A DNA stretch of 43,551 nucleotides from the NCBI GenBank assembly GCA_945883435.1, contig CAMCXK010000023.1, positions 1 through 43,551 of the forward strand. The letters run 5' to 3'. Below are positions 1 through 43,551 of the stretch, in pieces (the stretch's first letter is position 1; each line of letters starts with the position of its first letter). The stretch is from Chthoniobacter flavus. GTDB lineage: Bacteria; Verrucomicrobiota; Verrucomicrobiia; Chthoniobacterales; Terrimicrobiaceae. The position numbers were made by a program, and so were the translations under genes. The notes beneath the pieces are model-generated. The model was not told where the DNA came from and ran no database searches. It saw only the letters and a list, made by a program, of their open reading frames with translations.

Positions 1-1290
1 GTCGTCGAAATCCAGCGATCCATCCTTGAGGATGTCGCATTCGATTCCGGAAAAAATCCGGATGTCCTGGTGCCTGGCGTTGCAATCCGCAATAGCGCCG
101 ATTTGGGCGGCAAGGCGGGCTTCATCCAGTCCGTTGGCTTGAAACGATGCTTTGGAGTGATCGGCGATACCCAGATATTCCAAGCCGAGATCGCGCGCGG
201 CCTCGACCATTTCCTCCAGACTCGAGCGCCCGTCGCTGGCTGTGGTGTGGTTGTGGAATGTGCCGCGGAGGTTTGACCATTCAACAAGGCGGGGAAGGCG
301 GCGTTGGGAGGCGGCCTCGATCTCGCCGCGGTCCTCGCGAAGTTCTGGCGGCACAGGATCGAGGCCAAGAGCCTTGTAGATATCGTCCTCCTCGCGCACC
401 TCGGGGATCGGTTCCGTCGATTCGCGGCCCTCGGCCTGGCTGAACCGGTATTCATTGAGCGACCAACCGCGGGCGAGGGCTCGCGAGCGCATGCGCACGT
501 TGTGCTCCTTGCTTCCGGTGAAATAATTCAACGCAAACGGAAACTCCTCCGGAGCGACGGCCCGGAGATCGCATTGGATTCCAGATTTGAGCACCACACT
601 CGACTTGGTGGAGCCTTGGGCCAGGACGCGCTCGACCAGTTCGTGGCCGGTGAAAAATTCCATGACAGGCTCCGGACGCTTTGTTGAAACGATGAAATCG
701 AGATCGCGCACGATTTCCTTGCGGCGCCGGAAGCTGCCGGCGATTTGCGCCTGCCCGGCGTCGGGATGCGAGCGCAGGTCCTCCAGGAGGGACGTCGCCA
801 GTGCGGCGATCTCGCCGAACCGGAACTCGCCGGCGTGACTGCGCATGTGGGCGATCGCCTTGAGGATGTTGGCCGCGGTTTTTTCTCCGAATCCCGGGAG
901 CTCGGCCACGGAGCCGTTTTGGCAGGCGCGCTCCAAGCCGGTGACCGAGTGCACGCGCAGCTTCTCCCAGAGGATTTTGATTTTTTTCCCTCCGAGTCCC
1001 TGCACCTCGAAAAGAGTGAGAATATCCGGGGGAAACCCGTCGCGAAGCTCGTCGTAATAAGAAAGCCGTCCGGTGGAATGGAGTTCGGCGATCTTCTCGC
1101 CGGTTGCTTTGCCGATGCCGTCGATTCCGGTCAGGCGGTTTTCCGCAATCAGCTTTTCCAACGGTTCGGCAAGTGTTTCCAAAGCCCGCGCCGCCTGTGT
1201 GTAAGCGCGGATTTTGAAAGGATTCTCGCCTTTGATCTCCAGCAGACAGGCGATGTTTTCGAAAATCGATGCGATGTCGTCTTTGGTCAT
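1..1290 (-). CDS. polX: PolX: family X DNA polymerase with PHP exonuclease domain (C-terminus cut by window edge)
   Basis: The first 430 residues are present and the frame is still open at base 1. Residues 1-100 carry the helix-hairpin-helix (HhH) region of bacterial PolX, with DGIGKATGEKI, QGLGGKKIKI and LPGFGEKTA. A nucleotidyltransferase core follows, with AGSFRRRKE and the metal-binding pair in RDLDFIV. A PHP domain begins at FHNHTTASDGRSS and GIADHSKAS. Family members are about 570-580 residues and act in gap filling and base-excision repair, with the PHP domain giving 3'-5' exonuclease or AP-endonuclease activity. The start at 1288-1290 overlaps the stop of the upstream secreted-protein gene (ATGA), which suggests translational coupling. 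Family assignment is firm; activity is inferred from it. Confidence 0.93.
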   Translation of the reverse strand, partial: MTKDDIASIFENIACLLEIKGENPFKIRAYTQAARALETLAEPLEKLIAENRLTGIDGIGKATGEKIAELHSTGRLSYYDELRDGFPPDILTLFEVQGLGGKKIKILWEKLRVHSVTGLERACQNGSVAELPGFGEKTAANILKAIAHMRSHAGEFRFGEIAALATSLLEDLRSHPDAGQAQIAGSFRRRKEIVRDLDFIVSTKRPEPVMEFFTGHELVERVLAQGSTKSSVVLKSGIQCDLRAVAPEEFPFALNYFTGSKEHNVRMRSRALARGWSLNEYRFSQAEGRESTEPIPEVREEDDIYKALGLDPVPPELREDRGEIEAASQRRLPRLVEWSNLRGTFHNHTTASDGRSSLEEMVEAARDLGLEYLGIADHSKASFQANGLDEARLAAQIGAIADCNARHQDIRIFSGIECDILKDGSLDFDD

Positions 1291-2066
1291 GGAAGGTAGG
1301 TTTTCAATCGGTTGCGCCATCCCGGAAGCCAGCGGGCTTCGCCTCTGGCGGGCGGGGAGTTTTCGACCCTCCGGGTCAAAACCTTGTCAGCGGCGCGGGA
1401 GAAGGCGGGCAGGGGGCTTCCGGAGGCCGGCATGGATTCCAGAACTTGCAGCAGGCCCCAGCCCTCGCCCCTGTATCGCTCCCGCGGATCGATTCCCTCA
1501 CCCTTGAAATTCACGTAGTCCACAAGGGCGTAATAGCCGGTCGGTTCGGCGGCAACCCGCCGGAAGTTTTTTTCCACCTGAGACCTCTTTTCGGGAGGAG
1601 CCGCGGCAAGCATCCGCGGCACGGCGTCTTGCAAACGCCGTGCGGCGAAAATCGCCTGGTCGGAGACCGATTCGGATAAAAGTTGCCGCAATGAACGCAG
1701 GCGGTCTCCGTCGCGGTCGGCCAGAAATGAAGTTCTAGTGGACCATGGGCACGCGCCCTTCATCCAAGGTTCGATTCGATGTCCCCGCGCTTCGAGAAAC
1801 CGCACCAACCCCGGCCAACTCTCGACAAACGGTCCGCGCACACCTGCCGGATACCAGATGAAGTGGGCAATCCCGAGGGACGGGAACTCCTCCCCGGCGT
1901 TCCAACTGGTGAGGCCTGCCACGGTGCCTGCGCATTCATTGCGCCAAATCAGCCGCCCGATCCGGTCGGCTTGTTCCTTGGATAAAAAAACATCAGCCCG
2001 CGCCAGCGTGGCGAGGACGCCCAGAATCAACAACGGCCAAACGGCATATTTCACGGCACTGAACAT
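1287..2066 (-). CDS. Conserved secreted protein, possibly lysozyme-like
   Basis: A 259-residue protein with a signal peptide (MFSAVKYAVWPLLILGVLATLARA). The mature part has conserved-looking stretches: RLIWRNECAGT, GLTSWNAGEEFPSLGIAHF, YYALVDYVNFKGEG, a glycine-rich YRGEGWGLLQVL, and a C-terminal ARWLPGWRNRL. I recognise this as a widespread but uncharacterised family of about 250 residues. The early Glu of NECAGT followed by a W-N-x-GE / GI-x-H pattern recalls a lysozyme-like glycosidase, but that is only a suggestion. It follows tadA after 27 bp and its stop overlaps the polX start. No repair function is visible in it, so the linkage may be only transcriptional. Confidence 0.8.
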   Translation of the reverse strand: MFSAVKYAVWPLLILGVLATLARADVFLSKEQADRIGRLIWRNECAGTVAGLTSWNAGEEFPSLGIAHFIWYPAGVRGPFVESWPGLVRFLEARGHRIEPWMKGACPWSTRTSFLADRDGDRLRSLRQLLSESVSDQAIFAARRLQDAVPRMLAAAPPEKRSQVEKNFRRVAAEPTGYYALVDYVNFKGEGIDPRERYRGEGWGLLQVLESMPASGSPLPAFSRAADKVLTRRVENSPPARGEARWLPGWRNRLKTYLP

Positions 2067-2093
2067 AGCAGGGAGCGGGCGGAAGCAAACTTC

Positions 2094-2564
2094 TCACTCG
2101 TCCCGCGACTTGCGCCGCTCTTTGAAAAAATTTTTCAGCAACGAGCCGCATTCGTCCGCCAGCACCCCGGGCGTCACAAGGCATTGGTGGTTCAGAGAGG
2201 GCATTTGGAGAATGTTCAGCAAGCCTCCGGCGGCACCTCCCCGTGGATCGGCGCATCCAAAGACAACCCGCCGCATCCGTGCGTGCACCAAGGCCCCCGC
2301 ACACATCGGGCAGGGTTCCTTGGTCACATAAAGATCACAGTCCGTAAGACGCCAGTCGCCCACAGCCGCTTCGGCCTGCGTGATGGCAAGCATCTCGGCG
2401 TGTGCCGTGGCATCTTTCAGCATTTCCACCTGGTTCCATGCCCGCGCGATAATTTCGTCCCCGCGCACCACCACCGCTCCGCACGGAACCTCGTCCGCCG
2501 CCAGTGCCTTGTGCGCCTGCCGCAGCGCCTCCCGCATGAAGTATCCATCACTTGAAAATTCCAT
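2094..2564 (-). CDS. tadA: tRNA adenosine(34) deaminase TadA
   Basis: Deaminates adenosine 34 to inosine in tRNA-Arg(ACG). The 156-residue protein has the full cytidine/adenosine-deaminase zinc site: H55 and catalytic E57 in TAHAEMLAI, and C85/C88 in PCPMCAGAL. The ATG at 2562-2564 is preferred over longer starts because it is preceded by GGTGGAGGGC and gives the usual N-terminus (FMREALRQAHKA). It is the first gene of the minus-strand group with the lysozyme-like gene and polX, and is divergent from rpe. The tRNA-Arg with anticodon ACG at 18147-18223 is its expected substrate. Confidence 0.95.
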   Translation of the reverse strand: MEFSSDGYFMREALRQAHKALAADEVPCGAVVVRGDEIIARAWNQVEMLKDATAHAEMLAITQAEAAVGDWRLTDCDLYVTKEPCPMCAGALVHARMRRVVFGCADPRGGAAGGLLNILQMPSLNHQCLVTPGVLADECGSLLKNFFKERRKSRDE

Positions 2565-2646
2565 GCCCTCCACCCTATCGCGGCGGTGGTGCAATGCGCA
2601 AAACCCAAGCGCCCGCACGGCCGTCGAACCGGGTGATTGGGTTGGA

Positions 2647-2678
2647 ATACCGGAATTCCGCCGTAGCGCCTCCGGTAT
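2647..2678. repeat. Inverted repeat between tadA and rpe
   Basis: ATACCGGA at 2647-2654 and TCCGGTAT at 2671-2678 form a perfect 8-bp inverted repeat with a 16-base loop. The loop side starts inside a 10-bp palindrome (CGGAATTCCG, 2651-2660). It lies in the divergent tadA/rpe intergenic region, so it could be an operator or a transcript hairpin. It has no T-run and is not a convincing terminator. Function unknown. Confidence 0.35.
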
Positions 2679-2716
2679 GGCTGGAAAAACGGCGTTTCGC
2701 AGGCTATGGCGTTGGC

Positions 2717-3373
2717 ATGGACCACCGCACCACCCTCGTTGCCCCCTCGATTTTGGCCTGTGACTTCAGCCGGTTGGGCGGGGAAGTCGAGCGTGCCACA
2801 GCGGCTGGTGCGGATTGGATCCACTGCGATGTCATGGACGGCCATTTTGTGGACAATATTTCGTTCGGGCCGGCTTTCGTGGAGGCGGCTTCGCGCCACA
2901 CCGCCCGCCCGCTGGATGTGCATCTTATGATTCAGCGTCCGGATCATTTTCTTCCCAGGTTTCTCGGGCTTGCGCGATCGGTGTCCGTGCATGTCGAAGC
3001 CGACCACGATGTGGCCCAAACCCTGGGCCGCATCCGCGAAGCCGGTTTGCTTGCCGGACTGGCCATCAGTCCGCCGACGCCTTTGGAGCGTGTGCGTGAG
3101 TTTCTGGGAGCCTTCGATATTCTGCTGGTCATGACCGTGAATCCGGGATTCGGCGGCCAGCCTTTCCTTCCCGGGATGATGCAAAAGGTCCGGGAGGCGG
3201 CGGCTTGGCGGGAAGCGGCCGGTCTGGATTTCCACATTGAGGTGGATGGTGGCATCACTGTGGAAACCGCCCAACTCTCGGTGCAAGCGGGGGCGAACGT
3301 GCTGGTGGCGGGAACCTCGGTTTTTCGAGCCACCGATATGGCGGCTGAGATCGCAGCCCTCAGAAAATGTTGA
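2717..3373 (+). CDS. rpe: Ribulose-phosphate 3-epimerase
   Basis: Interconverts ribulose 5-phosphate and xylulose 5-phosphate in the pentose phosphate pathway, in the cytoplasm. The 218-residue protein is a TIM barrel with all the family marks: APSILACDFSRLG at the N-terminus, HCDVMDGHFVDN and LDVHLMI with metal ligands, MTVNPGFGGQPF (the phosphate-side signature) and EVDGGI with the last catalytic Asp. The ATG at 2717 gives the standard N-terminus. The open frame extends upstream, but that part has no family similarity. It stands alone on the plus strand, convergent with the chromate-transporter pair. Confidence 0.96.
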   Translation: MDHRTTLVAPSILACDFSRLGGEVERATAAGADWIHCDVMDGHFVDNISFGPAFVEAASRHTARPLDVHLMIQRPDHFLPRFLGLARSVSVHVEADHDVAQTLGRIREAGLLAGLAISPPTPLERVREFLGAFDILLVMTVNPGFGGQPFLPGMMQKVREAAAWREAAGLDFHIEVDGGITVETAQLSVQAGANVLVAGTSVFRATDMAAEIAALRKC

Positions 3374-3416
3374 GGGCGCGATTGTCCGAGCCTGCAACAG
3401 CGGGTCCTCCCGCGCT

Positions 3417-3944
3417 TCAAACCCAACCTGCCCAACCTGCGATCGCGGCGAGAACAATCACGACCAACGGGTGAACCTTTCGATGCAGGCTGATGGCGGC
3501 ACACGCCAGCGTCGCCCCCACGGCTCCGGGGCCATGGTCGGCCGAGCGGCTCATGAGCCACGCACTGGCGAAAACCAATCCAACCACCAGCGGGGCAAGG
3601 CCGGTCTCGATGCGCCGGTGCCATGGCGAGCGGCTGGACTTTTTCCACACCGTGCCGGCGATCCAGGTGAGGACCCCTGCCGGAACAAGCATTGCAACCG
3701 TGGCCACAAGCGCGCCCGGGATTCCAGCCGCTTTCAACCCGATAAGGGTGACAACCAGAATGCTCGGGCCCGGGGACGCCTGGGAGATTGCGTAAAGAGC
3801 GGCAAACTCGGCTCCGCTCATCCAATGATACACCGAAACCGCCTGCGTGTGCATCTCGGGAATCACGCTTGAGGAGCCGCCAAACGAAACCAGCGAGAGG
3901 CTCCCGAAGAGGGTGGCGAGGCGCGCGAGATTCTGATTATCCAT
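3417..3944 (-). CDS. Chromate-transporter-family protein, second half-size subunit
   Basis: A 175-residue hydrophobic protein of the short-chain CHR (chromate ion transporter) family. Family features visible are LVSFGGSSSVIPEM near the N-terminus and a helix containing SQASPGPSILVVTLIG, followed by further membrane helices. Short CHR proteins occur as adjacent pairs that together match one full-length ChrA. This gene overlaps its partner's stop by 8 bp (3937-3944). Full-length ChrA exports chromate; for short pairs the real substrate is often unproven, so the name marks the family only. The ATG at 3942-3944 is chosen because upstream codons add a non-family extension. Confidence 0.85.
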   Translation of the reverse strand: MDNQNLARLATLFGSLSLVSFGGSSSVIPEMHTQAVSVYHWMSGAEFAALYAISQASPGPSILVVTLIGLKAAGIPGALVATVAMLVPAGVLTWIAGTVWKKSSRSPWHRRIETGLAPLVVGLVFASAWLMSRSADHGPGAVGATLACAAISLHRKVHPLVVIVLAAIAGWAGWV

Positions 3945-4485
3945 GCTTCCGGAACCCGGCATGCCAGATTGAGAGAGGGGCCAGCAAGGCCAAGGAGGCA
4001 ACCAGCGGCCATTTGAAAAAAACGGTCAGGGCGAGCATAGCCGCGCAAAGCAGCCAGGGAACGCCTCCCTGTATGGATTTGCGGGCGGCTTCGATCCCCA
4101 TCGCGATCGTCAATCCGATGGCTGCCGCGGCCGCTCCACGCAATGCCCGCTGGATTTCCTCAAGGTGGTTGAACTGAAAATACAAGAGTGCCATCAAAAC
4201 GATCAAAATCGCAGGCAGTGCCGTCAGGCCGAAGACCGCCGCGGCTCCACCCGAAAGTCCGTGGAACTTGGAACCGGTGAGCACTGCCACATTGATCTGG
4301 TTGGCTCCGGGGAGGAGGCGGCTCATCGCAAGGATTTCCAAAAACTCCTCCTCCCCGAGCCAGCGCTTTTCCTCCACCAGCACGCGCTGCGCCCATGCGG
4401 ACAAGCCTCCGCCCACTGCCGCCATGGCGATGCGTGTGAATGTCCATGCGATTTCACGACGGGTCGGGCGGGCCTCCTCACTCAT
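3937..4485 (-). CDS. Chromate-transporter-family protein, first half-size subunit
   Basis: A 182-residue membrane protein, partner of the gene at 3417-3944. It has the CHR pattern GGGLSAWAQ...EEKRWLGEEEFLEI followed by SRLLPGANQINVAVLTG, then about four more hydrophobic helices. The start at 4483-4485 lies 8 bp inside the end of the upstream PLD-family gene (stop at 4478-4480), and its own end overlaps the next gene by 8 bp, so the three are probably translated from one message. No regulator of the ChrB type is nearby. Confidence 0.86.
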   Translation of the reverse strand: MSEEARPTRREIAWTFTRIAMAAVGGGLSAWAQRVLVEEKRWLGEEEFLEILAMSRLLPGANQINVAVLTGSKFHGLSGGAAAVFGLTALPAILIVLMALLYFQFNHLEEIQRALRGAAAAAIGLTIAMGIEAARKSIQGGVPWLLCAAMLALTVFFKWPLVASLALLAPLSIWHAGFRKHG

Positions 4486-5458
4486 GGTGCAGGTCGGTGT
4501 CGTGTGGAAAATCGGACTCCTCCAGCGGGTGCAGGGGATCCGGGATGTCATAGCGGCGGGAGGCGTCCCAATCGGCTTCAAAAATCGACTGCAAGCGCTG
4601 GACAACGCCCCGGTCGCGCACGCGGATTCCCAGTTCCCGGCGGAGGTCGAAAGCAGAACGGTCCAGATTCATCGAACCAAGAAGAATCCGTTCCCCGTCC
4701 GCCAAAAGGAGCTTTGCATGGGCCCGAAGGTGCTTTTGCTTGTGGATTTTCACTCCGGCGTGGCGCATCACGCGCAGCGAGGAAAAGGTGTCGAGCACAT
4801 CAACATCGCTGATGCCATGGCGGCCTCCGCAGAGCACCCGCACTTTTACTCCCCGGGAGGCCGCGGCCACGATGCGGTCGAGCACGGCAGCATCGACAAA
4901 TTTCGGATGCTGAACGTCGAGCGAATCTTGTGCCGCATCGATGAAGTCCGCCACATGCCGGCGGGATCCGGCATTGCTCCACAGCAGTGCGGATTCGTCC
5001 GGCGGATCGAAGCGTTTCCGGTTCCAATCGGCCTCGAAGCATGCGGCGACCTCGTTTGCGAGTTGCCGGTCCTCGATCAACAATCCGTAGTCGCGGGTGT
5101 GCGTGAAATATTTTTCACACAGATTGAATGTCGCGAGGAGAACCCGGTTGCCGTCGGCAACCATCGATTTTTCATGGGTGACATGGAACTCCGGGTTTGC
5201 CCACCGCACGTCGACGCCGGCGGATTCCAAGAGCGCAAAGGTGTCGTCGTTCGGACGCGATCCGCCGGAGCGCTTTTCATTGAGCATCACCCGCACGTCG
5301 ACGCCGCGTTTTTTGGCCCGGACCACCGCGTCGAGCAAAACCGGATGCGTCAGGGTGAATTGTTTCACGCAAAGAGTGGCCACCGCCAAGTCGATGAATT
5401 GCTCCACAGGGCGGGGGCCGTCGTCCGGTTGAACCAATGGTGTTATTGCAGTGTGCAT
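4478..5458 (-). CDS. Phospholipase D-family protein (cardiolipin-synthase-like)
   Basis: A 326-residue protein with two intact HxKx4D motifs: H95/K97/D102 in THEKSMVAD and H247/K249/D254 in AHAKLLLAD. Each is followed by a G-S/T-x-N-like stretch (LLATFN, LLGSMN). Two HKD motifs in one chain form one PLD active site with a phosphohistidine intermediate. Substrates in the family include phosphatidylglycerol (cardiolipin synthase) and nucleic acids. It lacks the N-terminal membrane helices of the ClsA type and has no signal peptide, so ClsB-like or a soluble PLD is more likely. It lies 72 bp downstream of folA and overlaps the transporter pair. Confidence 0.85.
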   Translation of the reverse strand: MHTAITPLVQPDDGPRPVEQFIDLAVATLCVKQFTLTHPVLLDAVVRAKKRGVDVRVMLNEKRSGGSRPNDDTFALLESAGVDVRWANPEFHVTHEKSMVADGNRVLLATFNLCEKYFTHTRDYGLLIEDRQLANEVAACFEADWNRKRFDPPDESALLWSNAGSRRHVADFIDAAQDSLDVQHPKFVDAAVLDRIVAAASRGVKVRVLCGGRHGISDVDVLDTFSSLRVMRHAGVKIHKQKHLRAHAKLLLADGERILLGSMNLDRSAFDLRRELGIRVRDRGVVQRLQSIFEADWDASRRYDIPDPLHPLEESDFPHDTDLHHE

Positions 5459-5530
5459 CTCTCCAGTGGAGAAAAAACACGCCCGGAGGCAATGGAATTG
5501 TGAAAGCTCCGATGGCCGGGCCAGAGGAAT

Positions 5531-5992
5531 TCAATCCCTCCGGTGGTGGTGCCGGATTTCAAACCCGTCGCCCCGTTCGAGCACCGTGCCGCCGTCGAAG
5601 AGGGAGGCGTAATCCGGAAAATACGTGTCTCCCGGAACCTCGCAGTCCACATGGGTCAGCAGCAGGGAGCTGCAGCGCGGCAAAAGCGCCGTGTAAAGCT
5701 GTGAGCCGCCGATCAGGAAAAGAGTTTTCCCCGGTTGGGAAGGGGGGATTTCCTCCAGTGTCCGGATCATCCGAACCCCGGAAATATCCCCCGAACGGCT
5801 CAGCACCCAATTTTCGCGGCCCGGCAGCGGCTTCCCGATCGAGTCGTAGGTTTTTCGGCCCATGAGCACCACGTGCCCGAGCGTGGTCCGTTTGAAAAAC
5901 TTCAAGTCCCCGGGCAGGTGCCAGGGGATGGTGCCGCCGGCACCGATCACGCGGCGGGCGGTCAGCGCGGCGATGGCAATCAGGTCGGTCAT
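5531..5992 (-). CDS. folA: Dihydrofolate reductase
   Basis: Reduces dihydrofolate to tetrahydrofolate with NADPH, regenerating the cofactor oxidised by thymidylate synthase. The 153-residue sequence shows [24 protein letters not shown] (substrate pocket), [21 protein letters not shown] (NADPH site) and [10 protein letters not shown]. The start overlaps the stop of thyA by 4 bp (ATGA), giving the classical thyA-folA order. Confidence 0.96.
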
Positions 5993-6783
5993 ACCGAAAT
6001 GGGAGCCTTGATGGCGGGATGCGGATCGTAGCCGGTGAGCGCAAAATCCTCGAACACGAATTCCTCAAGTGCCCGGCGATCACGGTTGAGACTCATCTGC
6101 GGGAGGGGGCGGCATTCGCGGGAGAGTTGCAGGCGGGCCTGGTCAAGGTGGTTTGTGTAAAGATGCAAATCGCCGAAGGTGTGAACAAACTCGCCGGGCC
6201 GCAACCCGCACACCTGCGCGACCATGAGCGTGAGCAAGGCGTAGGACGCGATGTTGAAGGGAACGCCGAGAAACAAATCCGCGCTGCGTTGGTAAAGCTG
6301 GCAGCTCAGCTCTCCCTGGCGAACGTGGAATTGAAAAAGCGCATGGCACGGCGCCAGAGCCATCTGATCGAGTTCCGCGGGATTCCAGGCGCTGACAACA
6401 TGGCGACGGCTGGCGGGGTTCGAGCGCAAATCCGATACCACGCGGGCGATCTGGTCCACCACGGTTCCATCGGCCCCGCGCCAACTTCTCCACTGCGCTC
6501 CGTAAATCCGGCCCAGGTTCCCGTTTTCATCGGCCCATTCGTCCCAGATGGTGACGTTCTCGGCGCGGAGCGCGGCGACATTTGTCTCGCCGCGGAGGAA
6601 CCACAGCAACTCGTGAATGATCGAGCGCAGGTGGAGTTTCTTGGTCGTCAGCAGGGGAAAGGAATGCCGCAGGTCGAAACGCTCCTGTGCGCCAAAGACG
6701 GAGAGTGTTCCGGTGCCTGTGCGGTCGTCCACAGGAGTTCCCTTTTCCAAAACAAGGCGCAGCAGGCGGTGGTATTGTTCCAT
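5989..6783 (-). CDS. thyA: Thymidylate synthase ThyA
   Basis: Methylates dUMP to dTMP using methylenetetrahydrofolate. The 264-residue length is exactly that of the E. coli type. Key segments are the phosphate-binding DDRTGTGT loop, [18 protein letters not shown], the catalytic Cys146 in [10 protein letters not shown], the paired arginines in [15 protein letters not shown], and [22 protein letters not shown]. It is coupled to folA by a 4-bp overlap and follows the ABC ATPase gene after 38 bp. Confidence 0.97.
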
Positions 6784-6821
6784 GCGTCAATGCCGGACTT
6801 CCGGAGTGGAGGTTTGATAGG

Positions 6822-7652
6822 TCATGTGAAGGAATCCTCAATGGTGCGAAGGCGGTGGAGACGCGCGCCAAGCCGGGGAACACAGGCGATCAGCGCCCTT
6901 GTGTAAGGGTGCCGGGGGGCTCCGAGAACCTCTTCGGTGCGCCCTTGCTCGACAATCTCGCCGCGAAGCATGACAGCCACATTTTCGCAAAGGCCGCGGA
7001 TGATCCCGAAATTGTGGGTGATCAGGATCAGCGCCATGTTGTGCTCGGCGCGCAGGCGGCGGAGCTGGTCGAGAATTTGCTTTTGAATGGTGACATCGAG
7101 GGCCGTGGTGGGTTCATCGGCCACCAGCAACCGGGGACGGCAGGCCAGGGCCATCGCAATCATGGCCCGCTGCTGCATGCCACCGCTCAGTTGGTGTGGA
7201 TAATCCCACATGCGTCGCGCGGGATCGACGATGCCCACGGCATCGAGCCAGCGCACGATCTCGGCGTCCAAATCCCGGACATCCGTCCGGTGGAGCCGGA
7301 TTCCCTCGGCGATCTGGCTGTGAATCGTGAAAACCGGGTTGAGCGAAGTGCCCGGTTCCTGAAACACGTAGGCGATTCCGCCGCCCCGGAGCGCTCGCAG
7401 CGGCTTGTCGGGAAGGGTGAGCATCTCGTGCCCCTCGAAACGGATCGAGCCGCCGGCATACTCCGCCGGGGGGGTGGGAAGCAGGCGGGCGAGAGAGAGG
7501 GCGGTGACACTTTTTCCGCTGCCACTCTCGCCGACAATGGCCAGGGACTCGCCCGCCCCGAGCGAGAAAGACACATTCCGGACGGCATCCACTGTTCCGG
7601 TGCGGCTCCGGAATCGGATGGACAGGTTTTGAACGTCAAGCAGCGGATTCAT
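6822..7652 (-). CDS. ABC transporter ATP-binding protein, OppD/DppD type
   Basis: A 276-residue nucleotide-binding subunit of the peptide/nickel/opine importer class. Motifs are Walker [10 protein letters not shown]-loop [12 protein letters not shown], signature LSGGMQQR, Walker [13 protein letters not shown] and switch His in ITHNFG. The C-terminal [16 protein letters not shown] is typical of OppD/DppD/OppF ATPases. The ATG at 7650-7652 overlaps the end of the permease gene by 4 bp. The usual second ATPase (OppF/DppF) is not next to it: the following gene is thyA. The transported substrate cannot be told from the sequence. Confidence 0.9.
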
Positions 7653-8554
7653 GAAGGACGTGATTCCAGGGCGCGCCGAAGGGCATCGCCAACCATGTAA
7701 AAAGCAAGGGATGCGGAAAAAATCGCCAATCCCGGAAAGACAAGCAACCACCAAGCGTCCAGAATGTAGGTTTTGCCATCGGCGATGACGTTGCCCCAAG
7801 TGGCCTGCGGAGGGGGGACCCCGAAACTGAGAAAACTCAAGCCCGACTCGACGAGGATCGCATCCGGAATACTCACCACTGCGGTGACGAAAATCGGAGC
7901 GGCGGCGTTGGGCAGGATGTGGCGGAACACGATGCGCCTTCCACTCTGGCCCATGGCTCTCGCCGCGCGGACATACTCGCTTTCCCGCAGGGTTAAAAAC
8001 TCCGCACGGACGAGACGCGCCGTTCCGGTCCAACTCACCAGCCCGATCACCGTGATGATGATCCAAATATTAGGCCCGGTGAGGGCGATCGCGCTCAAAA
8101 TCAAAAAAAACGACGGGAAACACAGCAGGGCGTCCACGACGCGCATGATGACATTGTCGACCCATCCGCCGAAGTATCCACTGACCGCGCCGGCGACGAT
8201 TCCAATGCCCAGGGAGACGCCCATCGCCACAAATCCCACTGTGAGCGAGATCATCGAACCCGAGACCAGGCGCGAGAGAACATCACGCCCGAGATTGTCC
8301 GTGCCCAGCCAGTGTGCGGGGGAGGGGGGCTGCAACTTGGCTTCCAGACGGGTGGCGTTCGGATCTTGCGGCATCGGCAGGCCGAGCGCTGTGAGAACCG
8401 CGGCCGTCAACGCCACCGCGAGGTAAACCGCCACCACTCCCGATGCCGCCAAGGCCCACCGGTTGTCCAAAAAACGGGCCCATGCGAGCCGCATCGGGCT
8501 GTCGCCCGTTCCCGCGGGAGTTTCGGAAGGCGGTGGGACGGAGGTCGCCGTCAC
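7649..8554 (-). CDS. ABC transporter permease, OppC/DppC type
   Basis: A 301-residue inner-membrane permease. It has an N-terminal helix (WALAASGVVAVYLAVAL), the OppC-specific region HWLGTDNLGRDVLSRLVSG, further helices and the EAA coupling loop EYVRAARAMGQSGRRIVFRH. It is coupled to the ATPase gene by a 4-bp overlap. Its normal heterodimer partner (OppB type) is missing: the upstream gene is superoxide dismutase, 3 bp away. Either oppB and the binding protein are elsewhere, or the locus has been rearranged. Confidence 0.9.
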   Translation of the reverse strand: MTATSVPPPSETPAGTGDSPMRLAWARFLDNRWALAASGVVAVYLAVALTAAVLTALGLPMPQDPNATRLEAKLQPPSPAHWLGTDNLGRDVLSRLVSGSMISLTVGFVAMGVSLGIGIVAGAVSGYFGGWVDNVIMRVVDALLCFPSFFLILSAIALTGPNIWIIITVIGLVSWTGTARLVRAEFLTLRESEYVRAARAMGQSGRRIVFRHILPNAAAPIFVTAVVSIPDAILVESGLSFLSFGVPPPQATWGNVIADGKTYILDAWWLLVFPGLAIFSASLAFYMVGDALRRALESRPS

Positions 8555-8557
8555 GGC

Positions 8558-9241
8558 TTAATCGGCCTCGTCGAAACGCCGGCCCACGTTGTTCCAATCC
8601 ACGACATTCCACCAGGCCTCGATATATTCGGCCCGGCGGTTTTGATGCTTGAGATAGTAGGCGTGCTCCCACACATCAATTCCCAGAAGTGGAGTGTAGC
8701 CGTCCAGAAGGGGCGGGTTCTGGTTGGGCGTCGAAAGGATTTCGAGTTTTCCATTTTTGAAAACAAGCCATGCCCAGCCACTGCCGAACCGCTTCATCGC
8801 AGCTTCGCTGAATTGCTTTTTGAACTCGGCAAAGGAGCCAAACGCCTGGTTGATGGCTTCGGCGAGTTCCCCGGTTGGCTCTCCTCCGCCCTTGGGCGAC
8901 ATCATCGTCCAAAACTCCGAGTGGTTGATATGGCCGCCGACATTGTTGAGGAGGCCCGCACGGACGGACTCCGGGGCCTTGTCGAGCCGGCGGATCATGT
9001 CCTCGGCGGACAGGGACGCGAATTCAGGCAGGGCGGCCAGGATTTTATTGGCATTTGTGACATAGGCCTGATGGTGCTTGGAGTGGTGGATGCGCATGGT
9101 CTCCGCATCGATGTGTGGTTCGAGGGCCTCGACGGCATACGGAAGCGGGGGGAGCACAAGCGGGCCTTGGGATTCCTGCGCGGTCATGGTTGCAAGCCCC
9201 GCAAGGAGGAATAAAAAGAATGAGTGCGCGGTCTGTTTCAC
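8558..9241 (-). CDS. Exported Fe/Mn superoxide dismutase
   Basis: A 227-residue protein consisting of a signal peptide ([22 protein letters not shown]) and a complete Fe/Mn-SOD. Metal ligands are visible as the His of [11 protein letters not shown], the His of [13 protein letters not shown], and Asp/His of [23 protein letters not shown] closes the fold. Export implies that it removes superoxide in the periplasm or outside the cell. The start is a GTG at 9239-9241, chosen because it gives a full signal peptide. The next ATG in frame would leave only three residues before AQE. Fe versus Mn cannot be decided by eye. Confidence 0.93.
9203..9210 (+). promoter_or_regulatory. Shine-Dalgarno sequence supporting an ATG at 9220
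   Basis: AAGGAGGA lies nine bases before the ATG at 9220-9222. It decides the start of the alkyltransferase gene in favour of 9220 rather than 9259. The same bases also encode the Leu-Leu of the SOD signal peptide on the other strand, so chance cannot be excluded. Confidence 0.55.
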
Positions 9242-9603
9242 TGTTCAAGGATGGGCGAATGAATCCGCACGCGCAACCTGCAAAAGCTGGCACGGATTTC
9301 GCAAACCGGGTTTACCGCGTGGTTGCGCGGATTCCCCCGGGGCGTGTGGCGACTTATCAAGCTGTTGCCGAAGCCGTGGGCTGCCGGTCTCCCCGAGCGG
9401 TCGGTGCCGCCCTCCGTCGCAACCCCCATGCGCCTTCCGTGCCATGCCACCGCGTGATTTCATCAAGCGGAAGGGTCGGCGGATTCTTAGGATCGATTGG
9501 TCCCGAGGCGCGGCGCGCCAAGATGCAAATTCTCCTTTCCGAGGGAGTGGCCTTTTCCCGCGACGAAATAGTCGATCAAGCCTGCATCCTCAGGCGGCTT
9601 TGA
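9220..9603 (+). CDS. ogt: Methylated-DNA-protein cysteine methyltransferase (Ogt/MGMT catalytic domain)
   Basis: Transfers alkyl groups from O6-alkylguanine to its own cysteine. The 127-residue protein consists only of the C-terminal DNA-binding and catalytic domain: [22 protein letters not shown], the arginine-finger region [12 protein letters not shown], and C76 in the PCHRVI motif, then GRVGGFLG. The intact Cys separates it from the Cys-less Atl proteins, but the usual N-terminal domain is absent. With the start at 9220 it overlaps the 5' end of the divergent SOD gene by 22 bp. An alternative start is ATG 9259 (114 residues). Confidence 0.88.
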
Positions 9604-9651
9604 TTGTCCAGCCGGCTTGTTTGCTCCGCCTCGCTGGCGTAGAAAGCTCCC

Positions 9652-12462
9652 GTGCGGGCGCTGATTCTGGCTCTGTTTTTTTGTGGATCGATGAAAGCCC
9701 AATTTCCGGTGTCCGGTGTTGACGTCGTGCCGGAGGCGCACGTGGCCACCTCGATTCCCGCCGCCGATGGAGGGGGTTTTGACGTCGCCGCTTTTCTGGG
9801 AGCGGACCGGTATTACAATGCCGGAATCGCCGGTGAAAACACCGTGACTTGGAATCTCGAGGCCGGCCATATCTGGAATGGACATGACGCCTTGGCGCAT
9901 GTGACGCAGTTCTCGCAGTCGGCAGACACCTTCGGCGGAGGGGACTTTGCTTCGCTCTACGACCGCCATGCCACATGGGTTGGAATGCTTATTGGCGGTC
10001 GGCCCGCATCGGGTGTGACAACCGCGGGAATGGCCCCCGCAACCGATCTTCGCAGTGCCGCGCTTTCCACCGGATGGACCGGATCGGCGTATGCGCTTGG
10101 ATTCGGGATTTCCATTCCAGCCTATTTGCACGCCTTCGAATCGGCTTTCGCCTCCGGCAACGTGGTCAACTCCAGCTATGGGTTCGCAGATCCTGGAGGC
10201 TCCAACATTCTCACGATCTTCTCGGATGCCGTGGCCTTCCAAAGTCCGTCCACCACTTACGTTGCCTCGGCGGGAAATGCCGGACCGGGGGAAAACACAG
10301 TTGGATCGCCTGGATCGGGCTACAACGCGATCACTGTGGGTGCGCTGGCGGGAGCAAACACATTTGAGGCCCCGGCCTCTTTCAGCAGCCGGGGTCCGCA
10401 GGATTTCGCATTTTATTCGAATGGAACGGTGACGGTTGTATCAGGGGTGCGTGCGGCGGTGGACATCGCGGCCCCGGGGGCATCGCTTGCCAGCGCCTAC
10501 TATGGCGGACAAACCGGCGGGAACGATGCCTCGCTTCCGGGGTCGACAGCGGGAGCGTCCTCGACCTCGCTCTTCTCTTCGGGACTGAACGGAACGAGTT
10601 TTGCCGCGCCGATTGTGGCTGGCGGGGCGGCGCTTGTGCACAGTGCGGCGGAAGCTTTCCATGCCACCAACCCGGAGGCTTCGAGAAGCCTCGTGGTCAA
10701 GGCGCAGTTGCTCACGGCAGCCGACAAAACCGCTGGCTGGTCCAACAATCAGACCCTCTCCGGAAATGTCACCACCACCTCCCAAGCGCTGGATTTTTCA
10801 ACCGGTGCGGGGCGCATGAATCTGGACCGCACTTTTCTGATTCAAAACACCGGACAAGCAGGCGTCGAAGGGTTGTCCGCCGGAGCCCAAGCGCCGGTTC
10901 AGGAGCTTGGCTGGGATTTCGGCCAAGTTGGTGCGGGGAGTTCAAACGACTATCCCATCGCCGATTCATTGGCGGGGAACTCGACATTCACTGCAACCCT
11001 TGTTTGGCACCGGGCCCGGGAATGGGACTCCGCAAACGGGACTGTCACCGAAGCGGCGCAGGCCGATTTGAATCTCTCGCTTTGGGCCCTTGGAGAGAAC
11101 GATTCTTTCGCACGCCGGGTTGCCGAGTCGGTCTCGCTCTACAACCCGGTGGAGCACTTTTCTTTCAGCATCCCGGAGACAGGCCGATACGGGCTACGAG
11201 TTTCGTATGCCGGAAACACCTTCGACAACACGGGTGGTGTGTGGGGGGGGACTGGATTCGAGCAATCCTACGCCCTCGCATGGAATGGAGAGGCCCACAC
11301 CGCACTCTTCTGGCAGGGGGGCGCTGCTTGGGACGGGGATTCCCTGGTTTGGAACACCTCTGCATCGGGCAATGGCACCGCCCGCTACGCAACGCATTCC
11401 TCCACCGAAGCTGTTTTTTCAGGAGGGAATGTTCTACTCTCTGGCGATCGGGAGGCCGGTGGTTTGCGGTTTGAGGCCGAGCCCACGAGTGTTTCCTCGA
11501 GCGCGCCCTCCACTCTCTCGATCGGAAGTGGCGGAGTTTCGGCCTACTCGTCAGTGACGTTTTCCGACGGGATTGATTTGCATCTGGTCTCTTCCCAAGT
11601 CTGGATGCCGTCATCGGACTTGGAGGTGGCAGGCACCCTCGCCGGCAATGCCACTCTTGGGATTGCTGGAAATGGCACCACCCGCTTGACGGGTTCCTCA
11701 TCCGGAAACGGAATCAGCCTTCGTGTCGAGGACGGCCGGTTGGAGGTGTCCGGGAATTATTCCTCGCTCCAAGGCGTGGTTGTGGGTGCGGGCGGCACGC
11801 TGGGAGGATCCGGCGGACGTGTGGGCAATCTTGTTTTGGAGGCCGGTGGAGTGCTGGCGCCGGGAAACTCGCCCGGGGCGTTGTTTTCCGAAGGCAACGC
11901 AACATGGACGGCCGATGGCCGCTATGATTGGCAATCCCTTGTTGCCAATCCCGATTCCAGCGACCAGTCGAAGGCCGGTGTTTTGTGGGACCTCTGGGAC
12001 ATTGCTGAGTCATTGAATCTCGTCAACCCGGATCCCTCCCGGCGTTTCTCCCTCCACCTCGAATCGCTGGTGTCGGCCACGCCGGATACGCCGGGCCCCC
12101 TCGCCGCCTACGATCCTGCGGTCGGTAGCACCTGGCTGATTGCTCGGGCGGGCGGGGGTGTTTTCCACAACGGAGACAGGTTGCTTCCATGGAACGACTA
12201 CACGTCGCTTTTCGATGTTCGCACGGCTCCCTTTGAGGGATCCGGCGGCTGGAGCGGCCATTTGCCGCCCGGCGGATTCCGTGTTTGGACACTTGGCTCG
12301 GATGATGCGCTGTATCTTGTCGCGGCTGTGACAGGTGTTCCCGAGCCCCCGCAATTTCTGGTTTCGCTCATGGTCCTGGGCGGCGCGGCGCTCGGGATTT
12401 TTCATCGGCGTTTCCGGGCCTTGCCAAATCACAAGCCGCGGAGAATCTCGTTTTATGAATGA
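9652..12462 (+). CDS. PEP-CTERM subtilisin-family (S8) protease with autotransporter-type repeat
   Basis: A 936-residue exported protein with GTG start and signal peptide (MRALILALFFCGSMKAQ). The subtilase domain spans about residues 60-395: H106 in DRHATWVGMLIGG, oxyanion N209 in YVASAGNAGP and nucleophile S316 in LNGTSFAAPIVAGG. The position of the first catalytic acid is occupied by E70 (NLEAGHIWNGH) rather than the usual Asp. A beta-rich region follows, then a PATR-like autotransporter-associated strand repeat near residues 690-750 (GTLGGSG...GGVLAPGNSPG). The end is a PEP-CTERM sorting signal: VPEPP from 896, a hydrophobic helix, then HRRFR. An exosortase should process it; none lies in the window. 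It overlaps mnmE by 8 bp. Confidence 0.9.
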   Translation: MRALILALFFCGSMKAQFPVSGVDVVPEAHVATSIPAADGGGFDVAAFLGADRYYNAGIAGENTVTWNLEAGHIWNGHDALAHVTQFSQSADTFGGGDFASLYDRHATWVGMLIGGRPASGVTTAGMAPATDLRSAALSTGWTGSAYALGFGISIPAYLHAFESAFASGNVVNSSYGFADPGGSNILTIFSDAVAFQSPSTTYVASAGNAGPGENTVGSPGSGYNAITVGALAGANTFEAPASFSSRGPQDFAFYSNGTVTVVSGVRAAVDIAAPGASLASAYYGGQTGGNDASLPGSTAGASSTSLFSSGLNGTSFAAPIVAGGAALVHSAAEAFHATNPEASRSLVVKAQLLTAADKTAGWSNNQTLSGNVTTTSQALDFSTGAGRMNLDRTFLIQNTGQAGVEGLSAGAQAPVQELGWDFGQVGAGSSNDYPIADSLAGNSTFTATLVWHRAREWDSANGTVTEAAQADLNLSLWALGENDSFARRVAESVSLYNPVEHFSFSIPETGRYGLRVSYAGNTFDNTGGVWGGTGFEQSYALAWNGEAHTALFWQGGAAWDGDSLVWNTSASGNGTARYATHSSTEAVFSGGNVLLSGDREAGGLRFEAEPTSVSSSAPSTLSIGSGGVSAYSSVTFSDGIDLHLVSSQVWMPSSDLEVAGTLAGNATLGIAGNGTTRLTGSSSGNGISLRVEDGRLEVSGNYSSLQGVVVGAGGTLGGSGGRVGNLVLEAGGVLAPGNSPGALFSEGNATWTADGRYDWQSLVANPDSSDQSKAGVLWDLWDIAESLNLVNPDPSRRFSLHLESLVSATPDTPGPLAAYDPAVGSTWLIARAGGGVFHNGDRLLPWNDYTSLFDVRTAPFEGSGGWSGHLPPGGFRVWTLGSDDALYLVAAVTGVPEPPQFLVSLMVLGGAALGIFHRRFRALPNHKPRRISFYE

Positions 12463-13771
12463 CACGATTGCCGCCATTGCAACCCCCCCGGGGGAAGGGG
12501 CTGTGGCTTTGATCCGTGTGTCGGGGCCCGGCTCTTTCCAAGTTTTGGATCGGGTCTTTTCAACACGCTCGAAACGAAACACCGAGGACCGTCGCTCGGT
12601 GTTCGGAACGCTCAGCGATGCGGACGGGATGGTGGATCAAGTCTTGAGCACCCGCTTTCGCGCACCGGCCAGTTTCACGGGCGAGGACACGGTCGAAATC
12701 ACCTGTCACGGTGGCACGCTCGTCACGGCCCGCATCCTCCGACTTTTGTTCGTCTCGGGCTGCCGCCCGGCCATGCCGGGGGAATTCACCCGGCGGGCGT
12801 TCGAAAACGGGAAAATCGACCTTACACAAGCCGAGGCGATCATGGATTTGATCCGTGCGCGCACCGACCAGGCTTTGCGCGCGGCCTCCCGCCAACTCGA
12901 GGGGCAACTCGGAGCGAAAATCCTGGATCTTCGCTCCCATCTCCTCGAGCTGGTGGCCCACCTCGAGGCATGGATTGATTTTCCCGAGGAGGATATCGAC
13001 CCGGCAGACAGCAAATGCCTCCAAGCCGGAGTCTGCAAAGTTTCGGCAAGCATCCGGGAGCTTCTGCACACCGCCCACGAGGGCCGCATACTGCGGGAGG
13101 GCGTGCGGGTGGCCATCGTGGGAAAACCCAATGCCGGAAAATCAAGCCTTCTCAACCGCCTTCTGGGATCGAACCGCGCCATCGTCAGTCCCGTGGCTGG
13201 CACAACCCGGGACACCATCGAGGAATCCATCGTTCTCGAGGGCCGTCTCTTTCACCTGATCGATACTGCCGGATTGCGCGAAACGGCGGATTCCGTGGAA
13301 CGGGAGGGAGTCGCCCGCGCAGAAATGGCGATCTCGGGGGCGGACATCGTTCTGCACCTTGTTGATGGCACCGATTCCCCGGCCGGCAGGGAGTGGATTC
13401 CGCAGTCGCTGGAGGTGGCCAACAAATGTGATCTTCCGGATTTTCAAGCGGACGAACGGGCGATTGCTGTTTCATCCCTCACCGGCGAGGGAATGTGCGA
13501 GCTGGTTGCCCGTCTGGTGGGCAGATCGCAGTCGCCCGGGGTTTCGGGCGGAGAATCGCTTCTCGCCATCAATTCCCGACACCAAGCGCATCTGGAGGTG
13601 GCGCTCGTCAATCTCCAGGTGGTTTCCGACCTCTTATCCACCAGTGCGCCTCTCGAACTCACCGCATTGGAACTCCGATCCGCATTGGACAGCATCGGAC
13701 GCATTGTGGGATCCACCAGCACAGAGGATATTCTCGGCGAAATCTTCAGCCGGTTTTGCATCGGCAAGTAA
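12455..13771 (+). CDS. mnmE: tRNA modification GTPase MnmE
   Basis: With MnmG it installs carboxymethylaminomethyl groups at U34 of certain tRNAs. The 438-residue protein has the N-terminal folate-binding domain (DTIAAIATPPGEGAVALIRVSG, FTGEDTVEITCHGG, RAFENGKIDLTQAEA), then a G domain with GKPNAGKSSL from about residue 223, GTTRDTIEE, DTAGLRET and NKCDL, and ends in the catalytic CIGK tail. The ATG at 12455 lies inside the end of the protease gene, with GCGGAG upstream. A longer frame exists but matches nothing. Confidence 0.97.
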   Translation: MNDTIAAIATPPGEGAVALIRVSGPGSFQVLDRVFSTRSKRNTEDRRSVFGTLSDADGMVDQVLSTRFRAPASFTGEDTVEITCHGGTLVTARILRLLFVSGCRPAMPGEFTRRAFENGKIDLTQAEAIMDLIRARTDQALRAASRQLEGQLGAKILDLRSHLLELVAHLEAWIDFPEEDIDPADSKCLQAGVCKVSASIRELLHTAHEGRILREGVRVAIVGKPNAGKSSLLNRLLGSNRAIVSPVAGTTRDTIEESIVLEGRLFHLIDTAGLRETADSVEREGVARAEMAISGADIVLHLVDGTDSPAGREWIPQSLEVANKCDLPDFQADERAIAVSSLTGEGMCELVARLVGRSQSPGVSGGESLLAINSRHQAHLEVALVNLQVVSDLLSTSAPLELTALELRSALDSIGRIVGSTSTEDILGEIFSRFCIGK

Positions 13772-13855
13772 ATCCGGGGCCTCCCGAATTCAGCCTTCCA
13801 AAAACGGACCAAAGCCGCCCGCATCGAGTTTCATCCCGGCTCCGCCAAATCGTCT

Positions 13856-14779
13856 TCACACGGACCGGTTCCAGCCATTGTGACTTCCGACGGGTTCGAA
13901 TGGGGCGCCCAGTGGCGACAGCACCCGCAGACGGCGGGGAGCCATTCGAAAATGGCAGGGCAGCACCCCCGCCACCTCGCCGTCGAGTTCGACTGGCACT
14001 TCGCAGTCGCTGGTGACGCGCAACGAGGGGGTTTGAAGATATTCCACATCTGGAAGCTCGGGGTGTGTGCCGAAGGCGATGGCCTGAAAATACCGGACGA
14101 CGTCCCAATGGCTTTGATTCTGAAAAATCAAAACATCCAATAGTCCATCCGTCAGGGACGCCCGTTTGAACACCGGAAACGGCCCGCCATAAAATCGTCC
14201 ATTGCCAATTAAAACGAACGACCCCTCGCGTTCCGCGCCTCCCTCGCAGGAGATGCGCACCCTTGGCGGGGATGCGGCCGCGACATGCACCAGCGTCAAA
14301 AGATAACTCAGAGGCCCCCAGGCTTTTTTCGATTCGAGCGACGTGCGGCGCACCACCTCGGCATCGAGTCCCACCCCGGCCAACTGAACAAAACACGCCT
14401 CGTTTGCCATGGGACAATCAACTTTGACTTCCAGCCCCTGATCGATGACACGCCAGGCTTTTTCAACATTTCCTTGGGGAATGCCCAACTCGGCGGCAAA
14501 AACATTCATTGTGCCGACCGGCAGAATACCCAATCGCACATCGGCGCCGGCGAGACCATTGAGCACCTCGTTGACAGTGCCATCGCCTCCTGCCGCGACA
14601 ATCGTCTCCGCTCCCTCCCGAACGGCTTCCGCCGCGAGATAGCGGGCTTCCCCGGCTTCCGAGGAGACTTTGACCGTCCATCCGGTGGCCAATCCCTCGA
14701 TACGCTCCTGGAGACGGCCAGCCCGGTCGCCACGGGCCGCGGGATTCAAAATCACCTGCAATTTGTTCGATCTTTCCAT
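13856..14779 (-). CDS. Diacylglycerol kinase-family lipid kinase (DgkB/YegS type)
   Basis: A 307-residue protein that phosphorylates a lipid, probably diacylglycerol. Family motifs are ILNPAARGDRAGRL near the N-terminus, the nucleotide-binding AAGGDGTVNEVLNG, LGILPVGTMNVFAAELGIP, GVGLDAEVV, and near the C-terminus LTDGLLDVLIF with VPVELDGEVAG. The ATG at 14777-14779 lies 27 bp from the GTG of the divergent AsmA-like gene, so the two must share a very short control region. It is convergent with mnmE. Confidence 0.9.
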   Translation of the reverse strand: MERSNKLQVILNPAARGDRAGRLQERIEGLATGWTVKVSSEAGEARYLAAEAVREGAETIVAAGGDGTVNEVLNGLAGADVRLGILPVGTMNVFAAELGIPQGNVEKAWRVIDQGLEVKVDCPMANEACFVQLAGVGLDAEVVRRTSLESKKAWGPLSYLLTLVHVAAASPPRVRISCEGGAEREGSFVLIGNGRFYGGPFPVFKRASLTDGLLDVLIFQNQSHWDVVRYFQAIAFGTHPELPDVEYLQTPSLRVTSDCEVPVELDGEVAGVLPCHFRMAPRRLRVLSPLGAPFEPVGSHNGWNRSV

Positions 14780-14806
14780 TCGCGGGATGGCAGGTAACTT
14801 CGCCGT

Positions 14807-16192
14807 GTGCACCCCATTGCCAAGCGAATTCTCATCGCGGCCGCGGCCATCGCCGCGCTGATCTGCCTCGGCGCTTTCGGCGTGAACATTTCCATCCAGT
14901 CGGAGGCCTTTCAAAAGCGTCTTTTGGACGCCTTGGCGCGGACTTCGGGCGGCAAGGTGTCGGTTCGTTCGATTTACTACACGCCGTGGTCTGGAGTGGT
15001 GGCTGCCGGACTTGAAGTCCAGAGTTCTGAAGGTCACTCGCAGATCGAATCGATCCGCGCCCGGATCGCCATCGTTCCACTTCTCGCGGGTCGCGTCGTG
15101 GTGCGGCAAATTGATATCCGTTCACCGCGGATTGTGTTGTCCACCCCAGGGCTCCCGCTGCCTTTGCCGCCTGAGGGAGGGTCATCCGGATCTTCGGATG
15201 CACAGCCCGCCGATGCCGTTGATACAAAACCATCGAAGGCAACGGAATCGCCCTGGGTGCTTGAGATAGAGATGGTCAAAATCCGCAATGCCAGCCTCTC
15301 CTTGCCCGGGCCTGCGGGGCTCCCGCCCCTGACCGTTGAAGGCCTCGCTCTGGACGCTCACAGACGGTCAAGTGGCATGGCTGACGGCGGATTCACCATC
15401 GCCAAAGCGCGTCTGGCTCCCGGAGTGGTGGTGACCAATCTCGCGGGAAAATTCGACTGGAACAGCGGGCAATTCCTGTCCAAGGACATTTCTGGCGACT
15501 GGTCCGGCGGGAAAGTCTCCGCCGAATGCGAGTGGGTCGGCGATGCCCCGCCCCGCTTCGGTTTTCAAGCCTCGGCTTCGAATGTTTCGCTGGAACGCAT
15601 GTTGGAGGACTCGGGATATAGTCCGGAGGGGACATCCGGCACGCTGAACGCCGATTTCCACCTTTCTGGCGCGGCTTTCAACCGCGAGACTTGGGTCGGC
15701 GGATCGAGTCTGCGCTTGGACGAGGCCCGCATTCTTCCCGTCGAGTCTATCCGACAACTCGGCCAAATGCTGGGCGTCGCGGAGCTCCAGAGCCTCGAAC
15801 TTGAATCTGCAACAGCCGATCTCTCCGCGGAAAGCGGGCGGATCGCGGTGGAGAGGGCCCGTATTGCCACCAAAAACCTCCGCTTTGATGCGACCGGCAC
15901 CGCGGATTGGGATGGCCGACTCGACCTTCGGTCCCGATTTCACGTCAGCGAAACACTCCGCAACGACTCACGCGGGATTCTGGGTTCGGGGTTCCAGCAA
16001 TCCGAGGAGGAGGGGTTCACCCACATGCCGTTTCATATCGGTGGCACAATTGCCCGGCCTCAAGCCGATCTTGTGGAGAAGCTCGTTGGACTCCGGATCG
16101 GGCAGGATGTGGGGGGATTTTTGAAAAATTTGTTTCAAGCTCCCAAAAAAGACAAAAAAAAGAAGCCCCAACCCCCGGCTTCGCGGCCCTGA
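14807..16192 (+). CDS. AsmA-like envelope protein
   Basis: A 461-residue protein with an N-terminal membrane anchor (KRILIAAAAIAALICLGAFGVNI) followed by a large extracytoplasmic beta-rich part and a very basic tail (PKKDKKKKPQPPA). The arrangement of an anchor, a GGKVSVRSIYYTPWSGVVAAGLEV segment and repeated amphipathic strands matches AsmA/DUF748-type proteins, thought to bridge the envelope and move lipids. A Pro/Ser/Asp-rich linker sits at about residues 118-148. The start is GTG at 14807. It is followed after 6 bp by rsmD and then waaA, so it may serve outer-membrane assembly. Confidence 0.72.
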   Translation: MHPIAKRILIAAAAIAALICLGAFGVNISIQSEAFQKRLLDALARTSGGKVSVRSIYYTPWSGVVAAGLEVQSSEGHSQIESIRARIAIVPLLAGRVVVRQIDIRSPRIVLSTPGLPLPLPPEGGSSGSSDAQPADAVDTKPSKATESPWVLEIEMVKIRNASLSLPGPAGLPPLTVEGLALDAHRRSSGMADGGFTIAKARLAPGVVVTNLAGKFDWNSGQFLSKDISGDWSGGKVSAECEWVGDAPPRFGFQASASNVSLERMLEDSGYSPEGTSGTLNADFHLSGAAFNRETWVGGSSLRLDEARILPVESIRQLGQMLGVAELQSLELESATADLSAESGRIAVERARIATKNLRFDATGTADWDGRLDLRSRFHVSETLRNDSRGILGSGFQQSEEEGFTHMPFHIGGTIARPQADLVEKLVGLRIGQDVGGFLKNLFQAPKKDKKKKPQPPASRP

Positions 16193-16198
16193 CTCTCG

Positions 16199-16750
16199 AT
16201 GCGTGTCATTGCTGGATCCGCGGGCGGCCGTCCGCTCAAAGCCCCCCCCGATGGTTTGAGACCCACCATGGATCGCGTGCGCGCCGCCGTCTTTTCGAGT
16301 CTTGCCGATCTCGTTCCGGAGGCCCGGGTTCTGGATCTTTTTGCGGGTTCCGGAGCGATGGGCATCGAGGCTCTCAGCCGGGGGGCCTTGTCCGGAGTTT
16401 TTGTGGATTTCAACGACCGGTGTGTGCGCTGTATCCGCTCGAACCTCCGCATGGCGGGAGTGGATGCGATTGTTCAGACCATGGATGCCTACAGGTTTCT
16501 CGACCTTCACGCGGTCCCGGATGCCTTTGATCTGATTTTTGCCGATCCCCCCTATTTAAAAGCCCCTGTTGACATCGACCATGAAGCCCGGCTTTTGGAG
16601 TCCGCCTCCCTTGCATCGACTTTGGCTGCGGGAGGCTTGCTGGTTTTGGAAACCGCCGACAGCTCAATTCCGAGGGAAACGCCTCTCTGGGTTCCGGTGC
16701 GATCCAAGCCCTACGGTGGGAGTCGAGTCACCTTCTGGAGAAAATCCTAA
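16199..16750 (+). CDS. rsmD: 16S rRNA (guanine966-N2)-methyltransferase RsmD
   Basis: Methylates G966 of 16S rRNA using S-adenosylmethionine. The 183-residue sequence has the RsmD N-terminus MRVIAGSAGGRPLKAP, the substrate segment LRPTMDRVRAAVFSSL, the SAM motif VLDLFAGSGAMGIEALSRGA, and the catalytic DPPY in LIFADPPYLKA. Its stop overlaps the waaA start (TAATG). Confidence 0.94.
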   Translation: MRVIAGSAGGRPLKAPPDGLRPTMDRVRAAVFSSLADLVPEARVLDLFAGSGAMGIEALSRGALSGVFVDFNDRCVRCIRSNLRMAGVDAIVQTMDAYRFLDLHAVPDAFDLIFADPPYLKAPVDIDHEARLLESASLASTLAAGGLLVLETADSSIPRETPLWVPVRSKPYGGSRVTFWRKS

Positions 16751-18030
16751 TGCTGCGCCTCCTTTACAACCTTGTATTCCCGCTTGTAATCGTCGCGCTT
16801 TTGCCGGGCCTCGTCCTGCGCATGTGGCGCCGGGGAAAATACCGTCATAAATTCGGCCAACGCTTTGGCTTCTACTCGCCCGCTGTGCGCAAGCGACTGC
16901 GCAGCCATCCACGTCTCTGGATTCATGCGGTGAGCGTCGGCGAAGTGAATATCGCCCTCAAGCTCATCGACTGTCTGCGGGCCCGCAATCCCCGCTGCGC
17001 GTTTGTCCTTTCCACCACCACTTCCACCGGGTTCCATCTGGCGGACTCCAAAAAATCGGAATGGCTCGAGCCGATCTACAATCCTCTGGATTTCTGGCCC
17101 GCGACCCTGCTCGCGTTCGATGCCATCCGCCCAACCGGCGTGGTTCTCGTTGAGGCGGAAGTCTGGCCGAATCTGGTCGGGGAAGCCAAGTCGCGCGGCC
17201 TGCCGGTTGTTTTGGTCAATGCCCGGCTCTCTCCCCGGTCGGAAGCCCGGTTCCGCCGTGTCCGCTGGCTGGCAGCTCCGTTGTTCAACAGGTTGGATGC
17301 CCTCTGCCTGCAGGAACCCGCCGACCTCGTCCGGTGGGAAGGCCTTGGCCTCGCCCGTCACAAACTTCACGTTACCGGGAGCATCAAGTTCGATTCCCAA
17401 TCCGCCCGTCCTGTGGAAAGCCTGCGTCCCTTGCTGCAGGATTGGGGGGTGCCTGTTGGAGCCCCCGTTTTGATCGGCGGCAGCACCTTTCCCGGTGAAG
17501 AAGCCGCCCTGGTGCGTTGTTTCCGCAAACTCCAAAAACACCACCCTGATCTTTTCCTCATTCTGGTGCCCCGCCATGCCGAACGGGCCGACTCCGTTCT
17601 TGCGGAATTAACGGGGTTCCGGGTTGGCCGCCGAAGCGAAACGCCCAGAGGTCCCGTTGAGATCCTTCTCGTTGACACAACCGGCGAATTGCCGGGTTGG
17701 TATGCCGCATCGACAATTGCTTTCGTGGGGAAAAGTCTTTGCGCCGAGGGCGGTCAAAATCCCGCCGAACCCCTTCAAGCCGGTATCCCGGTCTTGTTTG
17801 GCCCTCACATGAAAAATTTCGACGCCCTCGCATCGTCGCTTGTCTCGGCGGGGGGAGCGCTTTGCGTCGTGGACGAGCATTCGCTGGAATCAACTCTCAA
17901 TACCCTTTTGGGTGCCCCCGATCGCCGAAGATCCATGGTGGAGGCTGGGCGAGTCGTGCTCGCGAGCCACCACGATTCGACAACTCGCACTGCTGTGATC
18001 CTTGAAAATCTCCTCTCCATTCGTTCTTGA
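16750..18030 (+). CDS. waaA: 3-deoxy-D-manno-octulosonic acid (Kdo) transferase
   Basis: Transfers Kdo from CMP-Kdo to lipid A on the inner face of the cytoplasmic membrane, which shows the organism makes LPS. The 426-residue protein has an N-terminal hydrophobic anchor (LLYNLVFPLVIVALLPGLVL), the family signature IHAVSVGEVNIALKLI, the STTTSTGFHLA loop, VEAEVWPNL, VNARLSPRSEARF, TGSIKFD, and the GT-B donor-site region FVGKSLCAEGGQNPAEPLQAG. The start overlaps the rsmD stop by one base. Confidence 0.95.
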   Translation: MLRLLYNLVFPLVIVALLPGLVLRMWRRGKYRHKFGQRFGFYSPAVRKRLRSHPRLWIHAVSVGEVNIALKLIDCLRARNPRCAFVLSTTTSTGFHLADSKKSEWLEPIYNPLDFWPATLLAFDAIRPTGVVLVEAEVWPNLVGEAKSRGLPVVLVNARLSPRSEARFRRVRWLAAPLFNRLDALCLQEPADLVRWEGLGLARHKLHVTGSIKFDSQSARPVESLRPLLQDWGVPVGAPVLIGGSTFPGEEAALVRCFRKLQKHHPDLFLILVPRHAERADSVLAELTGFRVGRRSETPRGPVEILLVDTTGELPGWYAASTIAFVGKSLCAEGGQNPAEPLQAGIPVLFGPHMKNFDALASSLVSAGGALCVVDEHSLESTLNTLLGAPDRRRSMVEAGRVVLASHHDSTTRTAVILENLLSIRS

Positions 18031-18106
18031 TTTCTTGGGCAATTCTTGTCCCCGTCGGACGCCTTCCTGCCGAATCCCTGAGGACATGATTTTTCAAATG
18101 CTTTTA

Positions 18107-18134
18107 TTGACACTGCGATCAAGTTTGATAATTT
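18107..18134 (+). promoter_or_regulatory. Candidate sigma-70-type promoter of tRNA-Arg
   Basis: TTGACA at 18107-18112 and TAATTT at 18129-18134 are separated by 16 bp and end 12 bp before the tRNA. This is an AT-rich island in GC-rich DNA, with a 14-bp palindrome TGATAATTTTATCA over the -10. The placement fits transcription starting a few bases before the mature 5' end. Confidence 0.6.
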
Positions 18135-18146
18135 TATCATTCATCG

Positions 18147-18223
18147 GCAGCCGTAGCTCAATTGGATAGAGCATCTGACTACGGATCAGAAGGTTATAGG
18201 TTCGAGTCCTATCGGCTGCGCCA
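18147..18223 (+). tRNA. tRNA-Arg (anticodon ACG)
   Basis: A complete 77-base cloverleaf. The acceptor stem GCAGCCG pairs with CGGCTGC (18213-18219), followed by discriminator G and an encoded CCA. The D arm contains AGCTCAATTGGATAGAGC. The anticodon stem TCTGA/TCAGA encloses loop CTACGGA with anticodon ACG, and the T arm contains GGTTCGAGTCC. A34 must be converted to inosine to read CGU/CGC/CGA codons, which is the job of TadA (2094-2564). Confidence 0.97.
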
Positions 18224-18360
18224 CTCTCTCCCCTGACGGTCTTACCTGTGTTCGGAAGACGACCCGCCTACCCCCGGTGCTTATTGTTTGTCTCGAAAAC
18301 TGGCCCCATGGGAGATCGAGGCCGGAGAGCTGTATCGATTGGGACGGGGGGGGCGCCGCA

Positions 18361-19395
18361 TTAGCTGTGGTCGTTGTAAAGAGCCATAAGAGCCGCTCCG
18401 ATGGCTTGGGAAAGCTCGCCGAGCGAGGCCGGCAGAATTTTAATACGGGCCTGCTGAACCGGGAACAACCAGGGATGGGCCGCTGCGCGGATGCCTCCCA
18501 GGTAACGCTCGCGGAAGGTCTCGGTGGTGGCATGGGGATCGATCAAGCCACCGCCGATCACGACAAACTCCGCATCCAGAGCCATGGTGAGATTCGCCAC
18601 ATGGATGCCAAGAGCCTTGGCTTGAAAATCAAAAATTTCCAACGCCAGCGGGTCTCCCTCTTGGGCGCGGGTGCGGAGAGACAGCACTTTTTCTTTTGTT
18701 GGGATGGCATCACTGTGCAGTTCATGGCCGGGGTGCTTCGGCAAGAGATATGCCAAAAATTGGGCAAGGCCTGAAATGCTTGTGTATGCCTCGAAACATC
18801 CCCAGGAGCGTCCACAACCGCACGCGAACGCTGGAAGATTCAACAAATGCAGCGGCGCAGGCATGTGCCCGGCTTCCATTCCGGCCAGTGTGTCGCCATC
18901 CAATGGCAGCCCCTCTGGATTGATGTAAGCGCCGCCCAGTCCCGAGCCGGGAGCGAGCAGGATGACGCCCGCCTTCTTGCCGCCCCGCACGGCAGCCGCC
19001 TCGGCCACGCCTCCGTAGTTGCCGTCGTTGCCTGTGACAACGGGAATCTGCCGTCCTGCTTTTTTTGCGAGGGCGGATTTGTAGTCGGTCAGAAAATCCC
19101 ACCCCGCGAATGCCGCTGGAAGGTTGGCGGTGCGGTCGAGGACGCCATAGCTTTGAAAAGGTCCAGGCATCGCCAGTCCCACGCCTTTGATCTGATCCCA
19201 ATGAAGGGCGTTTTCCTGCAAAAAACGCTCCACCCCTTCGACCCAGCCCTCGACGACAGCGTTGGTGCCGAGTTGGGAGTTCGTCGAGCTTTGCGCCAGT
19301 TGCAATGTGATGGGCTTTCCATCCGGTGTGATTCCGCAGGTCTTGGAGGTGGTGGCGCCGCTGTCGGTGCCGATAAAAACAGATGTGGTGGACAT
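18361..19395 (-). CDS. ROK-family sugar kinase
   Basis: A 344-residue cytoplasmic sugar kinase. Visible features are the N-terminal phosphate loop FIGTDSGATTSK, LAMPGPF, the catalytic-site stretch GNDGNYGGVAEA, LAPGSGLGGAYI, a Cys-rich zinc motif CGCGRSWGCFEAYTS and FVVIGGGLIDPH. Glucose and N-acetyl-hexosamines are the usual substrates. The nearby PIG-L/NagB operon makes an amino sugar attractive, but the sequence does not settle it. The ATG at 19393-19395 is used because upstream codons match nothing. Confidence 0.86.
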   Translation of the reverse strand: MSTTSVFIGTDSGATTSKTCGITPDGKPITLQLAQSSTNSQLGTNAVVEGWVEGVERFLQENALHWDQIKGVGLAMPGPFQSYGVLDRTANLPAAFAGWDFLTDYKSALAKKAGRQIPVVTGNDGNYGGVAEAAAVRGGKKAGVILLAPGSGLGGAYINPEGLPLDGDTLAGMEAGHMPAPLHLLNLPAFACGCGRSWGCFEAYTSISGLAQFLAYLLPKHPGHELHSDAIPTKEKVLSLRTRAQEGDPLALEIFDFQAKALGIHVANLTMALDAEFVVIGGGLIDPHATTETFRERYLGGIRAAAHPWLFPVQQARIKILPASLGELSQAIGAALMALYNDHS

Positions 19396-19529
19396 GGCCA
19401 AATGTGTGACGCGGTTTGTTGAAAAAGAAAATCCCAAACCATGACGGGTTGAAGGGGATCTCCTGCGTGGCGGGTTGCATTTCGCCTGCTTGACACGACG
19501 GCGTTTTTGGAAATTTTTGCAATCAACCC

Positions 19530-20198
19530 ATGAAACTCAGCCCCTTTGGATTTATCGAGCAAGCCGAGACCTTCCTCCGCGATGCCCTCAGCCTTCCTCC
19601 CCGAGGAGGGGGAGCGTGGTCATACCAGAGGCGCGTGAATTTTGTGGATGGCACCGGATCACTGGAATTGGGACTCACGGGCGCCGCCAACCACTCCCCG
19701 CGTGCGTCGCTTCACGCCCGTCGCACAGGCCAGGGAAAGGATTTTGGCATTCAAGGGTGGGTGGATTTCGCTGACGGCTCGCGCCAGGAAATCTTTGTCC
19801 TTCGCCAACTGGAGCCGACCCGTGCCCAAGAGGAGATTTTTGATCTTGTTGAGCGGGTGCTTTCGCGCATTCCCGAGCGCGACGACTCGTTTGCCCCTCC
19901 CCGTCCCGAGCCTGCGCCCAAGCCCTCCTTTGAGCCATTGCTGAACGTGATCCAGTCTGCTGCCGTTGAGCCGGATTCCGTTGTTGAAGATACCGCCGCT
20001 CCCGAGGAGACCTCCGACCACTCCGCGAAGCCCGAGGATTTCGACAACACCCAAGCGTTTGTCGATTCGCTTCTCTCGCCGGATAAATTCAACGACGCTC
20101 CCCCCGAGGCCTCGGTTGCGGATCAGGAGCCGGTTGCCGAGGTTGCGACGGAGACGGAGTCCGCCGAAAAGCCCGCCAAAAAGACGCGCAAAAAATAG
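19530..20198 (+). CDS. Hypothetical protein with acidic Pro/Glu/Ala-rich tail
   Basis: A 222-residue protein I do not recognise. Residues 1-115 look folded (KLSPFGFIEQAETFLRDAL, WSYQRRVNFVDGTG, FGIQGWVDFADGSRQEIFVL, EEIFDLVERVLSRIP). The rest is low-complexity and acidic with many Pro, Glu and Ala, ending in a lysine-rich EKPAKKTRKK. No signal peptide or membrane helix is seen. A TTGACA at 19490-19495, followed 17 bp on by ATTTTT, is a possible promoter. It is divergent from the ROK kinase and precedes the exported gene at 20212 by 13 bp. Confidence 0.72.
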   Translation: MKLSPFGFIEQAETFLRDALSLPPRGGGAWSYQRRVNFVDGTGSLELGLTGAANHSPRASLHARRTGQGKDFGIQGWVDFADGSRQEIFVLRQLEPTRAQEEIFDLVERVLSRIPERDDSFAPPRPEPAPKPSFEPLLNVIQSAAVEPDSVVEDTAAPEETSDHSAKPEDFDNTQAFVDSLLSPDKFNDAPPEASVADQEPVAEVATETESAEKPAKKTRKK

Positions 20199-20211
20199 AT
20201 TTCGACCGCTT

Positions 20212-20916
20212 TTGAAACTGCACGCTGCGATTTTTCTATTGCTTTTTTGCCTGATCACCGGGCGCTCGAAGGCCGCAGAGGAGTTTATTATCATCAGCGG
20301 AGGCCCTTCTCTGGAGGAATGGGAGCGCTACAAGGCCGAGCCGCACGACCGCTGGTGGGGGAATTTCATCCGCTCCGCCCGCGTGCGAATCCAGGAACTT
20401 CAAAAAAAGCACGGCGCGGATGTGATGATCACTTGGTTGGTCCACCGGCCGAGCTACGAACGCCGGGCTCTGCGTCAAGACCGGGAAAATCTGATCTCTC
20501 ACATCGAGTCGGTGCGCGACCGCTACAAGGTGCGCCTGCTCTGGTTCCGGGAGGGGAGCGAGGTGATGAACCACATCGTTTCAGGGCACCCTCGCGATCG
20601 TGTGAAAATTGCGAATCTGGAATTTTTTGGCCATTCCAACCGCGCGTGTTGGATGTTCGACTACAGCAACGAAATCGACAGCGGCTCGAAAAGCTGGCTT
20701 CACGAAAGCGAGTTGACGCCCCTGCGGCGGAATCTTTTCACTCGACGCCCGTTCATCAAAAGCTGGGGGTGCCACACTGGCGAGAGCATGAGCAGGAAAT
20801 GGCGGCGCTCATCCGGCCATCGCATGATCGGTGCGATCGGCAAGACCGACTACTCGAATGGACATCTCAGGAATTGGATCCCGGGTCTCTCCAAAGGGGC
20901 GCGCTGGGGCGGGTAG
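20212..20916 (+). CDS. Exported protein with possible caspase-like (clan CD) His/Cys dyad
   Basis: With a TTG start at 20212 this gives 234 residues beginning with a good signal peptide (MKLHAAIFLLLFCLITGRSKA). The frame also runs upstream through the previous gene, but without a plausible protein. Two segments stand out: H141 at the end of a hydrophobic strand (IANLEFFGHSN), and C187 after another strand in IKSWGCHTGES. A strand-GH, strand-GC arrangement about 46 residues apart is the layout of caspase-fold peptidases. I do not recognise the family and the enzymatic role is only a hypothesis. The start codon is uncertain. Confidence 0.65.
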   Translation: MKLHAAIFLLLFCLITGRSKAAEEFIIISGGPSLEEWERYKAEPHDRWWGNFIRSARVRIQELQKKHGADVMITWLVHRPSYERRALRQDRENLISHIESVRDRYKVRLLWFREGSEVMNHIVSGHPRDRVKIANLEFFGHSNRACWMFDYSNEIDSGSKSWLHESELTPLRRNLFTRRPFIKSWGCHTGESMSRKWRRSSGHRMIGAIGKTDYSNGHLRNWIPGLSKGARWGG

Positions 20917-20928
20917 GGGGAGACAGGA

Positions 20929-21315
20929 TCAAGCAAGCCGCGGCAGGCTTGGGATCCTGTCAAAGTGGGCATCGCGTGAATACAGCAGAAGCGAGTGCTC
21001 GATGGCCAGAGCCGCAATCCAAAGGTCGTTTGTCGGAATGGGCGTTCCGGCCTTCCGCAACTTTTTGTAGAGGGCCGCGTAGTGGTGGGCCGTCGTGTCG
21101 GTGCTGTGGGCCACGCGCACGCCGGGTTGCTGCAGCAACTCACCCAGAAGGCGCACTTGGGCATCTCCCCGCTTGACCGAGAGAGCCCCGACCCGGATTT
21201 CCGCCAACACAATGAACGGGACCACCAGAAGACTGGCCTGTTCCAGAGTTTCAACCACCTCCGCCTCGCCCGCACAAAAGTCGATAAAGCGGTTGGAATC
21301 GATCAAGACCCTCAC
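20929..21315 (-). CDS. PIN-domain toxin, VapC type
   Basis: A 128-residue PIN-domain ribonuclease, the presumed toxin of a type II pair. Acidic metal-binding residues are in place: D6 (LIDSNRFIDF), E39 (VLAEIRVG), D97 (TNDLWIAALA) and D115 (YSRDAHFDRI). VapC toxins cut tRNA or rRNA. The start is GTG at 21313-21315, overlapping the antitoxin stop by 4 bp (GTGA), the usual coupling. Confidence 0.9.
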   Translation of the reverse strand: MRVLIDSNRFIDFCAGEAEVVETLEQASLLVVPFIVLAEIRVGALSVKRGDAQVRLLGELLQQPGVRVAHSTDTTAHHYAALYKKLRKAGTPIPTNDLWIAALAIEHSLLLYSRDAHFDRIPSLPRLA

Positions 21316-21575
21316 TTCCAATCCTCGGGATGTGTCTTGTCTTGTTTGTCCAAGACTTCCCGCCATTCGCCCACGGATGGCTTGGGCAGGCGGGGAATGA
21401 GATTTTTCAACGAGCGGTAGCGCACAGGCTCGCTCCCGACGCCAAGTCCTCGCTGAATGGCCCGCAAGGTGGCCTGATTCAGACTGACTTCCTCCAAGGC
21501 CGCGCTCTCGCGTAACACAAGGTCGAGTTCTTCGGGCACGTCCCGCACGGTGTATTGAACGGTATTCTTCTTCAT
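21312..21575 (-). CDS. Antitoxin of the VapBC-like pair (ribbon-helix-helix type)
   Basis: An 87-residue protein located just before the PIN toxin. The N-terminal QYTVRDVPEELDLVLRESA and the helix EEVSLNQATLRAIQRGLG fit a ribbon-helix-helix DNA-binding fold. The C-terminal half (PRLPKPSVGEWREVLD) would wrap the toxin. The ATG at 21573-21575 is preferred over a TTG four codons upstream. The start lies inside one of two near-identical repeats that are probably its operator. Confidence 0.85.
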   Translation of the reverse strand: MKKNTVQYTVRDVPEELDLVLRESAALEEVSLNQATLRAIQRGLGVGSEPVRYRSLKNLIPRLPKPSVGEWREVLDKQDKTHPEDWK

Positions 21576-21613
21576 GCCTGCACTCAACTTCAGTCATGCC
21601 TGCATGTCAACTT
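21573..21613. promoter_or_regulatory. Candidate autoregulatory operator of the toxin-antitoxin pair (tandem direct repeats)
   Basis: Two direct repeats, 21573-21590 and 21595-21613, share CATGCCTGCA and CAACTT. They differ only in the two or three bases between and repeat every 22 bp (two helical turns). The second copy contains the small inverted repeat CATGC-CT-GCATG. One copy covers the antitoxin start codon and the other lies just upstream, as expected for repression by the antitoxin or the complex. Confidence 0.55.
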
Positions 21614-21683
21614 GATTCCGCAACTGAACCAGAATCCGGCAAAGGAGGATCCGGCCTCCGGGGGGAGTGTCAATCGGAATGGT

Positions 21684-22574
21684 TCAGGCGGGATTGCCAG
21701 AGACAAGCAGGCGGCGGAGGTATTCTCCGTAGCTGGATTTTCCGAGGACGGAAACGCGGGCCTCCAAGAGGGCGGCGTCGATCCAGCCTTTGCGAAAGGC
21801 GATTTCCTCCAAGCACGCGATTTTGAGTCCTTGGCGGCGCTCGATGACGCTGACGAACTCCGCGGCTTCCATGAGCGACTCGTGGGTGCCGGTATCCAGC
21901 CACGCCGTGCCTCGGCCGAGGATTTCCACATGCAGACGATTGGCTTCGAGATAGAGCCTGTTGAGGTCGGTGATTTCAAGTTCACCGCGCGCCGAAGGTT
22001 TCAAGTCGCGGGCCAATTCCACCACACTGGCATCGTAAAAATACAACCCGGGAACGGCGAAATTTGACTTCGGCCGGGCCGGTTTTTCCTCCAGTGAGAG
22101 AACCTTGTTGTCGGCGCCGAATTCCACCACACCATAGGCGCGGGGTTCGGCGACATGATAACCGAAGATCGTCGATTCCGCCGTGCGGGCGGCGGCCCGG
22201 GCAAGCGAATCGGCGAAGTTGTGCCCGTAGAAGATATTGTCCCCGAGAACAAGGGCCGAAGGGTGTCCATCCACGAAATCCGCGCCGATGTGGAAGGCCT
22301 GGGCCAGCCCGTCCGGGCGCGGCTGGGAGGCGTATTCGATGTGCAGCCCGAAGGCCTGACCGTCTCCCAGAAGCCGCCGGAAGAGGGGCACATCGTCAGG
22401 CGTGGAAATCAGCAGGATCTCGCGGATTCCCGCCAGCATCAGCACCGAGAGCGGGTAATACACCATGGGCTTGTCATAGACCGGCATGAGTTGCTTGCTG
22501 ACCGCGATGGTGAGCGGATATAGCCGTGTGCCGGAGCCTCCAGCCAGAATGATGCCTTTGCGGGCTGCGGACAT
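21684..22574 (-). CDS. rmlA: Glucose-1-phosphate thymidylyltransferase RmlA
   Basis: Makes dTDP-glucose from glucose 1-phosphate and dTTP, the first step to dTDP-rhamnose and related surface sugars. The 296-residue sequence is canonical: [16 protein letters not shown], the [18 protein letters not shown] signature, [25 protein letters not shown] and [10 protein letters not shown]. It is the last gene of the dnaX-ybaB-dcd-rmlA group, 4 bp after dcd. The rmlB, C and D genes are not adjacent. Confidence 0.96.
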
Positions 22575-22578
22575 GGTA

Positions 22579-23148
22579 TCAGATACGCGGAATCGTGATC
22601 CCGCGTTGGCGCATGTATTTTCCCGCGCGGTCGGCATAGCTCGTTTCACAAACCTCGCCGGCGAGGAAAAACACGACTTGGGCGAGCCCTTCGTTGGCAT
22701 AAATTTTCGCCGGAAGGGGCGTCGTGTTGGAAATCTCCAGTGTGACGTGTCCCTCCCATTCGGGTTCGAAGGGCGTCACATTCACAATGATCCCACAGCG
22801 GGCATAGGTGGATTTGCCAACACAGATCGTGAGCACCTCGCGTGGAATCCGGAAGTATTCCACACTGCGCGCCAGCGCGAACGAGTTGGGCGGCACCACG
22901 CAAACGTCGGTCTGCATGTCCACGAACGATCGGTCGTCAAAAGCCTTCGGATCAACCACGCTGCCGAAAACATTTGTGAAAACCTTGAACTCGTTTGAGA
23001 CGCGCAGGTCGTAGCCGTAGCTGGAGAGTCCGTAACTGATCAGGCGCTGGCCATCGTCGGCCTGCTTGATCTGGCCGTCCACAAATGGCTCGATCATACC
23101 GCGTTCCGCCGCCATGCGGCGGATCCACTTGTCGGAGCAAACAGACAT
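22579..23148 (-). CDS. dcd: dCTP deaminase
   Basis: Deaminates dCTP to dUTP, which feeds thymidylate synthesis (ThyA is also in this window). The 189-residue protein has [53 protein letters not shown], and the catalytic Glu in [19 protein letters not shown]. It overlaps the ybaB stop by one base (TAATG). Confidence 0.95.
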
Positions 23149-23459
23149 TACATCGAAAGGCCGGGGATTTTCATGCCGCCGGTCAATTTGCCCATTTCGT
23201 CGCCGGCGATTTTTTTGGCGTCTTCGATCGCCTGCCGCACGGCCGAGAGAACGAGGTCCTCAAGCATTTCAACGTCGTTCGGATCGACCACTTGGGGGTC
23301 GATTTTCACCGAGGTCACATCGCCCGCCCCGGTCGCCGTGACACGGACTTTTCCTCCGCCAGTGGTGACTTCGATTTTTCGGGAGGCAAGGGAGGCTTGG
23401 GTTTCGGCCATGCGTTCCTGCATGCGCTGGGCCTCTTTCAACATTTTGGCGATGTTCAT
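23148..23459 (-). CDS. YbaB/EbfC-family nucleoid-associated protein
   Basis: A 103-residue DNA-binding protein with the family pattern: N-terminal helix ([18 protein letters not shown]), the strand region [42 protein letters not shown], and a Gly/Met-rich end. It follows dnaX with a 4-bp overlap, the order seen in many bacteria. The usual next gene, recR, is replaced here by dcd. Confidence 0.94.
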
Positions 23460-25129
23460 GATTTGGTAGTCTGCAAAGTGCCTTGGAAAATTTCGAGGGC
23501 TTTTTCGATCAGAGGGTCGTTTAGAAAATCTTGATTCGGATCGGCCGGCGGTGCGGGTGCGGGTGGCGCCTCTTGTGCCGGAGCCGGTGATTCGGGCTCT
23601 GTAGGTTCCTCCACCGGGGCGGGGGCGGCTTCGGGAGGACGCTCCAGCGAGGCGTCAAAAATAAAATCCATCTTGAGCGGCTTGCCGACGGCTGCTGTCA
23701 GGCGCGACTCGAGATCGCGAAGGTCCTTGTCTCCCAGAAGTGAATCGCGCATGTCGCGGCAGGCTTCAGGAAACCGGACCTTGAATTTCGATCCCTCCTG
23801 CGCTTCAAAGCGGCCCTCCTGCAGCCATCCGAATCGCATGTCCGAGATGGCATCCAATTCCCGGCAAATGCGCTCCCAAGCCGTAGCGGGGAGTTCGTGT
23901 CCAGGTTCAGGCCCTGCAATTCCGGCCGGCTGCGAATCCCCGGTTTTCCCGATGGGAACCGGCGTCGCACCGGGGGCGGCAGGGAGAGGCATCTGCAAAG
24001 GGGCATCGGGGGTGGTGTGCAAGGGACGCGGCTTCGGCGGGTCTCCTTGGCAGAGACCGGTGAGTGTGTGAATCACATCGGTAAGGCTCGTTTCGTCCAG
24101 GATGTGAAGGGCCTTGATGATTGCCACGTCAAGATGGAGTTTTTTATCCGTCACCCAGCGGAGCGCGGATTCCACAGCACCGAAGTGGTCGAGAAGGTCG
24201 AGAAGCTTGGCTTGCGGGACCAGGGATGCTCCTCCAGTGGCTTGTTCCACGACGAGATCACGCAGGTGGACGACTAACTCCGCCACAAGGCGTGTGAGAT
24301 CCTTTCCCGCTTCCGACTGGGCGGCCACGGTGTCGAGGGACTTCCGCGCATCCCCGGCAAGAATCGATCCGGCGAGGCCTTGCACCACCTCCAGCGGAGT
24401 GAATCCAAAGACGTCCATGACATCGGCGCGGGCAATCCTGTCCCCACAAAAGGCGACCATTTGATCAAGCATGCTTTCGGCGTCGCGCAAGCCGCCATCC
24501 GCACCGCGGGCGATCGCCGCGGCGGCATCCGCATCCAGAACAATTGCCTCCCGCGATGCGATGTAGAGCAGGTGTTTTTGAATGCTGTCGGCCGGGATCC
24601 GACGCAGGTCAAAGCGCTGGCACCGGCTCGTGATGGTGGCCGGAACCTTCTGGGCCTCGGTCGTGGCAAAGATGAATTTCACATGGGGCGGGGGCTCTTC
24701 GAGGGTTTTCAGCAAGGCGTTGAAGGCCCCTGTCGTGAGCATGTGAACCTCGTCGATGAGGTAGATTTTGAATTTCCCCCGGGCTGGAGCGTAGGCGGCG
24801 CTGTCGCGGATGTCGCGGATGTGGTCGACGCCGTTGTTGCTGGCTCCGTCGATCTCGATGACATCAAGGCTCCGGCCCTCGGCGATTTCGAGACAGGCAT
24901 CGCAGGTGCCGCATGGCTCCGGCGTCGGGCCGGCAGAGCAATTCAGCGCCTTGGCAAGAATCCGCGCGGTCGATGTTTTGCCGATTCCGCGGGGCCCCAC
25001 AAAAAGCCAGGCTTGAGCGAGTCGGCCGGATGTCACCGAGTTTTGGAGCGTCCGGGTGATATGTTCCTGGCCGACAACCTCGGCAAATGTTTGCGGGCGG
25101 TATTTTCTGGCAAAAACTCGGTAGCTCAC
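23456..25129 (-). CDS. dnaX: DNA polymerase III subunit gamma/tau
   Basis: Clamp-loader ATPase. With GTG at 25127-25129 the protein begins MSYRVFARKYRPQTFAEVVGQ, the usual N-terminus, and has 557 residues. An ATG at 25171 would add 14 atypical residues. Walker A is GPRGIGKTS (45-53), the zinc site is C64, C73, C76 and C79, Walker B is LIDEVHML, and FATTEAQKVPATITSRCQRFD holds sensor 1 and the arginine finger. A Pro/Ala-rich linker follows domain III. The C-terminus has a globular part and a second Pro/Ala/Glu-rich stretch. No A-rich slippery site for a separate gamma form was noticed. Confidence 0.95.
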   Translation of the reverse strand: MSYRVFARKYRPQTFAEVVGQEHITRTLQNSVTSGRLAQAWLFVGPRGIGKTSTARILAKALNCSAGPTPEPCGTCDACLEIAEGRSLDVIEIDGASNNGVDHIRDIRDSAAYAPARGKFKIYLIDEVHMLTTGAFNALLKTLEEPPPHVKFIFATTEAQKVPATITSRCQRFDLRRIPADSIQKHLLYIASREAIVLDADAAAAIARGADGGLRDAESMLDQMVAFCGDRIARADVMDVFGFTPLEVVQGLAGSILAGDARKSLDTVAAQSEAGKDLTRLVAELVVHLRDLVVEQATGGASLVPQAKLLDLLDHFGAVESALRWVTDKKLHLDVAIIKALHILDETSLTDVIHTLTGLCQGDPPKPRPLHTTPDAPLQMPLPAAPGATPVPIGKTGDSQPAGIAGPEPGHELPATAWERICRELDAISDMRFGWLQEGRFEAQEGSKFKVRFPEACRDMRDSLLGDKDLRDLESRLTAAVGKPLKMDFIFDASLERPPEAAPAPVEEPTEPESPAPAQEAPPAPAPPADPNQDFLNDPLIEKALEIFQGTLQTTKS

Positions 25130-25252
25130 GCGGACAGGATAAATCGCAGGGCGGGTGTCATCCAGCAACATTTACCCCGCGCAACGCGGCGTCTTCCTTG
25201 TTTTCCACCAGCACAAAACCTCAATTGAGAAAACGCCTTGAACAGACCTGTA

Positions 25253-26032
25253 TCAGTCCTCGTCCAGACGCTGCCAGGAGGGTTTGTTTTGAAATACCCA
25301 GTTGTAGTAGTCCACCCGCGCCAGCTTCGATGCGGCCGCGCTGTCGAGACAAAAGACCGCATGGGGGTGGAGTTGAAGGGCCGATGCGGGATTCATGGCG
25401 CTCACAGGACCCTCGACCGCTCCCGCCACAGCATCGGCTTTGTGGTCGCCGGTTGCCAGCAGCACCACTTTGCGGGAGTCTAAAATGGTCCCAATTCCCA
25501 TGGTGATGACATGGCGCGGCACCAATCCGGCACCGCCGAAAAAGCGGGCATTGTCCAGACGCGTGCGCTCCGTGAGCGTTTTTATCCGTGTTCGCGAGGC
25601 GAGGGAGGACGAGGGTTCGTTGAATCCGATGTGGCCGTCGCTTCCAATCCCCAGGAGTTGCAAATCGATTCCCCCGGCCGTTTGGATGCCTCGCTCGAAT
25701 TGGCCGCAGTGCTCCTCGGGGTTTTCCGCTAATCCGTCGGGGATATGGATATTTCCCTGATCAATATTCACGTGCCGGAATAAATTTTCCTGCATGAAGC
25801 AGTGGTAGGATTGTGGATGGTCCGCGCCGATTCCAAGGTATTCATCCAGGTTGAATGTGGTTATCGAAGACCAGTCCAGCCGTTTTTGGACAAGTTCGCG
25901 GTATAGCGGGAGTGGTGTGCTCCCGGTGGCGAGGCCCAAAACGGCCGATGGTTGGCGCCGAATCGTTTGTGTGAAAAAGCGGGCGGCCATCGATGCCGCA
26001 GCCCGGGCGTCGGGTTGGATAATGATTTCCAT
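25253..26032 (-). CDS. nagB: Glucosamine-6-phosphate deaminase
   Basis: Converts glucosamine 6-phosphate to fructose 6-phosphate and ammonia. The 259-residue protein has LGLATGSTPLPLYRELV (phosphate site), the catalytic Asp in FNLDEYLGIG, LLGIGSDGHIGFNEP with the ring-opening His, and VVLLATGDHKADAV. The start is one base after the stop of the PIG-L-family deacetylase gene, so the two are surely co-translated. This points to catabolism of acetylated amino sugars. Confidence 0.96.
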   Translation of the reverse strand: MEIIIQPDARAAASMAARFFTQTIRRQPSAVLGLATGSTPLPLYRELVQKRLDWSSITTFNLDEYLGIGADHPQSYHCFMQENLFRHVNIDQGNIHIPDGLAENPEEHCGQFERGIQTAGGIDLQLLGIGSDGHIGFNEPSSSLASRTRIKTLTERTRLDNARFFGGAGLVPRHVITMGIGTILDSRKVVLLATGDHKADAVAGAVEGPVSAMNPASALQLHPHAVFCLDSAAASKLARVDYYNWVFQNKPSWQRLDED

Positions 26033-26033
26033 G

Positions 26034-26903
26034 TCAGCTTGGGAAATAGCGTCGCAGTTCCAGTCGCACTTGAGCCTCGAACCGCTGGATCATCGCGCAG
26101 GTGAAGTCGACAGGATCGATGTTGTCATCGCTCATCAACGGGGTGAGGTCCATGCCGGTGATGACTTGGGTGGCCGAGTCGCCATCCCGGGGTTCATAAA
26201 ATGTCGCATTAGCCGCGCGGCGGCCTGTGACGGCCAGATCGTAGCGTTTGCCTCCGGCAATCTGGGACACAAAAACCTCGTTCAAGCGGTTCGCCAGCGA
26301 GTCGTGCCCGCTCACGTCCATCCGGATTTTTTCATGGTCGCAGAGCCAGTCCAAATCCCGCCACACTTCGCATCCGACAAGCCGCGCCGGCCTTGATTCG
26401 GGTGGCAGCGAGCGAACGGCACGCAGGACAGCGGCGAAAACGCCGGTGTGGGTGCGATGCTTGTCGGCGGGATTGTGGGTGTAAAGAACGCTTCCCGGAC
26501 AAGCTTCCAGAATCGATGCCAACTCCCGCTCGAGACGTGTGATCGCAGGGTCGGTGGTTTCGGCGCTGGAATGTCCCAGTTGGATCATGGCTGTGTAATT
26601 TCCGATCCGCGCGGCCTCCTCTTGTTCCCGAATGCGCATCGCAGCAAGCGATTCCGCCGTGGTTTCTTTAAGGGCGTCTTTTCGGGCGCTTCCCCGGCCA
26701 TCGGTGCACGTGATGCCGGCGAATCCGAGATTGGCCTTCCCGTGGCAAAGGGCGATGCCTTCGAAGGCCATGAACTCCAAGTCATCATGATGAGCCCCAA
26801 TGCCGAGGTGGGTGGTTGCCGCAAGGGCCTCGCCGAGAGGGAGTCCATCGCGGGTCCAGATGCGGGCCCGCTCGATTTCCATAAGTTTGACAACTCCGCT
26901 CAT
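26034..26903 (-). CDS. PIG-L/LmbE-family zinc deacetylase
   Basis: A 289-residue de-N-acetylase. The zinc site is visible as GIGAHHDDLEFMAFEG (AHxDD) and HRTHTGVFAAV (HxxH), with THNPADKH preceding. Known members remove acetyl groups from GlcNAc-linked substrates such as GlcNAc-PI, GlcNAc-malate or chitobiose. It lies between a PHP phosphoesterase (4-bp overlap) and nagB (1 base), which suggests a GlcNAc derivative as substrate. The start ATG at 26901-26903 follows from the overlap; an in-frame ATG at 26882 is possible. Confidence 0.9.
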   Translation of the reverse strand: MSGVVKLMEIERARIWTRDGLPLGEALAATTHLGIGAHHDDLEFMAFEGIALCHGKANLGFAGITCTDGRGSARKDALKETTAESLAAMRIREQEEAARIGNYTAMIQLGHSSAETTDPAITRLERELASILEACPGSVLYTHNPADKHRTHTGVFAAVLRAVRSLPPESRPARLVGCEVWRDLDWLCDHEKIRMDVSGHDSLANRLNEVFVSQIAGGKRYDLAVTGRRAANATFYEPRDGDSATQVITGMDLTPLMSDDNIDPVDFTCAMIQRFEAQVRLELRRYFPS

Positions 26904-27601
26904 GAATTTTCGGAAGCCCGCTGGTCTTGTCGTGGCGGACGTGGGTTTTTCCAGCGGAGCCAATTGGCGAGATTTTTTTGCATGGCCTCGCGAAACGTCA
27001 AACGGCGTCCCTCCGGTTTTCCCTGGCCATGCCGGAGTGCCTCCAAAAGTGCGGGCAGCGTCGGTTCGGATAAATCGAAGACCGTGGTGGCGATGCCCAC
27101 GGCACAATCGTGGTGGGCGTCGCTGGAGGCGGTCATCGCAAGCCCGCGGGATTGTGCATAGGCATACGCCCTCGCATTGTGCGACGAGGCGGTCACGGCA
27201 GCATTGAAAACTTCGAGCGCTTCGAGATCCAGGGTGTCGAGGGTTTTCTGGCGGATGCCGGCGCGCCACGCGTCAAACGGATGCGCGGGAATCCCGACTC
27301 CTCCGGCGTCGCGAATGGCTTGCAGAACGGTTTTTGCAGGCTGGCCTTTGAGTTGGGGAAGAGTGGCGCCTATGCAGAGCAGATGTCCTTCCGCGGTGCT
27401 CACTTCGACCCCCGGCACAACCAAGAACCCCTCTGGAACCCCTTTTTGGGCCAGATAGGCGTGGGCTTCACAGGTGTTGTGGTCGGTGATTGCGATGCCA
27501 GTGAGCCCGCGTGCGATGGCGGCCCGGATCATTGCCTCGGGCGGGCAGCACCCGTCCGAGGAATAGTGCGTGTGCGTGTGAAGGTCGAATCGATGCAACA
27601 T
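26900..27601 (-). CDS. PHP-domain phosphoesterase
   Basis: A 233-residue protein of the PHP metal-dependent phosphoesterase family. Metal-binding motifs are FDLHTHTHYSSDG at the N-terminus, AITDHNT, VPGVEVSTAEGHLL, IPAHPFD and ASSDAHH. Small stand-alone PHP proteins act on nucleotides, polyphosphates or sugar phosphates. As first gene of the PHP/PIG-L/NagB operon it might dephosphorylate a sugar phosphate, but the substrate is unknown. It is divergent from the DUF1802 gene. Confidence 0.9.
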   Translation of the reverse strand: MLHRFDLHTHTHYSSDGCCPPEAMIRAAIARGLTGIAITDHNTCEAHAYLAQKGVPEGFLVVPGVEVSTAEGHLLCIGATLPQLKGQPAKTVLQAIRDAGGVGIPAHPFDAWRAGIRQKTLDTLDLEALEVFNAAVTASSHNARAYAYAQSRGLAMTASSDAHHDCAVGIATTVFDLSEPTLPALLEALRHGQGKPEGRRLTFREAMQKNLANWLRWKNPRPPRQDQRASENS

Positions 27602-27652
27602 GCGGCCGGTCCCTTGTTGACGGATGCGGGAGAAAAAGCGAACTCAAAAGCT

Positions 27653-28219
27653 ATGCTAGCAGCATTGAAGGAATGGGCCGTGGTGTGCGCCGCACTCGAA
27701 TCCGGCGCCCAAAGCATTCTGCTGCGGAAGGGGGGCATCGCCGAGGGGAGGCAAGGTTTCACCTACAAACACCATGAGTTTTTTCTGTTTCCCACCTGGT
27801 TTCACGGCCAGATCGAAAAAACCTCCCTTCCCGCCTGCGCTTTCCTTCCTTTCCAAAGACAGGGCGAAGTGGAAATCCGCATTGCCGCCACACTCGAGTG
27901 GACCCGCACCATCACCGATTGGCGCGTGGTGGAGCGCCTGCCCGCATTTCACATCCTCTCCGAAAATGTCTTGAGGGAACGTTTCTCCTACGACGCTGAC
28001 AAAGCCTTGTATATCGCCTTTCTCAGAGTTTACCGGATCGAACCGGCCCTGGTTTTGCCGGACCAAAAAAGTTTTGGCGGTTGTCGCTCGTGGATTGATT
28101 TGCCTGCCGCGGGTCCCTTCGTCCGGCACCCGGTCTTGAACGATGGCGATCACGCCGGGCGTGGTGCACTCTTGGAATCGATCCTTGACGGTGGATCGAT
28201 CCCGAATGCCACTTCTTGA
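27653..28219 (+). CDS. DUF1802 family protein
   Basis: A 188-residue protein of unknown function. It matches the DUF1802 pattern: ALKEWAVVCAALESGAQSILLRKGGIAEG at the N-terminus, then FFLFPTWFHGQIE, and a later segment with two Trp (LEWTRTITDWRVV). No signal peptide or membrane helices. It is divergent from the PHP operon with 51 bp between start codons. An open frame continues far upstream but is not coding there. Confidence 0.83.
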   Translation: MLAALKEWAVVCAALESGAQSILLRKGGIAEGRQGFTYKHHEFFLFPTWFHGQIEKTSLPACAFLPFQRQGEVEIRIAATLEWTRTITDWRVVERLPAFHILSENVLRERFSYDADKALYIAFLRVYRIEPALVLPDQKSFGGCRSWIDLPAAGPFVRHPVLNDGDHAGRGALLESILDGGSIPNATS

Positions 28220-28243
28220 CGCCCAAGCGCGGGACTAATAGTC

Positions 28244-29443
28244 ATGGACCCCGTCGCGATGCGGAATCTCATTTTCAAAAGTCTTTGCCTGGTTTTTCTT
28301 GCTGGCGCCGCCCCGGGACGCGCGCAAGAACCCGAGCCAACACCGACTCCGGAGACCCGCCAAGTGGTCAACGAGCGGGCCACCGTGGAGGAACAAGCCG
28401 GTTTTCAGGCGGCCCGTGCCCTGGAATCCAGTGGAGCCCAAGGGGACGCGCTGTCCGCTTACAAGCGCTTCATCAAGAAAAACCCCGCCTCGCCTCTTGC
28501 CATGCAAGCCCAGTTCCGGATTGCCGAAATTCTCGAGTCCGAGGGCGAGTCCTCCAAGGCTTTCTCCGCCTATCAAACCCTGCTCACCCAATATCCCGAC
28601 ACACCGGACTTCGAGAAGGCCGTCAACCGCCAAGTGGCGATCGCGAATGACTACCTTGCCGGCCGCAAAGTGAAACTCCTGGGGTTCGCAATTTTGCCGG
28701 GCACTGAACGGGCCGAAGAAATGTTTGCTTCAATTATTCAAAATGCTCCCTACAGCCGGAATGCCCCGATCGCCCAGTTCAACCTGGGCCTGACATACGA
28801 GCGCCAAGGCCGCATTCCAGAAGCGGCAAAGTCCTACCAAGCGGTTCTTGACCGCTATCCTGCCAGTGCGATTGCGGACGACGCGCTTTATCAAATCGGC
28901 TACATCTACATGCGTCTCGGCGAGGCGGGAAAATCCCAGGATCTCTCGGCCTTGGTAACGGCAAAAAACACTTTCGAGGATTTTCTCCTGCAGTATCCCG
29001 ACAGCGAAAAAGCACCGCAGGCCCGGGACAACCTGCAGAGCCTGGGGTCCAAGGAGTCCTCGGATCTCCTCGCCATCGCGCAGTTTTATGATCGCTCGAA
29101 AAATCATCGCGCCGCAGCCATTTACTACAACGATGTGATCCGTCGACTCCCGGACAGCGAGGACGCCACCACTGCCCGCGACCGTTTGCAAATCCTCCGG
29201 AGCGAGTTCGGTGACGAGTCCCTCCGCACCGGGCCCGAGCAAACCCAGACCGGCGAAACCGCCGCCTTGCGCCGCCGCCTCCAAGCCCAAGTCGAAACAT
29301 CCGCCCTCGCCGACTACAACGGCCCGCCTCGCGCGGATGTGGTCGCAGAGCAGCGCCCCGTTATCAGCCGCCCGCGCCTCCGAACAGGAACCCGTGACGT
29401 GGCTCCCCTGCCTGCCGTCGAACCCGCCCTGCCCAATCCATGA
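28244..29443 (+). CDS. Periplasmic TPR protein, BamD/YfiO-like
   Basis: A 399-residue protein (394 if started at ATG 28259, which gives a cleaner signal peptide MRNLIFKSLCLVFLAGAAPGRAQ). Successive TPR-like helical pairs cover about residues 45-330 (ALSAYKRFIKKNPASPLAMQAQFRIAEILE, AFSAYQTLLTQYPDTPD, AKSYQAVLDRYPASAIADDALYQIGYIYM). This resembles BamD of the outer-membrane beta-barrel assembly machine. A lipobox Cys at the cleavage site is missing, so it would be soluble rather than a lipoprotein. Its stop overlaps the start of the LptE-like gene (ATGA), supporting an outer-membrane assembly role. Confidence 0.75.
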   Translation: MDPVAMRNLIFKSLCLVFLAGAAPGRAQEPEPTPTPETRQVVNERATVEEQAGFQAARALESSGAQGDALSAYKRFIKKNPASPLAMQAQFRIAEILESEGESSKAFSAYQTLLTQYPDTPDFEKAVNRQVAIANDYLAGRKVKLLGFAILPGTERAEEMFASIIQNAPYSRNAPIAQFNLGLTYERQGRIPEAAKSYQAVLDRYPASAIADDALYQIGYIYMRLGEAGKSQDLSALVTAKNTFEDFLLQYPDSEKAPQARDNLQSLGSKESSDLLAIAQFYDRSKNHRAAAIYYNDVIRRLPDSEDATTARDRLQILRSEFGDESLRTGPEQTQTGETAALRRRLQAQVETSALADYNGPPRADVVAEQRPVISRPRLRTGTRDVAPLPAVEPALPNP

Positions 29444-29943
29444 GCCGCTTCGTCCTTTTTGTCATTGTCGCTCTCGGTGTGACGGGTTGTGGATACAAGT
29501 TGGGTGAGATCCGGCCGACTCCCATGCGCTCGGTGCGCTCTCTGGCCGTGCCCAACTTCAAAAACGACACTTACGAGTCCCGGATCGAAATTCTTTTTGC
29601 GGACACCCTCACAAAGACCCTTCAGCAGGATGGCACCTACCGTATTGTTCCATCCGACCAAGCCGACGCGGTTCTTTACTGCACGCTCACCCGGATCGAG
29701 CGAAGTCCGTTGCGCTCCGTGCAAAACAACGTTCTTGCAACCAGCGAATACGGGCTCACCGTGCATTGCCGTTACGAAGTGGTTCACCAAGGCACCGGGG
29801 CGGTTTTAAAATCCGGCACCGCCACCGGCCGGGGATCGTTCTTCAGCGGAAACGATCTTCAAACTATCCAACGACAGGGGCTCTCAAACACGGCGGCCGA
29901 TTTGGCACGGAATCTCGCCACGACCCTGACCGAGGGCTGGTAG
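29440..29943 (+). CDS. LptE-like outer-membrane lipoprotein
   Basis: A 167-residue lipoprotein with a classical lipobox (FVIVALGVTGCGYKLG). The mature part matches the LptE-type family: MRSVRSLAVPNFKNDTYESRIE, a helix of LTKTLQQDG, ADAVLYCTLTRIE and YEVVHQGTGAVLKSGTATG. LptE plugs the LptD barrel that inserts LPS into the outer membrane, consistent with the LPS gene waaA in this window. Divergent members are common in non-proteobacteria, so orthology is likely but not certain. Confidence 0.8.
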   Translation: MSRFVLFVIVALGVTGCGYKLGEIRPTPMRSVRSLAVPNFKNDTYESRIEILFADTLTKTLQQDGTYRIVPSDQADAVLYCTLTRIERSPLRSVQNNVLATSEYGLTVHCRYEVVHQGTGAVLKSGTATGRGSFFSGNDLQTIQRQGLSNTAADLARNLATTLTEGW

Positions 29944-29947
29944 TCCC

Positions 29948-30640
29948 GTGCTGACGGTTGTTCCGACTCCGATAGGCAACCGCTCGGATGTGACGTTGCG
30001 CGCGGTGGAGGCTTTGAAGGAGGCTGATCTGGTTGCGGCGGAGGATACCCGCCACAGTGGTCTGCTGCTCCACCATCTGGGCATTAAAAAACCATTTCTC
30101 AGCCTTCACGGGCACAACGAAGCGGTCCGTTGCAATGAAGTCTTGGAGAGGATCGAGGGTGGCGCGCGTGTCGCGCTGGTGACCGATGCAGGCATGCCTG
30201 GCATCTCGGATCCCGGGCAGCGCCTTGTTCAAGCTTGTCGCCAGCGTGGCCTGCCGGTCACGGTTTTGCCGGGCCCCTCGGCTTGCATCACCGCGCTCGT
30301 CGGTTCGGGATTTCCCAGTGACCGTTTTTACTTTGGAGGATTCCTGCCGGTGAAAAGTGGTCGTCGTGCGTCGGAGTTGCAGGAGGCTGCCGCACGCGGG
30401 GAAACCAGCGTGTTTTTCGAGTCTCCCCATCGCCTGCTCAAAACCCTCGATTCGCTCGCGGAAATTTGCCCCGAACGCTCTGTGTGCGTCGCCCGGGAGT
30501 TGACCAAGACGTTCGAGGAATACCGCACGGGAACACCGGTTGAGCTGTCCGACCACTACCGCAAGCACCCGCCCAAAGGTGAAATTACCCTCGTGATCGC
30601 GGGTGGCCGCCACAAGGTTGTTCCATCCGATGTGCCATGA
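29948..30640 (+). CDS. rsmI: 16S rRNA (cytidine1402-2'-O)-methyltransferase RsmI
   Basis: A SAM-dependent methyltransferase of the tetrapyrrole-methylase fold acting on C1402 of 16S rRNA. The 230-residue sequence starts with GTG at 29948 and shows VPTPIGNRSDVTLRAVEAL, AAEDTRHSGLLL, the VALVTDAGMPGISDPG signature, VLPGPSACITALVGSGFP, FFESPHRLLKTL and VARELTKTFEE. The short C-terminal domain found in some orthologues is absent. It overlaps the DUF2752 start by 4 bp. Confidence 0.95.
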   Translation: MLTVVPTPIGNRSDVTLRAVEALKEADLVAAEDTRHSGLLLHHLGIKKPFLSLHGHNEAVRCNEVLERIEGGARVALVTDAGMPGISDPGQRLVQACRQRGLPVTVLPGPSACITALVGSGFPSDRFYFGGFLPVKSGRRASELQEAAARGETSVFFESPHRLLKTLDSLAEICPERSVCVARELTKTFEEYRTGTPVELSDHYRKHPPKGEITLVIAGGRHKVVPSDVP

Positions 30641-31137
30641 TGCCGCCGCTCAATCCCTTTCAGCGCCGCAGCAGACTTCTTTTCCTCGGCGTTCTCGGCG
30701 GCGCCTCCGCATGGGTTTTTCTGAATGGCACTTTCCAACTTCCTTTTTTGCAGCGCTGTGGCATCTGGACGCTGACCGGTCTTCCTTGCCCACTGTGCGG
30801 GGGCACCCGCTCCATCAAGGCCCTGCTCGCGGGTGATTGGTCCCAATCCATCGCATGGAACCCTTTGGTCCCGCCGTTGGCCTTTCTCATAGCCTTGTGG
30901 GCTGTTCTTCTGCTCCTGGAGTTGGGTTTGAACCGCTGTCTTCTCCCGGACGCATGGTGGCCTCGCTGGAGTCGCCGCATTCTCGCGCTCTCGTTGGTGC
31001 TCTTGATGATCTGGTGGGGCGCCCGGATTGTTTATGTTTTCCAGAAAGGCAATCATCCGCTGCTCGACGCCTCCCACCCCGTGGCGGCAAGTCTTCAGTC
31101 GCTTCTGGGTCTCGCTGAGAGGCCGTGTCAGGATTGA
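30637..31137 (+). CDS. DUF2752 membrane protein
   Basis: A 166-residue membrane protein with about three helices ([58 protein letters not shown]). The DUF2752 hallmark [20 protein letters not shown] follows the first helix. The conserved Cys-x-x-Cys could bind metal or be redox active; the function is unknown. Its end overlaps by 10 bp the end of the convergent aldo/keto reductase gene. Confidence 0.83.
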
Positions 31138-32315
31138 CTCAAGCGCTGCACAGGTGCCTCAAAGAGCATTTTGTGGGCCTCGCGCAAAATGCCAGGGATG
31201 CGCTCGGCAAAGGGATTGGCTTCCAGCGCCTGTCGCATGGCGTCGGCATCCACCTGTGCTGCATTGTGGCCGGGGAACCAGTGCCCGGCCTGTCCCAGAA
31301 GATTGTAGCGCATCTTGGCGAAATCCACCATGTCGAGCCCCGTGGCATAGTTCCAGAGCCGCAGAATTTCCCACACGTTGACTCCGCCCGGACACTCTTC
31401 CCACTCGGGAATACCGGTTTCCCACCCCGCCATCCAATCCCCTCCCAGAGAGGTGCAGAGAGCGTCTTGCAGGCGTGTTTCAATCTCCCGCACCATTCCG
31501 GAGGCGGTGCCCAGCATCGCGGCGGCGCGCACGTGGATATCAAAATCCCCGGGCCGCGCGGCTCCGAGCGAGAGGGTGTGGATTTCCGGACGAAGCAGGC
31601 AAAAAAGATCGTTGAACTCCATTGGATGCAACGGGGCACAGAGCGAACGCAATTTTTCAGAAGGTTCGTAAAGTTTCCCGCCCTTGTCGTTCGGGCTGAT
31701 GATGAACACCCCCATGTCTCGCTCACGGGCCTCTGCCAGGACTTTTTCGTTCCGGCGGTTCACCCAATACCAATGCAGGTTCACATAATCGAAACCTCCA
31801 CTTCGCACCGCATCCAGAATCACCTCCCGGCAACCATGCGTGGCAAAGCCGATGAATCGGGCCCGCCCGCTCTTTTGCAGGCCGCGGGCGACATCCAGCG
31901 GTCCCCCTGGGCGCAGGGCGTTCTCAAGAATCTCCCGTGTGTTGATGCCATGCAGCGAGAGCAAGTCCACATGCTCCAGCCTCAAATGGGCCATGGAAGT
32001 TTCAAAATCCCTTAAAAAATCGGCCCCGCTCCCCTCGGGGGAGATTTTCGTCTGAACGATCAAACCGTCGCGTTCGAATCCGGGCAGCACCCAGCCAAGT
32101 TGCATTTCGGAGCTGCCGTATCCACGGGCTGTTTCGATATGGTTGATTCCCACCTCCAAGGCGCGCTCGATCGTGGCCCGCAGGTTTTTCTGGTTCGCCT
32201 CGGGAATCTCCGAGGGCTTCAAGTCCTGCCAGGATTGCTGATAGCGCATGCCGCCACAGCTGAACACTGGCATTGAGAGGCCGGTCTTTCCAAATCGCCG
32301 CACGGGGATGCTCAT
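31128..32315 (-). CDS. Aldo/keto reductase
   Basis: A 395-residue NADPH-type oxidoreductase with the AKR barrel: [57 protein letters not shown] and [10 protein letters not shown]. Of the catalytic tetrad, Y66, K90 and H122 are present, while the first acid is E61 instead of the usual Asp. The C-terminal 120 residues extend past the barrel. The ATG at 32313-32315 gives the family N-terminus. An upstream ATG (32400-32402) has a much better AGGAGG site but adds 29 unrelated residues. Confidence 0.86.
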
Positions 32316-32400
32316 CGCGGCATTATGGAACGACACCCCGGCGATTGGGGAGGTATTTTGCTGTCGAGACCATTCGGGCGACATTGTAGTGTCGGTTTTC

Positions 32401-34266
32401 ATGAGGTCCTCCTGCCTGCTTCTTCTTGTTGCGTTTGCCCCGCTCCGGCCACTGCTGGCCGAACCGCCTGCGGTGGTCGAAAATCCAAAGCCCACCTGGG
32501 AGACCCAAAAACAAGCACGCACCTTCTCGCTTCTCATTCCAGCACCGCGCGGGCAGATCACGGACCGCAATGGACAGCCTCTCGCGCAAAGCCGGGTGAG
32601 CCACAATCTCGCGTTTGTCTTTCCTCCACCCCTTGAGTGGCCCGACGCCAAGATTGTCTCCTTCGCGCGCCAGCAAGCCGCTCTGGCTTCGAATCTCCTC
32701 CAGCGCGACATTCGCCTGTCCGATGCCGCTGTGTTGAGCCATTATAAAAACCGCGGAGTTCTGCCGTTGGATCTCGCAACCGACCTCTTGCCGCGTGAAC
32801 TTGCCGCCGTCCAGCGGGCCATGCCCCCGCACCAAATCCTCCGCCAGACCTATGTGCGATTTTACCCGGAGGGCAAGCTCGCCGCGCACCTGATCGGTTA
32901 CACCGGCTACGCCGCCCCGCTGTCCCAGCGCCCCATCGAAAACAACGACCTCATCTTCCCGGAAAGCGAGGGGCGCGAAGGGCTCGAGCAGGTTTTCGAC
33001 CGCGAACTCCGCGGACAGCCAGGCCTGCTCCAGCTCACCTTCGATGCCAATGGCAACAAGGTCTCCGAGCGCGTGTCCCGCCAGCCCGTGCCCGGCTACA
33101 ATGTGATTGCCACCCTCGATCTCGACCTGCAGCGGGAGGCGGAAAAGGTCCTTGATAAAAACACCCGCCGGGGTGCGGTGGCGATCCTCGACCCGAACAA
33201 CGGGGAGATCCTCGCCTTGGCCTCGAATCCCTCGTTCAATCCGAACGATTTTGTGCCCTCCGTGCCCGCGAAGGTTTTCTCCGACTACTCGAACGACCCC
33301 TCGAACCCCCTTCTGCCGCGGTCCTTCCGCTCGGCCTACCCGCCGGGTTCGACCTTCAAGACGTTCGTCGGCCTGGCCGGCCTCGAGTCCGGTCGCATCA
33401 CGCCGCGCGAGACATTTTCCTGCCCGACCTCGTTCGCCGTGGGAAACCATGTTTTCCGGAATTGGAAAAAGGTCGATGCCGGCCAGTTGACTTTCAAAGG
33501 AGCGCTCACCCAGTCGTGCAACACGTGGTTTTATCAAGCCGGTTTGAAAATCGGAGCCCAGCCGATCATCGACTGCGCCAAGCGCCTCGGCCTGGGGAGG
33601 CGCACCGGTATTCCCCTCCGTGCCGAAGCCGCCGGCAATATTCCCGACGATGACTACATGTTGCGAGTTCACAAACGCACCCTCAAGGGCGGTGACGTGG
33701 CCAACCTCTCGATCGGGCAGGGCGACATCCTCATCACACCCCTGCAAATGGCGCAGGCGATGGGCACGATTGCCAATGGTGGCCGCCTGCATCAGACCCG
33801 CCTCGTTCTGCAGGTCCAGTCGATCGACAACAAGGTCGTTGCCGCCTACCCGGACCGCATCCGCGCGGAAATCCCGATGCAGCCGGCTGTCCTTGATGAA
33901 ATCCGCAAAGCCATGGTGGCGGTCACCAGCGACGGGCAGGGCACCGCCCACCGCGCCAAGGTGAAGGGCATCGACGTCGCGGGAAAAACCGGCACCGCCC
34001 AGTGGGGGCCGGTCGACCGCCAGCGCATTGCCGCCTGGTTTGCGGGATTCCTGCCGGCGGAGCAACCGCGCTACGCCTTCGCCGCGCTCCACGAGGGCGA
34101 ACCGGGCGTCAAAACAATCGGCGGGGGCTCGCACGCGGCTCCCATCATTGGGCAGATTTTCAAGCCGTTTTTTTCAAAGCCGGCCACCCCGGCCGCTCCC
34201 GCCGCCACTCCGGACCAGCCATCCGAAGCGCCCGGAGAGACTCCCGCCCTCGACGAGTCGAACTAA
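32401..34266 (+). CDS. mrdA: Penicillin-binding protein 2 (elongasome transpeptidase)
   Basis: A 621-residue peptidoglycan DD-transpeptidase for lateral wall growth. It has an N-terminal hydrophobic anchor ([16 protein letters not shown]), a dimerisation domain starting at [15 protein letters not shown], and the transpeptidase domain with S317-TFK, S372-CN and K529-TG motifs all intact. [24 protein letters not shown] is PBP2-typical. The C-terminus is Pro/Ala/Glu-rich. No mreBCD or rodA is nearby. The ATG at 32401 was chosen because the open frame before it matches nothing. No clear ribosome site precedes it. Confidence 0.92.
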
Positions 34267-34352
34267 AAAAATTCCTTCCCCCGCTTGACAGCGTGCGTCC
34301 CATTTGATGCCTTGGGTCCTGTTAGTCACCCCAACCACAGACAACAAATCCT

Positions 34353-34622
34353 ATGAACAAAGTCCAACTCACCGAAGCCGTCCAAAAATCCCTCGGATCC
34401 ACCAAGGCCGACGCCGAGCGCGCCGTGACCGCTGTCATCGATGCCATCAAACTTGGCGTCAAAAAAACCAAAACCGTCCAACTCATCGGCTTCGGCACCT
34501 TCAAGGTGAGCAACCGCAAAGCCCGCACCGGTGTCAACCCCAAGACCGGCCAGAAAATCAAAATCAAGGCTTCAAAGACCGTGCGCTTCGTGCCCGGCAA
34601 GGCGTTCAAGGGAGCCATCTAA
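34353..34622 (+). CDS. HU-family DNA-binding protein
   Basis: An 89-residue histone-like protein: MNKVQLTEAVQKSLGSTKADAERAVTAVIDAI, then the beta-arm region with VQLIGFGTFKVSNRKARTGVNPKTGQKI and the closing ASKTVRFVPGKAFKGA. HU bends DNA and helps compact the chromosome. It has its own 86-bp upstream region after mrdA and a strong terminator after it. Confidence 0.95.
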   Translation: MNKVQLTEAVQKSLGSTKADAERAVTAVIDAIKLGVKKTKTVQLIGFGTFKVSNRKARTGVNPKTGQKIKIKASKTVRFVPGKAFKGAI

Positions 34623-34642
34623 ATTTCCCCTCCGCCATCGAG

Positions 34643-34677
34643 AAGACCCGGCCCGCCCAGCGGTCCGGGTCTTTTCA
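34643..34677 (+). terminator. Rho-independent terminator after the HU gene
   Basis: A perfect 9-bp inverted repeat, AAGACCCGG (34643-34651) and CCGGGTCTT (34665-34673), with a 13-base loop. It is followed by TTCATTT, so the transcript ends in a T-rich run. It lies 20 bp after the HU stop and separates it from the secretion cluster. Confidence 0.82.
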
Positions 34678-34731
34678 TTTGGGAAACTCCTGCCAGCGCG
34701 GGCGGCGCTTATCAAATGACGGCCCATCGTG

Positions 34732-34782
34732 ACAAGTCGAAAAATCCTCTCCGGAGTGACGATTTCGTCACATTCGACTTGT
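34732..34782. repeat. 10-bp inverted repeat bracketing the tpsB upstream box
   Basis: ACAAGTCGAA (34732-34741) and TTCGACTTGT (34773-34782) are perfect inverted repeats separated by 31 bp. The space contains the PHO-box-like 17-mer, which starts its own small hairpin GTGACG-ATTT-CGTCAC (34756-34771). It may form a nested hairpin or mark a second operator. Nothing like the outer arms was seen near the second box at 43085. Confidence 0.6.
34755..34772 (+). promoter_or_regulatory. PHO-box-like operator upstream of tpsB
   Basis: AGTGACG-ATTT-CGTCACA: two 7-mers spaced by an AT-rich 4-mer, so that GTGAC and GTCAC repeat every 11 bp. This is the architecture of the E. coli PhoB box. The 17 bases from 34756 are 15/17 identical to 43085-43101 before tpsA. 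It ends 48 bp before the tpsB start. No obvious -10 was seen downstream. Confidence 0.6.
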
Positions 34783-34820
34783 TGTTGTTCCCGCCCCATC
34801 CGCCACACTTCCCTCCCTCA

Positions 34821-36443
34821 ATGACCAACCACCCGACCCTGCTGCGCCGGTTCAGGCTGACCGCTTTCGCGGCGTTGGCCTCGGGTTGTGCTGTCATTCA
34901 AGCCTCCCCCCTCGACGAGAATCCCCCGCCCGTCCCGCCGCCGGAGCCTCCGCAGACGATTTTGATCCGCGAATACCGGGTGGTGGGGGTGCGGACCCTC
35001 CCGCGCGATGCGGTGGACAAGGCGCTTTACCGTCACCTCGGCCCCGGCTGCTCGGCCGAGGATGTCGAAAACGCCCGTGCCGACTTGGAAAAAGCCTACC
35101 ACTCGGCGGGCTTTCAAACGGTTTCTGTCTCGGTGCCGCCTCAGGGCACGGCCTCGGGTGTCATCGTGCTCCAAGTCACCGAGGCCACGATCGGCAAGCT
35201 GCGGGTGAGGGGATCCCGATTCCACGACATCGAAAAAATCAAGCGCCAGGCACCGGCTCTGGCCGAAGGCACGGTTCCAAACTTCAATGACGTGCAGCGA
35301 GACCTCATTGCCCTGAACCAATCCGGCAACCTCCAGGTCACGCCCTCGCTGGCTCCCGGCGAGATTCCGGGCACGATCGACGTCGAACTGGCCGTTCAAG
35401 ACAAGTTTCCCCTGCATGGCAGCATCGAACTCAACAACCGCTACAGCGCGAATACCACGCCGCTCCGTCTCGATGCGTCCCTGCGATACGAAAACCTCTG
35501 GCAACTCGGACACACCATCGGCGCGGCCTTCCAAATCGCTCCCCAGCGCCCGAGCGATGCGTTGATTTTCTCCGGCTATTACATCGCCAAAGTCCCGAAG
35601 GTTGATTGGGTCTCGCTCATGCTGCAAGCCACGCGCCAGAACAGCGAGGTCTCGACGCTGGGTGGAACCGACTCTCTCGGAAACGGTGAAATCTACGGCG
35701 GCCGCTTCCTGTTCAACCTGCCTTCCAAAACAGGTTTCTATCACTCGGCCAGCCTCGGCGTGGACTACAAGGATTTCGCCCAGGACCTCGTGACACCCGA
35801 TGGTTCGACGATTTCCTCGCCGCTTCAATATTGGCCGTTCTCGATCAACTACAACGCCACCTCGCTGGGTAAACATTACGAAACCGCCTTCAATGCCGGC
35901 GTGACGTTCTCGTTCCGGGGCACCGGCACGCAGGAGGCCATCGATTTTGAAAACCGCCGCTACAACGCGAATGCCAACTTCTTCTACTTCCGGGGCGGTA
36001 TCGATCACACCCAAAAGCTGCCGTGGGATTTTCAGCTTCTTGCCTCGATCCAGGGACAGGCCACCGAGAATCCGCTGGTGGACACCGAGCAATACAGCCT
36101 TGGCGGCTTGAACACCGTTCGCGGCTACCTCGAGTCGGCCGTCGTCGGCGACAATGCCATCGCCGGTTCGCTGCAATTCCAATCCCCCTCGCTGCTCGCG
36201 TGGCTGCCCGAGGGCAACGAGTGGCGCGTTTTCGCCTTTCTCGACGCCGGGCGCTCCTGGCTCAACGACCCGCTGCCGGAGCAAACCTCCGAGTTCACGC
36301 TCTGGAGCTACGGTTTCGGCACCAGCATCCGTCTCGTGAAGTATCTCAACGGCGAATTTATCATCGGCATCCCCCAGATCACCCAAACACCCTCGAATGC
36401 GGGCGATCCGCTTTTCACCTTCCGCATCTCCGCGGAACTCTAA
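34821..36443 (+). CDS. Two-partner secretion outer-membrane transporter (TpsB, FhaC/ShlB type)
   Basis: A 540-residue Omp85-superfamily transporter that should translocate the exoprotein starting at 43144. After a signal peptide (RRFRLTAFAALASGCAVIQA) and a Pro-rich stretch, there is a POTRA domain (LIREYRVVGVRTLPRDAVDKALYRHL...VTEATIGKLRVRG), a second POTRA-like part (FNDVQRDLIALNQ), then a 16-strand-type beta barrel with LGGLNTVRGYLES (the conserved VRGY motif of loop L6) and FAFLDAGRSW. The ATG at 34821 is used because it gives a signal peptide and keeps the regulatory box outside the gene. exbB follows after 6 bp. Confidence 0.9.
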   Translation: MTNHPTLLRRFRLTAFAALASGCAVIQASPLDENPPPVPPPEPPQTILIREYRVVGVRTLPRDAVDKALYRHLGPGCSAEDVENARADLEKAYHSAGFQTVSVSVPPQGTASGVIVLQVTEATIGKLRVRGSRFHDIEKIKRQAPALAEGTVPNFNDVQRDLIALNQSGNLQVTPSLAPGEIPGTIDVELAVQDKFPLHGSIELNNRYSANTTPLRLDASLRYENLWQLGHTIGAAFQIAPQRPSDALIFSGYYIAKVPKVDWVSLMLQATRQNSEVSTLGGTDSLGNGEIYGGRFLFNLPSKTGFYHSASLGVDYKDFAQDLVTPDGSTISSPLQYWPFSINYNATSLGKHYETAFNAGVTFSFRGTGTQEAIDFENRRYNANANFFYFRGGIDHTQKLPWDFQLLASIQGQATENPLVDTEQYSLGGLNTVRGYLESAVVGDNAIAGSLQFQSPSLLAWLPEGNEWRVFAFLDAGRSWLNDPLPEQTSEFTLWSYGFGTSIRLVKYLNGEFIIGIPQITQTPSNAGDPLFTFRISAEL

Positions 36444-36449
36444 CATCTC

Positions 36450-38408
36450 ATGACCATCCAACACCTCCTCGCCACAGCCACTGCAGCCCTCCTGCTCCAG
36501 GCGGCCCAAATCCCGGCCTCCGCCTGGTGGGACAAAGCCTGGACCGCCCGCGTTCCGGTCACCATCGACACCACATCCAACGGTGTTGCCATCCCCGACG
36601 CCGCTGGCAACGCCTCGGTGCTCATCCGCCTCCACTCGGGAAACTTCGACTTCGCCACCGCGAAGGAGGACGGCACCGATCTCAGATTTCTCTCGGAGGA
36701 CGACAAAACCCCCTACGACCACCGCGTGGAAAAGTGGGACTCGCTCATGAACGAGGCCTTCGTTTGGGTCAACGTTCCCGATATTCAACCCGGCGTTGCC
36801 AAAAAGCTCTGGCTTTACAGCGGCAATCCCGAGGTCACCGGAGAAAATGCCGCCAACCCGAAACAAGCCTACGATGCGGACACGATCCTCACCTTCCACT
36901 TCAATGCGCCGACTCCCTCGGACGCGACCCAAAACGCCAACAACGCGACCTCGGGAGGAACCCTCTCCGAAGGCGCGCTGATCGGCCCCGGGATGCGCCT
37001 GCTGGGCAATACGGCGATTCGTATTCCCGCCTCGGACTCTCTGAAAGCCGACGCAGGCCAGCCCTTCACCTTGGCCACTTGGCTGAAGCTCACCGCCCCG
37101 GCGGAAAAGGGTGTGCTGTTCGACTGGGGGGATGCCAGCGGGCGCTTTCAAATCGCCTTTCAAGACAATGCTCCGGTCCTCTCGATTCTTTCGGCCTCGG
37201 GCTCTTCGAAGTCCTCGCCTTCCGAACCCCTTCCTCTCAATGTCTGGAAGCACTTGGCCGTGGTTTCCGACGGCACCACCACCAAGCTTTTTGTCGATGG
37301 CAAGGAAGCTACCTCCCTCGCCGCCCCGTTGCCGGCGATCGTTTCCGAAGCCGTCCTCGGGGCTGATGCGGATGGCAAAAACGGCCTTGTCGGCGAAATG
37401 GACGAATTCTCGCTGGCCAAATCCGCCCGCTCGCCGGGCTGGATCCAGCTGGCCTATGTCGGTCAAGCCGGCAACGAAGCGAGCAAAAAGCTGATTGCCA
37501 TGGGGGAAGCCGAAGGAGGCCACGGCGGCGGGCATAGCGGCGCCCTCGAGCACGTCATGCTCTTCGGCGACATCGCCAAAAACATGATGTTCGACGGCTG
37601 GATCGCGGTGGCGGTCTGCGTGGTCATGATGATCGCCGGTTGGACAGTCGCGGTTGTGAAATTTGCCAACCTCAAAAAAATCGCCATTGGCAACAAGGAA
37701 TTCCAAACCCACTGGCGCCATGTTTCGGCCGACCTGACCGCGATCGATCTGGACAATCCCGAAGCCGCAAAAACCCTCGGGGGCAAGCTCACCAAAAAGG
37801 GCCTCAAACTCATGGCGGATTCGCCGCTTTACCACGTTTACCACGTGGGATCGGAGGAAATCCGCCACCGCCTCGGCTTGGGCAAGAACAAGGGACAGGG
37901 GCTTTCGGCCCGGTCGATCCAAGCGATTCGCGCCGCTCTCGATGCCGCCCTCGTCCACGAGCAACACCGCCTCAACAATGGCATTGTTTACCTCACCGTC
38001 AGTATCGCCGGGGGTCCCTATGTGGGACTGCTCGGAACGGTTGTCGGCGTTATGATCACCTTTGCGATCATCGCGAAATCCGGTGAAGTGGATGTCAACT
38101 CGATCGCCCCCGGTATCGCCAGTGCGCTTTTGGCGACCACGGTCGGTCTCCTCGTCGCCATCCCGGCGCTCTTCATGTATAGTTTTCTGAACACCCAAAT
38201 CAAAGGTGTCATCAGCTCGATGCAGGTGTTCATTGACGAGTTCGTCGCCAAAGTGGCTGAATTTTATCCTCCTCCGGGCGAAGCGGGTCTGACGGTTCCG
38301 ATCCGCCAAGTCCGCACGCCCGAGGAAGCCGCCCGCAATGAGGAACTGGGCGGCAACGAAGCCAAAACCATTCTGGCCTCGGTCACCTCGAAATCCGCCA
38401 AAGCCTGA
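36450..38408 (+). CDS. ExbB/TolQ-type proton channel with N-terminal DUF2341 and LamG-like domains
   Basis: A 652-residue fusion. After a signal peptide, WWDKAWTARVPVTIDTTSNG to about residue 140 is a DUF2341 domain. Residues 145-350 form a concanavalin/LamG-like domain (FTLATWLKL, NVWKHLAVVSDGTTTKLFVDGKE, VGEMDEFSLAKSARS). The C-terminal part is MotA/TolQ/ExbB: a helix near 382-402, then a long cytoplasmic loop and two helices in GGPYVGLLGTVVGVMITFAII and IASALLATTVGLLVAIPALFMYSF. The first half would project into the periplasm, where plain ExbB has only a short N-terminus. Its stop overlaps exbD (TGATG). Confidence 0.92.
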   Translation: MTIQHLLATATAALLLQAAQIPASAWWDKAWTARVPVTIDTTSNGVAIPDAAGNASVLIRLHSGNFDFATAKEDGTDLRFLSEDDKTPYDHRVEKWDSLMNEAFVWVNVPDIQPGVAKKLWLYSGNPEVTGENAANPKQAYDADTILTFHFNAPTPSDATQNANNATSGGTLSEGALIGPGMRLLGNTAIRIPASDSLKADAGQPFTLATWLKLTAPAEKGVLFDWGDASGRFQIAFQDNAPVLSILSASGSSKSSPSEPLPLNVWKHLAVVSDGTTTKLFVDGKEATSLAAPLPAIVSEAVLGADADGKNGLVGEMDEFSLAKSARSPGWIQLAYVGQAGNEASKKLIAMGEAEGGHGGGHSGALEHVMLFGDIAKNMMFDGWIAVAVCVVMMIAGWTVAVVKFANLKKIAIGNKEFQTHWRHVSADLTAIDLDNPEAAKTLGGKLTKKGLKLMADSPLYHVYHVGSEEIRHRLGLGKNKGQGLSARSIQAIRAALDAALVHEQHRLNNGIVYLTVSIAGGPYVGLLGTVVGVMITFAIIAKSGEVDVNSIAPGIASALLATTVGLLVAIPALFMYSFLNTQIKGVISSMQVFIDEFVAKVAEFYPPPGEAGLTVPIRQVRTPEEAARNEELGGNEAKTILASVTSKSAKA

Positions 38409-38806
38409 TGGACGCCGGCGACGACAAATCCTACGACGATATCAACGTCACCCCGATGGTGGACTTGTATCTCGTGCTCTTGTTGATTTTCATCATCATG
38501 ACCACCGCCGGTGTCCAAGGCACCAAAGTGGATCTGCCGAAAGGCAGCAAGGCACCCGCGATCGGAGGGCCGAAAAGCAAGGCGATCACGGTGAACAACG
38601 AAGGCAAGGTCTTCCTCGACACCGTGCCGGTTTCCCTTGAGGAACTGGAGGCGAAACTCAACGCCCACAAGGCTCAAGTGCCGGAATTCCCGGTGGTCGT
38701 TCGCGGCGATGGGGCCACCCAGTATCAAATGGTCATGAGCGTTCTCGATGTGATCGGCCGTTGCGGCATCACGGAAATCGGCCTTGCCACCCAAGCTCCG
38801 AAATAA
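38408..38806 (+). CDS. ExbD/TolR-type biopolymer transport protein
   Basis: A 132-residue partner of the ExbB-like channel: short cytoplasmic start (YDDINVTPMVDLYLVLLLIFIIMT) containing the transmembrane helix with the proton-carrying Asp (MVDL), followed by a periplasmic domain (VDLPKGSKA, ITVNNEGKVFLDTVPV, VVRGDGATQYQMVMSVLDVIGRCGI). It couples proton flow to TonB movement. The start overlaps the exbB stop by one base. Confidence 0.93.
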   Translation: MDAGDDKSYDDINVTPMVDLYLVLLLIFIIMTTAGVQGTKVDLPKGSKAPAIGGPKSKAITVNNEGKVFLDTVPVSLEELEAKLNAHKAQVPEFPVVVRGDGATQYQMVMSVLDVIGRCGITEIGLATQAPK

Positions 38807-38815
38807 CCAACCCAC

Positions 38816-39511
38816 ATGGCGGACCCCGAAGACAACGACGACGATCCGGGCTTTTTCCAAAAGCACAAGGTCAAGCTGATCCTCGGAGCCCTTTTGCTCG
38901 GCGGGTTGGCTACGTTCGTTTTTCTGTCTCCCAAGGAGGCTCCCCAAAAAAAGTCGTCCATGGCGATGATTTCCCTGCCGCCGCCCCCGCCGCCTCCTCC
39001 ACCCCCGCCGCCCCCGCCTCCTCCTCCGAAGGAACAGCCACCCGAACCGGAACAACAAGAGGAAACCTTCACACCCGAGGAGGCGGCCGAACCGGAGCCC
39101 CAATCCGCCGATCCCGAACCCGCTCCCATGGGCACGAATATCGAAGGCGATGGCCCTGATTCCTTCGGCCTGGCCAAAGGAGGCGGAGGAGGAACCATCG
39201 GTGGTCTCGGAAAAGGCGGCCGCAAAGGCTCGAAATACGGAGGTTACGCAGCGCAAGTTCAATCCTCTGTTGTCCAAGCTCTTCGGAGTCACAAAAAAAC
39301 CAAGTCGGTGGCCATGAATGTCACCGCTCGCATTTGGGTGGACGCCTCCGGTCGTGTCACCAAAACCACTTTAAGCGGCTCTTCGGGAGACCCTGCCACC
39401 GATGCCGCCATCAAACAGGAAATTCTCACCGGCTTGCAATTGCAGGCTCCCCCCCCCGAGGGCATGCCGATGCCCATTGTGATGAGACTGAAAGCCACCC
39501 GACCCAACTAA
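38816..39511 (+). CDS. TonB-family energy transducer
   Basis: A 231-residue protein. A short acidic cytoplasmic start (MADPEDNDDDPGFFQKH) precedes a membrane helix (LILGALLLGGLATFVFL). Then come a run of 17 prolines, a Pro/Glu-rich linker, a Gly-rich hinge (AKGGGGGTIGGLGKGG), and a C-terminal TonB-type domain (VVQALRSHKKTKS...VTARIWVDASGRVTKTTLSGSSGDPATD). It is the third member of a dedicated ExbB/ExbD/TonB unit. The proline run should make translation depend on EF-P. Confidence 0.88.
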   Translation: MADPEDNDDDPGFFQKHKVKLILGALLLGGLATFVFLSPKEAPQKKSSMAMISLPPPPPPPPPPPPPPPPPKEQPPEPEQQEETFTPEEAAEPEPQSADPEPAPMGTNIEGDGPDSFGLAKGGGGGTIGGLGKGGRKGSKYGGYAAQVQSSVVQALRSHKKTKSVAMNVTARIWVDASGRVTKTTLSGSSGDPATDAAIKQEILTGLQLQAPPPEGMPMPIVMRLKATRPN

Positions 39512-39515
39512 TCCC

Positions 39516-41510
39516 ATGATCCTCTCCCGCAAATCCCTTCTGCTCACCCTGAGCCAAGTTCTGGCCATCGCCCTCGTGGCCCGGGCTCAGACGAACGAAA
39601 ACCCGCCTGTGGCCTCGGCGCCAGAGTCTCCCGCTCCCGCGGAATCGCCCCGCCCGGAAGCTCCCATGCCTGTGGTCGAGGGGGACAAGGCTTCGCAGGG
39701 AGGTTCCGAGGACACCCAAGGCATCGCCGCGCCAGTGCCCCCTCCACCCACCGCGACGGTTGAAACACTTCTTCCGCCCTCCACAGCCGCCTCCACGCCA
39801 ACGGGAAATGTGACCATCAACCTGATTCACAAGCTGGTCCAACGTGGCATTCTCACCCGCGAGGAGGCGGATGACATGATCCGGCAAGCCGAGGCGGAGG
39901 CGGAAGCCGTCCGTGCTCAATCGCAAACCGACATGGTTGCAATCGCCCAGGCCGCCGCCGTTCAAGTGGCGGCCTCCTCCACGCCGGAGTCCGATCTGCC
40001 CGCCGCCTCCCCGGAGGACATCCGCGTGACCCACATTCCACAGCCTGTTAAGGACCAGATCAAAGAGGAAATCAAATTGGAACTCGCCACCAGTCGCGTG
40101 AGTCAAGAACTGGCGGCCACATTCAAGCTTCCGAAATGGGTCGAGAAGGCCAAGCCTACGTTTGACCTGCGATTCCGCTATGCAGGCACTTTCTTCCCGA
40201 CTGGCAACGACGCATCCGGTGCCTTCCCGAATTTCAATGCCATCAATACCGGCGCGCCCTTCGACACGACCGGCACGCAATTCGCGCCGCAACTCAACGT
40301 CGATCAAAACCGCAACCAATACCTCGCCCGGGCCCGGTTTGCCTTGGATTTCGATATGGGTGAGAATTTCTCCAGCGGCTTCCGGATCGCGACCGGCAGC
40401 AACAACAACCCGGTTTCCACCAACCAAGGGATCGGAGCGGTCAGCTCGGCAACCCAAGGCCAAGGCGGCGATTTCAGCAAATACGCCATCTGGCTCGACC
40501 GGGCCTTCATTCGCTACGATTACGATTACGAAGACATCGTGGGAGCCACCGCGTGGGTGGGCCGTTTTGAAAACCCGTTCTTCTCGACCCGCCTGACTTG
40601 GGATGACGATTTGGGATTCGATGGCACGGCCCTGACCCTGAAGGCCGATGTGACCGAAAATTTCCAACCCTATCTCACGGGCGGTGCGTTTGTGGTTTAT
40701 AACACCGACTTCAACTTCTCCTCCAACCAGCCGGAGAAGTTTGCGAGCTACGACAAGTATCTCTTCGCAGGCCAGACCGGCTTCGAGTGGCGCATCACCG
40801 AGGACTGGACTTGGAAAACCGGCGCGGCCCTCTACTGGTTTCACAACATCGAGGGTAAACTCTCCGATCCCTACACCCCGCTTACCGTCAATGATGCGAG
40901 CAACACGGATAACAGCCGCCCTTCGTTCGCCCAAAAAGGTAACTCTTACATGGCGATTCGCAACATTGTTCCCGACGCGAGCAACGACTTCGGAGCGATC
41001 AATCAGTGGCAATATTACGGCCTCGCCACCAAATTCACCGAACTCGCCCTCACCACCCAGCTCGACTACGACGGCTTTGAACCCGTCCGCGTCTCCCTCG
41101 TGGGCGAATACGTGCAAAACCTTGCCTTTGACGAGTCCGATATCAGCGCCATCGCCGTTAACAACCGCGGTCCGGTGGATACGAACGAACTCGACACCAT
41201 CGGCGCTTTTGAAGGCGATCCTTACGGCTGGTATGTCGACCTCCGGGTCGGCACGCCCGCCCTGAAAAAGCGGGGCGACTGGCTCATCTACGGCGGCTAC
41301 CGTTGGATCGGCTCCGATTCGGTGGTGGACGGCTTCAACGACTCCGACTTCGGCGGCGGCGGCACCAATATGATGGGCTTCACAGTCGGCGGATTTCTCT
41401 CGCTGTCCGAAAACGTCTACCTCGGCGTCCGGTGGATGGGGGCGGAAAGCATCGCCGGCCCTCAATACGACACCAACATCTTCTATCTCGAAATCGACTC
41501 CAAATTCTAA
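39516..41510 (+). CDS. Putative outer-membrane porin
   Basis: A 664-residue protein with signal peptide (SLLLTLSQVLAIALVARA) and a Pro/Ala-rich stretch. A helical segment follows (LIHKLVQRGILTREEADDMIRQAEAEAEAV), probably trimerising or wall-contacting. A beta-barrel begins near FDLRFRYAGTFFP and ends at the terminal aromatic residue of YLEIDSKF, as barrel proteins do. It fits the 'putative porin' family (Porin_5 type, from memory). With TonB, ExbB and ExbD adjacent, it may admit or export something connected with the secreted partner. No plug domain or TonB box was recognised. Confidence 0.85.
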   Translation: MILSRKSLLLTLSQVLAIALVARAQTNENPPVASAPESPAPAESPRPEAPMPVVEGDKASQGGSEDTQGIAAPVPPPPTATVETLLPPSTAASTPTGNVTINLIHKLVQRGILTREEADDMIRQAEAEAEAVRAQSQTDMVAIAQAAAVQVAASSTPESDLPAASPEDIRVTHIPQPVKDQIKEEIKLELATSRVSQELAATFKLPKWVEKAKPTFDLRFRYAGTFFPTGNDASGAFPNFNAINTGAPFDTTGTQFAPQLNVDQNRNQYLARARFALDFDMGENFSSGFRIATGSNNNPVSTNQGIGAVSSATQGQGGDFSKYAIWLDRAFIRYDYDYEDIVGATAWVGRFENPFFSTRLTWDDDLGFDGTALTLKADVTENFQPYLTGGAFVVYNTDFNFSSNQPEKFASYDKYLFAGQTGFEWRITEDWTWKTGAALYWFHNIEGKLSDPYTPLTVNDASNTDNSRPSFAQKGNSYMAIRNIVPDASNDFGAINQWQYYGLATKFTELALTTQLDYDGFEPVRVSLVGEYVQNLAFDESDISAIAVNNRGPVDTNELDTIGAFEGDPYGWYVDLRVGTPALKKRGDWLIYGGYRWIGSDSVVDGFNDSDFGGGGTNMMGFTVGGFLSLSENVYLGVRWMGAESIAGPQYDTNIFYLEIDSKF

Positions 41511-41516
41511 TCTGTC

Positions 41517-42146
41517 ATGAAAAAACACATCCTTCTTGCCGTTCTGCTTGCCTCCTCGACGGTTCTTCAAGCCGCTGACGAGGATCCCACCGCCAAGTTC
41601 CGCGAGGCCCTCCGCGATGCGATGCTCAAACTCCGGGACGCCCAAGGCCAACTCGCCAACGCTCAAGCCGCCCAATACGCCGCCGAGGCAAAAGCGACCG
41701 AACTCACCGCAAAATCCGATGCTCTTGCCAAGGAACTCGCCGAGGAACGCAACACCTCGACCAACAAAATCGCCGAACTCACCAAAACCATTGCTGAGCG
41801 CGACGGCTCAATCCTCGAACTCACCGCCGCCCTTCAGAAGTGGAAAACCTCCTACGGCCAAGTCACCCAACTCGCCTCCAAACGCGAATCCCAACGCGCC
41901 CAACTCGAAGCGGCCAACCAAAAACTGCAGCGCCAGCTTGAAGACCAACAGGCCAAAAATATCGAAATGTATCATGCCGCGATGGAAGTGCTTGAACGCT
42001 ACGAGAAATTCGGCTTCGGCGACGCCCTGCTCGCCCGCGAACCCTTCACGGCCGCCCAGCGCGTGAAATTCCAAAACCTCGTTCAAGACCTGACCGACAA
42101 AATCGCCGCCGCCCGCTCCGCCACCGACGAAGTCAAAAAAAACTAA
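41517..42146 (+). CDS. Periplasmic coiled-coil protein
   Basis: A 209-residue protein with signal peptide (MKKHILLAVLLASSTVLQAADE), then an almost unbroken alpha-helical coiled coil to about residue 165 (LAKELAEERNTSTNKIAELTKTIAERDGS, RAQLEAANQKLQRQLEDQQ), and a short globular end (YEKFGFGDALLAREPFTAAQRVKFQNLVQDL). No enzyme motif. It lies between the porin and the PpiC gene, so a scaffold or chaperone role for the exported partner or porin is plausible. Function unknown. Confidence 0.82.
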   Translation: MKKHILLAVLLASSTVLQAADEDPTAKFREALRDAMLKLRDAQGQLANAQAAQYAAEAKATELTAKSDALAKELAEERNTSTNKIAELTKTIAERDGSILELTAALQKWKTSYGQVTQLASKRESQRAQLEAANQKLQRQLEDQQAKNIEMYHAAMEVLERYEKFGFGDALLAREPFTAAQRVKFQNLVQDLTDKIAAARSATDEVKKN

Positions 42147-42157
42147 CTCCATTTTCA

Positions 42158-42187
42158 GATCAGTCCAACCGGCCTGATCAGTCCAAC
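42158..42187. repeat. Short tandem direct repeat before the ppiC-like gene
   Basis: GATCAGTCCAAC occurs at 42158-42169 and again at 42176-42187, an 18-bp period, in the 57-bp gap between the coiled-coil and PpiC genes. CCGGCC separates them. The first copy with the following CTGATC also makes a 6-bp inverted repeat. Meaning unknown; it could be an operator or a slipped duplication. Confidence 0.5.
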
Positions 42188-42203
42188 AAAATCACCCATA
42201 CCC

Positions 42204-43082
42204 ATGCTCCGCAACGCCACTCTCGCCCTGCTCGCCGCCACATCACTCGCCCTTTCCGCACGCGCCGCCGATACTGTCATCGCCCGTGCCGGCGACCGCG
42301 AAATCAAAGCTTCGCAACTGCTTCCCTACCTCTCCAGCCTCTCGGAGTCGGAAAAAGCCGCGCTGACTCAAAACCCGGCGGCGCTCAGCCAAGCGGTTCG
42401 GACCCTCATCTTGCAACAAGTCCTCCTGAAAGAAGCCCTCGCCGCCGATTGGGATGACAAGCCCGAGATCGAAGCCCTGCTCGCCCGCGTGCGCGACGCC
42501 GCCATCGCGGAAAGCTATCTCGAATCCGTCACCAAAGTCCCTGCCGATTTCCCCTCCGATCAAGACATCCAGGCGCTTTACGAAGCCCGCAAAGCCGAAC
42601 TCGCCCTGCCCAAGCAATACCGCCTTGCCCAAATCTTCCTCGCCAATGGCACCGACCCCGCTCAAGCCAAGGCCAAAGCCGAAGCGCTCGCCAGGCAAGT
42701 GAAATCCGGCGACTTTGCGGCTCTGGCCAAGGCCAATAGCGACGAACCCCGCAGCGCTGCCAATGGAGGGGAAATCGGTCTTTTGCCCGAAGAGTCGATC
42801 CAACCCGCCATTCGCAAAGCGCTCACTGGTCTCGCCAAGGGCTCGGTCGCCGGTCCGGTCGAACTCGGCGATGGTTTGTATTTCGTCAAAATCCTCGACA
42901 TCCAGGAGCCTCGCACCGCCACGCTTGCGGAGGTCAAAGACCGCCTTGCTCAAGCCCTCCGTGCCGAGCGCGCCACGCTGAACCGCCAGGCCTACATCAA
43001 CCGATTGCAATCCCAGTCCCCCATCGTTCTCGACGAAATCGCCCTCCCCGGCCTTCTTCAGCCCGATGCAAAAAAAAACTGA
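42204..43082 (+). CDS. PpiC/parvulin-type periplasmic peptidyl-prolyl isomerase
   Basis: A 292-residue protein with signal peptide (MLRNATLALLAATSLALSARAA), an N-terminal SurA-like helical chaperone region (ALSQAVRTLILQQVLLKEALAADW), and a parvulin domain at about residues 135-235 (KQYRLAQIFLANG, SGDFAALAKANSDEPRSAANGGEIGLLPEE, GPVELGDGLYFVKILD). It should help fold or keep unfolded an envelope client. The client is likely the TpsA exoprotein that begins 61 bp downstream, or the porin. Confidence 0.9.
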   Translation: MLRNATLALLAATSLALSARAADTVIARAGDREIKASQLLPYLSSLSESEKAALTQNPAALSQAVRTLILQQVLLKEALAADWDDKPEIEALLARVRDAAIAESYLESVTKVPADFPSDQDIQALYEARKAELALPKQYRLAQIFLANGTDPAQAKAKAEALARQVKSGDFAALAKANSDEPRSAANGGEIGLLPEESIQPAIRKALTGLAKGSVAGPVELGDGLYFVKILDIQEPRTATLAEVKDRLAQALRAERATLNRQAYINRLQSQSPIVLDEIALPGLLQPDAKKN

Positions 43083-43083
43083 A

Positions 43084-43101
43084 TGTGACAATTTCGTAAC
43101 A
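43084..43101 (+). promoter_or_regulatory. PHO-box-like operator upstream of tpsA
   Basis: TGTGACA-ATTT-CGTAACA: two 7-mers with a 4-bp AT spacer, GTGAC and GTAAC 11 bp apart. Matches the box before tpsB at 15 of 17 positions. It begins one base after the ppiC-like stop and ends 42 bp before the tpsA ATG. It would let tpsA have its own promoter under the same regulator as tpsB. Confidence 0.6.
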
Positions 43102-43143
43102 CAGCCTCCTCTTGAGCGCCGTGATTTCCTGCCGATTGTCTGA

Positions 43144-43551
43144 ATGACCATGCCTTCGCGCTCCGACCGCACCCGTTATTCCCTGCGCGCCTACCGCGCC
43201 TTGTCGTCAATGCCCCGCTCCCGTTGCCTCTGCACCCTTCTGCTCCTGTTTGCCCTTGTTTGGTCCACTCCGGTTGGGAGCTTGCAGGCGGGCGATATCC
43301 TCCGGGGCGGGGCTTCCGGAGCTTCCAACGCCAAGCGCAACGCGACCGCCCGTGCCAACGCTGGAACCGCCGCCGCCGAAGCCGCCAATCTTCGCGCCCA
43401 AGACCGTCTCGCCCGCACCACCAAGGCCGTCAACGACATGCGCGCCCTCCAAGCCTCCGCACGGGCGGCAGCCAAAGCCAATCTTATTCCGAATGGTCTC
43501 ACCGAAGGTGGACTTAAAGTCCTCACAGGCGCCAACGCGAAGTGGCAAGGC
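43144..43551 (+). CDS. Filamentous-haemagglutinin-like exoprotein (TpsA), N-terminal part only
   Basis: The first 136 residues of a protein that runs off the right edge. The leader is long: about 30 Arg/Ser-rich residues, then a hydrophobic core (CLCTLLLLFALVWSTPVGSLQA). It is followed by DILRGGASGASNAKRNATARANAG and an Ala/Arg-rich helical stretch to about residue 113, then LIPNGLTEGGLKVLTGANAKWQG. The last segment looks like the entry to a TPS secretion domain. Identification rests on this N-terminus plus the TpsB and export genes upstream. ATG at 43150 is an alternative start. Full length and activity cannot be seen. Confidence 0.75.
   Translation, partial: MTMPSRSDRTRYSLRAYRALSSMPRSRCLCTLLLLFALVWSTPVGSLQAGDILRGGASGASNAKRNATARANAGTAAAEAANLRAQDRLARTTKAVNDMRALQASARAAAKANLIPNGLTEGGLKVLTGANAKWQG

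What the first reader, a model, noticed from the sequence alone, without database searches (positions are those of the whole stretch)
34755..43101. Matching PHO-box-like sites before both tpsB and tpsA
GTGAC(G/A)ATTTCGT(C/A)ACA occurs at 34756-34772 and 43085-43101 (15/17 identical), 48 and 42 bp before the two TPS start codons. Both copies read as 7-mer, ATTT, 7-mer with an 11-bp period, like the PhoB box, whose second half also varies between GTCA and GTAA. The sites lie 8.3 kb apart and nothing else links them except partner genes of one secretion system. The gene set recalls the P. aeruginosa pdt locus, which I remember as PhoB-regulated. A phosphate-starvation-induced secretion system is the simplest reading.
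Basis: partly seen in the sequence, partly recalled or inferred. Interest (0 to 1): 0.75.

Follow-up and report, generated by a model that had tools for sequence, protein, structure and literature searches.

The report
Phosphate-starvation switch before secretion genes
Two matching DNA sites in front of a bacterial protein-export gene pair are copies of the same site that stands in front of this bacterium's phosphate-uptake genes, so the export system is very probably switched on when phosphate runs out, as a similar one is in Pseudomonas aeruginosa.

Summary
The two 17-mers are where stated (15/17 identical, 48 and 42 bp before the start codons) and are far beyond chance. The decisive check asked for was run. 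The exact tpsA site recurs in the same genome 48 bp before pstS of a pstSCAB-phoU operon, and another copy precedes a metallophosphoesterase of the PlcP/LpxH type. About ten places match in all, against none for the reversed-pattern control. A matrix learned only from 15 pstS promoters of related genomes gives TGTTACGAAnTTGTAAC. Applied blind to the window, it ranks these two sites first (28.0 and 26.0 bits; next place 10.8). The tpsB box is kept in 16 of 17 genomes of the genus and family. The tpsA box sits right after the ppiC stop in genus-mates, degenerate in two. The genome has one full-length PhoB-type regulator, next to a histidine kinase. The cluster tpsB-exbB-exbD-tonB-porin-coil-ppiC-tpsA matches P. 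aeruginosa PA0690-PA0699, whose pdtA promoter has a proven PhoB box. Best reading: a phosphate-starvation-induced two-partner secretion locus in an uncultured Verrucomicrobiota, a new member of a known kind. Expression and PhoB binding are inferred, not measured.

The parts
34756..34772 (+). PHO-box-like site 1, before tpsB (perfect dyad GTGACGA-TT-TCGTCAC; GTNAC cores 11 bp apart)
   Evidence: 26.0 bits with the pstS-trained matrix; conserved in 16 of 17 genus and family genomes
43085..43101 (+). PHO-box-like site 2, between the ppiC stop and tpsA; identical to the site before pstS
   Evidence: 28.0 bits; same position in genus-mates
34821..36443 (+). tpsB: outer-membrane transporter (POTRA_2 + ShlB)
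   Evidence: Pfam
36450..38408 (+). exbB with N-terminal DUF2341 and LamG-like domains fused to MotA_ExbB
   Evidence: Pfam
38408..38806 (+). exbD
   Evidence: Pfam
38816..39511 (+). tonB-like (proline-rich, TonB_2 C terminus)
   Evidence: Pfam
39516..41510 (+). Porin_5 outer-membrane porin
   Evidence: Pfam E 1e-174
41517..42146 (+). exported coiled-coil protein
   Evidence: sequence; weak PspA-like match below cut-off
42204..43082 (+). ppiC: exported peptidyl-prolyl isomerase (SurA/PpiC type)
   Evidence: Pfam Rotamase
43144..43551 (+). tpsA, N-terminal 136 residues (cut by contig end)
   Evidence: 69% identical to the start of the G003/L157 TpsA, which carries the Pfam TPS secretion domain
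34353..34622 (+). HU-like gene upstream; a GC-rich hairpin (34640-34676) separates it from tpsB

Best explanation
Both sites are PhoB boxes: two GTNAC-containing half-sites on an 11-bp period, the form the PHO box takes in this group of Verrucomicrobiota. When phosphate is scarce, the Pst/PhoU/PhoR pathway would phosphorylate PhoB. PhoB would then bind as a head-to-tail dimer and activate two promoters. One reads the tpsB-exbB-exbD-tonB-porin-coil-ppiC operon. The second, just behind ppiC, boosts tpsA, the secreted partner. Shown here: the sites, their identity with the pstS site, their conservation, the gene cluster, and one full-length PhoB-type regulator beside a histidine kinase. Inferred: PhoB binding, activation and low-phosphate induction.
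For: Exact copy of the tpsA site 48 bp before pstS in pstSCAB-phoU. De novo motif from 15 pstS promoters, log-likelihood 195 against 58-65 for shuffles. That matrix ranks the two window sites first, next place 10.8 bits. In 20 related loci (about 248 kb) every hit of 13 bits or more lies before tpsB or tpsA. tpsB box in 16 of 17 genus and family genomes. Reversed-pattern control near zero in 58 genomes. Only one full-length PhoB-family match in the genome, next to a histidine kinase. A TPS pair without ExbBD/TonB in a Rhodocyclaceae genome has no box. PhoB binding and pho-box mutagenesis at pdtA of the matching P. aeruginosa locus (PMC4971064).
Against: No box before phoB. G004 keeps the cluster but has no tpsB box. 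The tpsA box is degenerate in two genus-mates and absent where ppiC and tpsA nearly touch. The motif is close to a dyad, so the sequence alone does not prove a direct-repeat binder. The PhoB homologue scores below the NCBIfam PhoB cut-off (235.8 against 296.2). Several own-genome boxes precede genes with no evident phosphate role.
Confidence: 0.88

Rival explanations
1. The sites bind a different, dyad-recognising regulator (for example a CRP/FNR- or GntR-type protein) that also controls pst.
For: The tpsB copy is a perfect dyad and most copies are near-dyads; the best-scoring strand varies between genomes.
Against: The consistent association is with pstS (15 of 15) and a PlcP-like gene. The half-sites are 11 bp apart centre to centre, so GTGA and TCAC are 8 bp apart and not the 6 of CRP. 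One relative (L123) has three GTNAC cores in a row at 11-bp steps, as head-to-tail binders allow.
Confidence: 0.06
2. Only the tpsB box is functional; the copy before tpsA is a decaying or accidental site and tpsA is transcribed by read-through from the operon.
For: The tpsA box is degenerate in G003 and G010 and absent in another genus, where ppiC and tpsA lie a few bases apart.
Against: In this genome the tpsA copy scores highest in the window (28.0 bits) and is letter-identical to the pstS site; the same position carries a strong box in G007 and G013.
Confidence: 0.12
3. Chance resemblance, or a dispersed repeat unrelated to regulation.
For: The tpsB copy lies within a larger inverted repeat.
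Against: Reversed-pattern control 0 against 11; conserved at position across genomes; flanks differ between copies.
Confidence: 0.01

Closest known systems
P. aeruginosa PUMA3/pdt locus (PA0690-PA0699: pdtA, phdA, pdtB, exbB2, exbD2, tonB4, PA0696 porin, PA0697, PA0698, PA0699 PpiC)
   Same: TPS pair with exbB, exbD, tonB, a putative porin and a PpiC isomerase, tpsB through PpiC in the same order; a pho box before tpsA (pdtA) (PMC7035377, PMC4971064).
   Different: tpsA is last here and not first, with no phdA or YbjN gene; boxes stand before both tpsB and tpsA. The pdt genes also need the sigma factor VreI (no vreAIR-like genes were looked for here). Box letters differ (TGTNAC against the TGTCA-type repeat of proteobacteria, the latter from general knowledge).
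Proteobacterial PHO box (PhoB site)
   Same: Two 7-bp repeats, 4-bp A/T-rich spacer, 11-bp period, before pst genes.
   Different: Half-site is itself near-palindromic (TGTNACR) and the whole is a near-dyad.
PlcP lipid-remodelling genes under a Pho box (PMC4796936)
   Same: A metallophosphoesterase gene with the box directly upstream (C1:57533).
   Different: Only superfamily-level assignment here; LpxH models match below cut-off.

Membership tests
PhoB-controlled promoter (PHO regulon) | Two half-sites on an 11-bp period with an A/T-rich spacer | tested here: met
   GTNAC cores at 0 and +11 in 32 and 33 of 34 sites
PhoB-controlled promoter (PHO regulon) | Same site before pst/pho genes of the genome | tested here: met
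   pstS, identical 17-mer; phoB has none
PhoB-controlled promoter (PHO regulon) | PhoB/PhoR and PhoU present in the genome | tested here: met
   C2:1304-1996 matches PhoB best (below the equivalog cut-off), kinase adjacent; PhoU over cut-off
PhoB-controlled promoter (PHO regulon) | PhoB binding and low-phosphate induction | not testable with these tools
   needs experiment
Two-partner secretion (type Vb) | TpsB with POTRA + FhaC/ShlB barrel and TpsA with N-terminal TPS domain | tested here: met
   TpsB. TpsA is cut by the contig end; the TPS domain is shown in the 69% identical relative
pdt-type (PA0690-PA0699) locus | TPS pair linked to exbB-exbD-tonB, porin and PpiC genes | tested here: met
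   with PMC7035377; conserved across the order. Sequence homology with the Pseudomonas proteins was not compared directly
pdt-type (PA0690-PA0699) locus | Dependence on an ECF sigma factor (VreI) | not tested
   not searched

The most novel reading that the evidence does not exclude
The tpsB-exbBD-tonB-porin-ppiC-tpsA cluster is a dedicated phosphate-starvation module in which an ExbBD/TonB motor drives or assists export of the TpsA protein, shared across phyla from Verrucomicrobiota to Pseudomonas and serving phosphorus acquisition rather than host attack.
Probability: 0.25. Interest if true: 0.7.

Novelty: new member of a known kind. Interest (0 to 1): 0.45.

Why it matters
It gives a PHO-box definition for a mostly uncultured branch of Verrucomicrobiota. 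It also shows that a secretion locus known in P. aeruginosa as a phosphate-controlled virulence factor has a conserved, phosphate-linked counterpart in environmental bacteria. That suggests the older role is a response to phosphate shortage and not to a host, which can be tested in a cultured relative.

Tried and rejected
CRP-like reading: rejected on half-site spacing. Chance or scattered motif: rejected by reversed-pattern controls. Box before phoB: looked for, none within 4 mismatches. Canonical CTGTCAT-type box before tpsB in distant relatives: one weak case only. Conservation of the tpsB box beyond the family: mixed, 5 of 12 order-level loci at 13 bits or more, mostly absent elsewhere in the class. 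Pfam searches failed because of a wrong frame and were repeated. The Pseudomonas locus itself was not fetched; its anatomy is taken from papers.

Full report
Observation. The two 17-mers are exactly where reported: GTGACGATTTCGTCACA at 34756-34772 and GTGACAATTTCGTAACA at 43085-43101, 48 bp before the tpsB ATG (34821) and 42 bp before the tpsA ATG (43144). The window is one whole contig (C23) of a 2.84-Mb, 126-contig genome that is 97.6% complete. Close relatives are metagenome-assembled Verrucomicrobiota labelled Spartobacteria, Terrimicrobiaceae or Chthoniobacter.

Is it more than chance? A search of the whole genome with up to two mismatches gave 11 matches (10 places); the reversed pattern gave none. 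A looser core pattern gave 8 places against 0 for its control. Across 58 genomes of the order, the similar pattern TGTNACNNWNNYGTNACA is common in the genus and family, and its control is almost always 0 or 1.

What stands behind the other copies? The exact tpsA 17-mer occurs at C66:6766-6782, 48 bp before a PstS-family protein (TIGR02136, over its cut-off). It is followed by pstC- and pstA-like reading frames (identified by position and size only), pstB (TIGR00972, over its cut-off) and phoU (over its cut-off). A one-mismatch copy precedes a calcineurin-like phosphoesterase of the LpxH/PlcP superfamily; plcP genes are phosphate-controlled in other bacteria (PMC4796936). Other copies precede PEP-CTERM-type proteins, an exported 498-residue protein without a family, a large Ig/TIG-domain protein, a protein kinase and a pilin-like protein. 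One more lies at C34:15914, whose downstream gene was not assigned to a family. A PhoB-type regulator lies at C2:1304-1996, adjoining a histidine kinase that runs to the contig end. It is the only full-length PhoB-family match; the other matches cover mainly the receiver domain. It scores best against NCBIfam PhoB but below the equivalog cut-off. No box was found before it.

Independent test. To avoid circularity, a motif was learned de novo from the promoters of 15 pstS genes of this and related genomes, with no tps sequence in the training set. It converged on A.TGTTACGAA.TTGTAAC from all of the best-scoring starts, with log-likelihood 195 against 58-65 for shuffled sequences. Scanned over the 43.5-kb window, this matrix ranks 43085 first (28.0 bits) and 34756 next (26.0). 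Apart from opposite-strand readings of these same sites, the next place scores 10.8. Before tpsB it finds a box in 16 of 17 genomes of the genus and family with an intact upstream region, this genome included; only G004 lacks it. At the order level 5 of 12 loci reach 13 bits. In 20 related loci (about 248 kb) every hit of 13 bits or more lies before tpsB or tpsA.

The tpsA site. Directly behind the ppiC stop codon, genus-mates G007 and G013 carry strong boxes (23.2 and 25.9 bits). G003 and G010 carry degenerate ones at the same place (10.1 and 8.0 bits). Two genomes of another genus have ppiC and tpsA almost abutting and no box there. In G025 tpsA lies divergently upstream of tpsB with one box between them. 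The second box is therefore likely real in this genome but evolves faster than the first.

Anatomy. In 34 sites the two GTNAC cores lie at 0 and +11 in 32 and 33 cases. One relative has three cores in a row at 11-bp steps (L123). An extra TTG is conserved at +26 to +28 and may be a promoter element; its role is not resolved. These features fit a head-to-tail PhoB-type dimer, but the near-dyad symmetry means the sequence alone does not prove it.

The gene cluster. Pfam confirms TpsB, ExbB (fused to DUF2341 and LamG domains), ExbD, TonB, Porin_5 and a PpiC-type isomerase. The tpsA fragment is cut by the contig end; its 69% identical relative carries the TPS secretion domain. The order tpsB-exbB-exbD-tonB-porin-coil is kept throughout the order and in other families of the class; ppiC and tpsA follow in most of these loci but were not detected in some. 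A TpsB homologue from a Rhodocyclaceae genome that lacks the ExbBD/TonB/porin genes has no box. The P. aeruginosa locus PA0690-PA0699 has the same components (PMC7035377). Its pdtA promoter carries a pho box that is bound by PhoB and essential for expression, together with sigma VreI (PMC4971064).

Conclusion. This is most likely a PhoB-controlled two-partner secretion locus, a new member of a known kind in a phylum where two searches of the open literature turned up no PHO-box analysis of such a system. What the secreted protein does, and whether ExbBD/TonB energises the export, remains open.

Noticed in passing
window 34732-34741 and 34773-34782: A perfect 10-bp inverted repeat (ACAAGTCGAA/TTCGACTTGT) encloses the tpsB box; the strand folds better than shuffles (z -3.4).
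   Followed up: partly
window 36450-38408: ExbB carries an N-terminal DUF2341 plus LamG-like lectin domain fused to the proton-channel domain.
   Followed up: no
L016 (C34) 482-498; L014 (C110) 2756-2772; L018 (C43) about 7023-7039: Boxes before a Ser/Thr kinase gene, a PEP-CTERM protein and a choice-of-anchor I PEP-CTERM protein: possible PHO regulon members of unknown role.
   Followed up: partly
38 aligned sites, +26 to +28 after the start of the first GTNAC: A conserved TTG about 10 bp behind the box in pstS, tpsB and other promoters.
   Followed up: partly
L113 (G025) 543-1546: tpsA is divergent from tpsB there, with a single box between the two genes.
   Followed up: no
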